This document shows positions 1 to 55,677 of a DNA stretch of 55,677 nt, piece after piece (the stretch's first letter is position 1; each line of letters begins with the position of its first letter). The position numbers and the translations under genes were made by a program. This stretch comes from a bacterium (GTDB taxonomy: Bacteria; Sysuimicrobiota; Sysuimicrobiia; Sysuimicrobiales; Segetimicrobiaceae): contig DASYZR010000033.1 in the NCBI GenBank assembly GCA_035945995.1, positions 1 through 55,677 of the forward strand, read 5' to 3'. The notes beneath the pieces were generated by a model. It was not told where the DNA came from, did no database searches, and saw only the letters and a list, made by a program, of their open reading frames with translations.

Positions 1-1
1 G

Positions 2-136
2 ACCGGTGGCGGCACGACGACGACCGGTGGCGGCACGACGACGACCGGTGGCGGCACGACGACGACCGGTGGCGGCACGACGACCGGTGGCGGCACGACG
101 ACCACCGGTGGCGGCACGACGACCGGTGGCGGCACA
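2..136. repeat. Tandem 21/18-bp repeat encoding TGGGTT(T)
   Basis: Units starting with ACCGGTGGCGGCACGACG begin at 2, 23, 44, 65, 83, 104 and 122. Lengths are 21, 21, 21, 18, 21 and 18 bp, then a partial copy. The 18/21 difference is one ACG/ACC (Thr) codon, so length changes stay in frame. The array continues beyond the left edge. It is a coding microsatellite-like array and probably varies in copy number between strains. Confidence 0.9.
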
Positions 137-217
137 TGCGAAAAGGGTTGCGGCGAACACGGTGAGTCTGGTAAGCCGGACCAGAACAACAACGGCGGCG
201 GTTTCGAGAAACACTAG
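2..217 (+). CDS. C-terminal part of a Thr/Gly-repeat protein (5' end outside window)
   Basis: The frame is open from the first base of the window to a TAG at 215-217 and has no start inside the window, so this is the end of a longer gene. It reads as seven copies of a Thr-Gly-Gly-Gly-Thr-Thr(-Thr) unit, followed by a short tail with two Cys, several Asn and Gly, and a terminal Phe-Glu-Lys-His. Such Thr/Gly tracts are typical of flexible linkers or tails in exported or surface proteins, but no domain is visible and no function can be assigned. A strong hairpin begins 35 bp after the stop, which supports this being a genuine transcribed 3' end. Confidence 0.6.
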   Translation, partial: TGGGTTTTGGGTTTTGGGTTTTGGGTTTGGGTTTTGGGTTTGGGTCEKGCGEHGESGKPDQNNNGGGFEKH

Positions 218-251
218 AGACTTCGGGTCGCGCGCGCTAGCAGCGTCGATG

Positions 252-278
252 AGGGCACGGGCCGCGGGCCCGTGCCCT
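252..278 (+). terminator. Strong GC hairpin after the repeat protein
   Basis: A perfect 12-bp inverted repeat (AGGGCACGGGCC, loop GCG, GGCCCGTGCCCT) is followed by TG rather than a long T-run. It sits 35 bp after the preceding stop codon. It probably ends or protects the upstream transcript. The GTG at 272 lies inside the right arm, which argues against that GTG being a used start. Confidence 0.6.
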
Positions 279-298
279 TGTCACATGCGGGTGCAATC

Positions 299-730
299 AT
301 GCGATCGGGTCCGCAGATGTGGAGCGCTTGGTTCGCAAGCGCCAGAACCACGAGCTGGCCCATGACGGACGCATTGACCCAGCTGTCCAACCGGCGGGCG
401 GTCGAATTCGAACTGCGAAGAGAGATCAGCCTCGGCCGGCGGTTCGGCACTCCGCTCTCGACCGGGGACCTGCCGGCCCGGATCGGCGGAGACGAGTTCA
501 TGCTGCTGCTGCCGCGGACCACCAAGCCCAATGCCATCCGCGTCGCCGAGAAATTGCGGCAGCGTCTCGAGCAGATATCCTTCGTGGATGACATTCAGGT
601 GAGCGTGAGCATCGGAGTGGCCAGCATGCCGGACGACGGCGAAGCCGAGGATGCGCTGCTGGCGGCCGTGGACCAGGCGATGTACCGCGCCAAGCAGGCG
701 GGCGGCCGCGGCGTCGCCTTTTCGTCGTAG
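299..730 (+). pseudogene. Broken diguanylate cyclase (GGDEF) remnant
   Basis: The sequence encodes a GGDEF domain: DALTQLSNRR at the start, RIGGDEF at the active site, and the C-terminal SIGVA and AMYRAKQAG motifs. Two lesions are visible. The linker preceding the domain (residues like ERLVRKRQNHELAH) is in the +1 frame just before position 361, and the rest continues in another frame. Between LGRRFG and RIGGDEF about 30 residues are missing, exactly where the DxDxFKxxND substrate-binding segment should be. No sensory domain precedes it. The reading frame from ATG 299 is open, but a cyclase without that segment should be inactive. A short non-catalytic GGDEF protein is the less likely alternative. 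Confidence 0.7.
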
Positions 731-835
731 CCGCACACCCTCGTCCTCCGCTACGGCTTCACCTTGACGCACACGATGGGCGATGATAGCCTCACAGCAC
801 GTGGCGAGGTGCTTCGGCATGGTTCTGGCCCCCGG

Positions 836-1546
836 ATGACGTCTCGGATCGGCACGTGGGCGGCGAATGTGCTCCGCGTCATCGCCCTCGCCTGGCTGAT
901 TGTCCATTTCGCGTTGACGGGCGTGTATGTGCTCGACCGGAATCCGCTCAGCCAGGCGCTGGCTCCGGTGCTGGATCGTTACACCGACAAGTATTTCTCG
1001 CAAGACTGGGGGTTGTTCGCGCCCAATCCGCTGTCGGCGAACGTGTCGCTGATGGTTCGCCCGCTGACCCCGGCCGAGTCCGCCGACGTGGCGCGGCTCG
1101 GCGTGCCGGCGACCGGGTGGTACGATCTCACTCGTGCGCTGTGGGAGCACCGGCAGCGTATGCCGTTTTCGTACGACGAGGCTTTGGGCCACTTTCACGT
1201 CGTGATGATGACGGATTACCTGGGGGGAGATCCCGCCACGTTCCCGTCGCTGTACGCGTGCCGGGAGGAAGGCGAGCAGGCCTGCCGGGACGCCAAGGCG
1301 TCCTACGCGGGCGCACGCGAGCGGGCCACGCTCTATCTCTGGCGTCTGGCCTCCGAATTTGTGAACGCCCGCTTCCCCGGGCCGACATACAACGCGATGG
1401 CCCTCAAGATCCGGCAGGAGTTTGCGACACCGTGGCCCGACCGGGGATCGGGGCGGCGTTCGGTCCGTGACACCGTGATCGGCGTGTACGCCAGAGATCC
1501 CTCGAGACCCCCGTCGCCGGCGCCCGCGTCGGAGGTCCGACCGTGA
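836..1546 (+). CDS. DUF5819 family membrane-anchored protein
   Basis: The product is about 236 residues with one N-terminal membrane segment (about residues 10-30), then the family signature FSQDWGLFAPNP and a soluble remainder. ATG 836 is chosen because the hydrophobic segment begins soon after it; upstream in-frame starts at 764 and 776 add a non-hydrophobic stretch. DUF5819 has no established biochemical role, but it commonly lies next to HTTM-domain proteins. That holds here: its TGA overlaps the GTG of the downstream HTTM gene by 4 bp (GTGA), so the two are almost certainly translationally coupled. The C-terminus is Pro/Ser-rich and basic. Confidence 0.75.
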   Translation: MTSRIGTWAANVLRVIALAWLIVHFALTGVYVLDRNPLSQALAPVLDRYTDKYFSQDWGLFAPNPLSANVSLMVRPLTPAESADVARLGVPATGWYDLTRALWEHRQRMPFSYDEALGHFHVVMMTDYLGGDPATFPSLYACREEGEQACRDAKASYAGARERATLYLWRLASEFVNARFPGPTYNAMALKIRQEFATPWPDRGSGRRSVRDTVIGVYARDPSRPPSPAPASEVRP

Positions 1547-2832
1547 GCCTCGTCCGCGCCGGGTGGGGATGGCTCGCCGACGAACCCCGCGAGCGGGTGG
1601 GGCTGCGGATCATGCAGATCTTGCTCGCGGCCACGCTGCTCTTCAAGGTGACGGTCTACTGGCCGCTTGCGGATGCGCTGTGGGGACCCCACGGCGTCGC
1701 GGCCGGACAATCGTTCGCCGCGCTGTTCGGCCCGGGCGCCGGCGGGGTCCTCGATCGGATTTTTCAAACTAGCGCGGGCGCGCACGTCGTGCTGGTAGCG
1801 ATCGGCCTCGGCGCCCTGGGCCTCGTCGCCGGGCGGGAGTTCTACCTCTCCGTAGGTCTCGCGCTGGCCGGGTTTTCCCTGCTGTATTGGCGGCTCCCCT
1901 TCGCCCAGGGGGACGACGACCTGGCCCGGTTCGCGCTCGCGTACATGCTCTTGACGCTGCCGCCGGGGGTGCGGGTCCGGTCGGGGGCGCTCCGCGTGTG
2001 GTTCCACAACGTTGGGGTGCTCGCGATCGCGGCGCAGGTGGCCATCCTATATTTCATCGCCGGGTTCGCCAAGGCCTTCGGAGAGCAATGGCAGCATGGC
2101 ACCGCGCTGTATTACGGCAGCCAATCGGAGCTCTTCTCCTCGCCGCTGCTGCACCATCTCGTCCAGTTCCCGTGGATCGTCGCCACCGGCACGTTCATCT
2201 CGGTCATCTATCCGATCTTGTTCCCTGTGGCGATCCTCTCACCGTTCAGGGTTTCCTGGCTGGTCTGGGGGATGCTCTTCCATTTCCTCACCGCGGTCCT
2301 CATGGGGCTTTGGGCATTCGGGGGGCTCATGATCGGCATGGACCTGTTCCTCATCACCGACGGGGAGTACGCCACCTTGCGGCGGTGGATCGGGGCGCGG
2401 GTCCGCGGAGTCGCGCGCGCTCCCGTGGCGCGGCTCTACATCGACGGCTTCTGCCCGACGTGCCGCGCGACGGCGCGGGCGCTGGCCAGGCTCGACTGGC
2501 GCGGACGGCTGGAGATCGTCTCGTTTCGCGATCCGGCAACCGCCCTTCCGGCCGGCCTCACGCTCCCGGATCTGGAGACGGAGATGAAACTGGCCGACCT
2601 CCGGACCGGCACCGTCGCCGGCGGGTTCGACGCCGTCCGGGCGCTCGCCGGGCATCTCCCGCTCCTCTGGCCTTCGCGGCCGCTGCTCGCCGCGATCGCG
2701 TGGTCGGGTTGGGGCAACCGAGCCTACCGCTACCTCGCGGAGAATCGCAAGATCATTCCCGATCCCCGGGCGTGCCATCTCGGCGACGCAGAGTGCGCCG
2801 TGCCGGGTGACGAACGCTCGGCCAACGTGTGA
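1543..2832 (+). CDS. HTTM-domain membrane protein fused to a DCC (DUF393) thiol-redox domain
   Basis: The protein has 429 residues. Residues 1 to about 285 form a polytopic membrane domain of the HTTM type, the fold shared with vitamin K-dependent gamma-carboxylase, including a typical LWGPHGVAAGQSF loop. From about residue 294 comes a cytosolic DCC domain with the signature YIDGFCPTCRATARAL, whose CxxC pair suggests thiol-disulfide chemistry. HTTM and DCC are often separate neighbouring genes; here they are one chain, downstream of and overlapping a DUF5819 gene. Carboxylation or another redox-linked membrane modification can be proposed but not shown. The start GTG is fixed by the GTGA overlap. 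Confidence 0.8.
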   Translation: MSLVRAGWGWLADEPRERVGLRIMQILLAATLLFKVTVYWPLADALWGPHGVAAGQSFAALFGPGAGGVLDRIFQTSAGAHVVLVAIGLGALGLVAGREFYLSVGLALAGFSLLYWRLPFAQGDDDLARFALAYMLLTLPPGVRVRSGALRVWFHNVGVLAIAAQVAILYFIAGFAKAFGEQWQHGTALYYGSQSELFSSPLLHHLVQFPWIVATGTFISVIYPILFPVAILSPFRVSWLVWGMLFHFLTAVLMGLWAFGGLMIGMDLFLITDGEYATLRRWIGARVRGVARAPVARLYIDGFCPTCRATARALARLDWRGRLEIVSFRDPATALPAGLTLPDLETEMKLADLRTGTVAGGFDAVRALAGHLPLLWPSRPLLAAIAWSGWGNRAYRYLAENRKIIPDPRACHLGDAECAVPGDERSANV

Positions 2833-2949
2833 CGATCCGCGCGCGGGAGGAACTTCCCCTAAGAGCCGGTATTTAACCGCTGGCGTAGGTTCGGATGGGA
2901 TTCGGGGGGGCTGGGCGACCTCGGTGCCCAGATAGGGGGCCCAGCGCGC

Positions 2950-5940
2950 GTGGGACAGCCTGTGTGGCCGCTCAAGTGGCGGCGCCAAATTACTATCACC
3001 GTGCTCGCGGCCGTAGCGTACCTGCTGGCGGCGGAAGTGGGTCTGCGCCTCGCCGTCATCTATCCGAATGCCGCGGCGCTGTGGCCATCCAGCGGGATCG
3101 CGCTCGCCGTCTTCCTCCTCGCAGGGTACTATGCCTGGCCTGGCATTTTCCTCGGCGCCTTCCTCGTCAATCTGACCGTGATCGGAACGGTGTGGACGTC
3201 CCTCGGCGTCGCGACGGGCAACACTCTGGAGGGGATCGCCGGCGCCTACCTCGTGCGCCGCTTCGCTAACGGCGCCGACGCCTTCGACCGGCCGGCGGAC
3301 GTCTTCATGTTTGCGTTTGTCGCGGCAGTACTCAGCACGACCGTCAGCCCAACCGTCGGCGTCGCGAGCCTCGCTGCGAGCGGCCTAGCCGCCTGGACCG
3401 GCCATGGGCCCGTCTGGCTGACGTGGTGGCTCGGCGACGCAACCGGCGTCCTCGTCGTCACGCCGCTCATTGTGCTGTGGAGCCGGCTGCCGTTGCCCCG
3501 CTGGAACGCCTGGGCGCTCGGCGAGCGCGTGCTGTTTCTGGCCGTATTCGTGGCGGTCGCGTGGGGCGTGTTCGACGGCCGGTTCAATTTCGCGTACGCG
3601 GTCGTGCCCTTCGTCGTCTGGGCGGCGTTCCGGTTCGATCCGCGAGAAGCGGTGACCGTCGTCGTCCTGCTGTCCGCGATCGCGATCTGGGGGACCGCCA
3701 ACGGCCGGGGCCCGCTCGTGGGGGCCGGGCCGAACGAGTCGCTCCTCTTGCTCCGGGTCTTCCTGGGGATCATGATGCTGGTGGCGCTGCCGGTCTCGGC
3801 CGTCGTCGCGGAGCGGCAGCGGCTCTACCGCGCCGAGCGCGTGGCCCGCCGGCAGGCGGACCAGGCGCTCGGCCGCGCGGCCCGGCTCCAGGCGGTGACC
3901 GCGGCGCTTGCCCGGGCGGTCGGGACGGAGGATGTGGCGCGCGTCGCGGTCGAGCATGGGATGCAAATTCTCGGCGCGCGGGCCGGCGGCCTGGCGCTCG
4001 TCACCCCGGACCGCGCGGCTCTCAGGGCGGTCTGCGACGTCGGGTTCGACAACGCGCTGGTGGAGAAATGGAGCCGCGTGCCTCTGTCGACGCCGGCGCT
4101 CATCGCGGATGCCGTCCGGAGCGGCGCGCCGATCTTCCTCGACGACGGTGAGACGCAGGACCAGCGGTTGCAGCGCGTCTGGCAGGCGTTTCAGATCGTG
4201 GCCCAGGCCGCGATCCCCTTGATGATCGGGGAACGCGCCATCGGCGTCGCGTTCTTTGCGTTCACCACGCTCCATTCCCACACGCCGGAGGAACGCGAGT
4301 TCATGCTGGCGCTCGCCGGCGTCTGCGCCCAGGCGCTGGAGCGGGCGCAGCTGTACGACCGGGAGCGGCAGGCGGCGGCCACGCTGCAGCGTGCGTTCCT
4401 GCCCGGGGGCATTCCACAGGTGCCGGGGGCGCAGGTCGACGCAGCGTATCTGCCCGGTACGCAGGAAGCGTGGGTCGGCGGGGACTGGTACGACGTGTTC
4501 CAGTTGCACGAGGGGCGGGTGGCGCTGTCGATCGGAGACGTGGTGGGCCGCGGCCTGACGGCGGCAGTCGTGATGGGGCAGTTGCGGCAGGCAATGTGGA
4601 CGGCGGCGATGGCGGAGGCCGAGCCGGCGGCAGTGCTGGACCGCGCGCACGAGCTGCTGGCAATGGGGGCGGACACGGAAGCGATGGCGACGGCGATTTT
4701 CGGGGTGTTCGATCCGGTGGAGCTGGCGTTCACGTACGCGGCGGCGGGGCATCCGTTCGGGTTGCTGTGCACGAACGAGGGGGCGATCGAGGCGATGCCG
4801 CCCGGCGAAGGGCCGCTCGGGATCGACGGCTACATACCGCGGACGACGCGGCGCCTCTCGCTGCCGCTGGGCGCGTTGCTGGTGCTCTACACGGACGGGC
4901 TGGTGGAGACGGCGCGGGACATCCCCGGGGAGGAAGCCGCGCTGCACCGCGCCGTGCGCGCGGCGGCGCGGGAGGGGGGGACAGACCACGCGCATCGGAT
5001 TTTGGAGGGGATGTTGCAGGGGCGGCCGGCGACGGATGACATCGCGGTGATCACGGTGGCGGTGCAGGCGGTGCCGGCAGACCGGCTGGAGTTGGCGTTT
5101 CGGGCGGAGCCGCGGAGCGTGCGGCTGGCGCGGGAGGCGCTGCGGCAGTTTGCGGCGCGGCTGGGCTTGACGGACGGTCAGGGGCGGCGGGCCGGGGTGG
5201 CGCTGAGCGAAGCGATGACCAACGTGGTGGCGCACGCGTACGGGGCGAGCGTCGGGACGGTGCGCGTGCGGGCGTGGCAAGAGGGAGCGTGGCTGCGGGT
5301 GGAGGTGGAGGACGAGGGGCAGTGGCGGGCTCCGCGGCCGGACGAAGGACGGGGATACGGAATTCCGACGATGCGGGCCATGATGGACACGGTCGATATC
5401 GACCGCTCACCGTCGGGGACGCTGGTGCGGCTCGGGATGTCGCTCGCCGAGCGCCCGGACGAGGCGCGTGCGTCGGCGGAGCCGGTGCCGGACGGGGTCC
5501 GCGGCGCGGTGCGGACCGGTCCCGTCGCGAGCGGGGCGGGGGAGGCGCCGGCACCCGACGGGATGCCGGCGGACGTACCGGTCGCCCAGACGGGGCCGTT
5601 CCAGGTGGGCCGGGTGAACGGCATTCCCGTGGTCGAAGTGGCCGGCGACGTCGATTTGAGCAACGCGCACATGCTGCAGACGGCGTTGGAGCAGGCGTCC
5701 CGGACGGAACAGCGGACCGTAGTGGTGTCGCTGGGGGGCAGCGCCTACTTCGACAGCCAGGGGATGCACATGCTGCTGCGGTTCAATCGGCGGCTGGAGA
5801 TCAGCCGGCGGCGGCTCGTCGTCGTGGTGCCGTGGCACCACCCGCTCAAGGCCGTGCTCGATGCGCTTGGGAACGCGGTCAACGTCACCGTCGTGCAGAC
5901 GCTCGCCCAAGCCCTCGCCGAAGCGCAGTCCGGGCGCTGA
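2950..5940 (+). CDS. MASE1-GAF-PP2C(SpoIIE)-HATPase-STAS signalling protein
   Basis: This 996-residue protein packs a partner-switching module into one chain. Residues 1 to about 285 are a MASE1 membrane sensor with many hydrophobic helices; about 285-315 is a coiled linker; about 315-475 a GAF domain. About 475-690 is a SpoIIE/RsbU PP2C phosphatase with GGDWYD near 510 and GDVVGRG. About 700-835 is an RsbW-like ATPase with the N-box EAMTNVVAHAY near 754, a VEDEG box and a GYGI box. About 885-990 is a STAS domain whose phosphoacceptor motif FDSQG is near 932. A Pro/Ala/Gly-rich linker lies between ATPase and STAS. Start GTG 2950 is the first usable codon before the first helix; GTG 2962 is an alternative. 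No separate rsb genes or sigma factor lie beside it. Confidence 0.9.
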   Translation: MGQPVWPLKWRRQITITVLAAVAYLLAAEVGLRLAVIYPNAAALWPSSGIALAVFLLAGYYAWPGIFLGAFLVNLTVIGTVWTSLGVATGNTLEGIAGAYLVRRFANGADAFDRPADVFMFAFVAAVLSTTVSPTVGVASLAASGLAAWTGHGPVWLTWWLGDATGVLVVTPLIVLWSRLPLPRWNAWALGERVLFLAVFVAVAWGVFDGRFNFAYAVVPFVVWAAFRFDPREAVTVVVLLSAIAIWGTANGRGPLVGAGPNESLLLLRVFLGIMMLVALPVSAVVAERQRLYRAERVARRQADQALGRAARLQAVTAALARAVGTEDVARVAVEHGMQILGARAGGLALVTPDRAALRAVCDVGFDNALVEKWSRVPLSTPALIADAVRSGAPIFLDDGETQDQRLQRVWQAFQIVAQAAIPLMIGERAIGVAFFAFTTLHSHTPEEREFMLALAGVCAQALERAQLYDRERQAAATLQRAFLPGGIPQVPGAQVDAAYLPGTQEAWVGGDWYDVFQLHEGRVALSIGDVVGRGLTAAVVMGQLRQAMWTAAMAEAEPAAVLDRAHELLAMGADTEAMATAIFGVFDPVELAFTYAAAGHPFGLLCTNEGAIEAMPPGEGPLGIDGYIPRTTRRLSLPLGALLVLYTDGLVETARDIPGEEAALHRAVRAAAREGGTDHAHRILEGMLQGRPATDDIAVITVAVQAVPADRLELAFRAEPRSVRLAREALRQFAARLGLTDGQGRRAGVALSEAMTNVVAHAYGASVGTVRVRAWQEGAWLRVEVEDEGQWRAPRPDEGRGYGIPTMRAMMDTVDIDRSPSGTLVRLGMSLAERPDEARASAEPVPDGVRGAVRTGPVASGAGEAPAPDGMPADVPVAQTGPFQVGRVNGIPVVEVAGDVDLSNAHMLQTALEQASRTEQRTVVVSLGGSAYFDSQGMHMLLRFNRRLEISRRRLVVVVPWHHPLKAVLDALGNAVNVTVVQTLAQALAEAQSGR

Positions 5941-6390
5941 TTACGGCTGCTCCAAGTCGGGCCGCAGAGTGTAGGTCCACGCCTCGGCGTCCAACACGGT
6001 CTGGCCGTCCTGGTTGGTCACCACGAAGGCCAGGTGGCAGACGGGTTTGTCCGCCTTGAGAGCCCGAACCTCCACCGCGGCGGTCAGCGTATCGCCGACG
6101 TATACGGGACGGCGATAATTCAGGGATTGACTCATGAACACGGTACCCGGGCCGGGGAGGTTCATCGCGACCAAGGCATTCAAGAGGCCGGCCGCGATCC
6201 CGCCCTGCGCGACCCGGCGGCCGAACCGTGTCCGCGCGGCGAAATCGTCGGAAAAATGCAGCGGATTGTAATCCCCGGTGATCTCCGCAAAGAGGCGCAG
6301 GTCGTCGTCGGTAACGGTCTTCGTCAGCCGCGCGGCTTGGCCGACCCGCAGCTTCAGCGGTCCAATGAGATCGTTCGCGGGATCTTGCAT
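5941..6390 (-). CDS. MaoC-family (R)-specific enoyl-CoA hydratase
   Basis: This 149-residue single hot-dog protein has the hydratase-2 motif GDYNPLHFSDDFA, with catalytic Asp40 and His45, then the RFGRRVAQGG segment. The length and a single catalytic unit match PhaJ-like enoyl-CoA hydratases acting on medium or short trans-2-enoyl-CoA; a related beta-hydroxyacyl dehydratase role is possible. It is convergent with the MASE1 gene, its stop abutting that gene's stop with no spacer. A 19-bp perfect palindrome overlapping a promoter lies just upstream, suggesting tight repressor control, for instance by a TetR- or MarR-type regulator encoded elsewhere. Confidence 0.85.
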   Translation of the reverse strand: MQDPANDLIGPLKLRVGQAARLTKTVTDDDLRLFAEITGDYNPLHFSDDFAARTRFGRRVAQGGIAAGLLNALVAMNLPGPGTVFMSQSLNYRRPVYVGDTLTAAVEVRALKADKPVCHLAFVVTNQDGQTVLDAEAWTYTLRPDLEQP

Positions 6391-6410
6391 GAGCGAGAGT
6401 CCGCCACCAG

Positions 6411-6447
6411 TACGATAATTCTACTAGAATTATTTGCCCGGCGTCAC
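6411..6447 (-). promoter_or_regulatory. maoC promoter with 19-bp palindromic operator
   Basis: Positions 6415-6433 read ATAATTCTACTAGAATTAT, a perfect 9-1-9 palindrome and strikingly AT-rich here. On the minus strand the palindrome contains a TAGAAT -10 (6423-6418), and a GTGACG -35-like hexamer lies at 6447-6442 with an 18-bp spacer. Transcription would start near 6411, about 20 bp before the maoC ATG. A dimeric repressor bound here would cover the -10. Confidence 0.55.
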
Positions 6448-6577
6448 CGTCAATCCGGCGGGTGCGTGGGGCTCTGCCCCACCTGACCCGCGAGCCTGCT
6501 GCTCGGGTTGCAGCGTTGCTCGTCCATAATACCCGTTACGTTGTCTGGAATCTGGCCGGAGGGGTGCGACGGCTCGT

Positions 6578-6651
6578 TGGTGGGCCCGCCAGGGATCGAA
6601 CCTAGATCCGCCGGTTATGAGCCGGATGCTCTGCCGTTGAGCTACGGGCCC
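6578..6651 (-). tRNA. tRNA-Met (anticodon CAU)
   Basis: Read on the minus strand, GGGCCCG pairs with CGGGCCC in the acceptor stem. The D-arm is GCTC/GAGC, the anticodon loop CTCATAA has anticodon CAT, the T-arm is CTAGG-TTCGATC-CCTGG, discriminator A, and CCA is encoded. The acceptor begins with a full G-C pair, so it is not an initiator tRNA. Elongator Met is most likely; a tRNA-Ile2 with lysidine-modified CAU cannot be excluded by eye. The top pair of the anticodon stem (T27-C43) is mismatched. Confidence 0.93.
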
Positions 6652-6659
6652 GCGAGCAG

Positions 6660-6665
6660 ATTATA
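6660..6665 (-). promoter_or_regulatory. -10 box of the tRNA-Met gene
   Basis: On the minus strand a perfect TATAAT lies 8 bp before the mature 5' end of the tRNA, so transcription would begin almost at the mature end. No convincing -35 hexamer is seen 16-18 bp upstream. Confidence 0.6.
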
Positions 6666-6699
6666 GCACGCCCGGTCCGTATGCTTGGGAGCCTATCGG

Positions 6700-7797
6700 C
6701 TAGTCTCCCGCGCCTTCCACACGCACCGCCTTTTCCATCGGCACGAACGTCCACCGGTCGTTGAGGAGATAGGCGAAGGCGAACGCCGCCAGAATCCCGA
6801 TCAGGTTATCCCAGGGCGCAATCCGCCGGCCCAGATATTGGAACACCACGATAACGGCCATGTTGATCACCGTGCCGGCCTCGGAGACGGCGAGGAACCG
6901 GCCCAGCCGGGGCCACGGCGCGCCGGCGGCGCGGTCGGACCACGTCCACCACTGCGCCGGAAGGAAGGTCAGCGGCATCGGCACGTGCCGCGCGACGAGG
7001 CCGGCCGCAAGCGGCGGCCACCCGTCCCGCCCGACGAGGACCGTGTACGTCAACATGTTGAGCGCGACGCCGCCGAGTCCGGAGAGCGCGAAGCGCGCGA
7101 GACGCTGGCTGGGGGCGCTGGCCAGAAACAGCGCGAGCAGATGCCGCAGGAACGCGACCTGCGTCCGCCAGGTGAGTTTGCTCTCATCACCCGCGCGGAG
7201 GCCGAATGCGTACGGGACATCGGCCACCCGCGCGAGATTGCCACGCACCAGGATCTCCAGCAGGATCTTCCAGCCCCGCGGCGCGAGTGCTGCGACGGGC
7301 ACTGCCGGCTTCCGGACGGCGAAGAAGCCGGACATCGGGTCCGCCGTCCGCCGCGCCTCGACGAGCACCACCCGCGCCAGCATCCGCGCGCCCTGCGCGT
7401 TCACCTGCCGGAGTGCCGAGAGCCTCTCCGAACCACCGTTTGCAAAGCGACTGGCTACGGCGACGTCGTGTCCCCGATCGAGCGCGGCCACGAGGGCCGG
7501 GAGCAATTCCGGGGGGTGCTGCAGGTCCGCGTCCATCACGACGCAGAGGTCACCGCGGGACCGGCGAAGCCCTTCGACAACGGCGGCGGCGAGCCCGGTG
7601 CCCGGGCCGGCGAGGTAGCGCACCCGCAGGCCGTCGGCGAGGTCCCGAAGCCCGCGCGACGCCTCGTCCGTCGGGTCCGAGTCATCGATGAACAGGATCT
7701 CCCAGGGCCCGAGAGGATCGAGGGCTTCCGCCACGCGCCTGACGAGCTCGGGCGGACCCCGTCGCTCGTTCAACGTCGGCACTAGTACTGAGATCAC
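6700..7797 (-). CDS. GT2 (DPM1-like) glycosyltransferase fused to a GtrA membrane domain
   Basis: Residues 1 to about 225 form a family 2 glycosyltransferase with ISVLVPTLNE, an FIDDSDPTDEA nucleotide-binding segment, and the DxD-bearing VVMDADLQHPPEL. The C-terminal third is a four-helix GtrA domain (from about SQRLARFALSGLGG). Such proteins typically transfer a sugar from a nucleotide donor to polyprenyl phosphate and help it across the membrane, feeding envelope glycosylation. GTG 7797 is preferred: it has AGGA 7 nt upstream and sits right before the first beta-strand. A longer GTG start at 7878 would add about 27 residues without family features. It is in line with the DUF2079 gene upstream. 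Confidence 0.85.
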   Translation of the reverse strand: MISVLVPTLNERRGPPELVRRVAEALDPLGPWEILFIDDSDPTDEASRGLRDLADGLRVRYLAGPGTGLAAAVVEGLRRSRGDLCVVMDADLQHPPELLPALVAALDRGHDVAVASRFANGGSERLSALRQVNAQGARMLARVVLVEARRTADPMSGFFAVRKPAVPVAALAPRGWKILLEILVRGNLARVADVPYAFGLRAGDESKLTWRTQVAFLRHLLALFLASAPSQRLARFALSGLGGVALNMLTYTVLVGRDGWPPLAAGLVARHVPMPLTFLPAQWWTWSDRAAGAPWPRLGRFLAVSEAGTVINMAVIVVFQYLGRRIAPWDNLIGILAAFAFAYLLNDRWTFVPMEKAVRVEGAGD

Positions 7798-7909
7798 ACA
7801 CTCATCCTGCTCGGCTTTCGCGTGAAACGAAAGAGAACGAGCCCCCGGACCTCCTTCGAGAAGTGTAGGTGCCACCACCCTGGTGCCGCCACGAAGCCTT
7901 CAGCGTCGG

Positions 7910-9334
7910 CTACTTGGGCGCATGCGCCGGTGAGAATCTGAGTGGACGCAGCAACCGGTACACGATCACGTGGTCTTGCGAAAAGGTCATCTGGGCCTGC
8001 CCATCGTTCGCCAGCTGCGACAGAAGCTGCTCGAGGAGCGACTGCGGGATAAGTTCTGCCATCGTCAGGGACGGGTCGAGGATCACGTAGGTCCCCTCGG
8101 GCAGGTCGACGCCGTCCAGGAGGACCGGCGTCGCCCACATTTGTGGCCGGGGCGGCACATGCGCGATGACGATATCTTGCGCCAACACGGGAGCGCTCCG
8201 TGGGACCGCTGCGATCGCGGCCGCCGCCGCGCTCGGGCTCGGCGGATGACCGCTTCGCAGATACCCGTATGCCCCCACCCACACATAGAGGGTTAGAAAC
8301 ACGGCTACGGGAGCGAGGACGGCTCCCCGCACGGCAGGCACATGGCTCAGCGACGGGCGCACTCGCCTGAGACCCGCGAGGGTTGCGACAAAGAAAAATG
8401 GAACGGCGAGAACGTACATTTCGTTGAACGGGTTCGAGAGCAATGGCTCTGGTGACAAGAGGTTTGCCTCGCACAGAGCCAGCCCTGGAAGCCACCATGA
8501 ATTGATGATTCGTGCTCGGGGAAGAACCGCGAGCGTCGCAAATGGCCCGAGAAGGAAACCCAGAGACGCCCACGCCCCCACGCGGGCGGCCCAAGCGAAC
8601 AGCAACGCCGGATGATGCGCCAGGGTAGCGACACCCTGCAACGGCGTGGCGCCCAGGGAGCCGTAGTAGGGCTGCCAGTGTACCAACGGCGCGTGCTGGA
8701 CTGCGGGAATGATCACTTCGACGTCCAGATAGCCGCTGGTCAAGCCGATGACGCCCGTGAGCGCGCTCCACGCCGCTCTGCCCTGCAAGAGAAGCGCGAC
8801 GCTCAAGCCTAACAGCACGATCGGCACGGTATCTTTGACCAGCAACGCCGCCGCCAGCAGCGTCCCGTACGCCACCCGATGCCCCTTGCACGCCGCCAAC
8901 GCGAGCCCAAACAGTATGGGGACGCCGAGCGCATCGGGGTGGAAATCGGAGATGTTTGCGGCCAGAATCGTAGGATACGCGAAGTAGACGATGCCGGTCA
9001 GGTGGGCCCAGCCATCTCCGACTCCGAGTTCGCGCGCGATACCGCGAATGAACACATAGCCGAGGCCGTACGCGCACGCCTGGACCAACAAGAGCACGTA
9101 TACTCCCCCAAGGTTGTAGAGTGGGGCGAGCGGCAAGAGGATGTAGTTCGCGGAGTTGGCGAGAATCGGATGGCCCGTAAAGGAAGAGACGGCGCTGATG
9201 CCCCGGTGGGTGAGCAGCCAGAGACCCTGCCCGTACAGGGCGAGGTCGAGACCCCATGCATACCACAGGCGGTAGCGCAACACGGACAAACCGAAGAGCA
9301 AGGCGGTGTAGCCGGCGGCCTCGCCCCATTCCAT
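7910..9334 (-). CDS. DUF2079 polytopic membrane protein
   Basis: About 474 residues with ten or more hydrophobic helices. The pattern DLALYGQGLWLLTHRG...SFTGHPILA near the N-terminus and DFHPDALGVP in the following loop match the DUF2079 family of predicted membrane proteins, which resemble GT-C lipid-linked sugar transferases in layout. Function is unproven, but the downstream neighbour is a GT2-GtrA enzyme, so a role in envelope glycan assembly is plausible. ATG 9334 is used because it leads straight into the first helix; a longer frame to 9505 would run into the downstream end of the ABC permease gene. Confidence 0.75.
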   Translation of the reverse strand: MEWGEAAGYTALLFGLSVLRYRLWYAWGLDLALYGQGLWLLTHRGISAVSSFTGHPILANSANYILLPLAPLYNLGGVYVLLLVQACAYGLGYVFIRGIARELGVGDGWAHLTGIVYFAYPTILAANISDFHPDALGVPILFGLALAACKGHRVAYGTLLAAALLVKDTVPIVLLGLSVALLLQGRAAWSALTGVIGLTSGYLDVEVIIPAVQHAPLVHWQPYYGSLGATPLQGVATLAHHPALLFAWAARVGAWASLGFLLGPFATLAVLPRARIINSWWLPGLALCEANLLSPEPLLSNPFNEMYVLAVPFFFVATLAGLRRVRPSLSHVPAVRGAVLAPVAVFLTLYVWVGAYGYLRSGHPPSPSAAAAAIAAVPRSAPVLAQDIVIAHVPPRPQMWATPVLLDGVDLPEGTYVILDPSLTMAELIPQSLLEQLLSQLANDGQAQMTFSQDHVIVYRLLRPLRFSPAHAPK

Positions 9335-9390
9335 GGGATGGTCCGCCGTCCACGGAGGGTGGCGCCCGCGACGAGGGTCACGGTTCGCAC

Positions 9391-10236
9391 TCAACCCTTG
9401 AGGCCCGAGTACATGAAACTCTCGACGAAGCGCCGCTGGAAGACAATGAAGAGCACGAGCAGCGGCAGGATCACGATCACCGTCCCGGCGGCGATCAGGT
9501 TCCACTGGGCGCCCGATTCGGCCGACTGCGTGAAGGACGCCAGGCCGACGGTGACCGTCCGCGCCTGATTCGTCTCCGTGATGATGAGCGGCCAGAGGAA
9601 CTCGTTGTAGTGGTACACCACGCTCACGATCGAGAACGCCACCAGGGTGGGACGCGCGAGCGGCACGAAGACGTGCCAGATCTTTTGCAGATCACTGCAC
9701 CCGTCCATCGCCGCAGCGTCCTCGAGTTCCTGCGGAACGCCCCGGAACGCCTGCCGCAGCAAGAACGTGCCGAAGGCCGACGCGAAGTATGGGATCATCA
9801 CCCCGAGGCGGGTGTTGATGAGACCCAGCGTGCGCACCGTGATAAAGTTGGGCAGGATCAGCGCCGACGCCGCGATCATGAGTTGCAGGAGGAAAATCCG
9901 GAACAGGACGTCCCGGCCCCAGAATTCCAGGCGCGCAAATGCGTAGGCTGCCAGCGTCGTGGTGACGAGCTGCACGCCCAGGATCCCGAACACCACGACG
10001 GCGGTATTGTAGTAGAGTCGGAGGAACGGCGCGTCGGACCACGCCTCTTGGAAGTTGGCGAAGGTGGGGTGGGGTACCCAGAGCGAGGCGACCTGGCCGC
10101 CGAACTGTCCCGTGGCGCGCACCGAGGTCGCGATCACCCACAGAAGCGGAAACACCCAGATGAACGCGATCGCGCCGACGCCGAGGGCCCACAGACTGGC
10201 CGTGATGCGCCCTGCCGTCCGCGGGGTCACGTTCAT
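9391..10236 (-). CDS. Sugar ABC transporter permease, MalG/UgpE type
   Basis: 281 residues with about six membrane helices. The inner-membrane permease EAA loop is visible as LEDAAAMDGCSDLQKIWHVFVPLARP, the site that docks the ATPase, and the C-terminus QRRFVESFMYSGLKG is typical of MalG/UgpE-like subunits of carbohydrate importers. Its ATG overlaps the stop of the preceding permease by 4 bp, so the two subunits should be made in equal amounts. No ATP-binding protein gene follows; the operon continues into DUF2079. Confidence 0.93.
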   Translation of the reverse strand: MNVTPRTAGRITASLWALGVGAIAFIWVFPLLWVIATSVRATGQFGGQVASLWVPHPTFANFQEAWSDAPFLRLYYNTAVVVFGILGVQLVTTTLAAYAFARLEFWGRDVLFRIFLLQLMIAASALILPNFITVRTLGLINTRLGVMIPYFASAFGTFLLRQAFRGVPQELEDAAAMDGCSDLQKIWHVFVPLARPTLVAFSIVSVVYHYNEFLWPLIITETNQARTVTVGLASFTQSAESGAQWNLIAAGTVIVILPLLVLFIVFQRRFVESFMYSGLKG

Positions 10237-11159
10237 ACCTCGTAGTAGATGCGCCGCTCGAGAAATCTGAAGCTGAGCGAGCTGATCGCGGCGAGGACGA
10301 CGAGGAGGAAAATAGTGAGCGTCGCGGCTTTGTGAAAGTCGAAGAACATGAACGCGGTCTGATAGACGTAGAAGAGCAGCAGGTTGGTCGTGTTGTCCGG
10401 TCCGCCGCCCGTCATGAGCCAGATCTGGTCGACGGCCTGGAACGCGTTGATGCTGGCGATCACCAGCACGAACAGGGTCGTCGGCGCCAGCAGCGGGAAG
10501 GTGATGGCCCGGAACTGCTGCCACGCCGAGGCGCCTTCCAGGCGTGCGGCCTCGTACAATTCGCCCGGCACGGTCTGCAGCCCGGCGAGGTAGAAGAGCA
10601 TGTAGTACCCCGCGTTCTTCCAGATGGTGACGATCATCACCGCCGGGAGCGCCGCGGACGGGTCCTCGAGCCAGTTGACGCCGCCGCCGATGAGCCCCCG
10701 GAGATAGACGTCGGCGAGGCCGTAGCCCGGCGTATAGACGAACAACCAAATCGCCGCGGCGCCGACGAGCGGGAGGAGCGTGGGATAGAAAAACGCGGTC
10801 CGGAACGCCGTGGTCAGGACGCCGGTGCGGTTCAGGAGCAGTGCCAGCGCGAGCGCGAGCGCCACCGTCACCGGAACCGTGCCGACCAAGTACTCCGCGC
10901 TGTTTCGCACAACCTGGCGGAAGATGGGATCGGCCGCCAGTTGCGCGTAATTGGCGATGCCGACGAACCGCTGGCCCTGCGCACCCGTGCTGCGGAACAG
11001 GCTCATCTCGAGGGATGAGAGGACCGGATAGTAGGTGAACGTAGCGAGAAACGCAAACGAGGGCAGGAGGAACGCGTACGGCCGGAGGCGCGGGCGGGAC
11101 CGCGCACGTCTGAGTCGTGCGGTCGCCGGCGCGTGCCGGACGCGGGAAGCGAGCGACAT
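10233..11159 (-). CDS. Sugar ABC transporter permease, MalF/UgpA type
   Basis: 308 residues with a basic N-terminus, six predicted membrane helices and the EAA motif YEAARLEGASAWQQFRAITFPLL. It is the partner of the MalG-type permease that overlaps its 3' end by 4 bp and lies downstream of the binding-protein gene, an order usual for CUT1 carbohydrate importers. The substrate cannot be read from the sequence. A long GC hairpin separates it from the binding-protein gene and probably lowers permease expression relative to the binding protein. Confidence 0.93.
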   Translation of the reverse strand: MSLASRVRHAPATARLRRARSRPRLRPYAFLLPSFAFLATFTYYPVLSSLEMSLFRSTGAQGQRFVGIANYAQLAADPIFRQVVRNSAEYLVGTVPVTVALALALALLLNRTGVLTTAFRTAFFYPTLLPLVGAAAIWLFVYTPGYGLADVYLRGLIGGGVNWLEDPSAALPAVMIVTIWKNAGYYMLFYLAGLQTVPGELYEAARLEGASAWQQFRAITFPLLAPTTLFVLVIASINAFQAVDQIWLMTGGGPDNTTNLLLFYVYQTAFMFFDFHKAATLTIFLLVVLAAISSLSFRFLERRIYYEV

Positions 11160-11182
11160 CGGGCCCGGAGAGACTACCGAAG

Positions 11183-11228
11183 GGACGCCGGGAGGGCGGC
11201 CGCGGGGCGGCCCGCCTTCCCGGCGTCC
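11183..11228 (-). promoter_or_regulatory. Intercistronic hairpin between binding-protein and permease genes
   Basis: A 17-bp stem (11183-11199 against 11212-11228) is interrupted only by one wobble pair and has a 12-nt loop. It lies in the 107-bp gap between the binding-protein stop and the permease start. No T-run follows in the direction of transcription, so full termination is unlikely. RNA protection or partial attenuation, as between malE and malF, is the best reading. Confidence 0.6.
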
Positions 11229-11266
11229 TGGGTGCTGTTCGTTATCGTGCCGCTCGAGAGGTTACC

Positions 11267-12577
11267 TCACCGGTACTTCTGGAGGGCGGCATCCGCCTGG
11301 CTCTGCGCCTGGTCCAGCGCCGCCTGGACGCTGAGCCGTCCCGACTGGGCGGCCTGGACGGCGGTGACCAGGAACTGCTGCACTTCGTCCTGGTCGTGGA
11401 TGGTCATCTGCTCGCCGGCGACCGCGAGCTGCCGGGTCGCCACGAGGGCCTGCGGTACCTGCTTGAGATAGTCGGCGAACATCGGCACCCTGAGCTCGGA
11501 TTTCCGGATCGGAACGTACCCGGTTCCGATGCTCCAGCGCGCCGCCTGTGCCGGCTCGGTCATCCACTGGATGAACGCCCACGCGGCCTTCACCTGATCC
11601 GGCGGCACCTTCCCGGAGATGTAGAAGCTGCCCCCGCCGGTGGGCGCCCCGTACTGGATGTCCGCGGGCATGAACGCGGCGTTCCATGCGAACTTCGCAT
11701 TCTTGCGGATGAACGTCATGCCGCCCGTGGTCGTGTAGATGATCGCCGTCCGCCGCTGAATAAAGTCCTGCGGTACCTGGTCCCAGAACGGCTTCCCCGA
11801 GGGGCCGGGCGGAGCGACTTTGTACTTGTTCTGCAGGTCCAGGATGAATTGCAGCGCGCGAACCGCCTGCGGCGAGTTGTACTTCACCCACTTCCCCGCC
11901 GTGGTGTCGAAATAATTGGCGCCGGCCTCGATGAGGAAGCCCTGGAAGACCCACGGCGAGGTGTCCACGACGGGTGCTTCGACCCCCCACTGCGTGACGC
12001 GGCCGCTCGCGTCGCGGACCGTCAGCTTCTGGGCGTCTGTGACGAGCTGCGCCCAGGTCGTCGGCGGCCGGTTGGGATCGAGCCCGGCCTGGCGAAACAG
12101 GTCTGTGTTATAGAACATGATCGGCGTGCTGCGTTGCCACGGAATGCTGTAGACGTGTCCGTTGATCACGTTGTTGAGCAGCAGCTTGTCGTAGAAGTCA
12201 TGCATCCACGCCTTGTCCGAGTTCTCCGCGACGAGACTGTCGAGCGGGATGATGGCGTGCTGGTCGAGGAGGGAGAAGACCTCCGGCGTGTCCAGCACAA
12301 ACAACGCCGGCGCGCGTCCGCCGAGGGTCGAAGCGATGACCGCGGCGGTGGCCTGCACGTAGTTGCCCGCGAATGCGGGCACGACCTTGATCGCCGGGTG
12401 CCCGTCATTGAAGTCGTTGACCATCGCCGTCATCAATTGATTGAGAGGACCGGCGACCCCGACCGGATAGTTGAAGACGAGTGTGACCGAGGACTGTGCC
12501 CCGACCGCTCCGGGCATGAGAGCGATCCCGACGACGAGCGCCAGGCCGAGCGCCACCCACCGCCCGCGCACCTTCAT
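11267..12577 (-). CDS. Extracellular solute-binding protein (UgpB/MalE type) of a sugar ABC importer
   Basis: 436 residues. Residues 1 to about 26 form a signal peptide (basic start, hydrophobic core, cut after GAVGA). The rest fits family 1 sugar-binding proteins: VTLVFNYPVGVAG strand, FNDGHPAIKV, IPWQRSTPIMFYNTDLFRQAGLDP, and WMTEPAQAARWSIGTGYVPIRKS near the C-terminus. The signal peptide carries no lipobox Cys. ATG 12577 follows a G-rich Shine-Dalgarno region. It is the first gene of the importer operon. The ligand is unknown; the UgpB-like layout suggests an oligosaccharide or glycerol-phosphate type substrate. Confidence 0.93.
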   Translation of the reverse strand: MKVRGRWVALGLALVVGIALMPGAVGAQSSVTLVFNYPVGVAGPLNQLMTAMVNDFNDGHPAIKVVPAFAGNYVQATAAVIASTLGGRAPALFVLDTPEVFSLLDQHAIIPLDSLVAENSDKAWMHDFYDKLLLNNVINGHVYSIPWQRSTPIMFYNTDLFRQAGLDPNRPPTTWAQLVTDAQKLTVRDASGRVTQWGVEAPVVDTSPWVFQGFLIEAGANYFDTTAGKWVKYNSPQAVRALQFILDLQNKYKVAPPGPSGKPFWDQVPQDFIQRRTAIIYTTTGGMTFIRKNAKFAWNAAFMPADIQYGAPTGGGSFYISGKVPPDQVKAAWAFIQWMTEPAQAARWSIGTGYVPIRKSELRVPMFADYLKQVPQALVATRQLAVAGEQMTIHDQDEVQQFLVTAVQAAQSGRLSVQAALDQAQSQADAALQKYR

Positions 12578-12681
12578 TGCATCCCACCCCCCACGAGATC
12601 TGTCGACGTCCCAGACGCCTCCGCGACCGCGGATCACGAAGGGCCGAGTGGGTGGAGAGTTCCCTTTTGGTGCCCGCATTC

Positions 12682-12722
12682 CTTTGATCGCGGGCGCGGC
12701 GGCCGGCATGGACTGATCAAAG
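12682..12722. repeat. Inverted repeat in the divergent importer/ubiE intergenic region
   Basis: CTTTGATC at 12682-12689 and GATCAAAG at 12715-12722 are perfect 8-bp inverted arms separated by 25 bp, in the 192-bp region between the divergent binding-protein and ubiE genes. Arm spacing of about three helical turns would suit two operator half-sites or a loop. No clear -35/-10 pair was found nearby. Confidence 0.4.
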
Positions 12723-12769
12723 CTCGGTTAAGGACGCGTCCCCTGGATCCGTCGCGCCGGCGCCCAGGA

Positions 12770-13603
12770 ATGGTTCCCGCTCCCACGAACAGTCTTTCCG
12801 TGCCCATCGATTCGCCGGACCTGTCCGGCGCCAGCGTTGGCCGCGGGGGCGTGTCCCCCGAGGAGAAGGTACGCTACGTGCGCCGGATGTTCGGGGCGAT
12901 CGCCCCCCGCTACGACCTCGCCAATACGCTCATCAGCGCCGGTCTCCACCGGGTGTGGAAGCGCATCGCGGCGGCGCTCGCGGACCCCCCGCCGGGAGGC
13001 CGGGCGATCGATGTGTGCTGCGGCACGGGCGATCTCACCCTGTTGCTGGCGCGACGGGTGGGACCGCGCGGTCGGGTGGTGGGGGTTGACTTCACCCTGG
13101 AGATGCTGCGGATCGCCCGCCGGCGCGCCGCGGCCGCCGGCCTCGACGGTATCTGCCGGTTCGTGCTTGGGGACGCCCAGGCCCTCCCGGCCGCGGCCGG
13201 CCGCTTCGACGCCGCGACGGTCGGTTTCGGCATCCGGAACGTCGGCCGGCCCGAGACCGCCTTGCGGGAGTTGCACCGGGTGCTGACTCCCGGAGGCCGC
13301 CTCGCGGTCCTCGAGTTCAGCCGGCCCCGCAACCCCGCGATCCGCCGGCTGTACGACTTCTACTCGTTTACCCTCATGCCGTGGGTGGGACGGCTGGCGT
13401 CCCGCCATCCCGACGCGTACCTGTATCTCCCCACGTCGGTCCGGGCGTGGCCCGATCAGGAAGCCTTCCGCGCTCTGCTGCAGCACGCGGGCTTCGAGGG
13501 CGTCCAGTACCGGAATTTCGGCTCAGGCGTTACGGCGGTCCATCTCGCCATCCGGCCGGCCGCCTCGGCGGCGGTCTCAGGGGTGACGCATGGGGGAACA
13601 TGA
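12770..13603 (+). CDS. menG: Demethylmenaquinone/ubiquinone methyltransferase (UbiE/MenG)
   Basis: The product is a class I SAM methyltransferase with [16 protein letters not shown], the UbiE N-terminal signature, then the SAM-binding loop DVCCGTGDL (residues about 81-89) and the family motifs GFGIRNV and [13 protein letters not shown]. It would C-methylate demethylmenaquinone as the last step of menaquinone synthesis. ATG 12770 gives about 30 extra N-terminal residues; GTG 12851 would begin at the usual point SPEEKVRYV, so the start is uncertain. It overlaps the following ireB-like gene by 14 bp, opening a ubiE-ireB-murA-gmd run. Confidence 0.92.
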
Positions 13604-13871
13604 AAAGACGGGGGTCTTCCAGGTCGGCGCCCATCATATGCGGGACGTGGGGGAAGTTCTGCGCTACGTCTTCGACGCGCTGCGGGAGCGGGGGTACAAC
13701 CCGACCGACCAGATTGTCGGGTACCTGGTGTCTGGCGATCCCACCTATATTACCAGCCACCGGGATGCCCGCACGCTGATCCGGCAGATCGATCGGGGCC
13801 GCTTGCTGGAAGAGCTGGTCCTGAGTTACGTGGAGACCAAACTGGGGGGGAAGACCGCTGGCCAGCGTTGA
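13590..13871 (+). CDS. reoM: IreB/ReoM-family regulatory phosphoprotein
   Basis: 93 residues. The core [44 protein letters not shown] is diagnostic of the IreB (DUF965) family. In Enterococcus IreB and Listeria ReoM, the Ser/Thr kinase IreK/PrkA phosphorylates a short N-terminal Thr, and unphosphorylated ReoM promotes ClpCP degradation of MurA. Here the N-terminus reads [10 protein letters not shown], with Thr exactly at position 7, the Listeria phosphosite. The gene overlaps ubiE upstream and the start of murA downstream, a context that matches the MurA-control role. No PASTA kinase gene is in the window. Confidence 0.92.
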
Positions 13872-15147
13872 GGCCGCTCAAGACACCAGAATCGAGCGCC
13901 TGCTGATCGAGGGCGGCCGGCCGCTGCGCGGACGCCTGCGCGTTGCCGGCGCGAAGAACAGCTCCCTCGCGGTCATCGCGGCCGCGGCCACGGCGGCGGA
14001 CCGCTCCACGATCGAAAATGTCCCCCGCTGCCGTGATGTTTTCACCCTCCTCGGTATTCTGCGCGCGCTCGGGATGCGGGTGGAGTTTACGCGCTCCGGG
14101 CGGCTCGAGGTGGACGCGCGAGAGATCACCACCCACGTGGCGCCGTACGATCTGTGCCGGCAGATGCGGGCATCGTACTACGCGGCCGGCGTGCTGCTGG
14201 CGCGGCTCGGACGGGCGGAAGTCCCGCTGCCGGGCGGCGACGATTTTGGCACCCGGCCGGTGGACTTTCACATGCGCGGGTTCGAGACGCTCGGTGCGCG
14301 GGTGGTCACCGAACACGGGTATCTCAAGGCCGAGGCCCGCCGGCTCGCCCCCGCGACGTTCTACGTGCCGCGGAGCAGCGTTGGCACCACGATCAACTTG
14401 ATGCTTGCGGCGTCCCGCACGCGCGGCACCACGGTCTTACAGAACGCGGCGCGCGAGCCCGAGGTCGTCGACACGGCGGTGTTCCTGTCGCTGCTCGGCG
14501 CGCGGGTGCGCGGGGCCGGCACCAGCACCGTGACGATCGAGGGCACCCCGGATCTGCGCGGCGCGACCCACGCGATCATTCCCGACCGCATCGAGGCGGG
14601 AACGTACCTGATCGCCGCCGCGGCGACCCACGGGGACATCGTGGTGGAGGGGTTGATTTCGGAGCACGTCACGGCGCTGCTGACGAAGCTGGCGGAGGCC
14701 GGCGTGATCGTCGACTCGGATCCCCTCGGCGCCCGGGTGCGCGTGGAGCGCGAGCTGCGCCCGATCGAGATCGACACCGCGCCGTATCCCGGGTTCGCGA
14801 CGGACTATCATCCGCAGTGCGCCGCGATGCTCGCGACCGTCCCGGGGCAGAGCGCGATCCGCGAGACGGTCTTCGACAACCGGTTCCAATACACGGCGGA
14901 GTTGCGCCGAATGGGGGCCGAGCTGCGCGTCGACGGGGACACGGCCATCATTACCGGCGTGCCGCAGCTGACCGGCGCGGCCGTCGAGGCGGTCGACATC
15001 CGGGCCGGCGCCGCGGTCGTCATCGCCGCGCTCACCGCGACGGGGACCACCGAGATCACGAACATCGAACACCTGGATCGCGGCTACGAGAGCCTGGAAG
15101 AGAAGCTGCGCAGCCTCGGCGCCGCCGTCCAGCGGGTGCGGCTCTGA
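13858..15147 (+). CDS. murA: UDP-N-acetylglucosamine 1-carboxyvinyltransferase (MurA), Cys-to-Asp variant
   Basis: It transfers enolpyruvate from PEP to UDP-GlcNAc, the first committed peptidoglycan step. Visible motifs: [11 protein letters not shown] and GAKNSSL with the catalytic Lys (about residue 33), the active loop [26 protein letters not shown] with the catalytic Asp, and [17 protein letters not shown] at the end. In the loop the usual fosfomycin-reactive Cys is Asp (codon 14239-14241, residue about 128), as in mycobacterial MurA. The frame upstream of the conserved N-terminus has no ATG, GTG or TTG before a stop at 13822, and the first ATG (14074) would remove about 72 residues. CTG 13858, with a run of G's 8-13 nt upstream, is therefore proposed, giving 429 residues, the normal length. 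Confidence 0.9.
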
Positions 15148-15187
15148 CCGCGGCAACGCCGACGCCGCGCCTGCGAAGGGGTGAGGC

Positions 15188-16228
15188 ATGGCCAGACGCG
15201 CGCTGATTACCGGTATCACCGGGCAGGATTCGGCTTACCTCTCTCGGTTCTTGCTTGAAAAGGGCTACGAAGTGCACGGGGCCTACCGGCGAGGATCGTC
15301 CATCAACCTGTGGCGGCTCAACGAGTTGGGCGTCGCGCGGGACGTCAAACTTGTACCCTTCGAGCTCCTGGAGTTCAGCAACATACTGCGCACCCTGGAA
15401 CTCGTCAGACCGGACGAGATATACAATCTCGCGGCTCAAAGTTTTGTGACCTCGTCATTTGACCAGCCGCTTTTCACCGGCGACGTCAATGCGTTGGGCG
15501 CCGTGCGAGTCTTGGAGGCCATCCGTGTCGTGAACCCGGCCATCCATTTTTATCAGGCGTCCACCTCCGAGATGTTCGGGAAAGCGCTGGAAACGCCGCA
15601 GACCGAGCGAACGCCATTTTATCCGCGCAGCCCTTATGCCGCGGCCAAGCTGTACGCTCACGCGATGGCCGTCAATTATCGGGAGGCACACGGCATCCAT
15701 GCCTCATCCGGCATTTTGTTCAATCACGAGTCACCCCTGCGCGGGTTGGAGTTCGTCACGCGGAAGATCACGTCCGGTCTGGCCCGGATCCGTCACGGGC
15801 AGCAAGAACGAATTGACCTGGGGAATCTGGACGCGACGCGGGACTGGGGATTCGCCGGCGACTATGTCGAGGGCATGTGGCGGATGTTACAACAGCCCGA
15901 GTCCGGTACGTATGTATTGGCCACCGGGCAGGCGCACTCCGTGCGTGAGTTCGCCGCCCGAGCCGCCGAGGCGGCGGGGTTCAAGCTGGTTTGGAAAGAA
16001 ATCGACGGACGGACGTGCGGGGTTGATTCTCCGAGCGGCCGCACGATCGTCAGCGTAAGTTCGGAATACTATCGCCCGTCAGAAGTCGAGGCCCTGATCG
16101 GCGATGCGACGAAGGCCCGTTCCACCTTGGGGTGGAGTCCAAAGGTCGCGTTCCCGGGTCTTGTCGAAATGATGGTTCGTGCCGACATGGATCGGGCCGG
16201 CAAGGGGACTCTGGACTTCTGGGCCTGA
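15188..16228 (+). CDS. gmd: GDP-mannose 4,6-dehydratase
   Basis: 346-residue short-chain dehydrogenase/reductase of the extended type. It has the NAD(P)-binding GITGQD (residues 9-14), the catalytic STSEMFG with Thr126 and Glu128, and YAAAK with Tyr150 and Lys154. YRRGSS, SPYAAAKLYAH and LFNHESPLRG(x)EFVTRKI are characteristic of Gmd, which makes GDP-4-keto-6-deoxymannose, precursor of GDP-fucose, rhamnose or perosamine for surface glycans. The canonical GQDG is GQDS here. ATG 15188 follows an AGGGGTGAGG ribosome-binding region. Confidence 0.93.
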   Translation: MARRALITGITGQDSAYLSRFLLEKGYEVHGAYRRGSSINLWRLNELGVARDVKLVPFELLEFSNILRTLELVRPDEIYNLAAQSFVTSSFDQPLFTGDVNALGAVRVLEAIRVVNPAIHFYQASTSEMFGKALETPQTERTPFYPRSPYAAAKLYAHAMAVNYREAHGIHASSGILFNHESPLRGLEFVTRKITSGLARIRHGQQERIDLGNLDATRDWGFAGDYVEGMWRMLQQPESGTYVLATGQAHSVREFAARAAEAAGFKLVWKEIDGRTCGVDSPSGRTIVSVSSEYYRPSEVEALIGDATKARSTLGWSPKVAFPGLVEMMVRADMDRAGKGTLDFWA

Positions 16229-16263
16229 CCCGGACGCGTAACGACACAGCTCGCAGCCGGCCG

Positions 16264-18444
16264 ATGACGGTCGTCGACCGCCCCCACGGATTTGTGCTCG
16301 CCCTTACCGGTTTTCTGGTCCTGTTCCTGGAACTGGCGTGCATCCGCTGGTTCGCCGCCGAGGTGATCTTCCTACAGTTCTTCACAAACGTCGTATTGAT
16401 CGCGAGCTTCCTCGGCATGTCGTGCGGCTGCCTCGCCGCCGGCCGGCGCGAATACTGGCTGGCGCGCCTTCCCCTGCTCGCCCTGTGGACGTTTCTTGCC
16501 GCGTTCGGCGCGCTGGTCCTCTACTTGCGCTGGCAAGGACTCGTCATTGACGTCGGCCATCAGGCATCTCCGCAGGAAGTCTTCTTCGGGACGGAATATC
16601 GCAACCCGGATGTCGCCCGGTTCGTCGTTCCCATCGACGTGGTCACCGACCTGTTCTTTGTGCTCGTGGCGTTTGTCTTTGTCGGACTGGGACAGGTCTT
16701 GGGGCGGGCGTTCAACGGCTACCCCGATCGCGTCCGCGGCTACGCGCTGAACATCGGGGGAAGCCTTGCCGGCATCGCCGCCTTCTCGGCGCTTTCGTTT
16801 GCGCAGGCGCCGGCACCCGCGTGGTTTCTGATCGCCTTCGCCGGTATTGCCTACCTTCTTCACCTCGACGGCGAGTTGACCTGGGTGCGCGCCGCTGCGC
16901 TGGGTCTGTCGACGGTGGTGATCGCCATGTCGTTCTCACTCGGGCCGCCCACCCGCTGGTCGCCCTACTATGCGGTCTCCTACAATGAGGGCGACCGCAA
17001 CCTCACGGTCAACACGATCGCGCACCAGGTAATCGTCCCATTCGCGACGCCGGGGCTCGGCGCCGCGTATTCGCTGATTCACCTGCTCAATCAGCGTAGC
17101 GGAGGTCCGCCGTTTCAGGACGTGCTGATCATTGGAGCGGGGACCGGCAACGACGTGGCGCACGCGCTGCGGCTTGCCGCAGGCCGAATCGATGCCGTGG
17201 AGATCGATCCGGTGATCCTCGACATCGGGATCCATCATCACCCGGACAGGCCGTACCAGGATCCGCGGGTGGTTCGCCATTTGGACGACGGCCGGCATTT
17301 CCTTCGCACCACCAGCCGCCGCTACGACCTCGTCGTCTATGGCCTGGTCGATTCCCTGATCCTCCACAGCAGCTACGCGAACCTGCGGCTCGAAAGCTAT
17401 CTGTTCACCGACCAGGCGTTCGCCGACGTACGGCGGGTGCTCAAACCGGGCGGAGTCTTCGTCATGTACAATTACTTCCGTCAGGGGTGGGTCGTCCAGC
17501 GCGTGGACGCGATGGCCGAGGCGGCCTTCGGCCGCCCACCGGTCGTGCTGAGCCTGCCCTACCGGCCGACGCTGCGCGCGAACGATCCGCCCGGATTCAC
17601 GCTCGTGGCCGTGGGGCACACGCAAGGGATGGCGGAGGCTTTTCGCCGGCACGGCGTGTTTTGGTTAAATCTCGCGGCCCCCACGCGCGTGGATACGGAC
17701 GGCTTCACTCCGCCGCCCGGGGCCGCCACTGCGGCTGCGCAATGGCAGTGGGCGCAAATCGCGCCTACCCGTTTGATCAATGACGCCCGCCCCGTGCCCC
17801 GGGCCACCGACGACTGGCCGTTCCTCTACCTTCGCCAACGATTGATTCCCGCGATCACCGCCCGGTCGGTCGTCGGGATGGGGCTGCTGGGGCTGGCCAT
17901 GGTCTACGGTTTTCTTCCCAGGGAGAGTGCCGGGGCACGGATCGATCCGCGGATGTTCTTCCTCGGCGCCGGGTTCATGCTGCTGGAGACGAAGGCAGTG
18001 GTGCAGCTGGCGCTCTTATTCGGGAGCACCTGGGTGGTCAACTCGATGGTATTTGCGACTATTCTGCTGCTGATTCTCCTTGCGAACCTCTACGTCCTCA
18101 AGGTGCCGAACGTCCGGCTCGTCTGGCACTACACCGGCCTCTTCCTCTTGCTGGCCGCCGGCGTACTGGCGCCGCTTGAGATCTTCCTCGGCGGCGGCGT
18201 CGTGGGGCGTTATGTGGTTCCCTCGGCGCTCGTGCTCGGCCCGATGTTCTTCGCCGGTGTCATCTTTGCCCGGTTGTTCCGGCAGTCGCGCCATCCCGAT
18301 CTGTCGCTCGGGTCCAACGTCGCCGGTGCGGTCGTCGGCGGTCTCGCGGAGTCATTCTCGCTGCTGCTCGGCTTTCGGCTTCTGGTGTTGGTGGCGATGA
18401 GCTTCTATGCGCTGTCGGCCTGGCGGTCGGGCGGGAGAGCGTAG
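16264..18444 (+). CDS. Polytopic membrane protein with spermidine-synthase-like methyltransferase-fold domain
   Basis: About 726 residues in three parts. About 1-230 holds seven or so hydrophobic helices (LVLFLELACIRWFAAEV at the start). About 240-520 is a soluble Rossmann domain with VLIIGAGTGNDVAHAL and VEIDPVILDIG, the decarboxylated-SAM/SAM site of spermidine-synthase-like proteins, plus LDDGRHFLRTT. About 535-726 holds further helices. Such fused proteins are annotated as spermidine synthases, but the membrane architecture and missing acidic polyamine pocket make true polyamine synthesis doubtful. ATG 16264 begins 36 bp after gmd, just before the first helix. Confidence 0.8.
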   Translation: MTVVDRPHGFVLALTGFLVLFLELACIRWFAAEVIFLQFFTNVVLIASFLGMSCGCLAAGRREYWLARLPLLALWTFLAAFGALVLYLRWQGLVIDVGHQASPQEVFFGTEYRNPDVARFVVPIDVVTDLFFVLVAFVFVGLGQVLGRAFNGYPDRVRGYALNIGGSLAGIAAFSALSFAQAPAPAWFLIAFAGIAYLLHLDGELTWVRAAALGLSTVVIAMSFSLGPPTRWSPYYAVSYNEGDRNLTVNTIAHQVIVPFATPGLGAAYSLIHLLNQRSGGPPFQDVLIIGAGTGNDVAHALRLAAGRIDAVEIDPVILDIGIHHHPDRPYQDPRVVRHLDDGRHFLRTTSRRYDLVVYGLVDSLILHSSYANLRLESYLFTDQAFADVRRVLKPGGVFVMYNYFRQGWVVQRVDAMAEAAFGRPPVVLSLPYRPTLRANDPPGFTLVAVGHTQGMAEAFRRHGVFWLNLAAPTRVDTDGFTPPPGAATAAAQWQWAQIAPTRLINDARPVPRATDDWPFLYLRQRLIPAITARSVVGMGLLGLAMVYGFLPRESAGARIDPRMFFLGAGFMLLETKAVVQLALLFGSTWVVNSMVFATILLLILLANLYVLKVPNVRLVWHYTGLFLLLAAGVLAPLEIFLGGGVVGRYVVPSALVLGPMFFAGVIFARLFRQSRHPDLSLGSNVAGAVVGGLAESFSLLLGFRLLVLVAMSFYALSAWRSGGRA

Positions 18445-18452
18445 CCGTGTCG

Positions 18453-18458
18453 TATTAT
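18453..18458 (+). promoter_or_regulatory. -10 box of the tRNA-Val gene
   Basis: TATTAT lies 8 bp before the mature 5' end of the tRNA. No matching -35 is apparent, as for the tRNA-Met promoter in this window. Confidence 0.5.
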
Positions 18459-18466
18459 GGTCCGGA

Positions 18467-18541
18467 GGGCGAGTAGCTCAGCGGTAGAGCGCCTCGCTTA
18501 CACCGAGGAGGTCGCGGGTTCGACCCCTGCCTCGCCCACCA
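18467..18541 (+). tRNA. tRNA-Val (anticodon UAC)
   Basis: The cloverleaf is complete: acceptor GGGCGAG/CTCGCCC, D-arm GCTC/GAGC, anticodon stem CCTCG/CGAGG with loop CTTACAC (anticodon TAC), variable AGGTC, T-arm GCGGG-TTCGACC-CCTGC, discriminator A and an encoded CCA. Confidence 0.97.
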
Positions 18542-18572
18542 AGTTTCCCCCCGTCGTGCCTACGTCCCGCGA

Positions 18573-18836
18573 CTAGGATAACTGCTTCGCCCGGGGCCTT
18601 ACAATAACGGCGATGATAGCCAACCCCGCGGTCGGATACACCCACACCGTTAACCAGTAGCCAACGGTTATCGCCTTCATAACGGCAACTTGGGCGGCCG
18701 TCATCGGTAACTTGTCCAGTATTTTTAGGAGCCCATCGATCAGGCCAAACGCGCACAACAGCGTCCACGCAACCAAAAGATTCCGCGCGCCTTCGTACAT
18801 CGTGCGCTTCTGAAGTGACCTAAGCCAGGCGACCAT
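18573..18836 (-). CDS. Small membrane protein of unknown function
   Basis: About 87 residues with an N-terminal basic amphipathic stretch and two hydrophobic segments (about LLVAWTLLCAFGLIDGLL and VGYWLTVWVYPTAGLAIIAVIV), ending in a basic tail. No family is recognised. ATG 18836 is chosen because a GGGGGGGAG ribosome-binding site precedes it by 6 nt; an upstream ATG at 18878 lacks one. It stands alone between tRNA-Val and a larger membrane protein gene on the same strand. Its codon use is less GC-rich than that of its neighbours. Confidence 0.6.
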   Translation of the reverse strand: MVAWLRSLQKRTMYEGARNLLVAWTLLCAFGLIDGLLKILDKLPMTAAQVAVMKAITVGYWLTVWVYPTAGLAIIAVIVRPRAKQLS

Positions 18837-18939
18837 CGTTCGCTCCCCCCCGTTTGCGGCGCTGATCAAGCCCTCCATGATGTTCGCCGGATGCCCCAGG
18901 ATGACCTCGTCGGCGCCGCCGGTCCAATCTGCACCCAGA

Positions 18940-20580
18940 TCACGGCGCGGTCCTGCGCACGAAGAGGTAGGCGGCCTGGTCTTGGGCCTTCAGCTGCCAG
19001 TCTGGCTCCTGTGCCAGCCTTGCCGCGAGGAGCGTGTCTTTTGGGGTGAGGACCCATTGGATGTGGTATTCATCAAGAAGCCTGTGCCACTCGGCCTGGG
19101 CATTGATCATCTGTACGTACTCCAAATAGAACTCCTGTCCGTAGAAGTCGAGCCGGTCGTCGATAAAGACACGCTGCCCGGTCCGGTAACGAATGTAGCC
19201 CCCCCAATTGTCGAGGTTGAATCCCCGGTTCCACGGCAGCCGGGCGCGCTCGATGAACTCGAGCGTGGCCATGGGCTTCGTCTTCGGGCTGAACTGCGAT
19301 GCCACCAGCGGGCGCACGCCGGGAATCGGCCCCGCGGCGATGCACGAGACGGCGAGGACCGCCACCACGGTGATTGGGACGAGATGCATCGTGCATCTGG
19401 ATTCGACCGCGTTGAACCGTTCCGCCGCGACCTGCCAGCCGCGTACCAGCGGCGTGAGCAAAACGGCGTGGCCGAGACGGCCGCTACCGGTCAATGCGGG
19501 CAGGTCGCTTTCCGCGAAGAGGCCCGCGATGACCGGGAGTGAAACGATGACGAACAGCTCCACGGTGTAGACATGGGCCAGGGCCAAATGGGCGAATGCC
19601 AGCATTACCAGGAGCTGCCCGAGCCGCGGCCTCCGGCGCGACGTCGCGAGGCCGACCACGATTGAGGCAAACAGCAGCTCGAGAGACGTGCTGTAGAGCT
19701 GGCCCTGAAACGTCGGAGGTTTCACTTCCGCCATCAGGCTCAGGACCGACGTTTGACGCAGGTAGTTTGCGAGGTACGGGTACAGCGCAAGACCGTTGAG
19801 GTTGCTCAGCGCGGCGCCCGTCATGACCACGGCCGCGGCAAGCAACGTTCCGGCACGCTTCGTCGCACGTCTGCTTTCGTCCCCCCCCGACAGGACGACC
19901 GCCGTGACGGTCTCACTCGCGAGATAAATCAGCACGATCGCGAACCCGAAGAGAAATCCGGGGTGCGCGTTTGACCACACGAGCATTGTCAGTCCGAGCG
20001 TGAAGATGGTGCGGGACGCCGAGAGTCTGTCGCGATGAAACGTCTCCAACGTGCGGGAGACCATGTACACGCCGAACAGAGTGAAGAGATGCGGACGGGC
20101 CAGCCAGTGCGGCGAGGACGCCAGGGCCCCGATCACCGTGAGCGCGAGCGCGATCAACCAGTGACACCCCGTCCGGCGCATGTCTTCGTAAAGGGCAAGA
20201 AAGAGGCCGGCAATCGCCGCGGCGGCCGCCAGTGCCAAGAGCTTGAGGCCGCCGAGCTTGACCAGCAGCGCCGCCACGACATCGAACAACCATTCATACG
20301 GCACCCAAGCCTTGTTCGGGAATGTGTAGGAGATCAGATCCCGGTGAGGGATGCGCAGGTTCTCGATGATGTACTGTCCGGTGACGAGGTGCCAGCCCGT
20401 GGACCCGTCGCTCAAGACGAGATCCGGCACGACCACCATCAACAGGTAGAACACGCACAAGAAGACGATGTCCCCGCCGTCCGGCAGCGGACTTCGTTTC
20501 ACCGGCCCGGGGCCGGTGCGTTCCGCCACCCGGGACGGGGAGCCCTGTTCGTGGCCTTCGTCGCGGACTTGCAACCGCAC
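18940..20580 (-). CDS. Large polytopic membrane protein, GT-C-like
   Basis: About 546 residues with roughly ten or eleven helices and a soluble C-terminal tail. The N-terminal loop STGWHLVTGQYII...IPHRDLISYTFPNKAWVPYEWLFD has the layout of a large group of membrane proteins related to GT-C glycosyltransferases: an acidic residue near WH, then a D-x-x-SYT motif and W-x-x-x-EWL. The C-terminal region (FIDDRLDFYGQEFYLEYVQM) is conserved in the same group. No substrate can be named. The N-terminus before GDIVFLCVFYLL is uncertain because the start GTG 20580 adds about 35 charged residues. It is divergent from a GT2 gene. Confidence 0.65.
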   Translation of the reverse strand: MRLQVRDEGHEQGSPSRVAERTGPGPVKRSPLPDGGDIVFLCVFYLLMVVVPDLVLSDGSTGWHLVTGQYIIENLRIPHRDLISYTFPNKAWVPYEWLFDVVAALLVKLGGLKLLALAAAAAIAGLFLALYEDMRRTGCHWLIALALTVIGALASSPHWLARPHLFTLFGVYMVSRTLETFHRDRLSASRTIFTLGLTMLVWSNAHPGFLFGFAIVLIYLASETVTAVVLSGGDESRRATKRAGTLLAAAVVMTGAALSNLNGLALYPYLANYLRQTSVLSLMAEVKPPTFQGQLYSTSLELLFASIVVGLATSRRRPRLGQLLVMLAFAHLALAHVYTVELFVIVSLPVIAGLFAESDLPALTGSGRLGHAVLLTPLVRGWQVAAERFNAVESRCTMHLVPITVVAVLAVSCIAAGPIPGVRPLVASQFSPKTKPMATLEFIERARLPWNRGFNLDNWGGYIRYRTGQRVFIDDRLDFYGQEFYLEYVQMINAQAEWHRLLDEYHIQWVLTPKDTLLAARLAQEPDWQLKAQDQAAYLFVRRTAP

Positions 20581-20675
20581 TCTAACGCGATCTTGGGAGT
20601 GTGCTAGACTTGGCCATGAACATGCATTCCTAGGCGCATCGCCATCACCTCTTCTCGACGAAAAGGGGCCGTGTC

Positions 20676-21419
20676 ACGGGGTCGTCCAGCGTCTGGTTCG
20701 TGCTTCCCGCGTACAATGAAGCCTTGAATCTCCCCTCGCTTCTCAAGCGTATCGCCGCGGCAGGGGGGACCTCGCCGGCCCCCCGGGTGCTCGTGATCGA
20801 TGACGGCAGCAGCGACGACACGTCGGCCGTGGCCAGAGCGGCGGCGGGTCGCTTGGTTGTGGACGTCGTTCGGCACGATCACAATCGTGGATTGGCCGCC
20901 GCAGTGAAGACCGGCATTCGGGAAGTGTGCCGGCGGGCCGCGGATGATGATACGGTCGTGATCATGGACGCGGACGATTCGCACCCACCCGAGCTTGTGC
21001 CCGTGATGGTCCGCCAACTCGACCTCGGGTGTCAGATTGTGATCGCGTCACGGTTCGCGCCGGGCGGCAGGGAAGTCGGGGTGCCGTGGCACCGGCGGTT
21101 CTTGAGCCGCGCAGCCAGCCTGATCTTCCGAGGGATCTGGCGGATCCGGGGCATCCGCGACTACACCACCGGGTTTCGAGCCTACCGCGCGAACGTGCTG
21201 AAGAGGTTGTGGGCGCTTCATGACGAGCGTCTCATCGAGACGACGGGATTTTCGGTCATGACGGAGATTTTGGTCAAGGCCCGGCCTCTGCGGCCGCGCA
21301 TCGCGGAAGTGCCGTTGGTGCTCCGGTACGATCTCAAGAGGGGTTCCAGCAAGATGCGGTTCATGGCGACGATACGGGACTATGCCCGGCTCATCAGAAG
21401 AACGTCCTTCCGAATGTGA
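20676..21419 (+). CDS. GT2 polyprenyl-phosphate glycosyltransferase (DPM1-like)
   Basis: Family 2 glycosyltransferase with VLPAYNEA, VIDDGSSDDT, the DxD motif VIMDADDSHPPEL, and ASRFAPGG. It lacks C-terminal membrane helices, as in soluble DPM1-like enzymes that charge polyprenyl phosphate with a sugar. The family's first beta-strand normally includes the residues just before LPAYNE, and here VWF lies upstream of the first standard start (GTG 20700). In-frame ACG 20676 has AAAAGGGG 7 nt upstream and would restore the strand, so it is proposed as the start, with GTG 20700 as the alternative. An ATG at 20616 in the same frame meets a TAG after five codons. Confidence 0.85.
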   Translation, partial: TGSSSVWFVLPAYNEALNLPSLLKRIAAAGGTSPAPRVLVIDDGSSDDTSAVARAAAGRLVVDVVRHDHNRGLAAAVKTGIREVCRRAADDDTVVIMDADDSHPPELVPVMVRQLDLGCQIVIASRFAPGGREVGVPWHRRFLSRAASLIFRGIWRIRGIRDYTTGFRAYRANVLKRLWALHDERLIETTGFSVMTEILVKARPLRPRIAEVPLVLRYDLKRGSSKMRFMATIRDYARLIRRTSFRM

Positions 21420-21441
21420 CACGCGTGATCTTCGTCGGCCT

Positions 21442-21461
21442 CCAGGGGCTAGCACCCCTGG
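21442..21461 (+). terminator. Weak hairpin after the GT2 gene
   Basis: CCAGGGG and CCCCTGG form a 7-bp stem around a 6-nt loop, 22 bp after the GT2 stop. No T-run follows, so this is at most a weak terminator. The rest of the 203-bp gap (21420-21622) shows no gene. Confidence 0.3.
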
Positions 21462-21622
21462 CCTGGTGGAAGCGCACCTCGAACGGGACTTCTCCCCGCG
21501 GTGCCGCGTGAAAAATACGTGCCGGCACTCTTTCGCTGGGTGTTCAAAGTGGGTTAGATGTGGTACCAGGGAACTCCGACGGCGATGCCCGAGGGAGCCG
21601 ATTGCCGGATGGGACCTCGCGG

Positions 21623-22015
21623 ATGATTCGTGGGAAAACCGTAGCCACTGGGATCCTGATTGCCGCCGTCACCTTGGCCGCAGCCTGGCTGAGATCTCCC
21701 GGGGCGCCGGTGAGTTCGACTGCGGGGCCGACGGTCGAAGCGCAGGGTGTCATCGTGTCAGTTGACTCCAACGCGAACTCGTTTACCATCGCCGGGCCCC
21801 AGGGAACGCAGGAATTCTTCGTGACTCCCGATACCGTCATGGATCTCGGCGGCACCGAGCGAATCGCGTTTCGCGACCTCGACAAGTTCGTCGGGGTCAC
21901 GACTACCGTGCTTTCTGCCGATACCGGAGCGCAGCAAAATGCGAACCGGGTCACCCTGCTCGTCATGCCCGCCAGGGCCACCGTGCCGGCCCGCCCTGCC
22001 CGCGGCGGCCCTTGA
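21623..22015 (+). CDS. Small exported or membrane-anchored protein with a DUF5666-like beta domain
   Basis: 130 residues. About residues 8-24 form a hydrophobic signal or anchor (VATGILIAAVTLAAAWL). Then comes a small domain, VEAQGVIVSVDSNANSFTIAG...TPDTVMDL...FRDLDKFVGVTTTV, whose pattern of a modulating function followed by a numerical-looking strand resembles DUF5666 beta-barrel repeats. The tail is Pro/Ala/Arg-rich. Function is unknown; an extracytoplasmic location is inferred. ATG 21623 puts the hydrophobic segment at the N-terminus; a GTG start at 21560 would bury it. Confidence 0.6.
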   Translation: MIRGKTVATGILIAAVTLAAAWLRSPGAPVSSTAGPTVEAQGVIVSVDSNANSFTIAGPQGTQEFFVTPDTVMDLGGTERIAFRDLDKFVGVTTTVLSADTGAQQNANRVTLLVMPARATVPARPARGGP

Positions 22016-22062
22016 GCAGGCGTCTCCGGCGGCGGCGCTGAAAGTGGTCGCATATCACTTGA

Positions 22063-22569
22063 GCGGGTTGTGACACCGCCGCGGCCCTTGTCGCCATCAT
22101 CCTCGCCGTCGGTCCGGTCTCGGGGGCGCACCTCAACCCGACTGTGACGTTCGCCGACGGCCTTCTGGGCGGAATCGGCCTGCGCGACGGGCTGGCCTAC
22201 GGGCTCGCCCAGATCGGCGGTGCCGTCGCCGGTGCGGTTTGTCGCCAGCCTGATGTTTGGACTGCGCGCCGTGGAGATTTCGGCGAAGGTCCGCGGGGGC
22301 CTTCGGAGTCGGCGCGTACATCGGCGGCGCGTACTGGCTTACGTCGTCGACCAGCTTCGCGAACCCGGCGGTAACGATCGCCCGCACGCTGTCGGACACG
22401 TGTGCCGGGATCGCGCCGGGGTCGGCCGGTCCCTTCATCGCCGCGCAGGTGGTGGGGAGTCTCTTGGCCGCTGCGGCGATACGGATCCTGTACCCCGGCG
22501 TCGCGGAGGGTGCCCTCGCGGCCGCCGTGGCGCGTCCGCTCGGGCGGGGGAGGGCGACCCACCGCGGGA
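22063..22569 (+). pseudogene. Frameshifted, 5'-truncated aquaporin (MIP) gene
   Basis: Three reading frames together spell an aquaporin. Frame 1 gives ILAVGPVSGAHLNPTVTF, the first half-helix with NPT in place of NPA. Near 22235 the sequence shifts frame to FVASLMFGLRAVE. Near 22300 it shifts again to FGVGAYIGGAYWL and FANPAVTIARTLSDTCAGIAPG with the second NPA, then FIAAQVVGSLLAA. The first membrane helix is absent. At least two frameshifts and a missing 5' end make it non-functional. Aquaporins of the AqpS type are known partners of arsC in arsenic operons, and an arsC-like gene follows directly. Confidence 0.85.
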
Positions 22570-22587
22570 TGGGAGGCTCCGCGAGTA

Positions 22588-22983
22588 ATGGCGCGCGTGC
22601 TGTTCGTCTGCCTCCACAACGCCGGGCGCTCGCAGATGAGCCAGGCCTTCTTCGAAACGCACGCCGCGGGCCGGCACGAGGCGCGCTCCGCGGGGACGGC
22701 GCCCGCGGAGCGCGTGCATCCGGAAGTCGTCGCCGTGATGCAAGAAGCCGGCCTCGATCTGCGCGCCCGGATCCCGCGGACGCTGACCGACGAGCTGGCG
22801 GCGTGGGCGGACATCGTCGTGACGATGGGCTGCGGCGACCAGTGTCCGTTCATTCCCGGCAAACGGTATCTCGACTGGGACCTGCCCGATCCGAAGGGGC
22901 TGCCGCCGGCCGGGGTGCGGCGCATCCGGGATGACATCCGCGGCCGGGTGCAGGGCCTTCTCGACGAGCTCGGCGACGGATGA
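22588..22983 (+). CDS. arsC: Arsenate reductase, thioredoxin-coupled LMW-phosphatase type
   Basis: 131 residues of the low-molecular-weight protein tyrosine phosphatase fold. The P-loop is Cys8-LHNAG-Arg14-Ser15; the reducing cysteines are Cys82 and Cys86 in MGCGDQCPFIPGK, and LDWDLPDP carries the general acid Asp. This set marks arsenate reductases that pass electrons from thioredoxin, rather than plain phosphatases. It reduces As(V) to As(III), which an exporter or channel must then remove; the adjacent channel gene is broken and no arsB/acr3 is seen. It overlaps the next gene by 4 bp. Confidence 0.88.
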   Translation: MARVLFVCLHNAGRSQMSQAFFETHAAGRHEARSAGTAPAERVHPEVVAVMQEAGLDLRARIPRTLTDELAAWADIVVTMGCGDQCPFIPGKRYLDWDLPDPKGLPPAGVRRIRDDIRGRVQGLLDELGDG

Positions 22984-24305
22984 AACGCGTCGTGGTCGTG
23001 ATCCTCGACGGGCTGCGGCGGGATCTCGTGACCGCGGCGTACATGCCGTCGCTCGCGGCGTTCCGCGCGCGCGCGGAGGACTTCGGCGCCCACCGCTCGG
23101 TCTTTCCGTCCGCGACGCGGGTCGTCTCGGCCAGCTTCGCCACGGGATGCCATCCCGCCCGGCACGGTCTTCAGGGGAATTCGGTCGCGCTGCTCGAGGA
23201 CGGCGTGTTCGTACGCCACGACGCCGGCGGACCGGACTTCCTCCAGCACAAGCGCCGGATGACGGGTACCGCGCTCGCCGTGCCGACGCTCGCGGAGCGC
23301 GTCGAGGGGCACGGCGGCGTGATCACGTTCAGCAACGCCTCCCCGGGTGCCGCGTACGCCCATGACCCGGATGGACACGGCTTCTTGTACAATCGGGCCG
23401 GGTCGTTCGGTCCCGGGCGCGTCCGGGTCCCGGCCGGCGACGAACTCCGCGTGCCGCCCGGTCTCGCCGGCGACAGGGCGATGACGGAGCGATTCATCGC
23501 CGAGGTCCTCACCGAGCGCCGCCCGGCGCTGGCCGTGCTGTGGTTGCATGAACCGGACCACGTGCAACACGGGGTGCCGCTCGGCTCGCCGGCCCACCTC
23601 GTGGCGCTCCGCCAGGCCGATGCCCATGCCGGATTGGTCATCACGGCGGTCGACCGCCTCCGCGACGCCGGCGACGACGTCCTGTTCGTCATCGGATCCG
23701 ACCACGGGCACCAGACGGTCATGGGGGTCGTGGACGTCGAGGCGGAGCTGATCGCGGCGGGCCTCAAAGCCGGTCCGTCGTCTGGGGACGTCCTGTCGGT
23801 CTCGAGCGGCACGGCCGCGCTCGTCTATGTTCATGCCGACCACCCCGAGCGGGTGCCGGCGCTGGGCGAGTTCCTTTCCGGGTGCGCCTGGGCCGGGCGG
23901 GTCGTCCCGCCCAACCGGCTGTCCGAGGTCGGCCAGGCGGCGCGGGAGGGGTTGGCCTTTGCCATCTCGATGCGGGCCGAGAACGGCGCCAACGAGTACG
24001 GCGTGCCCGGATCGAGTCTCGAGGCGCTCCCGGCCGACGGCAAGTCGGATCATGTCGGCTTCGGCCAGCACGGCGGCCTCGGCGCGTACGAACAGGCGCC
24101 GTTCTTGATGATCGACGGCGCCGGTTTTCAAGCCGGTGTCACTCATGTCGAGCCGACCTCGGTGGTCGACGTCGCCCCGACGGTCCTCCGCCACCTCGAT
24201 CTGCCGGGCGAGGGGACTGACGGGCGCGCGCTCCAGCACGTCGAGCGCCGTGCGCCGGACGAGCCGTCGGTGTTGGGCCCGCACCGACTCTTCACAGACT
24301 CTTAG
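22980..24305 (+). CDS. Alkaline-phosphatase-superfamily hydrolase (nucleotide pyrophosphatase/phosphodiesterase type)
   Basis: 441 residues. Metal ligands of the superfamily are in place: Asp10 (ILDGLR), nucleophile Thr46 in FPSATR, the site HEPDHVQH (Asp193, His197) and GSDHGHQ (Asp241, His242). The late QHGG segment supplies a further His. The layout fits type I phosphodiesterases/nucleotide pyrophosphatases. No signal peptide is seen, so it should be cytosolic. It is coupled to arsC by an ATGA overlap, yet no arsenic function is known for the family. Confidence 0.8.
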   Translation: MKRVVVVILDGLRRDLVTAAYMPSLAAFRARAEDFGAHRSVFPSATRVVSASFATGCHPARHGLQGNSVALLEDGVFVRHDAGGPDFLQHKRRMTGTALAVPTLAERVEGHGGVITFSNASPGAAYAHDPDGHGFLYNRAGSFGPGRVRVPAGDELRVPPGLAGDRAMTERFIAEVLTERRPALAVLWLHEPDHVQHGVPLGSPAHLVALRQADAHAGLVITAVDRLRDAGDDVLFVIGSDHGHQTVMGVVDVEAELIAAGLKAGPSSGDVLSVSSGTAALVYVHADHPERVPALGEFLSGCAWAGRVVPPNRLSEVGQAAREGLAFAISMRAENGANEYGVPGSSLEALPADGKSDHVGFGQHGGLGAYEQAPFLMIDGAGFQAGVTHVEPTSVVDVAPTVLRHLDLPGEGTDGRALQHVERRAPDEPSVLGPHRLFTDS

Positions 24306-24336
24306 CGCATCCTCAACGTGGCCATCGCCCGGGGGG

Positions 24337-24675
24337 GTGCGCATCACCGAGCTTTCCGTTGAGCGGAACGGACGCCGGACACTCACCGACGTGTGCGTGC
24401 GCCTCCCGGCGGGCTATACGTGCGTCCTCGGCGCCTCCGGATCGGGGAAGAGCACGCTCCTCGCGGCGATCGCAGGCACCCTTCAGCCGGTCGCGGGGCG
24501 CATCGAGGTCGATGGCGAGGTCCTGAGCGACGCTGGACGGGAGTGTTTCCGGCTCCCGAGCATCGACGGCTTGGGATGGTGTTTCAAGATTAGCTGCTGC
24601 GCCCCGATGCGGCCCGGACATAGCAACGTGCTTGACAGCATCGGACCGCTGATGCTACGTTTGCAGCATGCCTGA
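24337..24675 (+). pseudogene. Truncated ABC transporter ATPase fragment
   Basis: From GTG 24337 the frame encodes the start of an ABC ATPase: ITELSVERNGRRTLTDV, Walker A GASGSGKST, then IEVDGEVL. Near 24565 the expected RRLGMVFQD (Q-loop) appears in another frame, and after about 24595 the family sequence stops entirely. Signature motif, Walker B and switch are absent. It is a relic of roughly the first 85 residues, placed 31 bp after an intact gene and before a toxin-antitoxin pair. Confidence 0.8.
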
Positions 24676-24711
24676 TGCAGTTTTTGATGCTCGTGTCGAA
24701 GAGGCCGCACC

Positions 24712-24975
24712 ATGAAGGTTGTGACGTTGCGCAATCTCTCTCCCGCCCTCGCCCGCGCCCTCCGCCGCAAGGCCGACGAGACTCGTTCGAGCATCAGTAA
24801 GACCGTGATCGGTCTGCTCGAGGAGAGCGTGGGGATCACCCGGCGGCCCCGGGAGACGCGGGTGCACCATGACCTGGACGATCTCTCGGGCGTGTGGACG
24901 CGCGACGAAGCCGGCCTGTTTGAGAAGGCGCTCAAGGCGCAGCGGACGATTGACGCCGAGTTGTGGGAACGATAA
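24712..24975 (+). CDS. Ribbon-helix-helix antitoxin of a PIN toxin (FitA/VapB-like)
   Basis: 87 residues. The N-terminal MKVVTLRNLSPALARALRRKADETRSSISKTVIGLL is a ribbon-helix-helix DNA-binding domain; the rest is an acidic, flexible segment (DLDDLSGVWTRDEAGLFEKAL) of the type that wraps and inhibits a PIN toxin. It would bind its own promoter together with the toxin. The stop overlaps the PIN gene by 13 bp, antitoxin first, the usual order. Cognate pairing is inferred from that overlap. Confidence 0.85.
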   Translation: MKVVTLRNLSPALARALRRKADETRSSISKTVIGLLEESVGITRRPRETRVHHDLDDLSGVWTRDEAGLFEKALKAQRTIDAELWER

Positions 24976-25367
24976 GCGTCCTCGCAGACACGTCGGCCTA
25001 CTCGGCATTCATGGCCGGCCATCCCGACGTCAAGCGGGCGCTCCAGCTGGCAGATGCGATTTACCTCACCCCCATCGTCCTGGGCGAGCTGCGTGCCGGA
25101 TTCTTGAGGGGAAGGTCGCGGAAGAAGAACGAGGAAGAACTGCGGGCGTTCCTTGCGTCACCCCGCGTGGACGTGGTCGATATCACCGAGGCGACGGCGG
25201 AGCGATACGCGGCGATTCTCGACTTCCTGTGGAAAAGCGGCGCGCCTATCCCGACGAACGATATCTGGATCGCGGCGAGCGCGATGCAGCACGGGTTGAA
25301 ATTGCTGACCACAGACACGCACTATGCAAAGGTCCCGCACGTGGTGAGCGAGTGTTTCACCGTCTGA
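24963..25367 (+). CDS. PIN-domain ribonuclease toxin (VapC-like)
   Basis: 134 residues with all acidic positions of an active PIN nuclease: Asp9 (LADTSAY), Glu42 (VLGELRAGF), Asp100 (PTNDIWIAA) and Asp118 (TTDTHY). These toxins cut tRNA or rRNA at Mg-dependent sites when the antitoxin is degraded. GTG 24963 is used because the catalytic Asp must be included and it overlaps the antitoxin. All residues are intact, so unlike its neighbours the pair seems functional. Confidence 0.88.
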   Translation: MGTISVLADTSAYSAFMAGHPDVKRALQLADAIYLTPIVLGELRAGFLRGRSRKKNEEELRAFLASPRVDVVDITEATAERYAAILDFLWKSGAPIPTNDIWIAASAMQHGLKLLTTDTHYAKVPHVVSECFTV

Positions 25368-25380
25368 AAGGGGCGTCGTC

Positions 25381-26391
25381 GTGAAGGCGATCGTGTTGCA
25401 CGGAGTCGGGGAGCCGGAGGCGCTGCGCCCCGAGGAGGCGCCGGATCCCGCGCCCGGGCCGGGACAGGTGGTTGTCCGCCTGCGTGCCGCGGCGTTGAAT
25501 CACCGCGACCTGTACATCTGCCGCGGCCGGTACGCCGGTCTTCGCTTTCCCATCATCCCGGGCTCGGACGGGACCGGCGAGGTCGCGGCGCTCGGCCCGG
25601 GCGTGACCGGCGTCGCGAGCGGTGCGGCGGTGGTCATCAATCCCAGCCTGGACTGGGGCGACGATCCGCGTGCGGCCGGGCCGCGGTGGCGGATTCTGGG
25701 GCTCCCCGACAACGGCACGTTCGCGGAACAGGTCGCAGTGCCGGTCGCCAGCGTGTACCCCGCTCCGCACGGTCTCACGGATGAAGAGGCCGCCGCGCTC
25801 CCGCTCGCGGGGCTCACCGCATATCGCGCGGTGGTCACGCGCGGCCGGGTCCAGCGCGGGGAGACAGTGCTGGTGCTGGGCATCGGCGGCGGAGTCGCGA
25901 CGTTTGCCCTGCTCTTCGCCAGGCGGGCCGGCGCCCGCGTGCTCGTGACCTCGGGCAGCGACGAGAAGTTGGCCCGTGCGCAAGCCCTCGGCGCAGACGC
26001 CGGCTTCAACTACAAGACGGCGGATTGGGTCAAGGCCGTGCGGGAGGCGACGGGAGGGCAGGGGCCCGACCTGATCGTGGACGGCACGGGGGGCGCGACG
26101 TTCGAGCAGGCGCTGGACGCCGCGCGCCCGGGGGGCCGTGTGGTGAGCTACGGGGCCACGACGGGCAATGTGCCGGAGCTCACGGTGCGGCGAATCTTCT
26201 GGAAACACCTGAACGTGCTCGGAACGACGATGGGGTCTCCGGATGATTTTCGCGGGATGCTGGCGGCCTTCGGGGACGGTACCGTGCGTCCGGTCGTCGA
26301 TCAGGTGTTTCCGCTTGCGGGGGCCGGCCGGGCGCTCCGGCGGATGGAACGCTCCGAGCAATTCGGCAAGATCGTGCTGCGAATCGCGTAG
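25381..26391 (+). CDS. Zinc-independent MDR-superfamily alcohol dehydrogenase/quinone oxidoreductase
   Basis: 336 residues. The N-terminal GroES-like part has [14 protein letters not shown] and [12 protein letters not shown]; the Rossmann part has [16 protein letters not shown], and the C-terminus is FGKIVLRIA. The four-Cys structural zinc loop is missing and the catalytic-Cys position is Asp/Leu, as in quinone oxidoreductase-type members using NADPH on enones or quinones. Start GTG 25381 lies 13 bp after the toxin stop. The substrate is not deducible. Confidence 0.85.
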
Positions 26392-26398
26392 GGCTCGC

Positions 26399-29080
<2,682 letters not shown>

Positions 29081-29083
29081 CCC

Positions 29084-31114
29084 GTGGCGCGCGCGCCCGA
29101 CGCCGGGGGGGCCATCGCGAGCGTCGCGTTCGGCCGCGAGGTGTGCGGCGAGTTGGGCCCCGGGCTCCGGCGCGAGTGGATCGTGACCAACGGCCTCGGC
29201 GGGTATGCGTCCGGAACGGTGGCCGGAGTCCTCACGCGGCGCTACCACGGCCTGCTCGTCGCGGCGCTGGCGCCGCCGGTCGACCGCACGGTGCTCGTGG
29301 CCGGCCTGGTCGAGTGGGCGCGTCTCGACGACCGCCGGTACCCGCTGTCGGCGCATGAGTACGGCGACGGCACGATCGATCCGCACGGCTACCGGTATCT
29401 GGAGGCGTTCGCGCTCGACGGCATCCTGCCGGTTTGGACGTACGCCCTCGAGGACGTGCTGCTGGAGCGGCGCATCTGGATGGCCGACGGCGGCAATACC
29501 ACCTATGTCGCCTACCGGGTCATCCGCGGCGACCGGCCGGTGACGCTCGAGATCACGCCGCTCGTCACCTATCGCGGCGTCCACGCGCTGCGGTCGGGAC
29601 GCGACTGGCGGCCGGCCCTCCTGCCGCGGCCGGCGGGCGTGACGATTCGCGCCGGCGGAGCAGCCGCGCCGTTCCGGCTGATCGTCCCAACCGGCGGGTT
29701 CAGTCCACAGGGTGCGTGGTGGTGGAATTTCCTTCACCGCGAAGAGGGAGCGCGCGGCTTCGACGACCGGGAGGACTTCTATGCGCCGGGGCAGTTTGTG
29801 CTGCCGCTCCGGCCGGAGGGCTACGGGGCGCTGGTCGCGACGACCGAATACGACCCCGATCTGGACGCGGCCCGGGCGCTCGCGACGGCGCAGGCGCGCC
29901 AGCAGGCCTTGCTGCGCCGGGCCGGCGTCGAAGAGGGGGATGCGCTCGGCCGGCAGTTGACGCTCGCCGCCGATCAGTTCATCGTGGCGCGGGGCGGGGG
30001 CCGGTCCGTGCTTGCCGGCTACCACTGGTTCAACGACTGGGGGCGCGACGCCATGATCGCGCTGCCGGGATTGACGCTCGCGACGGGGCGGTACCCGGAC
30101 GCCGCGCGGATTCTCTCCGCCTTCGCCGCGTTCGTGCGGGACGGCCTCCTGCCCAACAATTTTCCAGATCGCGCAGGCGAAGAGCCGGCGTACAATACCG
30201 CCGACGCGTCGCTGTGGTTTGTCCTCGCGCTCCGCGCCTACCACGCGGCCGGCCCCGGCGACGGACTCGCGGACGATCTGTGCCCGGTCGTCCGGGAGAT
30301 CATCGACCGGCACGTCGCCGGCACCCGGTACGGGATCGGGATGGACCCCCGCGACGGCCTGCTCCACGCGGGCCAGGCCGGGCTGCAGCTTACCTGGATG
30401 GATGCCAAGATCGGCGACGTGGTCGTGACCCCACGCACCGGCAAGCCGGTCGAGATCAACGCCCTCTGGTACAACACGCTCCGGGCCGCGGCGGCGCTGC
30501 TGGCGGAACGGGACGGCGCCGCGGCGTCGCGGTGCACCGCCCTTGCGGAGCGAGTGCGCGGCGCCTTCCGCGCGAAATTCGTCCGGCCCGGGCGCGATGC
30601 GCTGGCCGACGTGGTCGATGGTCCGGACGACGACGACCTGACCGTGCGCCCCAACCAGATCTTCGCGGTGTCGCTGCCCCACCCGCTCCTCGAGGGCGAG
30701 GCGGCCGCCCGCGTCGTGCGGGCGGTCGGGCGGGCGTTGCTGACGACCTACGGGCTCCGCTCGCTGGCCTCCGACGCGCCGGGCTACCGCGGGACCTACG
30801 ACGGCGATCCGGTGAGCCGGGACCGCGCCTACCACGAGGGCACCGTGTGGGCCTGGCTGCTCGGTCCGTACGCGGAGGCGTATCATCGCGTCACCGGCGA
30901 CGCCGCCGGCGCGCTCGCGCTGCTGCGTTCGTTCGAGCATCATCTGCGCGACGCCGGCCTCGGAACGATCTCGGAGATCTTCGACGGGGACCCGCCTCAC
31001 CGGCCGCGCGGGTGCATCGCCCAGGCCTGGAGCGTGGCGGAGGTACTGCGGGTGTGGCGCAACCTTCGCCGGCACATGGAGGAAACCGGAGCCCAGCCAT
31101 CGCCACCGCCGTGA
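29084..31114 (+). CDS. Amylo-alpha-1,6-glucosidase (GH133, archaeal-type debranching enzyme)
   Basis: 676 residues. The N-terminal domain starts EWIVTNGLGGYASGTVAGVLTRRYHGLL, the hallmark of bacterial and archaeal debranching enzymes. The (alpha/alpha)6 C-terminal domain has WFNDWGRDAMIALPG and LTWMDAKIGD with catalytic acids, then YHEGTVWAWLLGPYAEA. It cleaves alpha-1,6 branch glucose of glycogen. The start GTG 29084 is 3 bp after the GH63 stop. The paired arrangement suggests a glycogen or trehalose-like glucan breakdown unit. Confidence 0.9.
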   Translation: MARAPDAGGAIASVAFGREVCGELGPGLRREWIVTNGLGGYASGTVAGVLTRRYHGLLVAALAPPVDRTVLVAGLVEWARLDDRRYPLSAHEYGDGTIDPHGYRYLEAFALDGILPVWTYALEDVLLERRIWMADGGNTTYVAYRVIRGDRPVTLEITPLVTYRGVHALRSGRDWRPALLPRPAGVTIRAGGAAAPFRLIVPTGGFSPQGAWWWNFLHREEGARGFDDREDFYAPGQFVLPLRPEGYGALVATTEYDPDLDAARALATAQARQQALLRRAGVEEGDALGRQLTLAADQFIVARGGGRSVLAGYHWFNDWGRDAMIALPGLTLATGRYPDAARILSAFAAFVRDGLLPNNFPDRAGEEPAYNTADASLWFVLALRAYHAAGPGDGLADDLCPVVREIIDRHVAGTRYGIGMDPRDGLLHAGQAGLQLTWMDAKIGDVVVTPRTGKPVEINALWYNTLRAAAALLAERDGAAASRCTALAERVRGAFRAKFVRPGRDALADVVDGPDDDDLTVRPNQIFAVSLPHPLLEGEAAARVVRAVGRALLTTYGLRSLASDAPGYRGTYDGDPVSRDRAYHEGTVWAWLLGPYAEAYHRVTGDAAGALALLRSFEHHLRDAGLGTISEIFDGDPPHRPRGCIAQAWSVAEVLRVWRNLRRHMEETGAQPSPPP

Positions 31115-31288
31115 GCCCCGTTCACGGCCGCATTCTTGCTGTACCTCCGGGCGCTCAAGGATGCCGCGCCGGCGGTTGATCGACAACAGCCGCCATCTCG
31201 GGTGGCCGAGCCTACATGAGGGTCGGCAACGCGTCGGACTCCGCGTAGTCCCCCACGCGCCCGGCGGCGCATTCGGGGGACACGGACG

Positions 31289-31321
31289 TTGACATTCGCA
31301 AAAATCGTGCATCATAATGCA
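31289..31321 (+). promoter_or_regulatory. Strong consensus promoter with operator palindrome, leaderless vapB
   Basis: TTGACA (31289-31294), an 18-bp spacer and CATAAT (31313-31318) form the best sigma-70-type promoter in the window. TGCAT-CATA-ATGCA (31308-31321) is an inverted repeat covering the -10, a natural site for the antitoxin. The predicted start site falls at about 31325, the A of the vapB ATG, so the mRNA should be leaderless. Confidence 0.7.
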
Positions 31322-31324
31322 TAC

Positions 31325-31570
31325 ATGCGGACGACGTTGAACATCGACGCGTCGCTGCTGCGGCGTGCCGCCCGGTTGACGGGCGTCTCGAAGAAGACGG
31401 CCCTCGTGCGGCTCGGTCTGGAGGCGCTCGCGGCCCGCGAGAGCGCCCGGCGACTCGCGAAACTCGGTGGATCCGAGCCGCATCTCAGACCCATCAGGCG
31501 GCCGCGTTGCATGACGCTCGTCGATACCTCCGTGTGGATCGACCATCGACGCAGAATTCTGGACGCGTGA
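31325..31570 (+). CDS. VapB-type antitoxin fused in frame to the first residues of a lost VapC
   Basis: 81 residues. MRTTLNIDASLLRRAARLTGVSKKTALVRLGLEALAARE is a VapB (family 2) antitoxin, followed by its usual GGSEPHLRPIRR end. Normally a stop and VapC follow. Here the frame runs through the VapC start MTLVDTSVWIDH (ATG 31511) and stops after eight further residues that do not resemble PIN. The toxin is therefore lost from its 13th residue on, and its relic has become a tail of the antitoxin. The promoter is intact, so an orphan antitoxin could still be made. Confidence 0.8.
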   Translation: MRTTLNIDASLLRRAARLTGVSKKTALVRLGLEALAARESARRLAKLGGSEPHLRPIRRPRCMTLVDTSVWIDHRRRILDA

Positions 31571-31647
31571 TCGCAGGTTGGGCAACGATCGCCGCGGACG
31601 TGACGCGGCGATCTGAGGCATAGCGGCGCTGGTGGTGGAGGCACCTC

Positions 31648-32271
31648 GTGACGGTGTCTGATGCGGCCGTCGGTGAAGTGCCCGCGATCCTGGCGGCGCG
31701 GCGCACCGTCCGATTCTACAAGGCCGATCCGGTGTCGGAGGATCTGGTCCGCACGCTGCTCGAGGCTGCGGCCGCTGCGCCGTCCGCCCACAACGCGCAG
31801 CCGGCCCGGTACGTCGTCATCCGGTCGCCCGAAGTGAAGCGGCGGCTCGCCGAGCGCATGGCGGGCCGGTGGCGGCGGGATCTCGAACGCAGCGGCACGC
31901 CCGACACCGCCGTTCGCGTGGAGCTCCGGTTCTCGACGCGGCGCTTCAGCGAAGCGCCGGTCCTCATTCTCGTCGGGTACACCTTGGCCGGGATGGACGT
32001 CTACCCGGACCGCGCGCGCCGCGGTGCCGAGCAGGTCATGGCGGTGCAGAGCGCCGCCGCCGGGATCCAGAACCTGCTGCTCGCCGCGTCCGCGAACGGC
32101 CTCGGGGCGTGCTGGTGCTGCGCGCCGCTGTTCTGCCCGGGGATTGTCCGGCGCGCGCTCGGTCTCCCCCGCGACTTCGCCCCGCAGGCCCTGCTGACGA
32201 TCGGCTATCCCGCCCACACGCCGCCGGTGCCGCCGCGGAAGCCCCTCCACGAGATCGTGGCGTTCCGGTAG
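31648..32271 (+). CDS. Nitroreductase-family FMN enzyme, like the FbiB C-terminal domain
   Basis: 207 residues. ILAARRTVRFYKADPVSEDLVRTLLEAAAAAPSAHNAQPARYVV is the FMN-binding start of the nitroreductase fold, and LLLAASANGLGACWCCAPLF is the usual distal motif. It stands 10 bp upstream of cofD. In actinobacterial FbiB a domain of this fold reduces dehydro-F420-0 made from PEP, so the same role is inferred here as a stand-alone protein. A general nitroreductase is the alternative. GTG 31648 is chosen as the nearest start before the first helix. Confidence 0.8.
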   Translation: MTVSDAAVGEVPAILAARRTVRFYKADPVSEDLVRTLLEAAAAAPSAHNAQPARYVVIRSPEVKRRLAERMAGRWRRDLERSGTPDTAVRVELRFSTRRFSEAPVLILVGYTLAGMDVYPDRARRGAEQVMAVQSAAAGIQNLLLAASANGLGACWCCAPLFCPGIVRRALGLPRDFAPQALLTIGYPAHTPPVPPRKPLHEIVAFR

Positions 32272-32281
32272 GCGGTCCGCG

Positions 32282-33241
32282 GTGATCGCGGTCCTCTGCG
32301 GCGGAGTCGGCGGGGTCAAGCTGGTCGACGGGCTCGCCGCCGTCCTGCGTGATCCCTCGGCGCTGACCGTCATCGTGAACACCGCGGACGATTGGCAGCA
32401 TCTCGGCCTGCACATCTCGCCGGACGTGGACACGGTCCTCTACACGCTCGCCGGTCTGGTGAGCGGGGAGCGCGGCTGGGGCCTCGAAGGCGAGACCTGG
32501 GCGGCGCTCGAGATGCTGGAGCGCTACGGGCTGCCGGTATGGTTTCGTCTCGGGGACCGCGACCTCGCCACGCACATCGCCCGGACGCTCTGGCTGCGCG
32601 CGGGCCGGCGCCCGACGGAGGTGACCGCGGCGCTCGCCAGGGCACTCGGCGTGGTCCCGCGGGTGCTGCCGATGACCGACGGCCGCGTCGCGACGTTCGT
32701 CCTGACGCCGGCCGGCCGCCTGCCGTTTCAGGAGTACTTCGTCCGGCGGGGTGCGCGGGACCCCGTGCAGGGCGTCGAGCTCGACGGTATCGAGAGCGCC
32801 GAGCCCTCGCTCGAGGTGCTCGAAGCCGTCCGCGAGTCCGCCCTGATCGTTCTCGCGCCGAGCAACCCGCTCGTCAGTCTCGGCCCCATCCTGGCCCTCC
32901 GCGGCATGGACGCGGCGCTCCGCGACAGCGCCGCCCTGCGCATCGCGGTGACGCCGTTGATCGGGGGAGCGGCGGTCAAGGGGCCGACCGTGGAAATGCT
33001 GCGGGGGACCGGCCTTCGGCCGGACCCGGCCGCGATCGCATCACTCTACCGGCGGTGCATCGACATCTTTCTGCTGGATGAGCGGGATCGGGCGCTTGCG
33101 GAGACCGTCGCGGCGCCGGGCCTCTCGGTCGAATGCGCCGATACCCTGATGGCGGACGCGGCCGGACGGCGGCGCCTCGCGCGCGACATCCTCGGCATCG
33201 CCCGCGCCCGCGGCGTGCAGGTGGCCGTCAGGCCTGCGTGA
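32282..33241 (+). CDS. cofD: 2-phospho-L-lactate transferase / F420-0 synthase
   Basis: 319 residues of the CofD/FbiA family. It opens with VLCGGVGGVKLVDGL, has NTADDWQHLGLHISPDVDTVLYTL for phospholactyl binding, and LAPSNPLVSLGPIL and VTPLIGGAAVKGPT. It transfers the phospholactate (or phosphoenolpyruvate) group from its GDP-activated form to Fo, giving F420-0 or dehydro-F420-0. The 4-bp GTGA overlap with cofC couples activator and transferase. Start GTG 32282. Confidence 0.95.
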   Translation: MIAVLCGGVGGVKLVDGLAAVLRDPSALTVIVNTADDWQHLGLHISPDVDTVLYTLAGLVSGERGWGLEGETWAALEMLERYGLPVWFRLGDRDLATHIARTLWLRAGRRPTEVTAALARALGVVPRVLPMTDGRVATFVLTPAGRLPFQEYFVRRGARDPVQGVELDGIESAEPSLEVLEAVRESALIVLAPSNPLVSLGPILALRGMDAALRDSAALRIAVTPLIGGAAVKGPTVEMLRGTGLRPDPAAIASLYRRCIDIFLLDERDRALAETVAAPGLSVECADTLMADAAGRRRLARDILGIARARGVQVAVRPA

Positions 33242-33867
33242 GAGCCCGCGTCATCGTCCCGCAGCACGCCTTGTCCGAGGCCAAGAGCCGGCTTGGACGC
33301 GTCCTCTCCACGCGGCGGCGCGCGGAGTTGAGCCTCGCGCTGCTTCGACACGTCTGCGCGGCCTTGCGGGCGACCGCGGACGTCGAAGGGATCGTCATCA
33401 TGACGCCGGATCCCGCCGTCCGGGCCCACGCCGCCCGGTGGGGCGTCCCCACGCGACCGGATCCTGGGCCCGAGTTCAATCGGGCGCTCTCGGAGGTGAT
33501 CCGGGCGACGGCGGCGCGGTTGCACGCGGTCGTGGTCGTGGCGGCGGATCTTCCTCTGCTTCGGCCGGCCGATGTGGCCGCGCTGCTCGCCGCGGGAGAC
33601 CACGGCCGCCTGGTGCTCGCGCCGTCAAAGGAAGGGACGGGGACCAACGCGGTCGTCGTGCCGCCCGGACTCACGTTTCACGCCGCGTACGGTCCGGGCA
33701 GCCTGTCGGCCCATCGGCGGGCCGCCCGCGCCCTCGGCCCCGAGGCCCTCGAGATTCGACGGCCGGGGCTCGCGTTTGACCTCGATACCGAGTCGGATCT
33801 TCTCGCGCTCGACGGTCGTGGAGGCTACGGCGTGACGCCGGCCGCGTCGCGGCCGGGGTGGCGATAG
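33238..33867 (+). CDS. cofC: 2-phospho-L-lactate/phosphoenolpyruvate guanylyltransferase
   Basis: 209 residues of the CofC/FbiD nucleotidyltransferase family: IVPQHALSEAKSRLG near the N-terminus, VVAADLPLLRPADV with the metal-binding Asp, and SKEGTGTNAVVVPP, then FHAAYGPGSLSAH. It activates 2-phospholactate, or PEP in FbiD-like enzymes, with GTP for CofD. The neighbouring FbiB-like reductase favours the PEP version. Start GTG 33238 overlaps the cofD stop. Its 3' end overlaps the convergent cofH gene by 43 bp. Confidence 0.93.
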   Translation: MRARVIVPQHALSEAKSRLGRVLSTRRRAELSLALLRHVCAALRATADVEGIVIMTPDPAVRAHAARWGVPTRPDPGPEFNRALSEVIRATAARLHAVVVVAADLPLLRPADVAALLAAGDHGRLVLAPSKEGTGTNAVVVPPGLTFHAAYGPGSLSAHRRAARALGPEALEIRRPGLAFDLDTESDLLALDGRGGYGVTPAASRPGWR

Positions 33868-35132
33868 CGGTATCGGTCCATCTTGATGAGCGCCTGATAA
33901 CTGCCGAAGCGGGCCGGATCGGTGGCGGCCGCGTCGAGCGGTTCGGGCGCATCCGGCTCCGTCCCATCGAACACGCGGCGGAGCCTGTAGGTCGTGAATC
34001 GCTCGGCCGGAATCCTGCCGGCATCGCGGATCCAGCGGCGCAGCTCGGAGGGGGGGACGAGTTGGCCGAAGCCGGCGCCGGCCGACGTGGAGATGCTCTC
34101 GTTGATGAGCGTCCCGCCGACGTCGTTGGCGCCGGCGCCCAGCAGCAGCTGCGCCATCCGCGGGCCTTCCTTGACCCAGGAGACTTGGAGGTTCGGGATC
34201 GCGCGGCCGAGCACGATGCGGGCCGCCGCGTGCACGCGCACGACCTCCAGGCCCGTCGGCCCCGGGCGGAGCCCCGCCACGAGCCGCCGCCGCCACATCG
34301 GGGCCTCCGTGTGGACGAAGCTCAAGGGCACGAACTCGGTGAATCCGCCCGAGCCGCGCTGCAGGTCGCGCAGGAGCACGAGGTGGCGCGCCTGGTGGGC
34401 CGGGGTCTCCGCGTGCCCAAACATCATGGTGGACGTCGTGGGGATGCCGAGCTCGTGCGCCGTCCTGATGACCTCGATCCACTGCGCGGTACGGATCCGG
34501 CCGGGGGCGAGGCGGTCCCGCAGTTCGTCGTCCAGAATCTCGGCGGCCGTCCCGGGCAGGCTGCCCACGCCGGCGGCCCTGAGCTCGCGCAGGTAGTCGC
34601 GCACCGTGCGGCCCGAGCGGACGGCGCCGTACAGCACCTCTTCCGGCGAGAACGCGTGAATGTGAATGTCCGGGAGCGCCGCCTTGATCCTCCGGGTGAG
34701 CCGGATGTACAGGTCACCGTCCATCTTGGGCGGCAGGCCGGCCTGCACGCACACCTCGGTGGCGCCAAGGTCCCAGGCCTCCTGCGCGCGCCGGACGATC
34801 TCCTCTTCCGGTAGGAAGTAGCCTTCTTCTTCGCGGAAGTCGCGGCTGAAGGCGCAGAAGCCGCAGCCCTTGATGCACACGTTGGTGAAGTTGATGTTGC
34901 GGTTGACGACGTAGGTCACGACGTCGCCGACGGTGTCGCGGCGCAGGGCGTCCGCGGCCGCCGTGAGCGCGGTCGCATCACGCCCCGAGGCCCGAAGCAG
35001 GGTCTCGGCCTCCTCGGCGGTCAGGTCGCCGCCGGACAGCGCGCGGTCGAGGGCACGGGCCACCGCGGGCCCGGTGTGCGCAAGGAGGCGCGCGAGCGAG
35101 GAGCCGGGGTCAGGTTCCGTGCCGGTGTCCAT
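33825..35132 (-). CDS. cofH: Fo synthase subunit 2 (radical SAM, CofH)
   Basis: 435 residues. The radical SAM cluster is Cys86-Cys90-Cys93 in NVCIKGCGFCAFSRD, and NRNINFTNVC is the CofH N-terminal signature; QAGLPPKMDG and MFGHAETPAHQARHL are further family motifs. CofH and CofG together make Fo (7,8-didemethyl-8-hydroxy-5-deazariboflavin) from tyrosine and the flavin precursor. ATG 35132 is chosen with GGGAGG upstream; ATG 35156 is possible. It overlaps the cofG 3' end by 23 bp and follows cofG in one transcript. Confidence 0.95.
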   Translation of the reverse strand: MDTGTEPDPGSSLARLLAHTGPAVARALDRALSGGDLTAEEAETLLRASGRDATALTAAADALRRDTVGDVVTYVVNRNINFTNVCIKGCGFCAFSRDFREEEGYFLPEEEIVRRAQEAWDLGATEVCVQAGLPPKMDGDLYIRLTRRIKAALPDIHIHAFSPEEVLYGAVRSGRTVRDYLRELRAAGVGSLPGTAAEILDDELRDRLAPGRIRTAQWIEVIRTAHELGIPTTSTMMFGHAETPAHQARHLVLLRDLQRGSGGFTEFVPLSFVHTEAPMWRRRLVAGLRPGPTGLEVVRVHAAARIVLGRAIPNLQVSWVKEGPRMAQLLLGAGANDVGGTLINESISTSAGAGFGQLVPPSELRRWIRDAGRIPAERFTTYRLRRVFDGTEPDAPEPLDAAATDPARFGSYQALIKMDRYRYRHPGRDAAGVTP

Positions 35133-36408
35133 CGTAGAGGGGGCCTCCCTTGGCATAGCCGTCGGCGTCCGCGGCGTCGCGCAGCCGTTCGAGCAGGGGC
35201 GGCGCGATGTATTCGGAGCGCCGGCGCACGTATTCCGGATAGACGGCGAGGCGCGGCCGGAGCGCCAGGCCGGCCGCCTCGGTCCGGGCGCGGAGCGCTC
35301 CGATCTGGGGCCACGGCGCTTCCGGGTTCACGAAATCGATGGTCAGCGGAGAGATCCCGCCCCAATCGTTGATTCCCGCCTCGAGATACACCTCGTACCC
35401 CGGCGCGGTGAGATTCGGCGGCACCTGGATGTTCATCTCCGGGCCGAGGATGAGGCGCGCCACGGCCGCCGTGCGCGCGACGTCGTCCGCGCCCGGCTCC
35501 GGCGCCTCCGCCATCGGAGTCGCCGGCTTGGCGCGGAAGTTCTGCACGATCACCTCCTGCACGTGGCCCCAGCGCGCGTGCGACTCGCGGATCGCCAGCA
35601 GCGTGTCCACGCGCTCGGCGAGGGTTTCGCCGATGCCGATGAGCAGGCCGGTCGTGAACGGAATCCTCAGCGCCCCGGCCGCCTCCAGCGTCCGCAGCCG
35701 TACCCGCGGCCGCTTGCTCGGCGCGTGTTCGTGCGGCCCGCCCGGCCGGCACAGACGCTCGCTCGTGTTCTCGAGCATGAGGCCCATTGACGCGCTCACC
35801 TCGCGGAGCGGCGCCATCTCGTCGCGGCGCATCGTGCCCGGGTTGAGATGCGGCCACAGGGACGTTTCGCGGAGGACGAGCCCGGCCACCTCGCGGAGGT
35901 AGGAGAGCGTACTGCGGTGGCCGCGCCGCGCAAGCCAGGCGCGCGCTTCGGGGAATCGCTGCTCCGGCCGCTCGCCGAGGGTGAACAGCGCCTCGGTGCA
36001 GCCGAGGCGCGCCCCGGCGCGGGCCAGGTCGAGCACCTCCTCGGGCGTCATGTACAGCCGGGGATCCGACCGCGGATCGGTGCGAAACGTGCAGTAGCCG
36101 CAGGTGTCGCGGCAGAGGCGCGTGAGCGGGAGAAAGACCTTCGGCGAGAACGTGATCGTGCGTCCCGTGCCCCGCGCGCGGAGGAGCCGCGCGGCCGCAC
36201 AGACGGCGCCGAGATCGCCGGCCGCGCAGACCATCAGGCGGGCCGCGTCGTCGCGGGTCGGAGCGGCGCCGGCGAGCACGCGATCCAAGATCGCGCCGAC
36301 GGCCCGGGCGGACGCGGCGCGGGGCGGGTCGACCTCGGCGGTGGGGGCGTAGGATGCGAACGCGCGGTCCACGCGAGCATCATACGCTTCGGCCGGGGCG
36401 ATCTCCAC
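35110..36408 (-). CDS. cofG: Fo synthase subunit 1 (radical SAM, CofG)
   Basis: 432 residues. Cys99-Cys103-Cys106 in RLCRDTCGYCTF binds the 4Fe-4S cluster; FSPKVFLPLTRLC, MLENTSERLC, and IVQNFRAKPATPM are CofG hallmarks. It performs the first radical step of Fo formation with CofH. GTG 36408 is chosen: it lies just before the conserved region and coincides with the predicted start site of the shared divergent promoter, so the mRNA may be leaderless. Longer frames to 36495 overlap the divergent methyltransferase gene. Confidence 0.93.
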   Translation of the reverse strand: MEIAPAEAYDARVDRAFASYAPTAEVDPPRAASARAVGAILDRVLAGAAPTRDDAARLMVCAAGDLGAVCAAARLLRARGTGRTITFSPKVFLPLTRLCRDTCGYCTFRTDPRSDPRLYMTPEEVLDLARAGARLGCTEALFTLGERPEQRFPEARAWLARRGHRSTLSYLREVAGLVLRETSLWPHLNPGTMRRDEMAPLREVSASMGLMLENTSERLCRPGGPHEHAPSKRPRVRLRTLEAAGALRIPFTTGLLIGIGETLAERVDTLLAIRESHARWGHVQEVIVQNFRAKPATPMAEAPEPGADDVARTAAVARLILGPEMNIQVPPNLTAPGYEVYLEAGINDWGGISPLTIDFVNPEAPWPQIGALRARTEAAGLALRPRLAVYPEYVRRRSEYIAPPLLERLRDAADADGYAKGGPLYDGHRHGT

Positions 36409-36411
36409 TCC

Positions 36412-36419
36412 GGTATACT
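36412..36419. promoter_or_regulatory. Shared bidirectional -10 of cofG and a methyltransferase gene
   Basis: GGTATACT contains the palindrome GTATAC. On the plus strand TATACT (36414-36419) ends 6 bp before the GTG at 36426. On the minus strand TATACC (36417-36412) ends 3 bp before the GTG at 36408. Both genes would thus be transcribed at or beside their start codon. Confidence 0.5.
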
Positions 36420-36425
36420 GAGCGC

Positions 36426-37256
36426 GTGAACCCCCATCTCCGCGCCAACCAGGCCATGTGGGACGTCTGGGCGCGCCATCACGTGGCGTCGCCATTTTAT
36501 GACGTCGAAGGGTTCAGGGCGGGGCAGCGCGCGGGCCGGCGCGGGCTCGACGCGCTCGAGACGCGGCTCGTCGGCGACGTCGCCGGCAAGTCGCTGCTCC
36601 ACCTGCAGTGTCGTTTCGGGCTGGACACACTGACCTGGGCCCGGCGCGGCGCGGCGGTGACCGGCGCGGATTTTTCGGGAGAGGCGATCGGAACGGCGCG
36701 CGCGCTCGCGGCGGAGATCGGCGTGCCGGCCACATTCGTGCAGTGCGACGTCTACGATCTGCCGGATCGGCTGCCGGGCGAGTTCGACGTCGTCTTCACG
36801 TCCCACGGGGTGCTCAGCTGGCTGCCCGATCTCGACCGCTGGGGGCGGATGATCGCACACTTCCTGCGTCCGGGCGGTCGCTTCTGCCTCATCGAAGGCC
36901 ACCCGCTGCCGCTCCTGTTCGACGACACCCGGGCGGATCGTGAGCTGCGGATCTCGTTCCCGTACTTTCCCGGGGATGCGCCGTTGCGCTGCGAGCGGCG
37001 GGGATCGTACGCGGCCCCGGACGGGCCGTTCGACAGCGTCACCTACCAGTGGGTCCATCCGCTCTCCGAGGTCCTGGGAGCCCTGCTTCGCGCGGGCCTG
37101 CGCCTCGAGTCCTTCGACGAGTACCCGTACGCCGGCTGGGCGATGTTCCCGTGGATGGAGACGCGCCCGGACGGGTTGTGGCAGTTTCCGGAAGGCACCG
37201 TCGTCCTTCCATTAATGTTCTCGGTGACCGCGTCAAAGCCGGCGGACCGCGGGTGA
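36426..37256 (+). CDS. Class I SAM-dependent methyltransferase
   Basis: 276 residues. The SAM loop reads LLHLQCRFGLDTLTWARRGA, the second acidic strand VTGADFSGEAI, then FDVVFTSHGVLSWLPDLDRW. This set is common in methyltransferases of unassigned substrate. The start ATN is GTG 36426, with the predicted promoter -10 six bases upstream. It overlaps the downstream flavoprotein by 4 bp (GTGA), so a joint role, such as modification of an isoprenoid or quinone substrate, is possible but unproven. Confidence 0.82.
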   Translation: MNPHLRANQAMWDVWARHHVASPFYDVEGFRAGQRAGRRGLDALETRLVGDVAGKSLLHLQCRFGLDTLTWARRGAAVTGADFSGEAIGTARALAAEIGVPATFVQCDVYDLPDRLPGEFDVVFTSHGVLSWLPDLDRWGRMIAHFLRPGGRFCLIEGHPLPLLFDDTRADRELRISFPYFPGDAPLRCERRGSYAAPDGPFDSVTYQWVHPLSEVLGALLRAGLRLESFDEYPYAGWAMFPWMETRPDGLWQFPEGTVVLPLMFSVTASKPADRG

Positions 37257-38461
37257 CCGCCGGGACCCACGACGCGGTCGTCGTCGGCGCCGGTCCGGCC
37301 GGGTCGAGCGCGGCCGTGGCACTCGCCGCGCGCGGACTGTGCGTCCTGCTGCTCGACAAGGCGCAGTTCCCGCGGGAGAAGACGTGCGGGGACGGACTGA
37401 CCCCGCGGGCCGTGGCCGCCCTGCGCGAGATGGGGGTGTTCGACCGGCTGCGGTACGCCGCGGAGCCGATCGCCCGCGTCGACGTCGTGGCACCGGACGG
37501 TGCCGCGGTGACGGCGGCCGTGCCCGCGCCGGGCATGGCGGTCGTTCCCCGTGTCCACCTCGACGACGCAATTCGGCGGCGCGCGGTCGAGGCCGGGGCG
37601 TCGTTCGACGGCGGGGTGCGGGTGGACGGCATCGTCCGCGGCGACGGCGGCGTCACGCTCCGCGCGGCGCGCGGCGGCCGCCCCGCGACGTATCGCGCGC
37701 GCATGGCGATCGTGGCGACCGGCGCGTCGCTGGTGCTGCCGCGCGGGCTCGGGGCCGTGCCCCGCCTTCCGGCGATGATGCTGGCGGCGCGGACGTACGT
37801 CGCCCGGCACGCCCCCCGCGTTGAGATCCGATTCGCCGGCGTTCCGCTCCCCGGGTACGGGTGGATCTTCCCGGTCACGGCGTCGTCCGCGAACGCCGGC
37901 GTGGGCTTTGCCGCGCGGCGCCGGCATGCTCGAGGGGCATCGTCCGCCCGCGAGGCCTGCGAGCGTTTCTTAGAGACGGTGGAAGCGCCGGACCGTCTCG
38001 ACCGAAGCCGTCCCGTCGAGGCGATCCGGAGCTACCCGCTCCGCGTGGACTTTCCCGCGTCGGCGGTGTGGGCGGACGGCGTGCTCTTCGCCGGTGAGGC
38101 GGCCGGCCTGGTGAATCCGCTGACCGGCGAGGGGATCGACTATGCGCTCGAGTCGGGACGCATCGCCGCGGATCACGCCGCGGCGTTTCTCATGAACGGC
38201 GACCGATCGCCCGGTGCCTTCGCCGCCGCCGGTGCGGCGTACGAGCGCACGCTGCGCCGCCGGTTCGAGCGGCTCTTCGCGGTCTGCCGGGTGCTGCGCG
38301 ACGTCTCCGGCCGTCCGGCGGTGCTCAACCGTCTCGTGCGCGCGGCTTCCCACCGCGACGACTTCAGGATGGCGCTGGTCAACGTCGTGCTGGGCCACCG
38401 GGAGCCGTTCGGGCCGGGGTCCGTCAGAGCGGCGCTGGCCCGCCTCACGCTCGCGCGGTAG
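37253..38461 (+). CDS. Geranylgeranyl reductase family FAD-dependent oxidoreductase
   Basis: 402 residues. FAD-binding VVVGAGPAGSSAAVALA at the N-terminus, the family motif FPREKTCGDGLTPRAV, and GEAAGLVNPLTGEGIDYALESG near residue 285. The family saturates isoprenoid chains (geranylgeranyl groups, menaquinone side chains) or acts on related hydrophobic substrates. ubiE is in the same window, so menaquinone side-chain reduction is a reasonable guess. It is coupled to the upstream methyltransferase, and its 3' end overlaps the convergent amidohydrolase gene by 17 bp. Confidence 0.88.
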   Translation: MTAGTHDAVVVGAGPAGSSAAVALAARGLCVLLLDKAQFPREKTCGDGLTPRAVAALREMGVFDRLRYAAEPIARVDVVAPDGAAVTAAVPAPGMAVVPRVHLDDAIRRRAVEAGASFDGGVRVDGIVRGDGGVTLRAARGGRPATYRARMAIVATGASLVLPRGLGAVPRLPAMMLAARTYVARHAPRVEIRFAGVPLPGYGWIFPVTASSANAGVGFAARRRHARGASSAREACERFLETVEAPDRLDRSRPVEAIRSYPLRVDFPASAVWADGVLFAGEAAGLVNPLTGEGIDYALESGRIAADHAAAFLMNGDRSPGAFAAAGAAYERTLRRRFERLFAVCRVLRDVSGRPAVLNRLVRAASHRDDFRMALVNVVLGHREPFGPGSVRAALARLTLAR

Positions 38462-39353
38462 TCTCGGGCAGGCCCAGCAGGCGGCGGGCGTTGCCGCCGA
38501 AGATGGCGGCCCGGTCGGCGTCGGAGACCTCCAAGCCCTCGAACAGCTGCCGCTGTTCTCGTAGGATCCCCTCGCGGTACTCGTCGGACGCGGTGGAATC
38601 CGTTCCGAACAGGATGCGGCGTGGTCCGTACGCGCGCAGCAGGTCGCGGAAGACCTGATCGAGTCCGGGCGCGCCCGGGGTGAACTCGCGCCAGTTGTTG
38701 GTGCCGGAGGTATCCGTCCAGATGTTTTCGGTGTGATAGGCGAGAAACAGGGCTTCCCGCAGGAAGCCCGCGCCGCAGTGCGCAATCCCGAAGGTAATCT
38801 CCGGAAAGTCCCGCGCGACACTCGAGAGCGGCAGCGGATTCGCGTAGGCCAGATCGTAGATCGGCGCCACCGTGATGCCGAAGTGGTAGAGGACGGGGAG
38901 TCCCTGCTCGGCGGCGGCCTCGTAGACCGGGTAGACCGCGCGGTCGTTGGCCTGGAAGCGCTGCACCGGCGGATACAGCTTGAGGCCCCGCAGCCCCCAC
39001 GCGCGGAACCGGCGGACCACGCCGGCCGCGTCCGCCGCGGTCGGGTCGGCCACGCTGCCCCAGGCCTGGAACCGGTCCGGCGCCAGCCGCACGAACTCCG
39101 CCAGTTCCTCGTTGCCTTCGCCGATGGCGATGAACACGCCCGTCGCCACGCCGGCGCGGTCGAACGCTTCCTTCCAGCGCGCGGCGTGGACGGCAAGCGT
39201 GATGCCCTCCAGTTTGGCAAATCGCTGCGCGATGCGGCCCGCATCACCCATGAGCGCCTCCCGTGCCCGCGGCCGCAGCGCCCACGGCCGGGCGCGCAGC
39301 CGATGGAACATCGAAGCGGTGGCGAGGTGAAGGTGGGCGTCGACGATTGACGT
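38445..39353 (-). CDS. Amidohydrolase-2 family metal-dependent hydrolase
   Basis: About 302 residues as a TIM-barrel hydrolase: IVDAHLHL (metal-binding His pair) right at the N-terminus, LRGLKLYPPVQ, IAHCGAGF and ILFGTDST for later metal and catalytic residues. Substrate is unknown; related enzymes include decarboxylases and lactonases. The first standard start (ATG 39311) would delete the metal-binding DAHLHL motif. In-frame ACG 39353 has GGGAGGG 7 nt upstream and restores it, and no ATG, GTG or TTG is available in that frame close upstream, so ACG is proposed. Confidence 0.82.
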   Translation of the reverse strand, partial: TSIVDAHLHLATASMFHRLRARPWALRPRAREALMGDAGRIAQRFAKLEGITLAVHAARWKEAFDRAGVATGVFIAIGEGNEELAEFVRLAPDRFQAWGSVADPTAADAAGVVRRFRAWGLRGLKLYPPVQRFQANDRAVYPVYEAAAEQGLPVLYHFGITVAPIYDLAYANPLPLSSVARDFPEITFGIAHCGAGFLREALFLAYHTENIWTDTSGTNNWREFTPGAPGLDQVFRDLLRAYGPRRILFGTDSTASDEYREGILREQRQLFEGLEVSDADRAAIFGGNARRLLGLPETTARA

Positions 39354-39528
39354 GGCGTGACCCTCCCGTCCGAGACTGATCGGTTCGCTTCGGAGAACGA
39401 TGCCGGCGCGCCGGCGCTTCCACCAACAGGCGGCCCTGGACGGCCCCGCCGCCCTTCACGGCGCCTTCACACGACGCGGGGATAATGGAAGCGGATTGGG
39501 GTTGGATTGCAGCAGGGGGACGACGCGC

Positions 39529-40620
39529 ATGCCCGATGCAAAGACCCGCCGGCTCCTCTCTCTGGATGCGTTCCGCGGCGCCGTGATCGCCGGGATGCTT
39601 GTCGTCAACAACGTGCCGTGGACCCCCGCGACGCCCCGGCAGCTCATGCATGCGCCCTGGGGGCAGGGCGTGACGTTCACCGACATGATCCTGCCGTGGT
39701 TTGTGCTCGCGATGGGCATCGCCGTGCCCCAGGGGCATGCCGTTCGAGGAAGCGCGTGGCTCCGCCTCTGGCGGATCGTCCGCCGGGCCGCGCTGCTCGT
39801 GACGTTCGGCGTGCTGCTCAATTCCCTGGAGGCACGCCAACTGACGTTCAACATCGACGTGCTGCAACTGCTCGGACTGTCGTATCTCGTGGCGGCGGCC
39901 CTCGGCGGGCTCGCGATCGCGGCGCGACTCGCGGTCGCAGGCACGCTGCTGGCCGCGCACGCAGCCCTGCTGATCCTGGTGCCCGTGCCCGGGTCGGCGC
40001 CCGGGGTCCTCCAACAGGGCCATAACATCATCCAGTATCTGAACGACACCTATCTCACGCACTACCATCTGGCGGGGCTGGTGTCGGTCGCGCCGGCGTC
40101 CGCGCTCGCCTTGATCGGGAGCGCGGCAGGCGAAGTCCTCCGCCGGGGTGTCCGGCGGGAGATCCCGGCCGCGGTCGCGGTGGCCGTGGTCGGGCTGGGC
40201 GGCCTGGTCCTCGCCGCGGGCGGGTCGGCGTGGGGCACCGTGCTCCCGCTCAGCAAGCCGTTGTGGACCCCGTCCTACGCGTTGCTCGCCGGCGGGCTCG
40301 GGCTGGTCCTGCTGATGCTGTTCTACGTCCTGGCCGACGTGGCGGGGTGGCGCGTGATCGCCGCCCCGCTCGCGGTGCTCGGCGCGAACGCGATCGTCGC
40401 CTACGTGGTGCCGGTCCTGTTCAAGGTGCTGATCCTCGACGCCTGGCACGCGCGGACGGCGGCCGGCGCGTTCGTCACGCTCGAGAGTGCGATCATCTCG
40501 TCGCTCCTCGCGCGCCTGGGGACCGTGCCGACGCTGTGGGTCTATACCGGCATCTACGCCGCCCTCTGGTGGCTCGTGCTGTTGCCGCTGTATCGCGCCC
40601 GCATCTTCGTCCGCGTCTAA
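39529..40620 (+). CDS. Membrane acyltransferase-like protein (HGSNAT/DUF5009-like)
   Basis: 363 residues with about ten hydrophobic helices. RLLSLDAFRGAVIAGMLVVNN is the family's N-terminal signature, followed by the conserved HAPWGQGVTFTDMILPWFVLAMGIA loop that holds the catalytic His in the heparan-glucosaminide N-acetyltransferase group. The enzyme would use an acyl donor from the cytosol to acetylate an extracellular sugar. Substrate is not known. Start ATG 39529 follows AGGGGG. It is divergent from the amidohydrolase. Confidence 0.85.
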   Translation: MPDAKTRRLLSLDAFRGAVIAGMLVVNNVPWTPATPRQLMHAPWGQGVTFTDMILPWFVLAMGIAVPQGHAVRGSAWLRLWRIVRRAALLVTFGVLLNSLEARQLTFNIDVLQLLGLSYLVAAALGGLAIAARLAVAGTLLAAHAALLILVPVPGSAPGVLQQGHNIIQYLNDTYLTHYHLAGLVSVAPASALALIGSAAGEVLRRGVRREIPAAVAVAVVGLGGLVLAAGGSAWGTVLPLSKPLWTPSYALLAGGLGLVLLMLFYVLADVAGWRVIAAPLAVLGANAIVAYVVPVLFKVLILDAWHARTAAGAFVTLESAIISSLLARLGTVPTLWVYTGIYAALWWLVLLPLYRARIFVRV

Positions 40621-40718
40621 CTCCGTCCCCGCTCTTCTCGCCGCGGGCGCGGGGGATCGCGCCGTCCCGGGCGTCGGGCGCCGCGCGGACCTTCAGCTTA
40701 GGATAGAATAGAGGAACG

Positions 40719-41918
40719 ATGCGACGTTTCCCCGCGGCCGTGCTCGTCGTGCTCGGAGCCGCCGTGCTCGCCGCGGCCGCGCCGCAGAGCGGAGCCGTGC
40801 CGGGTCCCGTTGCCGGTATCCGCCTCCTGGTGCGGACCGGCGACCGGGCCCCCGGCGCCGGCACGTTCACGGTCCTGTCCGATCCGGCGCTCAACGACCG
40901 CGGCGACATCGCCTTCGGGGGACAAACGAGCGCGCGGCGGGCCGCGCAGGCGCTGTACCTGCGACATGACGGCCGCGTGTCCCCGTTGGTCGCGGCCGGC
41001 CGGGCGGCCGCGACCGGCGGGACGTTCTCCACGTTCAGCGATGTGGTGCTGAATAACCGCGGCACCGTGATCTTCCTGGGGCGGACGACCGACCGGAATG
41101 CCCGGCTCGGCCTCTACGCCGCGCGCAGCGGGACGGTGGCGTCGATCGCGGCGACAGGGCAGCCGGCCCCGACCGGCGGCGTCTTCACCGACTTCGCCAA
41201 TCCCACGATCAACGGGCGCGACGTGATCGCATTCGTCGGCCGCACGAACGGGACGGGGCAGGAAGGAATCTTCACGAACATCGAAGGCACGACGAGCGCC
41301 GCCGTGATGGGCGGGCAGCCCGCGCCGACGGGCGGGTTGTTTCAGTTCTTTTTGGACGGCACCCCGGCGGAGAACGACCGCGGCCAGATCGCGTTCGTCG
41401 CCGCGACCACCAACCGCGCGACGCAGGGCGTGTACGTGCTCAGCGAGGGCCGCGTCGTCCCCGTCGTGACGACGGACGACTCGGCGCCCGTCGGCGGTCC
41501 GTTCACCGAATTCGGGTTCGTGACTCTCACGAGCACCGGCACGGTGGGGTTCGTCGGGCGCACGGCGCACAGTGCGGTCCGCGAGGCGCTGTACGCGACC
41601 GGGCGCGCGGTGCTGGTGACCCTCGCACGGCAGGGCGAGACGGTGGCCGGCGTGTCGCTCACCACGTTTGTCAACGCGGCGATGGACAATGCGGAGGATG
41701 TCATCTTTGAGCCGGGTGTTCCGGACGTGTTTCCTCACCGCATCTACCTCGCCCGCCGGTCGGGCGTGGCGGTGATCGCCCGGGCCGGAGATCCGGCGCC
41801 GGGCGGCGGCCGGTTCGCCGCCTTCAGCCAGCCGGTGGTGAACGGCCGCGGCGCGGCGGCGTTCGTCGCGGAGACGGACGACGGCCGGCACGGCATCTAT
41901 CTGGTGACGCTGCGATGA
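40719..41918 (+). CDS. Secreted protein with seven NxxGxxxAF tandem repeats
   Basis: 399 residues. Residues 1 to about 22 are a signal peptide (AAVLVVLGAAVLAAAAP). The rest is seven imperfect repeats of about 53 residues, each containing TGDxAPxGGxF..F..P.xNxRGxIAFxGR or a degraded form. This is the choice-of-anchor tandem repeat pattern NxxGxxxAF, probably folding as a seven-bladed beta-propeller. The fourth and sixth copies are the most altered. No anchor is seen at the C-terminus. A TAGAAT -10 at 40704-40709 and GAGGA at 40711 precede the ATG. The function is unknown. It is coupled by ATGA to the zinc-ribbon gene. Confidence 0.8.
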   Translation: MRRFPAAVLVVLGAAVLAAAAPQSGAVPGPVAGIRLLVRTGDRAPGAGTFTVLSDPALNDRGDIAFGGQTSARRAAQALYLRHDGRVSPLVAAGRAAATGGTFSTFSDVVLNNRGTVIFLGRTTDRNARLGLYAARSGTVASIAATGQPAPTGGVFTDFANPTINGRDVIAFVGRTNGTGQEGIFTNIEGTTSAAVMGGQPAPTGGLFQFFLDGTPAENDRGQIAFVAATTNRATQGVYVLSEGRVVPVVTTDDSAPVGGPFTEFGFVTLTSTGTVGFVGRTAHSAVREALYATGRAVLVTLARQGETVAGVSLTTFVNAAMDNAEDVIFEPGVPDVFPHRIYLARRSGVAVIARAGDPAPGGGRFAAFSQPVVNGRGAAAFVAETDDGRHGIYLVTLR

Positions 41919-42676
41919 GCGCCGCCGAACCGCCGTCGGGGCCGCCCGTCGAGGCGTCGGACGGGACGGCGGCCCTGGCCGCGCTGTGGGCCGTGCAGCA
42001 GGTCGATGCGCGCCTGGCGGCCTTGCGCGCGGAGCGGGCCGCCCTGGACGACGGTACGGCGCTGCGGGCGGAGGCCGCCTCCGCCCGGCAGGCGGCAGAC
42101 GACGCCGCCGCGCGGCTGCATGCCGCGCACGCGACGCTCCGCGACCACGAACTGCAGCTGGCCACGGCGGAGACGAAGCAGAAGAAGGCGTCCGGCGACC
42201 TCTACGGAGGCCGCGTCTCGAACCCCAAGGAGCTCGCCGGACTCGAAGAGGAGCTCGCGATCCTCGCGCGGACCCGCGATCACCTGGAGGATCGAATTCT
42301 CGCGCTGTTCGACGAGGTCGAGAGGCTCAAGGGCGATTTGGCGGCGCGGCAGGCGGAGGCACGGGCGCTCGAAGAGCGTCTCGCCGCGCACCTCGCCGTG
42401 TACGACCGTGAGCGCGGGCGGCTCGAGGCGGAGATCGGGTCCCGGGAGGCCGAGCGGGCCAGGCTCGCCGCCGCCGTCGAGCCCCGGCTGCTCAAGAAGT
42501 ACGACGGCATCGCGGCGCAGGAGGGCGGCGTGGGGATGGTGGCGATCGTCGGCGGATTCTGCGGTGGCTGCCACAACGACGTGCCGGCCCGGTTCGTCTC
42601 CCGCGTGCGCGGCGGCGACGTGGTGACCTGCGAACGCTGCCACCGGATCTTGTATCTGCCCGACGGCGCGCGGTGA
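41915..42676 (+). CDS. Coiled-coil protein with C4 zinc ribbon (CdsZ-like)
   Basis: 253 residues. About residues 20-190 form a long heptad coiled coil; LYGGRVSNPKELAGLEEEL in its middle is a family-specific loop. The C-terminus carries two CxxC pairs (GGFCGGCHNDVP and VTCERCHRILY) making a C4 zinc ribbon. The family is widespread in bacteria, is often next to an RNase H gene as here, and probably binds nucleic acid. Exact function is unsettled. Both ends overlap neighbours by 4 bp. Confidence 0.85.
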   Translation: MSAAEPPSGPPVEASDGTAALAALWAVQQVDARLAALRAERAALDDGTALRAEAASARQAADDAAARLHAAHATLRDHELQLATAETKQKKASGDLYGGRVSNPKELAGLEEELAILARTRDHLEDRILALFDEVERLKGDLAARQAEARALEERLAAHLAVYDRERGRLEAEIGSREAERARLAAAVEPRLLKKYDGIAAQEGGVGMVAIVGGFCGGCHNDVPARFVSRVRGGDVVTCERCHRILYLPDGAR

Positions 42677-43152
42677 CGGGGGGATCGCGCCGGCGCCCCG
42701 CCGGCCGGAAGACGGGGCGGCCGTCTGCACCCGGGCACGTCCCCGCCGCGGCGTCCGACGTGACGATCTGCATCGACGGCGCCTCGCGGGGCAACCCGGG
42801 GCACGCGTCGATCGGCGTTCTCGTGCTGGCCGGCGGCGAGCCGCTCAAGACGATCGCCGAGCGCATCGGCGTCGCGACCAACAACGTGGCCGAGTACAAG
42901 GCTCTCCTGCGGGGCCTCGACGAAGCGGCCGCGTTGGGCGCGTCCACCGTTCACGTGCAGAGCGACAGCGAGCTGCTCGTGCGGCAGATTCTCGGGGAGT
43001 ACAAGGTGCGCAACGAAACCCTGGCGCCGCTGCATCGGGAGGCGCTCGCCCGCATGCGCCGGTTCAGCCGCGTGCACGTCTTTCACGTTCCCAGGGCACG
43101 GAACGCGGCCGCGGACGGGCTCGCCAATCGCGCGCTGGACGCGCCGCGCTAA
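42673..43152 (+). CDS. rnhA: Ribonuclease HI family protein
   Basis: 159 residues. The four active-site acids are visible: Asp35 (ICIDGASRGNPG), Glu74 (NNVAEYKALL), Asp98 (QSDSELLVRQ) and Asp148 (ARNAAADGLANRAL). It should cut the RNA strand of RNA-DNA hybrids. About 28 N-terminal residues are basic and Pro/Gly-rich and have no counterpart in the fold, perhaps for nucleic-acid contact. GTG 42673 overlaps the zinc-ribbon stop (GTGA). The basic handle region (KVRN) is in the short prokaryotic form. Confidence 0.92.
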   Translation: MTGGSRRRPAGRKTGRPSAPGHVPAAASDVTICIDGASRGNPGHASIGVLVLAGGEPLKTIAERIGVATNNVAEYKALLRGLDEAAALGASTVHVQSDSELLVRQILGEYKVRNETLAPLHREALARMRRFSRVHVFHVPRARNAAADGLANRALDAPR

Positions 43153-43313
43153 GTCGGATTCCCGGTAGTGCGGCCGGACCGCCAGTGGCGAGGCGGCCCA
43201 GGCGCCGCATTTCCGATTTGACCACGCGCCAGAAACTTCGAGGATGACCCTGTCATACAATTGACCGGGCGAGACGACTAATGTGTCGACAAATGAATCC
43301 GACAGGACCGTAA

Positions 43314-43832
43314 ATGGATATTTGGGGGCTGCGGGCCCTCCTGGAGCGGAGCCATCGTGAGAACTACGGGTGGGCGCTCAGCTGTTGTTCGCATGATCTT
43401 CGAGAGGCCGAAGACGTGCTCCAGACCGTTTACCTGAAAGTTTTGGACGGGAAGGCGAGATACGATGGAAGGGCGACGTTCAAGACGTGGCTCTTTTCGG
43501 TGATTCGCAACACGGCCGTCGAAGAGCGCCGGCGCACCATCCTGCGCAGGCTGCTGTGGATCAAATGTCGGAAGAACACCGACCACGTCGTGGAAGGAGA
43601 TCTTGACGAAGCGGCCCATCAGTCGCAAATCCGCGCACTGTTGCGGAGCACCCTTGCCGCGCTTCCGAAACGGCAGCGAGAGGTTTTGCAGTTGGTCTTC
43701 TATCATGGCTTTAGCCTGCAGGAAGCCGCGGATGTGATGGGGATCTCAATCGGCTCCGCGCGTACGCATTACGACCGGGGCAAGAAACGACTCCGCCAGT
43801 GGTTGGAGGAATCCAAGATCTTGGATGAATGA
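43314..43832 (+). CDS. ECF-type RNA polymerase sigma factor
   Basis: 172 residues. Region 2 contains DLREAEDVLQTVYLKVLDG and ATFKTWLFSVIRNTAVEERRR; region 4 contains LPKRQREVLQLVFYHGFSLQEAADVMGISIGSARTHYDRGKKRLRQWL, a helix-turn-helix for -35 recognition. Length and two-domain layout match ECF factors. The next two genes overlap it and each other, and encode a one-TM and a periplasmic protein, so it should be held inactive at the membrane. A TACAAT box (43256-43261) upstream is a possible housekeeping -10. The operon is visibly less GC-rich than the rest, which suggests a different origin. Confidence 0.95.
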   Translation: MDIWGLRALLERSHRENYGWALSCCSHDLREAEDVLQTVYLKVLDGKARYDGRATFKTWLFSVIRNTAVEERRRTILRRLLWIKCRKNTDHVVEGDLDEAAHQSQIRALLRSTLAALPKRQREVLQLVFYHGFSLQEAADVMGISIGSARTHYDRGKKRLRQWLEESKILDE

Positions 43833-44199
43833 CGACCGGCACGAAAGGGAAATGAGAGAACTCTTCCACGCGCTCAAGCGGCGGGACGAGCGCATCGCAC
43901 CACCCTTCTCCAGGAGCTGCGAAGGCGCGTTGGCTCGCATGCGAAAGCCTTCCCGATCTCGGCGCCTCGCTCGAGTTACTGCCGCCGCCGCGCTTGGTCT
44001 GCTTGGCGTGTTCGGGTTCTTCTTCATGCACCCCACGAGGCCGCCGGAACTGAATATTGTCTCCGGGTGGCAGTCACCTACAGCGCCTCTACTGAAATCT
44101 CTCGATGACCCGCTGCTGAAAACGGTCCCACGCCTCGACGAGCCTTTGGTAGAGATCAAACTCGTTACACCAGAGAAAGGGAGCGGAGGCTCAAGATGA
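43825..44199 (+). CDS. Probable one-TM anti-sigma factor
   Basis: 124 residues: a charged cytosolic half (about 1-48), one membrane segment (about 50-68, VTAAAALGLLGVFGFFFM), and a periplasmic tail of about 55 residues. No zinc HxxxCxxC motif is present. It overlaps the sigma gene by 8 bp and the LTxxQ gene by 4 bp, the standard position of anti-sigma factors. The function is inferred from topology and position, as no anti-sigma family motif is clear. A CnrY-like role, tethering the sigma until the periplasmic partner signals, is the working hypothesis. Confidence 0.65.
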   Translation: MNDDRHEREMRELFHALKRRDERIAPPFSRSCEGALARMRKPSRSRRLARVTAAAALGLLGVFGFFFMHPTRPPELNIVSGWQSPTAPLLKSLDDPLLKTVPRLDEPLVEIKLVTPEKGSGGSR

Positions 44200-44630
44200 C
44201 AAATCGATCGAAAGTTGTGGCGTCCTGCCTTGCGCTGCTCTTCTTCGTTGCGACCCCTCTTTGGGGGCAACAATCCCCCGACCCGATCGGTGACGCCCTT
44301 TTCGCCCCGGAGTTGGTGATGCAAAATCAGCAGGCGATCCGGCTCACCGACGATCAAAAGAGCTTCATCATTGCAGAGATCCACAAAGCGCAATCCCAGT
44401 TTCCTGAGTTGCAGTGGCGGCTCCAGGGTGAGATGGAGACGATGGCCTCTCTCCTGAAGCAGGACCGCGTCGATGAGCAAAGGGTTCAGGCGCAACTCGA
44501 CAGGGTGCTGGGTCTCGAGCGCGAGATCAAACGGGCTCAAATTACCTTGCTGGTCCGCATTAAGAATACGTTGACTCCCGAGCAGCGAGGGCGCCTTCAA
44601 GAAATCAAGAAGAAACTGCAGGGGAAATAA
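44196..44630 (+). CDS. Periplasmic LTxxQ (Spy/CpxP/CnrX-like) protein
   Basis: 144 residues with a signal peptide of about 24 residues (SCLALLFFVATPLWG). The mature part is helical with two LTxxQ motifs, Leu50-Thr-Asp-Asp-Gln54 and Leu126-Thr-Pro-Glu-Gln130, the hallmark of the Spy/CpxP/CnrX group. Members act as periplasmic chaperones or as metal sensors that free an anti-sigma factor. The mature protein has no Cys and few His, so metal binding is not evident. Its place as third gene of a sigma/anti-sigma operon suggests it is the sensor or a feedback target. Confidence 0.8.
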   Translation: MTNRSKVVASCLALLFFVATPLWGQQSPDPIGDALFAPELVMQNQQAIRLTDDQKSFIIAEIHKAQSQFPELQWRLQGEMETMASLLKQDRVDEQRVQAQLDRVLGLEREIKRAQITLLVRIKNTLTPEQRGRLQEIKKKLQGK

Positions 44631-44648
44631 CCAGCGTCCCGGTCGTGG

Positions 44649-44685
44649 CCACGCGCCAAACCGGCGCGTGGTCTCTTCGTTGGTT
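44649..44685 (+). terminator. Intrinsic terminator of the sigma operon
   Basis: CCACGCGCC (44649-44657), loop AAACC, GGCGCGTGG (44663-44671) form a perfect 9-bp stem. It is followed by TCTCTTCGTTGGTT, which is T-rich for this genome. It begins 19 bp after the LTxxQ gene stop and ends where the rnpB promoter starts. Confidence 0.75.
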
Positions 44686-44712
44686 GAACGTCCAGCCGCA
44701 GCGTGTTACCAT
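44684..44712 (+). promoter_or_regulatory. rnpB promoter
   Basis: TTGAAC (44684-44689), exactly 17 bp, TACCAT (44707-44712). The predicted start is about 7-8 bp downstream, at the 5' G of the RNase P RNA (44720). The position agrees with the RNA end derived from helix P1. Confidence 0.75.
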
Positions 44713-44719
44713 GTGGGCC

Positions 44720-45067
44720 GGGAGCAGGCCAGGCGGCCGCGGGCGGAGTATCGTCCGAGGAAAGTCCGGGCTCCATAGGGCAGGGTGCTGGGTAACGCCC
44801 AGTGGGGGCGACCCCGAGGACAGTGCCACAGAAACATACCGCCGCCGCGCGGCTCGATCGGCGCGGTGGTAAGGGTGCAAGGGTGCGGTAAGAGCGCACC
44901 AGCGGCCGGGTGACCGGCCGGCTCGGCAAACCCCACCCGGAGCAAGGTCACGTAGGGGGAGATGAGGCGGCCCGCCGATCCCCGGGTAGACTGCTGGAGG
45001 CGCCGGGCAACCGGCGTCCTAGAGAGATGGCCGCCCTCGACAGAACCCGGCTTACCGGCCTGCTCCC
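44720..45067 (+). ncRNA. rnpB: RNase P RNA, bacterial class A
   Basis: The catalytic RNA of RNase P, which matures tRNA 5' ends. Conserved elements appear in order: GAGGAAAGTCCGGGCTCC (44757 on), GACAGTGCCACAGAAA, the GGTAAGGGTGCAAGGGTGCGGTAAGAGCGCACC stretch, the AGAGAGATGGCCGCCC region, and ACAGAACCCGGCTTACCGG near the end. The ends are set by helix P1, GGGAGCAGGCC (44720-44730) pairing with GGCCTGCTCCC (45057-45067). The presence of the P-loop set and the long GC-rich arms fits ancestral type A, not the Bacillus type B. Confidence 0.97.
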
Positions 45068-45123
45068 ATGGTGATCTTTCGTGCACGCGCGGTGTCCGCG
45101 CCGCGGGCCGAGGAGGGTGTCCG

Positions 45124-46293
45124 GTGAAGGGACTGCAGTTTGCGGCTGAGTGGGCCCCCCGCCCCGACTATCGCGTGTCCGAGTTCGAGGAGCGGACCGG
45201 CAAGGCCGTTACCGGATCGAGCGTGTGGCGGCATCCCTCGCTTGGACTGGTCGACGTCGCGGAGCCGCCGCTGGGCCCGCAGGACGTGCGCCTGCGGCCG
45301 CGGGCGTGCGGAGTCTGCGGGTCCGACGTCCACTTTCTCGAAACCGACCGGGACGGCTACATCCTCTATCCCGGGCTGACAAAGTTCCCCGTCGTCATCG
45401 GGCACGAGACGAGCGGCCAGGTCGTCGAAGTCGGCGCCGAGGTGACGGATCTGCGCGCCGGCGACCTCGTCACCGTGGAGGAGATGATCTGGTGCGGCCA
45501 CTGCATCCCCTGCCGCAACGGGTGGCCCAACCAGTGCGAAAATCTCGAGGAGATCGGCTTCACGATCAACGGCGCGATGGCCGATCAACTGGTGGTCGGC
45601 GCGAAGTACTGCTGGTCCCTCGGCGCGCTCGCGGAAGCGTACGGCAGCGAGGACGCCGCCTCGGAAGCCGGGGCGCTGTGCGAGCCGACGAGCGTCGCGT
45701 ACAACGGGATGTTCGTCCGGGGTGGGGGATTCCGGCCGGGCGGCATCGTCGCCGTGTTCGGCACCGGTCCGATCGGGTTCGCGGCGATCGCGCTGGCCCG
45801 CGCCGCCGGCGCGAGCCACGTCGTCGCGTTCGAAGTCAGTCCGATGCGGCAGGCGCTCGCGCGGCAGGTGGGCGCGGACGAGGTGCACAGCCCCGTCGAG
45901 GTGGAGCGCGCCGGCTCGAGTCCGCATGAGGTCATCCTCCAGGCGAGCCGCGGCCGGGGGGCCGACATGCTGGTGGAAGCGGCCGGCGCGCCGACGCGGA
46001 CCGTGCCCGAGATGGAGCAGGCGCTTGCGATCGGCGGCCGGATCGTGATTATCGGTCGCGCGGCCGAGCGGGCGCCGATGTACCTGGAGCACCTGCAGAC
46101 CCACGCCGGCCAGGTCTTCGGGGCGCAGGGCCACTCCGGCTACGGGACGTTTCAGAATGTCATCCGCCTGATGGCGTCCGGCCGCGTCGACCTCCGGCCG
46201 ATCATCACGAGCCGGTTCCCGCTCGCCGAGGCCCGCGACGCGGTGCTGCGCGCGAGCAGGCGTCAGGACGGCAAAGTGATGGTCCGCATCTGA
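45124..46293 (+). CDS. iolM: Zinc-dependent dehydrogenase, scyllo-inosose 3-dehydrogenase (IolM)-like
   Basis: 389 residues of the zinc alcohol dehydrogenase family. Catalytic-zinc ligands: Cys65 (GVCGSD) and His94-Glu95 (GHE); structural-zinc Cys124, Cys127, Cys130 and Cys138 in WCGHCIPC and NQC. NAD site: VAVFGTGPIGFAAIALA. The long N-terminus with WAPRPDY...TGKAVTGSSVWRHP resembles the scyllo-inosose 3-dehydrogenase group, which oxidises 2-keto-inositol to a diketone. The downstream IolN and IolO homologues support the call, but another polyol dehydrogenase is possible. GTG 45124 has AGGAGG 8 nt upstream. Confidence 0.78.
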   Translation: MKGLQFAAEWAPRPDYRVSEFEERTGKAVTGSSVWRHPSLGLVDVAEPPLGPQDVRLRPRACGVCGSDVHFLETDRDGYILYPGLTKFPVVIGHETSGQVVEVGAEVTDLRAGDLVTVEEMIWCGHCIPCRNGWPNQCENLEEIGFTINGAMADQLVVGAKYCWSLGALAEAYGSEDAASEAGALCEPTSVAYNGMFVRGGGFRPGGIVAVFGTGPIGFAAIALARAAGASHVVAFEVSPMRQALARQVGADEVHSPVEVERAGSSPHEVILQASRGRGADMLVEAAGAPTRTVPEMEQALAIGGRIVIIGRAAERAPMYLEHLQTHAGQVFGAQGHSGYGTFQNVIRLMASGRVDLRPIITSRFPLAEARDAVLRASRRQDGKVMVRI

Positions 46294-47114
46294 GCGCCTC
46301 CCGCTACCGGCTCCTTGTGACCGATATCGACGGCACGCTGGTCCCCGAGGACAAGATCGTCCGGCCGGGAGTGATCGACGCGATCCGCCGGGCGCAGGGG
46401 CGGGGGATAAAAGTATGCCTCGCGACCGGGCGGCCGTGGCAGGCCACGCAGCCGTTCGTCGAGGCCGTCGGCGCCGATCCGCCGGTCATCATCTACAACG
46501 GCGGCCTCGTGTACGACTTCACGAACGACCGGGTCCTCTGGCGGACGGCGCTCCCGCAGGCCGTGGCCCGCGCGGTGCTGCCGGTGTTGCGGCGGTTCCC
46601 TCAGACTTCGCCGCTCCTGTTCCTCCACGGTCAAGTGTACGCGGAGCGGATCACGCCCGAGACCGCCTTGTACGCGCATCGGGATCGCCCGCTCGTCATC
46701 CAGCACACGCCGAGTTTTCAGGCGCTGCTCGACGCCTCCCCGGACGAAGATCCTCTCAAGATGCTGATCGTCGGCGAGCCGCCGGACCTGCGCGCCATCG
46801 ACGAGGCGCTCGGGGCGCTGCCGATGCCGGTCAACCGCGTCTTCTCGCAGAAGGACTATCTCGAGATTCTGCCCATCGGCAACAACAAGGGCCGGGCGCT
46901 GCCGGTGCTGGCCGAGGCGGTCGGCGTCCCCGTCGGCGAAACCGTGGCGGTCGGGGACGCGCACAACGACTTGGCGATGATCCAGACCGCGGGCCTCGGG
47001 GTGGCGGTGGAGACGAGTCCGCCGGACGTCATCGCCGCGGCGGCCTGGACCTGCCCGCCCCCGGAAGAGGAAGGGCTGCGGGTGGTGATCGAGCGGCTGT
47101 TCTTTCACGACTGA
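46290..47114 (+). CDS. Cof-type HAD-IIB phosphatase
   Basis: 274 residues. HAD motif I is LLVTDIDGTLV, motif II LATGRP, motif III the Lys of NNKGRAL, and motif IV VGDAHNDLAM. The cap domain is type C2B, typical of Cof phosphatases acting on sugar phosphates or cofactors. The first standard start (GTG 46317) would begin at TDIDGTL and delete the first beta-strand. CTG 46290 gives a normal SASRYRLLVTDIDGT start and overlaps the iolM stop as CTGA, mirroring the genome's ATGA/GTGA overlaps, so CTG is proposed. Confidence 0.88.
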   Translation: MSASRYRLLVTDIDGTLVPEDKIVRPGVIDAIRRAQGRGIKVCLATGRPWQATQPFVEAVGADPPVIIYNGGLVYDFTNDRVLWRTALPQAVARAVLPVLRRFPQTSPLLFLHGQVYAERITPETALYAHRDRPLVIQHTPSFQALLDASPDEDPLKMLIVGEPPDLRAIDEALGALPMPVNRVFSQKDYLEILPIGNNKGRALPVLAEAVGVPVGETVAVGDAHNDLAMIQTAGLGVAVETSPPDVIAAAAWTCPPPEEEGLRVVIERLFFHD

Positions 47115-47141
47115 CGTCGTGAGGACCGGGAGGTCAGGCCG

Positions 47142-47924
47142 ATGGGACGGGGGATCGCGGTCTTCGCCGGTGTCGGCGCGGATGTGGTGCGCGCCACGGC
47201 CCGGGAGGCGGAGGCGCTGGGTTATCGGTCGTTTTGGGTGAACCACCCGCCGGCGATTGACGGCTTGGCCGCGCTCGCCTTCGCCGCCCGGGACACGCGC
47301 CGACCGGACCTCGGCGTCGGCGTGATTCCGGTCCACAGCCGCCCGCCGGAGAGCATCATCGACGGGGTCCGCTCGAACGCGCTGCCGCTCGACCGCCTGC
47401 TGCTGGGCGTCGGCGGCGCCGGCCCGGGCGCGCTGCGCCGCGTGCGCGAAGGCATCGCCAAGCTCCGGGGTGCCGTGTCCTGTCGCGTCATCGCGGCGGC
47501 CCTCGGTCCGAAGATGTGCCGGCTCGCCGGGGAACTCGCCGACGGCGTGCTCCTCAACTGGTTGACGCCCGCGCACGCCCGCCGGTCCGCGGAGTGGGTG
47601 CGTGAAGGCGCCGCCGCGGCGCCACGTCCGGCGCCGCGCGTCCTGGCGTATGTCCGTGTGGCGATCGGTCCCTCCGCCCGCGACCGGCTGCGGAGCGAGG
47701 CGGCTCGGTACGGTACCATTCCCGCGTACGCGGCGAATTTTGCCCGAATGGGCGCCGCTCCGCTCGACACCGCGATCGCGGTCAACGAGCCGGCGCGGGT
47801 CGCCGACGCGCTCGCGGCGTGGGACGGCGTCGTCGACGACGTCGTAGTCCGCGTCATGCCGGCCGCGGACACGGTCGACGATCACCTCGCCGTCGTCCGC
47901 GCGGCGCGGCCGCCGGAGGCGTGA
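47142..47924 (+). CDS. LLM-class (luciferase-like, probably F420-dependent) oxidoreductase
   Basis: 260 residues of the luciferase-like monooxygenase TIM barrel: SFWVNHPPAIDGLAALAFAARDT, LGVGVIPVHSRPPESI, and GELADGVLLNWLTPAH. Short members of this family use F420 or FMN. As the F420 pathway is encoded 10 kb upstream, F420 use is plausible but the cofactor cannot be read from the sequence. It is shorter than typical (about 300). ATG 47142 is the only reasonable start. Confidence 0.8.
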   Translation: MGRGIAVFAGVGADVVRATAREAEALGYRSFWVNHPPAIDGLAALAFAARDTRRPDLGVGVIPVHSRPPESIIDGVRSNALPLDRLLLGVGGAGPGALRRVREGIAKLRGAVSCRVIAAALGPKMCRLAGELADGVLLNWLTPAHARRSAEWVREGAAAAPRPAPRVLAYVRVAIGPSARDRLRSEAARYGTIPAYAANFARMGAAPLDTAIAVNEPARVADALAAWDGVVDDVVVRVMPAADTVDDHLAVVRAARPPEA

Positions 47925-47975
47925 CCGGCCTGGGCCGCATGCGGTCCGCGGGCCGCCGCAGTCCGGTGCGCGCGG

Positions 47976-48836
47976 ATGCCTGAGCTGCCGTTTGTCACGA
48001 TCGTCGCGGAAAACCTGGCGCCGCTTGTCGCGGGCCGGACCGTCGAAGACGTGATCGTCCGGGGCGTCTCGGTGCTCAAGACCGTCTCGCCACCGGTGGC
48101 GGACCTTCGCGGACGGCAGGTCGTGGGCGCGCGCCGGCGCGGCAAACTCTTGGTGCTGCATTTCTCCGGCGGCCTCGCGGCCGTCATCCACCTCAGGCGC
48201 AACGGCCGGCTCCGCATGGTCCCCCGCGGCGGCGGCCGCACCGTCCGTGACCTTGCGCTCGTCCTCGCGTTCGATCAGGGGCCGGATTTGCACATGATCG
48301 AGATGGGCCCGAAGAAGGCCGCCGCCCTGTGGGTGTACCCCGCGGATCGCCTGGACGCGGCGGCCCCGCTCGCCGGCCTCGGTCTCGAGCCCTTGTCCCC
48401 CGAGTGGACGCGCGACGCGCTCGCGCGGGCGCTCGGCGCCGCCGGAATGCGTCTCAAGGCGTTTCTGGTGACTCAACGGTACGTCGCGGGGATCGGCAAC
48501 ACCTACGCGGACGAGATTCTCTGGGAGGCCCGCCTCTCCCCGCAGGCGATGACGACCGCCCTCGGGCGCGACGACGTGGAGCGGCTCCACGCAGCGGTGA
48601 CCTCCACGCTCGAGCGCGGCATCGCATCACACCGGGCCGCGGCCGCCGGTGCGCTTCCGATGAAAGAGCCGCCGGCGCACCTGGCGGTGCATCGTCGGGG
48701 CGGCGAGTCCTGCCCGCGGTGCGGCACCCGCATCGCGGTCATCTACTACGAGGACCGGGAGACCTACTACTGTCCCGCGTGCCAGGCCGGCGGCAAGGTG
48801 TACGCCGACCGCCGGCGCTCCCGGTTGCTCGCGTAG
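47976..48836 (+). CDS. Fpg/Nei-family DNA glycosylase
   Basis: 286 residues. Begins MPELPFVTI: Pro2 is the imine-forming nucleophile and Glu3 the acid. Lys57 (RRRGKLLVLHF) and the zinc finger CPRCG...YYCPACQ (C4) complete the fold, with the helix-two-turn-helix GIGNTYADEILWEARLSP. It removes oxidised bases and nicks by beta/delta elimination. Position 6 is Phe, where MutM has Glu. This favours a Nei/Fpg-like subgroup over true MutM. The family call is secure, the substrate range is not. Confidence 0.9.
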   Translation: MPELPFVTIVAENLAPLVAGRTVEDVIVRGVSVLKTVSPPVADLRGRQVVGARRRGKLLVLHFSGGLAAVIHLRRNGRLRMVPRGGGRTVRDLALVLAFDQGPDLHMIEMGPKKAAALWVYPADRLDAAAPLAGLGLEPLSPEWTRDALARALGAAGMRLKAFLVTQRYVAGIGNTYADEILWEARLSPQAMTTALGRDDVERLHAAVTSTLERGIASHRAAAAGALPMKEPPAHLAVHRRGGESCPRCGTRIAVIYYEDRETYYCPACQAGGKVYADRRRSRLLA

Positions 48837-48846
48837 GAGGGTGGGG

Positions 48847-50016
48847 ATGAGTCAGCCTGAGTCCGGCGCCCACCGCGAGGAGGCGGTCGCCCGTCTCCTG
48901 TCCGCGTGGCGGGGAGAGATCCAAGCCCGCGCCGCCTACGACGCGCTCGCGGCGCGGGAACGCGATCCCAAGCGGGCGGCGGTGCTCCGGCGGATGGCGG
49001 ACGGCGAACGCGGGCATCGCGAGCGTATCGAGGCCCGTTTGAAGGAGCTCGGCGTAGCGATCCCCGATCCCGCGTCGGTGCGCCTCCGGCTGTGGACGCG
49101 CCTCCAGATCCGGCTGGCGCCGACGGAGAAAGTCCTCGCCTGGCGGGAGTCTCTCGAAAACGATGAGGCCGCGGACCTCTACGGCCGGCCGACCGGCGAC
49201 GCCGCGACCGACGGCCTGTTCGGTGAGATTCGAAAGGACGAGCTCGCCCATTCGCTGGCCGCCGACGAGATGCGCTCGGGCGCCGTCGCCGGCGCGGAAA
49301 CGCCGGAGGGCCGCCTCCGGCGGATCCTGGGCCGCGAGCGGTGGCATCAAACCGGCGCCAGCTGGATCTCCGGCGCCGTGTACGGCGCGAACGACGGGCT
49401 CGGCGCCGTCTTTGGGATCGTAGCCGGGGTGTCCGGCGCGACCGGCGGCTCGAGTTTCGTGCTCACCGCGGGGCTCGCGGGCGCGGTCGCCTCGGCCCTG
49501 TCCATGGCGGTCGGCGCCTTCCTCGCCGAGCGGTCCGCGTCAGAAGTGGCCGCGGCCAACATTGCCGGCGAGCGGAGAGAGATCGAAGAAAACCCCGCGG
49601 AAGAACGCGAGGAGCTGTCGCTGTTCTACCAGCTGAAGGGCCTGCCGGAACGCGAGGCGGATGAGCTGGCCCAGCGGCTCGGCGAACAGCCGGAGACGAT
49701 GCTCCGGACCCTCGTCACCGAGGAACTGGGCGGCACGGGGGAAGGCGGGAATCCTACGCAGGCCGGGATCGCCGCCGGGTTGAGCACCGGGCTCGGCGCG
49801 TTCATTCCTGTGCTGCCGTTCTTCTGGCTCCACGGCATCCCCGCGGTGGTGTGGGCCGCGGTGATTTCTCTCGTGGCCCATTTTCTCGTCGGGGCGGCGA
49901 AGTCGCTCTTTACGCTCCGCAGCTGGTGGTCGTCCGGCCTGGAGATGACCGCCGCCGGCCTGATCGTGGGGGGCGCCACGTACGTCCTCGGGGTGTTGTT
50001 CAGGGTTTCGCCCTGA
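48847..50016 (+). CDS. MbfA-like fusion: ferritin-like domain and VIT1/CCC1 iron transporter
   Basis: 389 residues. About residues 12-150 form a ferritin/rubrerythrin-like four-helix bundle with Glu-rich metal motifs (EIQARAAYDALA, GERGHRERIEARL, ENDEAADLYG, KDELAHSLAADEM). About 165-389 are a VIT1/CCC1 domain with WISGAVYGANDGLGAVFGIVAGVSGA and MAVGAFLAERSASE. In Rhizobiales MbfA exports Fe(II), protecting against peroxide stress. ATG 48847 has AGGAGG with 6-nt spacing; GTG 48841 abuts that site. It follows the repair glycosylase, a sensible oxidative-stress pairing. Confidence 0.9.
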   Translation: MSQPESGAHREEAVARLLSAWRGEIQARAAYDALAARERDPKRAAVLRRMADGERGHRERIEARLKELGVAIPDPASVRLRLWTRLQIRLAPTEKVLAWRESLENDEAADLYGRPTGDAATDGLFGEIRKDELAHSLAADEMRSGAVAGAETPEGRLRRILGRERWHQTGASWISGAVYGANDGLGAVFGIVAGVSGATGGSSFVLTAGLAGAVASALSMAVGAFLAERSASEVAAANIAGERREIEENPAEEREELSLFYQLKGLPEREADELAQRLGEQPETMLRTLVTEELGGTGEGGNPTQAGIAAGLSTGLGAFIPVLPFFWLHGIPAVVWAAVISLVAHFLVGAAKSLFTLRSWWSSGLEMTAAGLIVGGATYVLGVLFRVSP

Positions 50017-50036
50017 ACCCGCGCCCTGCGGGTCCA

Positions 50037-50849
50037 GTGCTCAACCACGTCCTCGTCGCGGATCCCGCCGCCCGTCCGCGGTCCTGGCTCCTGATGCTCC
50101 ACGGCATCTTCGGCGCCGGCCGCAATTGGGCCACCGTCGCCCGCCGGCTCGCGGCCGCGCGCCCCGATTGGGGCATCGTCCTCGTCGACCTCCGGATGCA
50201 CGGCGCGTCGCAGGGCCTGGCCCCGCCGCACACGTTGGAGAGTTGCGCGGCGGATCTCGTCGGGCTCCGGGAGGTGTTGGATGCGCCGGTGGGCGCGGTG
50301 CTGGGACATTCCTTCGGCGGCAAAGTCGCGCTGACGTATCTCGAACGCCGTCCGCCCGAGCTGCGCGGGATGTGGATCGTCGACGCCGATCCGTCCGCCT
50401 CGGCACCTCAGGGCGCCGCCTGGGACATGCTGCGGGCGGTCGACGCCCTGCCGCGCCGGTTTGGCTCGAGGGATGAGCTCGTGGCGGCCCTCGGGCGCTT
50501 CGGGTTCGACCGCCGCGTCGCGGAATGGATGGCCGCCAACCTCGACCGGGCGGGCGGCGGGTATCGCTGGCGGCTCGACTTCGCCGCGCTCGAGGAGTTG
50601 CTGCGGGACTTCTTCCGGTCGGACCTCTGGAATGTGGTCGAGCACGCCCCCGCCGGCGTCGACCTGCACTTCGTAGCGGCGACGCGCTCGAGCGTCATCG
50701 GCGAATCATCCGCCGCGCGCCTCGAGGCGATCAGACGGACAGGAGGGCGTGTCGTTCTCCATCGCGTCGACGGCGGACACTGGCTCAACGCCGACAATCC
50801 GGACGCGCTGGTCGCGCTGCTCGCGGGCAGTCGGCCGTCGGACCCGTGA
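50037..50849 (+). CDS. Alpha/beta-hydrolase, esterase (YbfF-like)
   Basis: About 270 residues. The oxyanion region is LLMLHGIFGAGRNWATVARRLA, the nucleophile elbow GHSFGGKVAL, and the catalytic His is in VDGGHWLNADNPDALVALL, layout of the YbfF/ABHD11 esterases. GTG 50037 begins VLNHVLV, the usual N-terminus; CTG 50013, overlapping the preceding stop as CTGA, is a possible alternative start. The ester substrate is not known. Confidence 0.83.
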   Translation: MLNHVLVADPAARPRSWLLMLHGIFGAGRNWATVARRLAAARPDWGIVLVDLRMHGASQGLAPPHTLESCAADLVGLREVLDAPVGAVLGHSFGGKVALTYLERRPPELRGMWIVDADPSASAPQGAAWDMLRAVDALPRRFGSRDELVAALGRFGFDRRVAEWMAANLDRAGGGYRWRLDFAALEELLRDFFRSDLWNVVEHAPAGVDLHFVAATRSSVIGESSAARLEAIRRTGGRVVLHRVDGGHWLNADNPDALVALLAGSRPSDP

Positions 50850-50919
50850 GGGACGCGTCCAGGGAACCCTGGGTTCGTCCCGAAGTCTTGCGGTAAACGC
50901 ATCTCCGTGGAGGTCACGC

Positions 50920-51885
50920 GTGGCCAAATGGACGATCCCGCCGGCGGGCGGGCACATGGACAAGCGCACCGGCATCTACCTGCAGAACATGACCGGCCAT
51001 GAAGTCGACGAACGGCTCCAGAAGAACGACATCCTGATCGTGCCGCTCGGCGCGACGGAAACCCACGGCGCGCACGCGCCGCTCGGCGAGGACGTCTTCC
51101 TCGTCTGCCGGATGGCGGAGGAGGTCGCGGCCCGCACGGGCTGCACGGTCGCGCAGCCGGTCTGGTACGGCTCGCACCCCTATCACCACCTGGGGATGCA
51201 GGGCACGATTGTCGTCCCGGAAGAGATCTTCGCCGGCTACGTCCGCGCGATGATCGCCGGCTTCTGGAACCTCGGATTCCGCAAGCAGATTCTCTTGAAC
51301 GGCCACGGCCAGGAGTACGTGATCCCGACCGCGATGCACCAGTTCGCCAAGAAGTATCGCGTGCCGAGCCTCCTGCTGCTGGTCAACTGGTACCATCCGA
51401 TCCGGGACCATTTCCGGTTGACGAGCGAAGGCGGACCGTACGAGACCCCGTTCATCCACGGCGACGAGGTCGAGACCTCCTGGTCGCTCGCGCTGTTCCC
51501 TGATCTGATCGACATGCGGTACGCGCCCGACAACCGCGTGCAGGGCTTTCTGCCCGGGGACCACGTGGACAAGGCGGGCAATTTGTTGAACCGTCCCATC
51601 AATTGGTACAGTCAGGTCGGCGCGGGACCGATCGAGGTCAAGGCGTACATCGAAGGCGTCGTCGGCCGGAGCAGTCTCGCCCGCGCGGAGAAGGCGTACG
51701 CGGGGGTGGAGCAGCTCCTCGATTACCTGGAGCGCCTCGTGACGGACGTTCACCGCACGTTCCCGCCCGGCACGCTGCCGCCGATCGAGATGATGACGGA
51801 ACGCGATCCCGCGGAACTGGAGGCCGTGCTCAAAGGCCCCCGGGCCGGCGGCAAGAGCATTTACAGCCTCGGCTATCCCCCGTGA
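50920..51885 (+). CDS. iolN: Creatininase-family 3-dehydro-scyllo-inosose hydrolase (IolN)-like
   Basis: 321 residues. Creatininase-fold metal ligands are seen at Glu47, His49 and Asp58 in LGATETHGAHAPLGEDVF, then HPYHHLGMQGT and LLNGHGQEYVIP. The wider sequence, including VAKWTIPPAGGHM at the N-terminus and FIHGDEVETSWSLALFP, resembles Thermotoga IolN, which opens the diketo-inositol ring to 5-keto-L-gluconate. GTG 50920 has GGAGG 6 nt upstream. It overlaps iolO by 4 bp. Recognition is by eye from memory of the family, so exact identity needs alignment. Confidence 0.82.
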   Translation: MAKWTIPPAGGHMDKRTGIYLQNMTGHEVDERLQKNDILIVPLGATETHGAHAPLGEDVFLVCRMAEEVAARTGCTVAQPVWYGSHPYHHLGMQGTIVVPEEIFAGYVRAMIAGFWNLGFRKQILLNGHGQEYVIPTAMHQFAKKYRVPSLLLLVNWYHPIRDHFRLTSEGGPYETPFIHGDEVETSWSLALFPDLIDMRYAPDNRVQGFLPGDHVDKAGNLLNRPINWYSQVGAGPIEVKAYIEGVVGRSSLARAEKAYAGVEQLLDYLERLVTDVHRTFPPGTLPPIEMMTERDPAELEAVLKGPRAGGKSIYSLGYPP

Positions 51886-52784
51886 AGCTCGCGTACGCGA
51901 TTTCCGCGTCCCCGACACAGTTTCAGGCCGTCGCGTCGACCGATGTCTACGAGACCATCCCGGCGCTGGCCGGACTCGGGTTCGACGGCGTGGAGCTGGC
52001 GATCCGCGATCCGGCCCAGGTCGACCTCGAACCGCTCGCGGCCGCCGCGGAGCGGGCGGGGGTGGCCGTGCCGGCCATCGGCACGGGCCAGGCCTACATA
52101 GAGGAAGGCCTGGGTCTCACCGCACCCGAGGAACACGTGCGCGTTCGCGCCGTTGCGCGGCTGCTGGGCCAGGTCTCGGCCGCCCGGCGGTTCGGGGCGC
52201 TCCTCATCGTGGGGCTCATCCACGGGCCGATTCCTGCCGGCACCGATCGTTCGGTCGCGGAGGAGCGGGTCGTTCAGGGCCTCGGCACGGTCGCCCGGGC
52301 CGCCCGCACGGCCGGCGTGCGGCTCGTCGTCGAACCGATCAACCGGTACGAGAGCAACTGGCTGAACACGGTGGACGAGGTGCTCGACCTCCTCAACCGT
52401 CTCGGGGAAGACAACGTCGGCGTGCTGCCGGATACCTTTCACATGAACATCGAGGAGGCCGATCTCCCGGCCGCCCTGCGCCGGGGCGGGCCGCGCGTCT
52501 GGCACGTTCACATGGCCGACAGCAACCGGCGGGCGCCCGGATGGGGGCATCTCGCGTTCGCGCCGGTCGTGCAGACGCTGCGCGAAATGGGATACGGCGG
52601 GTTTGCGTCGGCCGAAATTCTGCAGACGCCGGGCGTCCTCGACGCCGCCTGGCAGACGATCGGGGCGCTGCGGCGGCTCGTCCCGCGGGCCGCCCCCGAG
52701 GTGCGGTCGGTGGAGGCGCTCCGCGCGCCGGGCAACGGCCAGACGCCCCGCTCCGGCCCGGGGGATTCGCGGGAGGTGACGTGA
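51882..52784 (+). CDS. iolO: 5-keto-L-gluconate epimerase (IolO)-like TIM-barrel protein
   Basis: 300 residues. Xylose-isomerase-like TIM barrel with metal ligands Glu151 (VEPINRYE), Asp184 and His187 (DTFHMNIEE), His210 (VHMADSN) and Glu245. AIGTGQAYIEEGLGLT and DTFHMNIEE are close to Thermotoga IolO, which turns 5-keto-L-gluconate into D-tagaturonate. About 25 C-terminal residues form an extra Pro/Gly-rich tail. GTG 51882 overlaps iolN (GTGA), its TGA overlaps the next ATG by one base. Confidence 0.85.
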   Translation: MKLAYAISASPTQFQAVASTDVYETIPALAGLGFDGVELAIRDPAQVDLEPLAAAAERAGVAVPAIGTGQAYIEEGLGLTAPEEHVRVRAVARLLGQVSAARRFGALLIVGLIHGPIPAGTDRSVAEERVVQGLGTVARAARTAGVRLVVEPINRYESNWLNTVDEVLDLLNRLGEDNVGVLPDTFHMNIEEADLPAALRRGGPRVWHVHMADSNRRAPGWGHLAFAPVVQTLREMGYGGFASAEILQTPGVLDAAWQTIGALRRLVPRAAPEVRSVEALRAPGNGQTPRSGPGDSREVT

Positions 52785-53698
52785 TGCAGGAACCATGGAG
52801 CCGCTATCTGCGTCTGGGAATCGTGCACTCGATGGCCTACCCGGCGGTCATGAAGGGCGACGGACCGTATGTCGAGACGCTGCGGGAGCTCGCGTCGGAC
52901 CCGTTCTTTACAGCCGTCGAGGTGGGATGGGTGCACGACGCGGAACAGCGCCGGCAGGCGGCGGTGCTGCTGGCGGAGGCGCATCTCGACGTGGTGTTCG
53001 GCGCGCAGTCCGCGTTGCTGACGACGAAGTCTGATCTCAACGCGGCCGACGAGAAGGCGCGGCAGAGCGCCGTGGCGTTGGTCCGGGGATGCATCGATCA
53101 GGCGGTGGACCTCGGCGCCCGCCGGGTCGCCGTGTTGAGCGGACCGTATCCGGGTCCCGCCGGCCTGGCCCGGGCCGTCGACCGGCTGGTGGAGTCCCTC
53201 CGCGAGATCTGTGCCTACGGGCGGGGCCGCGGCGTCGGGATCGCACTCGAGACCTTCGACCGGACCATCGAGAAGCGAGCACTCGCCGGGCCGACCCCGC
53301 TGTGCGTTGCGATCTCCGAGCGGGTGCGCGAGACCGCGCCCGAGTTCGGGCTGATGCTCGACCTGAGCCATCTGCCGCTGCTCGGCGAACGGACCCGCGA
53401 CGCGCTGGTGGCGGCGCGGGACCATCTCGTCCACGCCCACATCGGCAACTGCGCAGTGCGCGACCGTGCGCATCCCGCGTACGGCGACGTGCATCCGCGG
53501 TTCGGCATCGAGGGCGGCGAGAACGACACGCCGGAGGTGCTCGAGTTTCTGCGCGTGTTGTTCGAGATCGGCTACCTCGGCGGGGCGGGGGCACGGCCGT
53601 TCCTGAGCTTCGAGGTCAAGCCGCTGCCCGGCGAGGCGACCGCCACGGTCGTCGCGGGGACGAAGCGGGTCTTCACGGACGCGTGGGCGCTGTTGTAG
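52784..53698 (+). CDS. Second sugar phosphate isomerase/epimerase-like TIM barrel
   Basis: 304 residues. A xylose-isomerase-like barrel with IALETFDRT (Glu ligand), MLDLSHLPLL (Asp, His), HAHIGNC and FLSFEVKPLP (late Glu). It is not close to IolO in its loops, so it is probably a different epimerase or isomerase of the same pathway, for example for tagaturonate, fructuronate or keto-inositol. Substrate is unassigned. It starts at the ATG of the TGATG junction with iolO, so it should be co-translated. An internal Pro/Gly-rich segment (GGAGARP) lies before the last strand. Confidence 0.75.
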   Translation: MQEPWSRYLRLGIVHSMAYPAVMKGDGPYVETLRELASDPFFTAVEVGWVHDAEQRRQAAVLLAEAHLDVVFGAQSALLTTKSDLNAADEKARQSAVALVRGCIDQAVDLGARRVAVLSGPYPGPAGLARAVDRLVESLREICAYGRGRGVGIALETFDRTIEKRALAGPTPLCVAISERVRETAPEFGLMLDLSHLPLLGERTRDALVAARDHLVHAHIGNCAVRDRAHPAYGDVHPRFGIEGGENDTPEVLEFLRVLFEIGYLGGAGARPFLSFEVKPLPGEATATVVAGTKRVFTDAWALL

Positions 53699-53716
53699 TC
53701 AAGGGAGGTTGAGGCC

Positions 53717-54709
53717 ATGGCCACACCGAGAATCTACGTGACGCGTCCCCTGCCGGAGCCGGCCGACCGCGTGCTGCGCCAGGCGCCGGTCGAGGTCCGC
53801 GGGTGGGACCGCGGCGACACGCCGGTCGCGCGCGACGTCCTGCTGCGGGAAGTCGTGGACGCCGACGGCATCGTCTGTCTCATCACCGAGAAGGTGGACG
53901 CCGAGCTGATCGAGCGCATGACCCGCTGCCGGGTGATCGCGCAGGTCGCCGTCGGCTACGACAACATCGACGTGGCCGCGGCGACGGGCAAGGGCATCTT
54001 CGTCACCAATACCCCCGGGGTGTTGACGGAGACCACGGCCGACATGGGGTGGGCGATTCTGATGGCAGCCGCGCGGCGCGTCGTCGAAGGCGACAAGTTC
54101 ACGCGCTCGGGCCGCTGGAAGACGTGGGAGATCATGGGGTTTACGGGCCAGGACGTCTGGGGCGCCACGCTCGGCATCGTGGGGATGGGCCGGATCGGCC
54201 GGGCCCTCGCGCGGCGGTCGACGGGGTTCGGGATGCGGGTGCTCTACAGCAACCGTCATCGCGTCCCGGAGGACGAGGAGCGGGCCGTCGGCGCGCGGCA
54301 CGTGGCGCTCGACGAGCTGCTGCGCGAGTCGGACTTCGTCGTCGTCTCGGCGGCGCTCAACGCGGAGACCCGCCACCTCATCGGCGAGCGGGAGCTGGGA
54401 CTGATGAAGCCGACCGCCGTGCTCGTCAACATCGCGCGCGGCCCCATCGTCGACCAGCGGGCGCTGTACCGGGCGCTCGTCGACAACAAGATCTGGGCGG
54501 CCGGGCTCGACGTCTTCGAAACCGAGCCGGTGCCGATGGACGAGCCGCTGCTCAAGCTCGACAACGTCGTCATGCCGCCGCATCTCGGCAGCGCCAGCAT
54601 CGCGACGCGGATCAAGATGGCGCGGACGGCCGTCGAGAACTGCCTGGCCGGCGTCCGCGGCGAGGTGCCGCCGAACGTCGTCAACCGCGAGGCGCTCGAC
54701 CGGCGCTAA
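53717..54709 (+). CDS. 2-hydroxyacid dehydrogenase (glyoxylate/hydroxypyruvate reductase type)
   Basis: 330 residues. NAD(P)-binding GMGRIG (156-161), catalytic Arg241 (VNIARG), Glu270 (DVFETEP) and His289 (PPHLGSA). The N-terminal VTRPLPEPADRVL and the MGFTGQDVWGATLG loop resemble glyoxylate/hydroxypyruvate or 2-ketogluconate reductases. It could reduce the keto acid produced by the aldolase encoded next. GGGAGG lies 9 nt before ATG 53717. The genes upstream and downstream are separated by only 18 and 26 bp, fitting one operon. Confidence 0.88.
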   Translation: MATPRIYVTRPLPEPADRVLRQAPVEVRGWDRGDTPVARDVLLREVVDADGIVCLITEKVDAELIERMTRCRVIAQVAVGYDNIDVAAATGKGIFVTNTPGVLTETTADMGWAILMAAARRVVEGDKFTRSGRWKTWEIMGFTGQDVWGATLGIVGMGRIGRALARRSTGFGMRVLYSNRHRVPEDEERAVGARHVALDELLRESDFVVVSAALNAETRHLIGERELGLMKPTAVLVNIARGPIVDQRALYRALVDNKIWAAGLDVFETEPVPMDEPLLKLDNVVMPPHLGSASIATRIKMARTAVENCLAGVRGEVPPNVVNREALDRR

Positions 54710-54735
54710 ACCCGGGCGGGGGCGATCCCATCGTG

Positions 54736-55515
54736 ATGGCGAACCGCATGAAGGCCGCCCTTCTGGGGGGGCGGCCGGCGATCGGGTTGTCGGTGATGAT
54801 TCCGTCGCCGCAGATCGTCGAGATGGCGGGCCGGCTCGGCTTCGATTGGGTGCTGATCGATTGCGAGCACGGCACCCTCACCGCCGAAACCGTGGCCTTG
54901 ATGGCCATGGCGGCGGAGGCGGCCGGGAGCACGCCGATCGCCCGGCCGGCCGCGAACACCCCCGAGGCGATTCTCGCGGTCCTCGAGGCGGGCGCGCTCG
55001 GCGTGCAGGTCCCGCATGTCGGCAGCGCCGCCGACGCGCGGCGCGCGGTGGCGGCCGTCAAGTACCATCCGCTCGGCACCCGCGGCCTCGCCGCGGGCAC
55101 GCGGCCGGCCCGCTACGGCTTCGGCGGGTCGACGGCCGACTACGTGGAGGCGTCCAACCGGGAGACGCTCGTCTGCGTGCAGATCGAAGACCGCGACGGG
55201 CTCGCGGCGCTTCCCGAGATTCTCGCAGTACCGGGCGTCGACGTGTTCTTCGTGGGCCCCTCGGATCTCGCCCAGGCGATGGGCCATCCCGGGCGAACGG
55301 ACGTGCCCGAGGTGCGCGCGGCGATCGACGGTACCCTCCGCGCGATCCTCGCCGCCGGGCGGACCGCGGGCTCGACCGGGCCGCCGGAGGCGATTCCCGG
55401 GCTCATCGCGCGGGGCGTTCGCTACACGTACACGCACCTGACGCGGCTGCTCGCGCAGGCGGGCGGCGAGGTGCTGCGCGCCGCGCGCGAGGCCCGATCG
55501 CCCGAGATGCTATAA
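54736..55515 (+). CDS. HpcH/HpaI-family 2-keto-3-deoxy acid aldolase
   Basis: 259 residues. The pyruvate-binding site is visible: His45 (IDCEHGTLT), Arg70, Glu151 (VQIEDRDG) and Asp177 (FFVGPSDLAQAMG), with the metal ligands Glu151 and Asp177. These class II aldolases cleave 2-keto-3-deoxy sugar acids to pyruvate and an aldehyde. Its place behind the inositol genes suggests it acts late in the same route. ATG 54736 and GTG 54733 are adjacent choices. The TAA at 55513-55515 lies within a TATAAT sequence. Confidence 0.88.
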   Translation: MANRMKAALLGGRPAIGLSVMIPSPQIVEMAGRLGFDWVLIDCEHGTLTAETVALMAMAAEAAGSTPIARPAANTPEAILAVLEAGALGVQVPHVGSAADARRAVAAVKYHPLGTRGLAAGTRPARYGFGGSTADYVEASNRETLVCVQIEDRDGLAALPEILAVPGVDVFFVGPSDLAQAMGHPGRTDVPEVRAAIDGTLRAILAAGRTAGSTGPPEAIPGLIARGVRYTYTHLTRLLAQAGGEVLRAAREARSPEML

Positions 55516-55516
55516 T
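55511..55516 (+). promoter_or_regulatory. Possible -10 box before the last gene
   Basis: A perfect TATAAT overlaps the aldolase stop codon and lies 25 bp before the next GTG. No -35 matching the consensus is seen in the coding sequence upstream. Confidence 0.35.
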
Positions 55517-55540
55517 GGCGCCACTCGTCGTGGAGGACAG

Positions 55541-55677
55541 GTGACCGCGCGGCAGATGGAGATGCGGTGTCCGCAGTGCGGCCGTCCCAACGTCGTGAGC
55601 CACGTAACGATCCGCTGGGCCCACGTCCGCGGGGCGTTCGTCCCGGAGCGGGGCTACTACTGCGTCGCGTGCGGCAA
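55541..55677 (+). CDS. Zinc-ribbon protein, N-terminal part (continues past window)
   Basis: GTG 55541, preceded by GGAGG (55531-55536 region), opens a frame to the window edge. It has MRCPQCGRPN and, 27 residues later, YYCVACG, two CxxC pairs that make a small zinc ribbon, plus the linking segment HVTIRWAHVRG. At least 45 residues are visible and the frame is still open. Function is not deducible. The gene may join the aldolase transcript or use the TATAAT just upstream. Confidence 0.6.
   Translation, partial: MTARQMEMRCPQCGRPNVVSHVTIRWAHVRGAFVPERGYYCVACG

Follow-up and report, generated by a model that had tools for sequence, protein, structure and literature searches.

Proteins with the Spy/CpxP fold are known as chaperones, as kinase modulators and as metal sensors. 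In enterobacteria, the accessory protein CpxP is titrated off a membrane sensor, the histidine kinase CpxA, from which it is displaced by misfolded PapE (PMC4160245). The CnrYXH system of Cupriavidus metallidurans combines an ECF sigma factor and a short anti-sigma factor, with one transmembrane (TM) segment and two cytoplasmic helices, with a membrane-anchored periplasmic protein of this fold, CnrX (PMC7689651, PMC4598750). CnrX needs conserved metal ligands, including Met123 (PMC7689651). In CirYZ-Spy of Phocaeicola vulgatus (Bacteroidota), the genes are in the order sigma, anti-sigma, Spy-like; the sigma factor mainly activates itself, spy and two downstream envelope genes, and Spy is read as an output and not as a sensor (PMC13114119).

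The locus described here is a cassette of three genes in a window of 55,677 nucleotides, which is the whole stretch of DNA that was analysed; all coordinates given below are on its + strand. The initial annotation had likened it to CnrYXH. The likeness is good as regards logic, in that both have an ECF sigma factor, a short one-TM anti-sigma factor with two cytoplasmic helices (predicted here) and a periplasmic protein of the same fold. It does not extend to membership of that system: the gene order is different, and the membrane anchor of CnrX, its conserved metal ligands and the efflux regulon were not found here. With CirYZ-Spy the cassette shares the gene order and a Spy-fold third gene; that the sigma factor activates its own operon, as in CirYZ-Spy, is predicted here from the conserved promoter. 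CirYZ-Spy differs in its phylum, in its regulon and in the role given to Spy. CpxP and Spy themselves match the third protein by fold and by profile, but CpxP acts on a histidine kinase rather than an anti-sigma factor, and the LFPPELVM signature of the cassette LTxxQ family precedes the part that can be aligned to Spy.

Triplets of the same architecture, ECF sigma, HxxxCxxC anti-sigma and LTxxQ, are present within the host's order (L007, L009, L011-L013). They differ from the cassette in having another sigma family, a zinc-finger-type anti-sigma domain and no TGTCATA promoter, and their LTxxQ proteins are only 22-29% identical to that of the cassette, with another N-terminus. Some of their tails read SP[AST]VxALLP, which is loosely like SPTxxLL. 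ECF41 promoters have a −35 element, TGTCACA, similar to the TGTCATA of the cassette, but their −10 element is CGTC at 16 ± 1 nt, and in ECF41 a C-terminal extension replaces the anti-sigma factor (PMC3426412).

The three genes and their products

The three open reading frames lie at 43314-43832, 43825-44199 and 44196-44630 and overlap by 8 and 4 bp. Behind the third is a terminator-like hairpin of 11 bp (44647-44673, −23.8 kcal/mol), though its T-run is weak. The neighbours, both outside the cassette, are an RNase H-like gene (42673-43152; PF13456 and synteny) and the class A RNase P RNA gene rnpB (44721-45070; RF00010, 287.5 bits, and synteny). The initial annotation was thus correct on the overlaps, on the terminator and on the lack of adjacent efflux genes, and its reading of the genes as an ECF sigma, one-TM anti-sigma and LTxxQ triplet agrees with the profiles, the topology model and the fold.

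The first gene encodes an ECF sigma factor of 172 residues (Sigma70_r2, 8e-12; Sigma70_r4_2, 1e-14; TIGR02937, 5e-26), which has sigma regions 2 and 4 only according to Pfam and NCBIfam, and which is conserved together with the triplet. None of the best 25 NCBIfam subgroup models listed reaches its cut-off; the protein may already have a published ECF group number. Its region 2 opens with WALSCC (residues 20-25, 43371-43388), an example of a nearly invariant W-A-x-x-C-C that runs through the family (W20 in 92, C24 in 88 and C25 in 80 of 93 sigma factors). A conserved pair of cytoplasmic cysteines is unusual for a sigma factor.

The second gene encodes a protein of 124 residues, assigned as the anti-sigma factor by its position and topology. 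It has no family match above curated cut-offs in Pfam or NCBIfam, no homologous solved structure, and no sequence match to CnrY in the PDB. An AlphaFold2 model made with 25 relatives (mean pLDDT 74.8) predicts cytoplasmic helices at residues 3-24 and 28-40, a helix at 42-68 that contains the TM segment (approximately residues 48-68, 43966-44028, hydrophobic in the model and in our reading of the sequence), and a loose periplasmic tail with pLDDT below 70, in which there is a short helix at 87-91. Among the 25 aligned relatives, the protein is variable outside a cytoplasmic stretch (F14, L17) and a periplasmic motif W-x-[SA]-P-T-D-x-L-L, so that two conserved islands flank the membrane; the tail motif is conserved and the linker is not. 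In the window the motif is WQSPTAPLL (residues 82-90, 44068-44094), and W82, L89 and L90 are invariant or nearly so in the alignment. A weaker P-G-x-x-L-L-x-x-V-P follows it. The motif occurs twice in a few loci (L151, L152, L158, L179), and in the Myxococcota loci L163-L167 it is at or near the extreme C-terminus. HxxxCxxC is absent from the window protein and from all 25 aligned relatives, and was seen only in the swapped loci described below.

The third gene encodes a protein of 144 residues with an N-terminal signal sequence. It passes the cut-off for Pfam Metal_resist (PF13801; 37.6 vs. 29.2 bits) and is below that for LTXXQ (PF07813; 17.7 vs. 24.3). The AlphaFold2 model is confident (mean pLDDT 90.7, about 98 in the helical core), and in Foldseek its best matches are CpxP, ZraP, CnrX, NccX and Spy; the E-values are weak (0.03 to 0.3), but the top 29 places are all occupied by this one fold. 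By sequence, a profile made from 20 relatives matches Spy (1.4e-4) and CpxP (4e-3). The Spy-like helices are preceded by the signature LFAPELVM (44298-44321), which except for A37 is invariant in the 20 relatives. Variants of the protein were seen in single loci: in two from Myxococcota (L067, L079) it seems to be a lipoprotein, with lipobox-like LAGLVAC or GGMLAAC, rather than a soluble periplasmic protein, and a verrucomicrobial locus (L051, 4854-5678) has an LFPPELVM-bearing protein with a longer C-terminus and no adjoining sigma or anti-sigma gene.

It had been noted at the outset that the LTxxQ protein lacks obvious metal ligands, and a wider comparison bears this out: across 118 relatives there is no conserved His or Cys. 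No column has Cys in more than 3.4%, while the best His columns, positions 44 (58%) and 115 (51%), are often swapped with Asn and Gln, which are the residues in the window protein (Asn44, Gln115). His is found at both positions in 41 of the 118 relatives, mostly from Gemmatimonadota. It is possible that a metal site is confined to this subgroup; a metal role for the window protein is unlikely.

Distribution of the triplet and its acquisition by the host

One scan of named genomes gave 43 LTxxQ loci. In whole-genome searches with a limit of E ≤ 1e-15, the LTxxQ protein was present in 58 of 395 genomes from the phylum to which a Gemmatimonadetes locus belongs, 30 of 396 from Acidobacteria, 21 of 284 from Myxococcales, and 7 of 241 from the phylum of a Chthoniobacter locus (Verrucomicrobiota). 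In total there were 134 distinct LTxxQ loci, of which 120 had at least 1150 nt upstream and could be tested. The search for the same triplet in other genomes, suggested in the initial annotation as a check, had a positive outcome: order and orientation recur in 115 of these 120 loci, in which the LTxxQ gene is preceded, at a distance of 0.6-1.4 kb, by a same-strand ECF sigma gene. A recognisable anti-sigma gene lies between the two in 116 of 118 distinct sigma-bearing loci. The phyla are Gemmatimonadota, Acidobacteriota, Myxococcota, Verrucomicrobiota and, in two genomes, the phylum of the host. As judged from these sequences, the triplet is a conserved kind of operon, beyond chance.

The lower GC content noted for these genes also holds. 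The segment containing the whole cassette (43150-44682, with approximate ends, from GC content and the ends of the RNase H and rnpB alignment blocks) has 58.7% GC compared to 72.0% in the flanks, and third-position GC is 0.65-0.72 in the cassette genes compared to about 0.90. The two other genomes of the genus, and five further members of the family, have the order RNase H to rnpB without the triplet. Between the aligned blocks, the genus mates have gaps of approximately 113 and 32 nt, where the window has approximately 1540 nt. Neither the LTxxQ protein nor the triplet is present in any of the 11 other family genomes searched. The genome comparisons show that the cassette was acquired by the host lineage, and its absence from the rest of the family reflects this acquisition rather than a spurious triplet.

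Within the host phylum, the LTxxQ protein is found in only 2 of 43 genomes. The second carrier (G036) lacks the triplet at its RNase H region (L271) and has its own copy on another contig, which implies two or more gains of the triplet in the phylum, or else a gain with later movement and loss. A locus labelled Armatimonadetes bacterium 13_1_40CM_64_14 (L044, MNEU01000050.1) appears to be this same genome, in the host's order, and the label is probably outdated or wrong. No plasmid-borne copies of the cassette were found. Repeats at the ends of the insert are short and imperfect; a pair of 13 bp (43219 and 44646, 92%) has probably arisen by chance.

The promoter and its predicted regulon

A shared promoter motif, which had also been proposed as a check, was found upstream of the sigma genes. 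It has the form GTC[AC]TA-N19-AC[TC][ACT]A, and is usually TGTCATAT...(C/G)AC(T/C)(A/C)AT. The spacing is exactly 19 nt in 77 of 116 loci, while any other spacing is seen in 0-3 loci. The reverse strand gives 2 matches, and 0.4 are expected from shuffled sequences. In the window, the predicted sigma-specific promoter is TGTCATA-N19-ACTAAT, a 32-nt element at 43251-43282 that reads TGTCATACAATTGACCGGGCGAGACGACTAAT; it is the single match in the window, with 0.18 expected.

The initial annotation had placed the regulon elsewhere. This is not supported: the promoter of the relatives has one exact match in the whole host genome, ahead of the cassette operon. With two mismatches allowed, the host genome gave 5 matches and the reversed control 13. 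Apart from the site of the cassette itself there are four of these in the host, and not one is clearly ahead of an envelope gene. Given the single exact match, the regulon in the host is likely to be the cassette operon itself.

In 80 triplet-bearing genomes there are 34 exact matches, compared to 3 in the control. Genomes with a match mostly have one site, usually before the triplet, and the additional sites are mostly before genes for secreted proteins or lipoproteins. They include a second LTXXQ protein (G488; 55 bits to PF07813), secreted helical proteins (G1380), a DUF4349 lipoprotein gene that leads into the triplet (G065), related lipoproteins (G167, G172) and a DUF1800 gene (G722). One acidobacterial genome (G674, loci L245-L249) has seven exact copies, with small secreted or membrane proteins, an M48-like peptidase and a protein kinase downstream, and may have a wider regulon.

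The periplasmic half and a candidate mechanism

In four loci (L046, L047, L049, L050) the sigma factor belongs to a different family and the anti-sigma factor carries an N-terminal HxxxCxxC domain, and yet the tail is the same, TWRSPTxALL, and the LTxxQ proteins are 54-60% identical to that of the window. These LTxxQ proteins form one clade (99% SH-aLRT), nested in a larger supported set with the window protein and others from Acidobacteria and Verrucomicrobia. It follows from this position that the cytoplasmic half was exchanged once, while tail and LTxxQ protein stayed with each other. Module exchange is therefore shown by the tree and the alignments, and the periplasmic half, made up of tail and LTxxQ protein, behaves as a portable module.

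Covariation was analysed in 93 loci. Column pairs between tail and LTxxQ protein, and between the anti-sigma N-terminus and sigma factor, score above the two cross-membrane controls, with z > 3 for 0.92% of tail-LTxxQ pairs compared to 0.15% of tail-sigma pairs, and both contrasts keep their positive sign in 88-100% of 100 subsamples. With 93 loci and phylogeny not fully removed, the signal is modest, and the contrast shrinks without Myxococcota and Verrucomicrobiota. The result agrees with a pairing of tail with LTxxQ protein and of N-terminus with sigma factor, and is suggestive rather than a proof. A natural fusion of anti-sigma factor and LTxxQ protein was sought, and none was found.

The explanation that we favour, with moderate confidence, is that the cassette is an acquired, self-contained and autogenous envelope-stress circuit in which the LTxxQ protein acts through the anti-sigma tail. 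The N-terminal helices of the one-TM protein would hold the sigma factor at the membrane, in a CnrY-like manner, and the LTxxQ protein would bind the SPTDxLL motif of the tail and keep the anti-sigma factor inhibitory, although the sequence would also allow it to act in the other direction and help release. Damaged or unfolded envelope proteins would occupy the LTxxQ protein and so free the tail, on which the anti-sigma factor would let go, by conformational change or proteolysis, and release the sigma factor. The freed sigma factor would then transcribe its own operon from TGTCATA-N19-ACTAAT, and the newly made LTxxQ protein would be both the protective output and the shut-off signal. Envelope protein damage is plausible as the signal, with indirect support from the extra promoter copies in relatives, which precede genes for secreted proteins and lipoproteins, including the second LTXXQ protein. 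There are precedents for this logic in the displacement of CpxP from CpxA by misfolded PapE (PMC4160245), in CnrX-CnrY-CnrH (PMC7689651, PMC4598750) and in the CirYZ-Spy operon (PMC13114119). Points against it are the modest covariation signal, the low confidence of the tail in the model, and the L051 protein, whose gene has no sigma neighbour.

What chiefly separates this explanation from its first rival is whether the LTxxQ protein also senses, or serves solely as an output. It could be simply a chaperone, produced as an output, while the anti-sigma tail senses something else, for example as a recognition site for a site-1 protease, much as DegS cleaves RseA. In E. coli, as in CirYZ-Spy, Spy is an output; the motif of L163-L167 is placed at or near the C-terminus, as protease or PDZ signals often are; and at the extra promoter copies other secreted proteins are driven with no sigma gene alongside. 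We nevertheless consider an output-only role rather unlikely, as the tail and the LTxxQ protein stay paired when the sigma factor and anti-sigma domain are swapped, which would be needless for a mere output, and their covariation exceeds that of the controls.

A CnrX-type sensor, in which metal bound to the LTxxQ protein alters the anti-sigma factor and frees the sigma factor, is more improbable still. In its favour are the Metal_resist match, the resemblance in fold to CnrX and NccX (TM-scores of 0.5-0.57, by query length) and the His/His subgroup. It does not fit the lack of conserved Cys and His, given that CnrX needs conserved ligands (PMC7689651), nor the Asn44 and Gln115 of the window protein, the absence of adjoining efflux genes, and a promoter whose only copy is the cassette's own. 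Slightly lower again we would place a decaying or silent acquired piece with no function in the host. Presence in only one of 12 family genomes examined and a foreign base composition would be expected of such a piece, but the three frames are intact, and the promoter consensus and spacing and the family motifs have been kept.

The favoured circuit can be extended to a broader proposal, which we put forward only tentatively: that the SPTDxLL tail together with the LTxxQ protein makes up a portable sensor based on chaperone titration. The tail peptide, short and linear, would mimic an unfolded client of a Spy-like chaperone, so that the sigma factor is held off as long as chaperone is free and comes on when the envelope is damaged. 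This sensor would have been combined with two or more unrelated sigma/anti-sigma pairs, and would move between phyla as a single autogenous cassette.

The architecture as such is already known from CirYZ-Spy and, in its logic, from CnrYXH. In open-licence papers, where CirYZ-Spy was found, we found no description of the cassette family; the features not found described are the SPTDxLL tail and its pairing with an LFPPELVM-type LTxxQ protein, the promoter with its fixed 19-nt spacing, the module exchange and the transfer of the cassette. Since the parts are small, the 32-nt promoter is unusually well defined and the predicted regulon in this host is one operon, the mechanism is open to testing by transfer of one piece of 1.5 kb to a laboratory strain.

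If the favoured explanation is true, Spy/CpxP-fold proteins would be direct gatekeepers of ECF sigma factors, acting via a defined peptide motif. The swapped loci are an example of a periplasmic sensing half exchanged between unrelated sigma/anti-sigma halves. Envelope-stress signalling has scarcely been studied in Gemmatimonadota, Acidobacteriota, Verrucomicrobiota, Myxococcota or the phylum of the host, and the recurrence of the cassette across five or more phyla, where it shares a promoter and a conserved periplasmic peptide, points to a portable way of sensing envelope damage.
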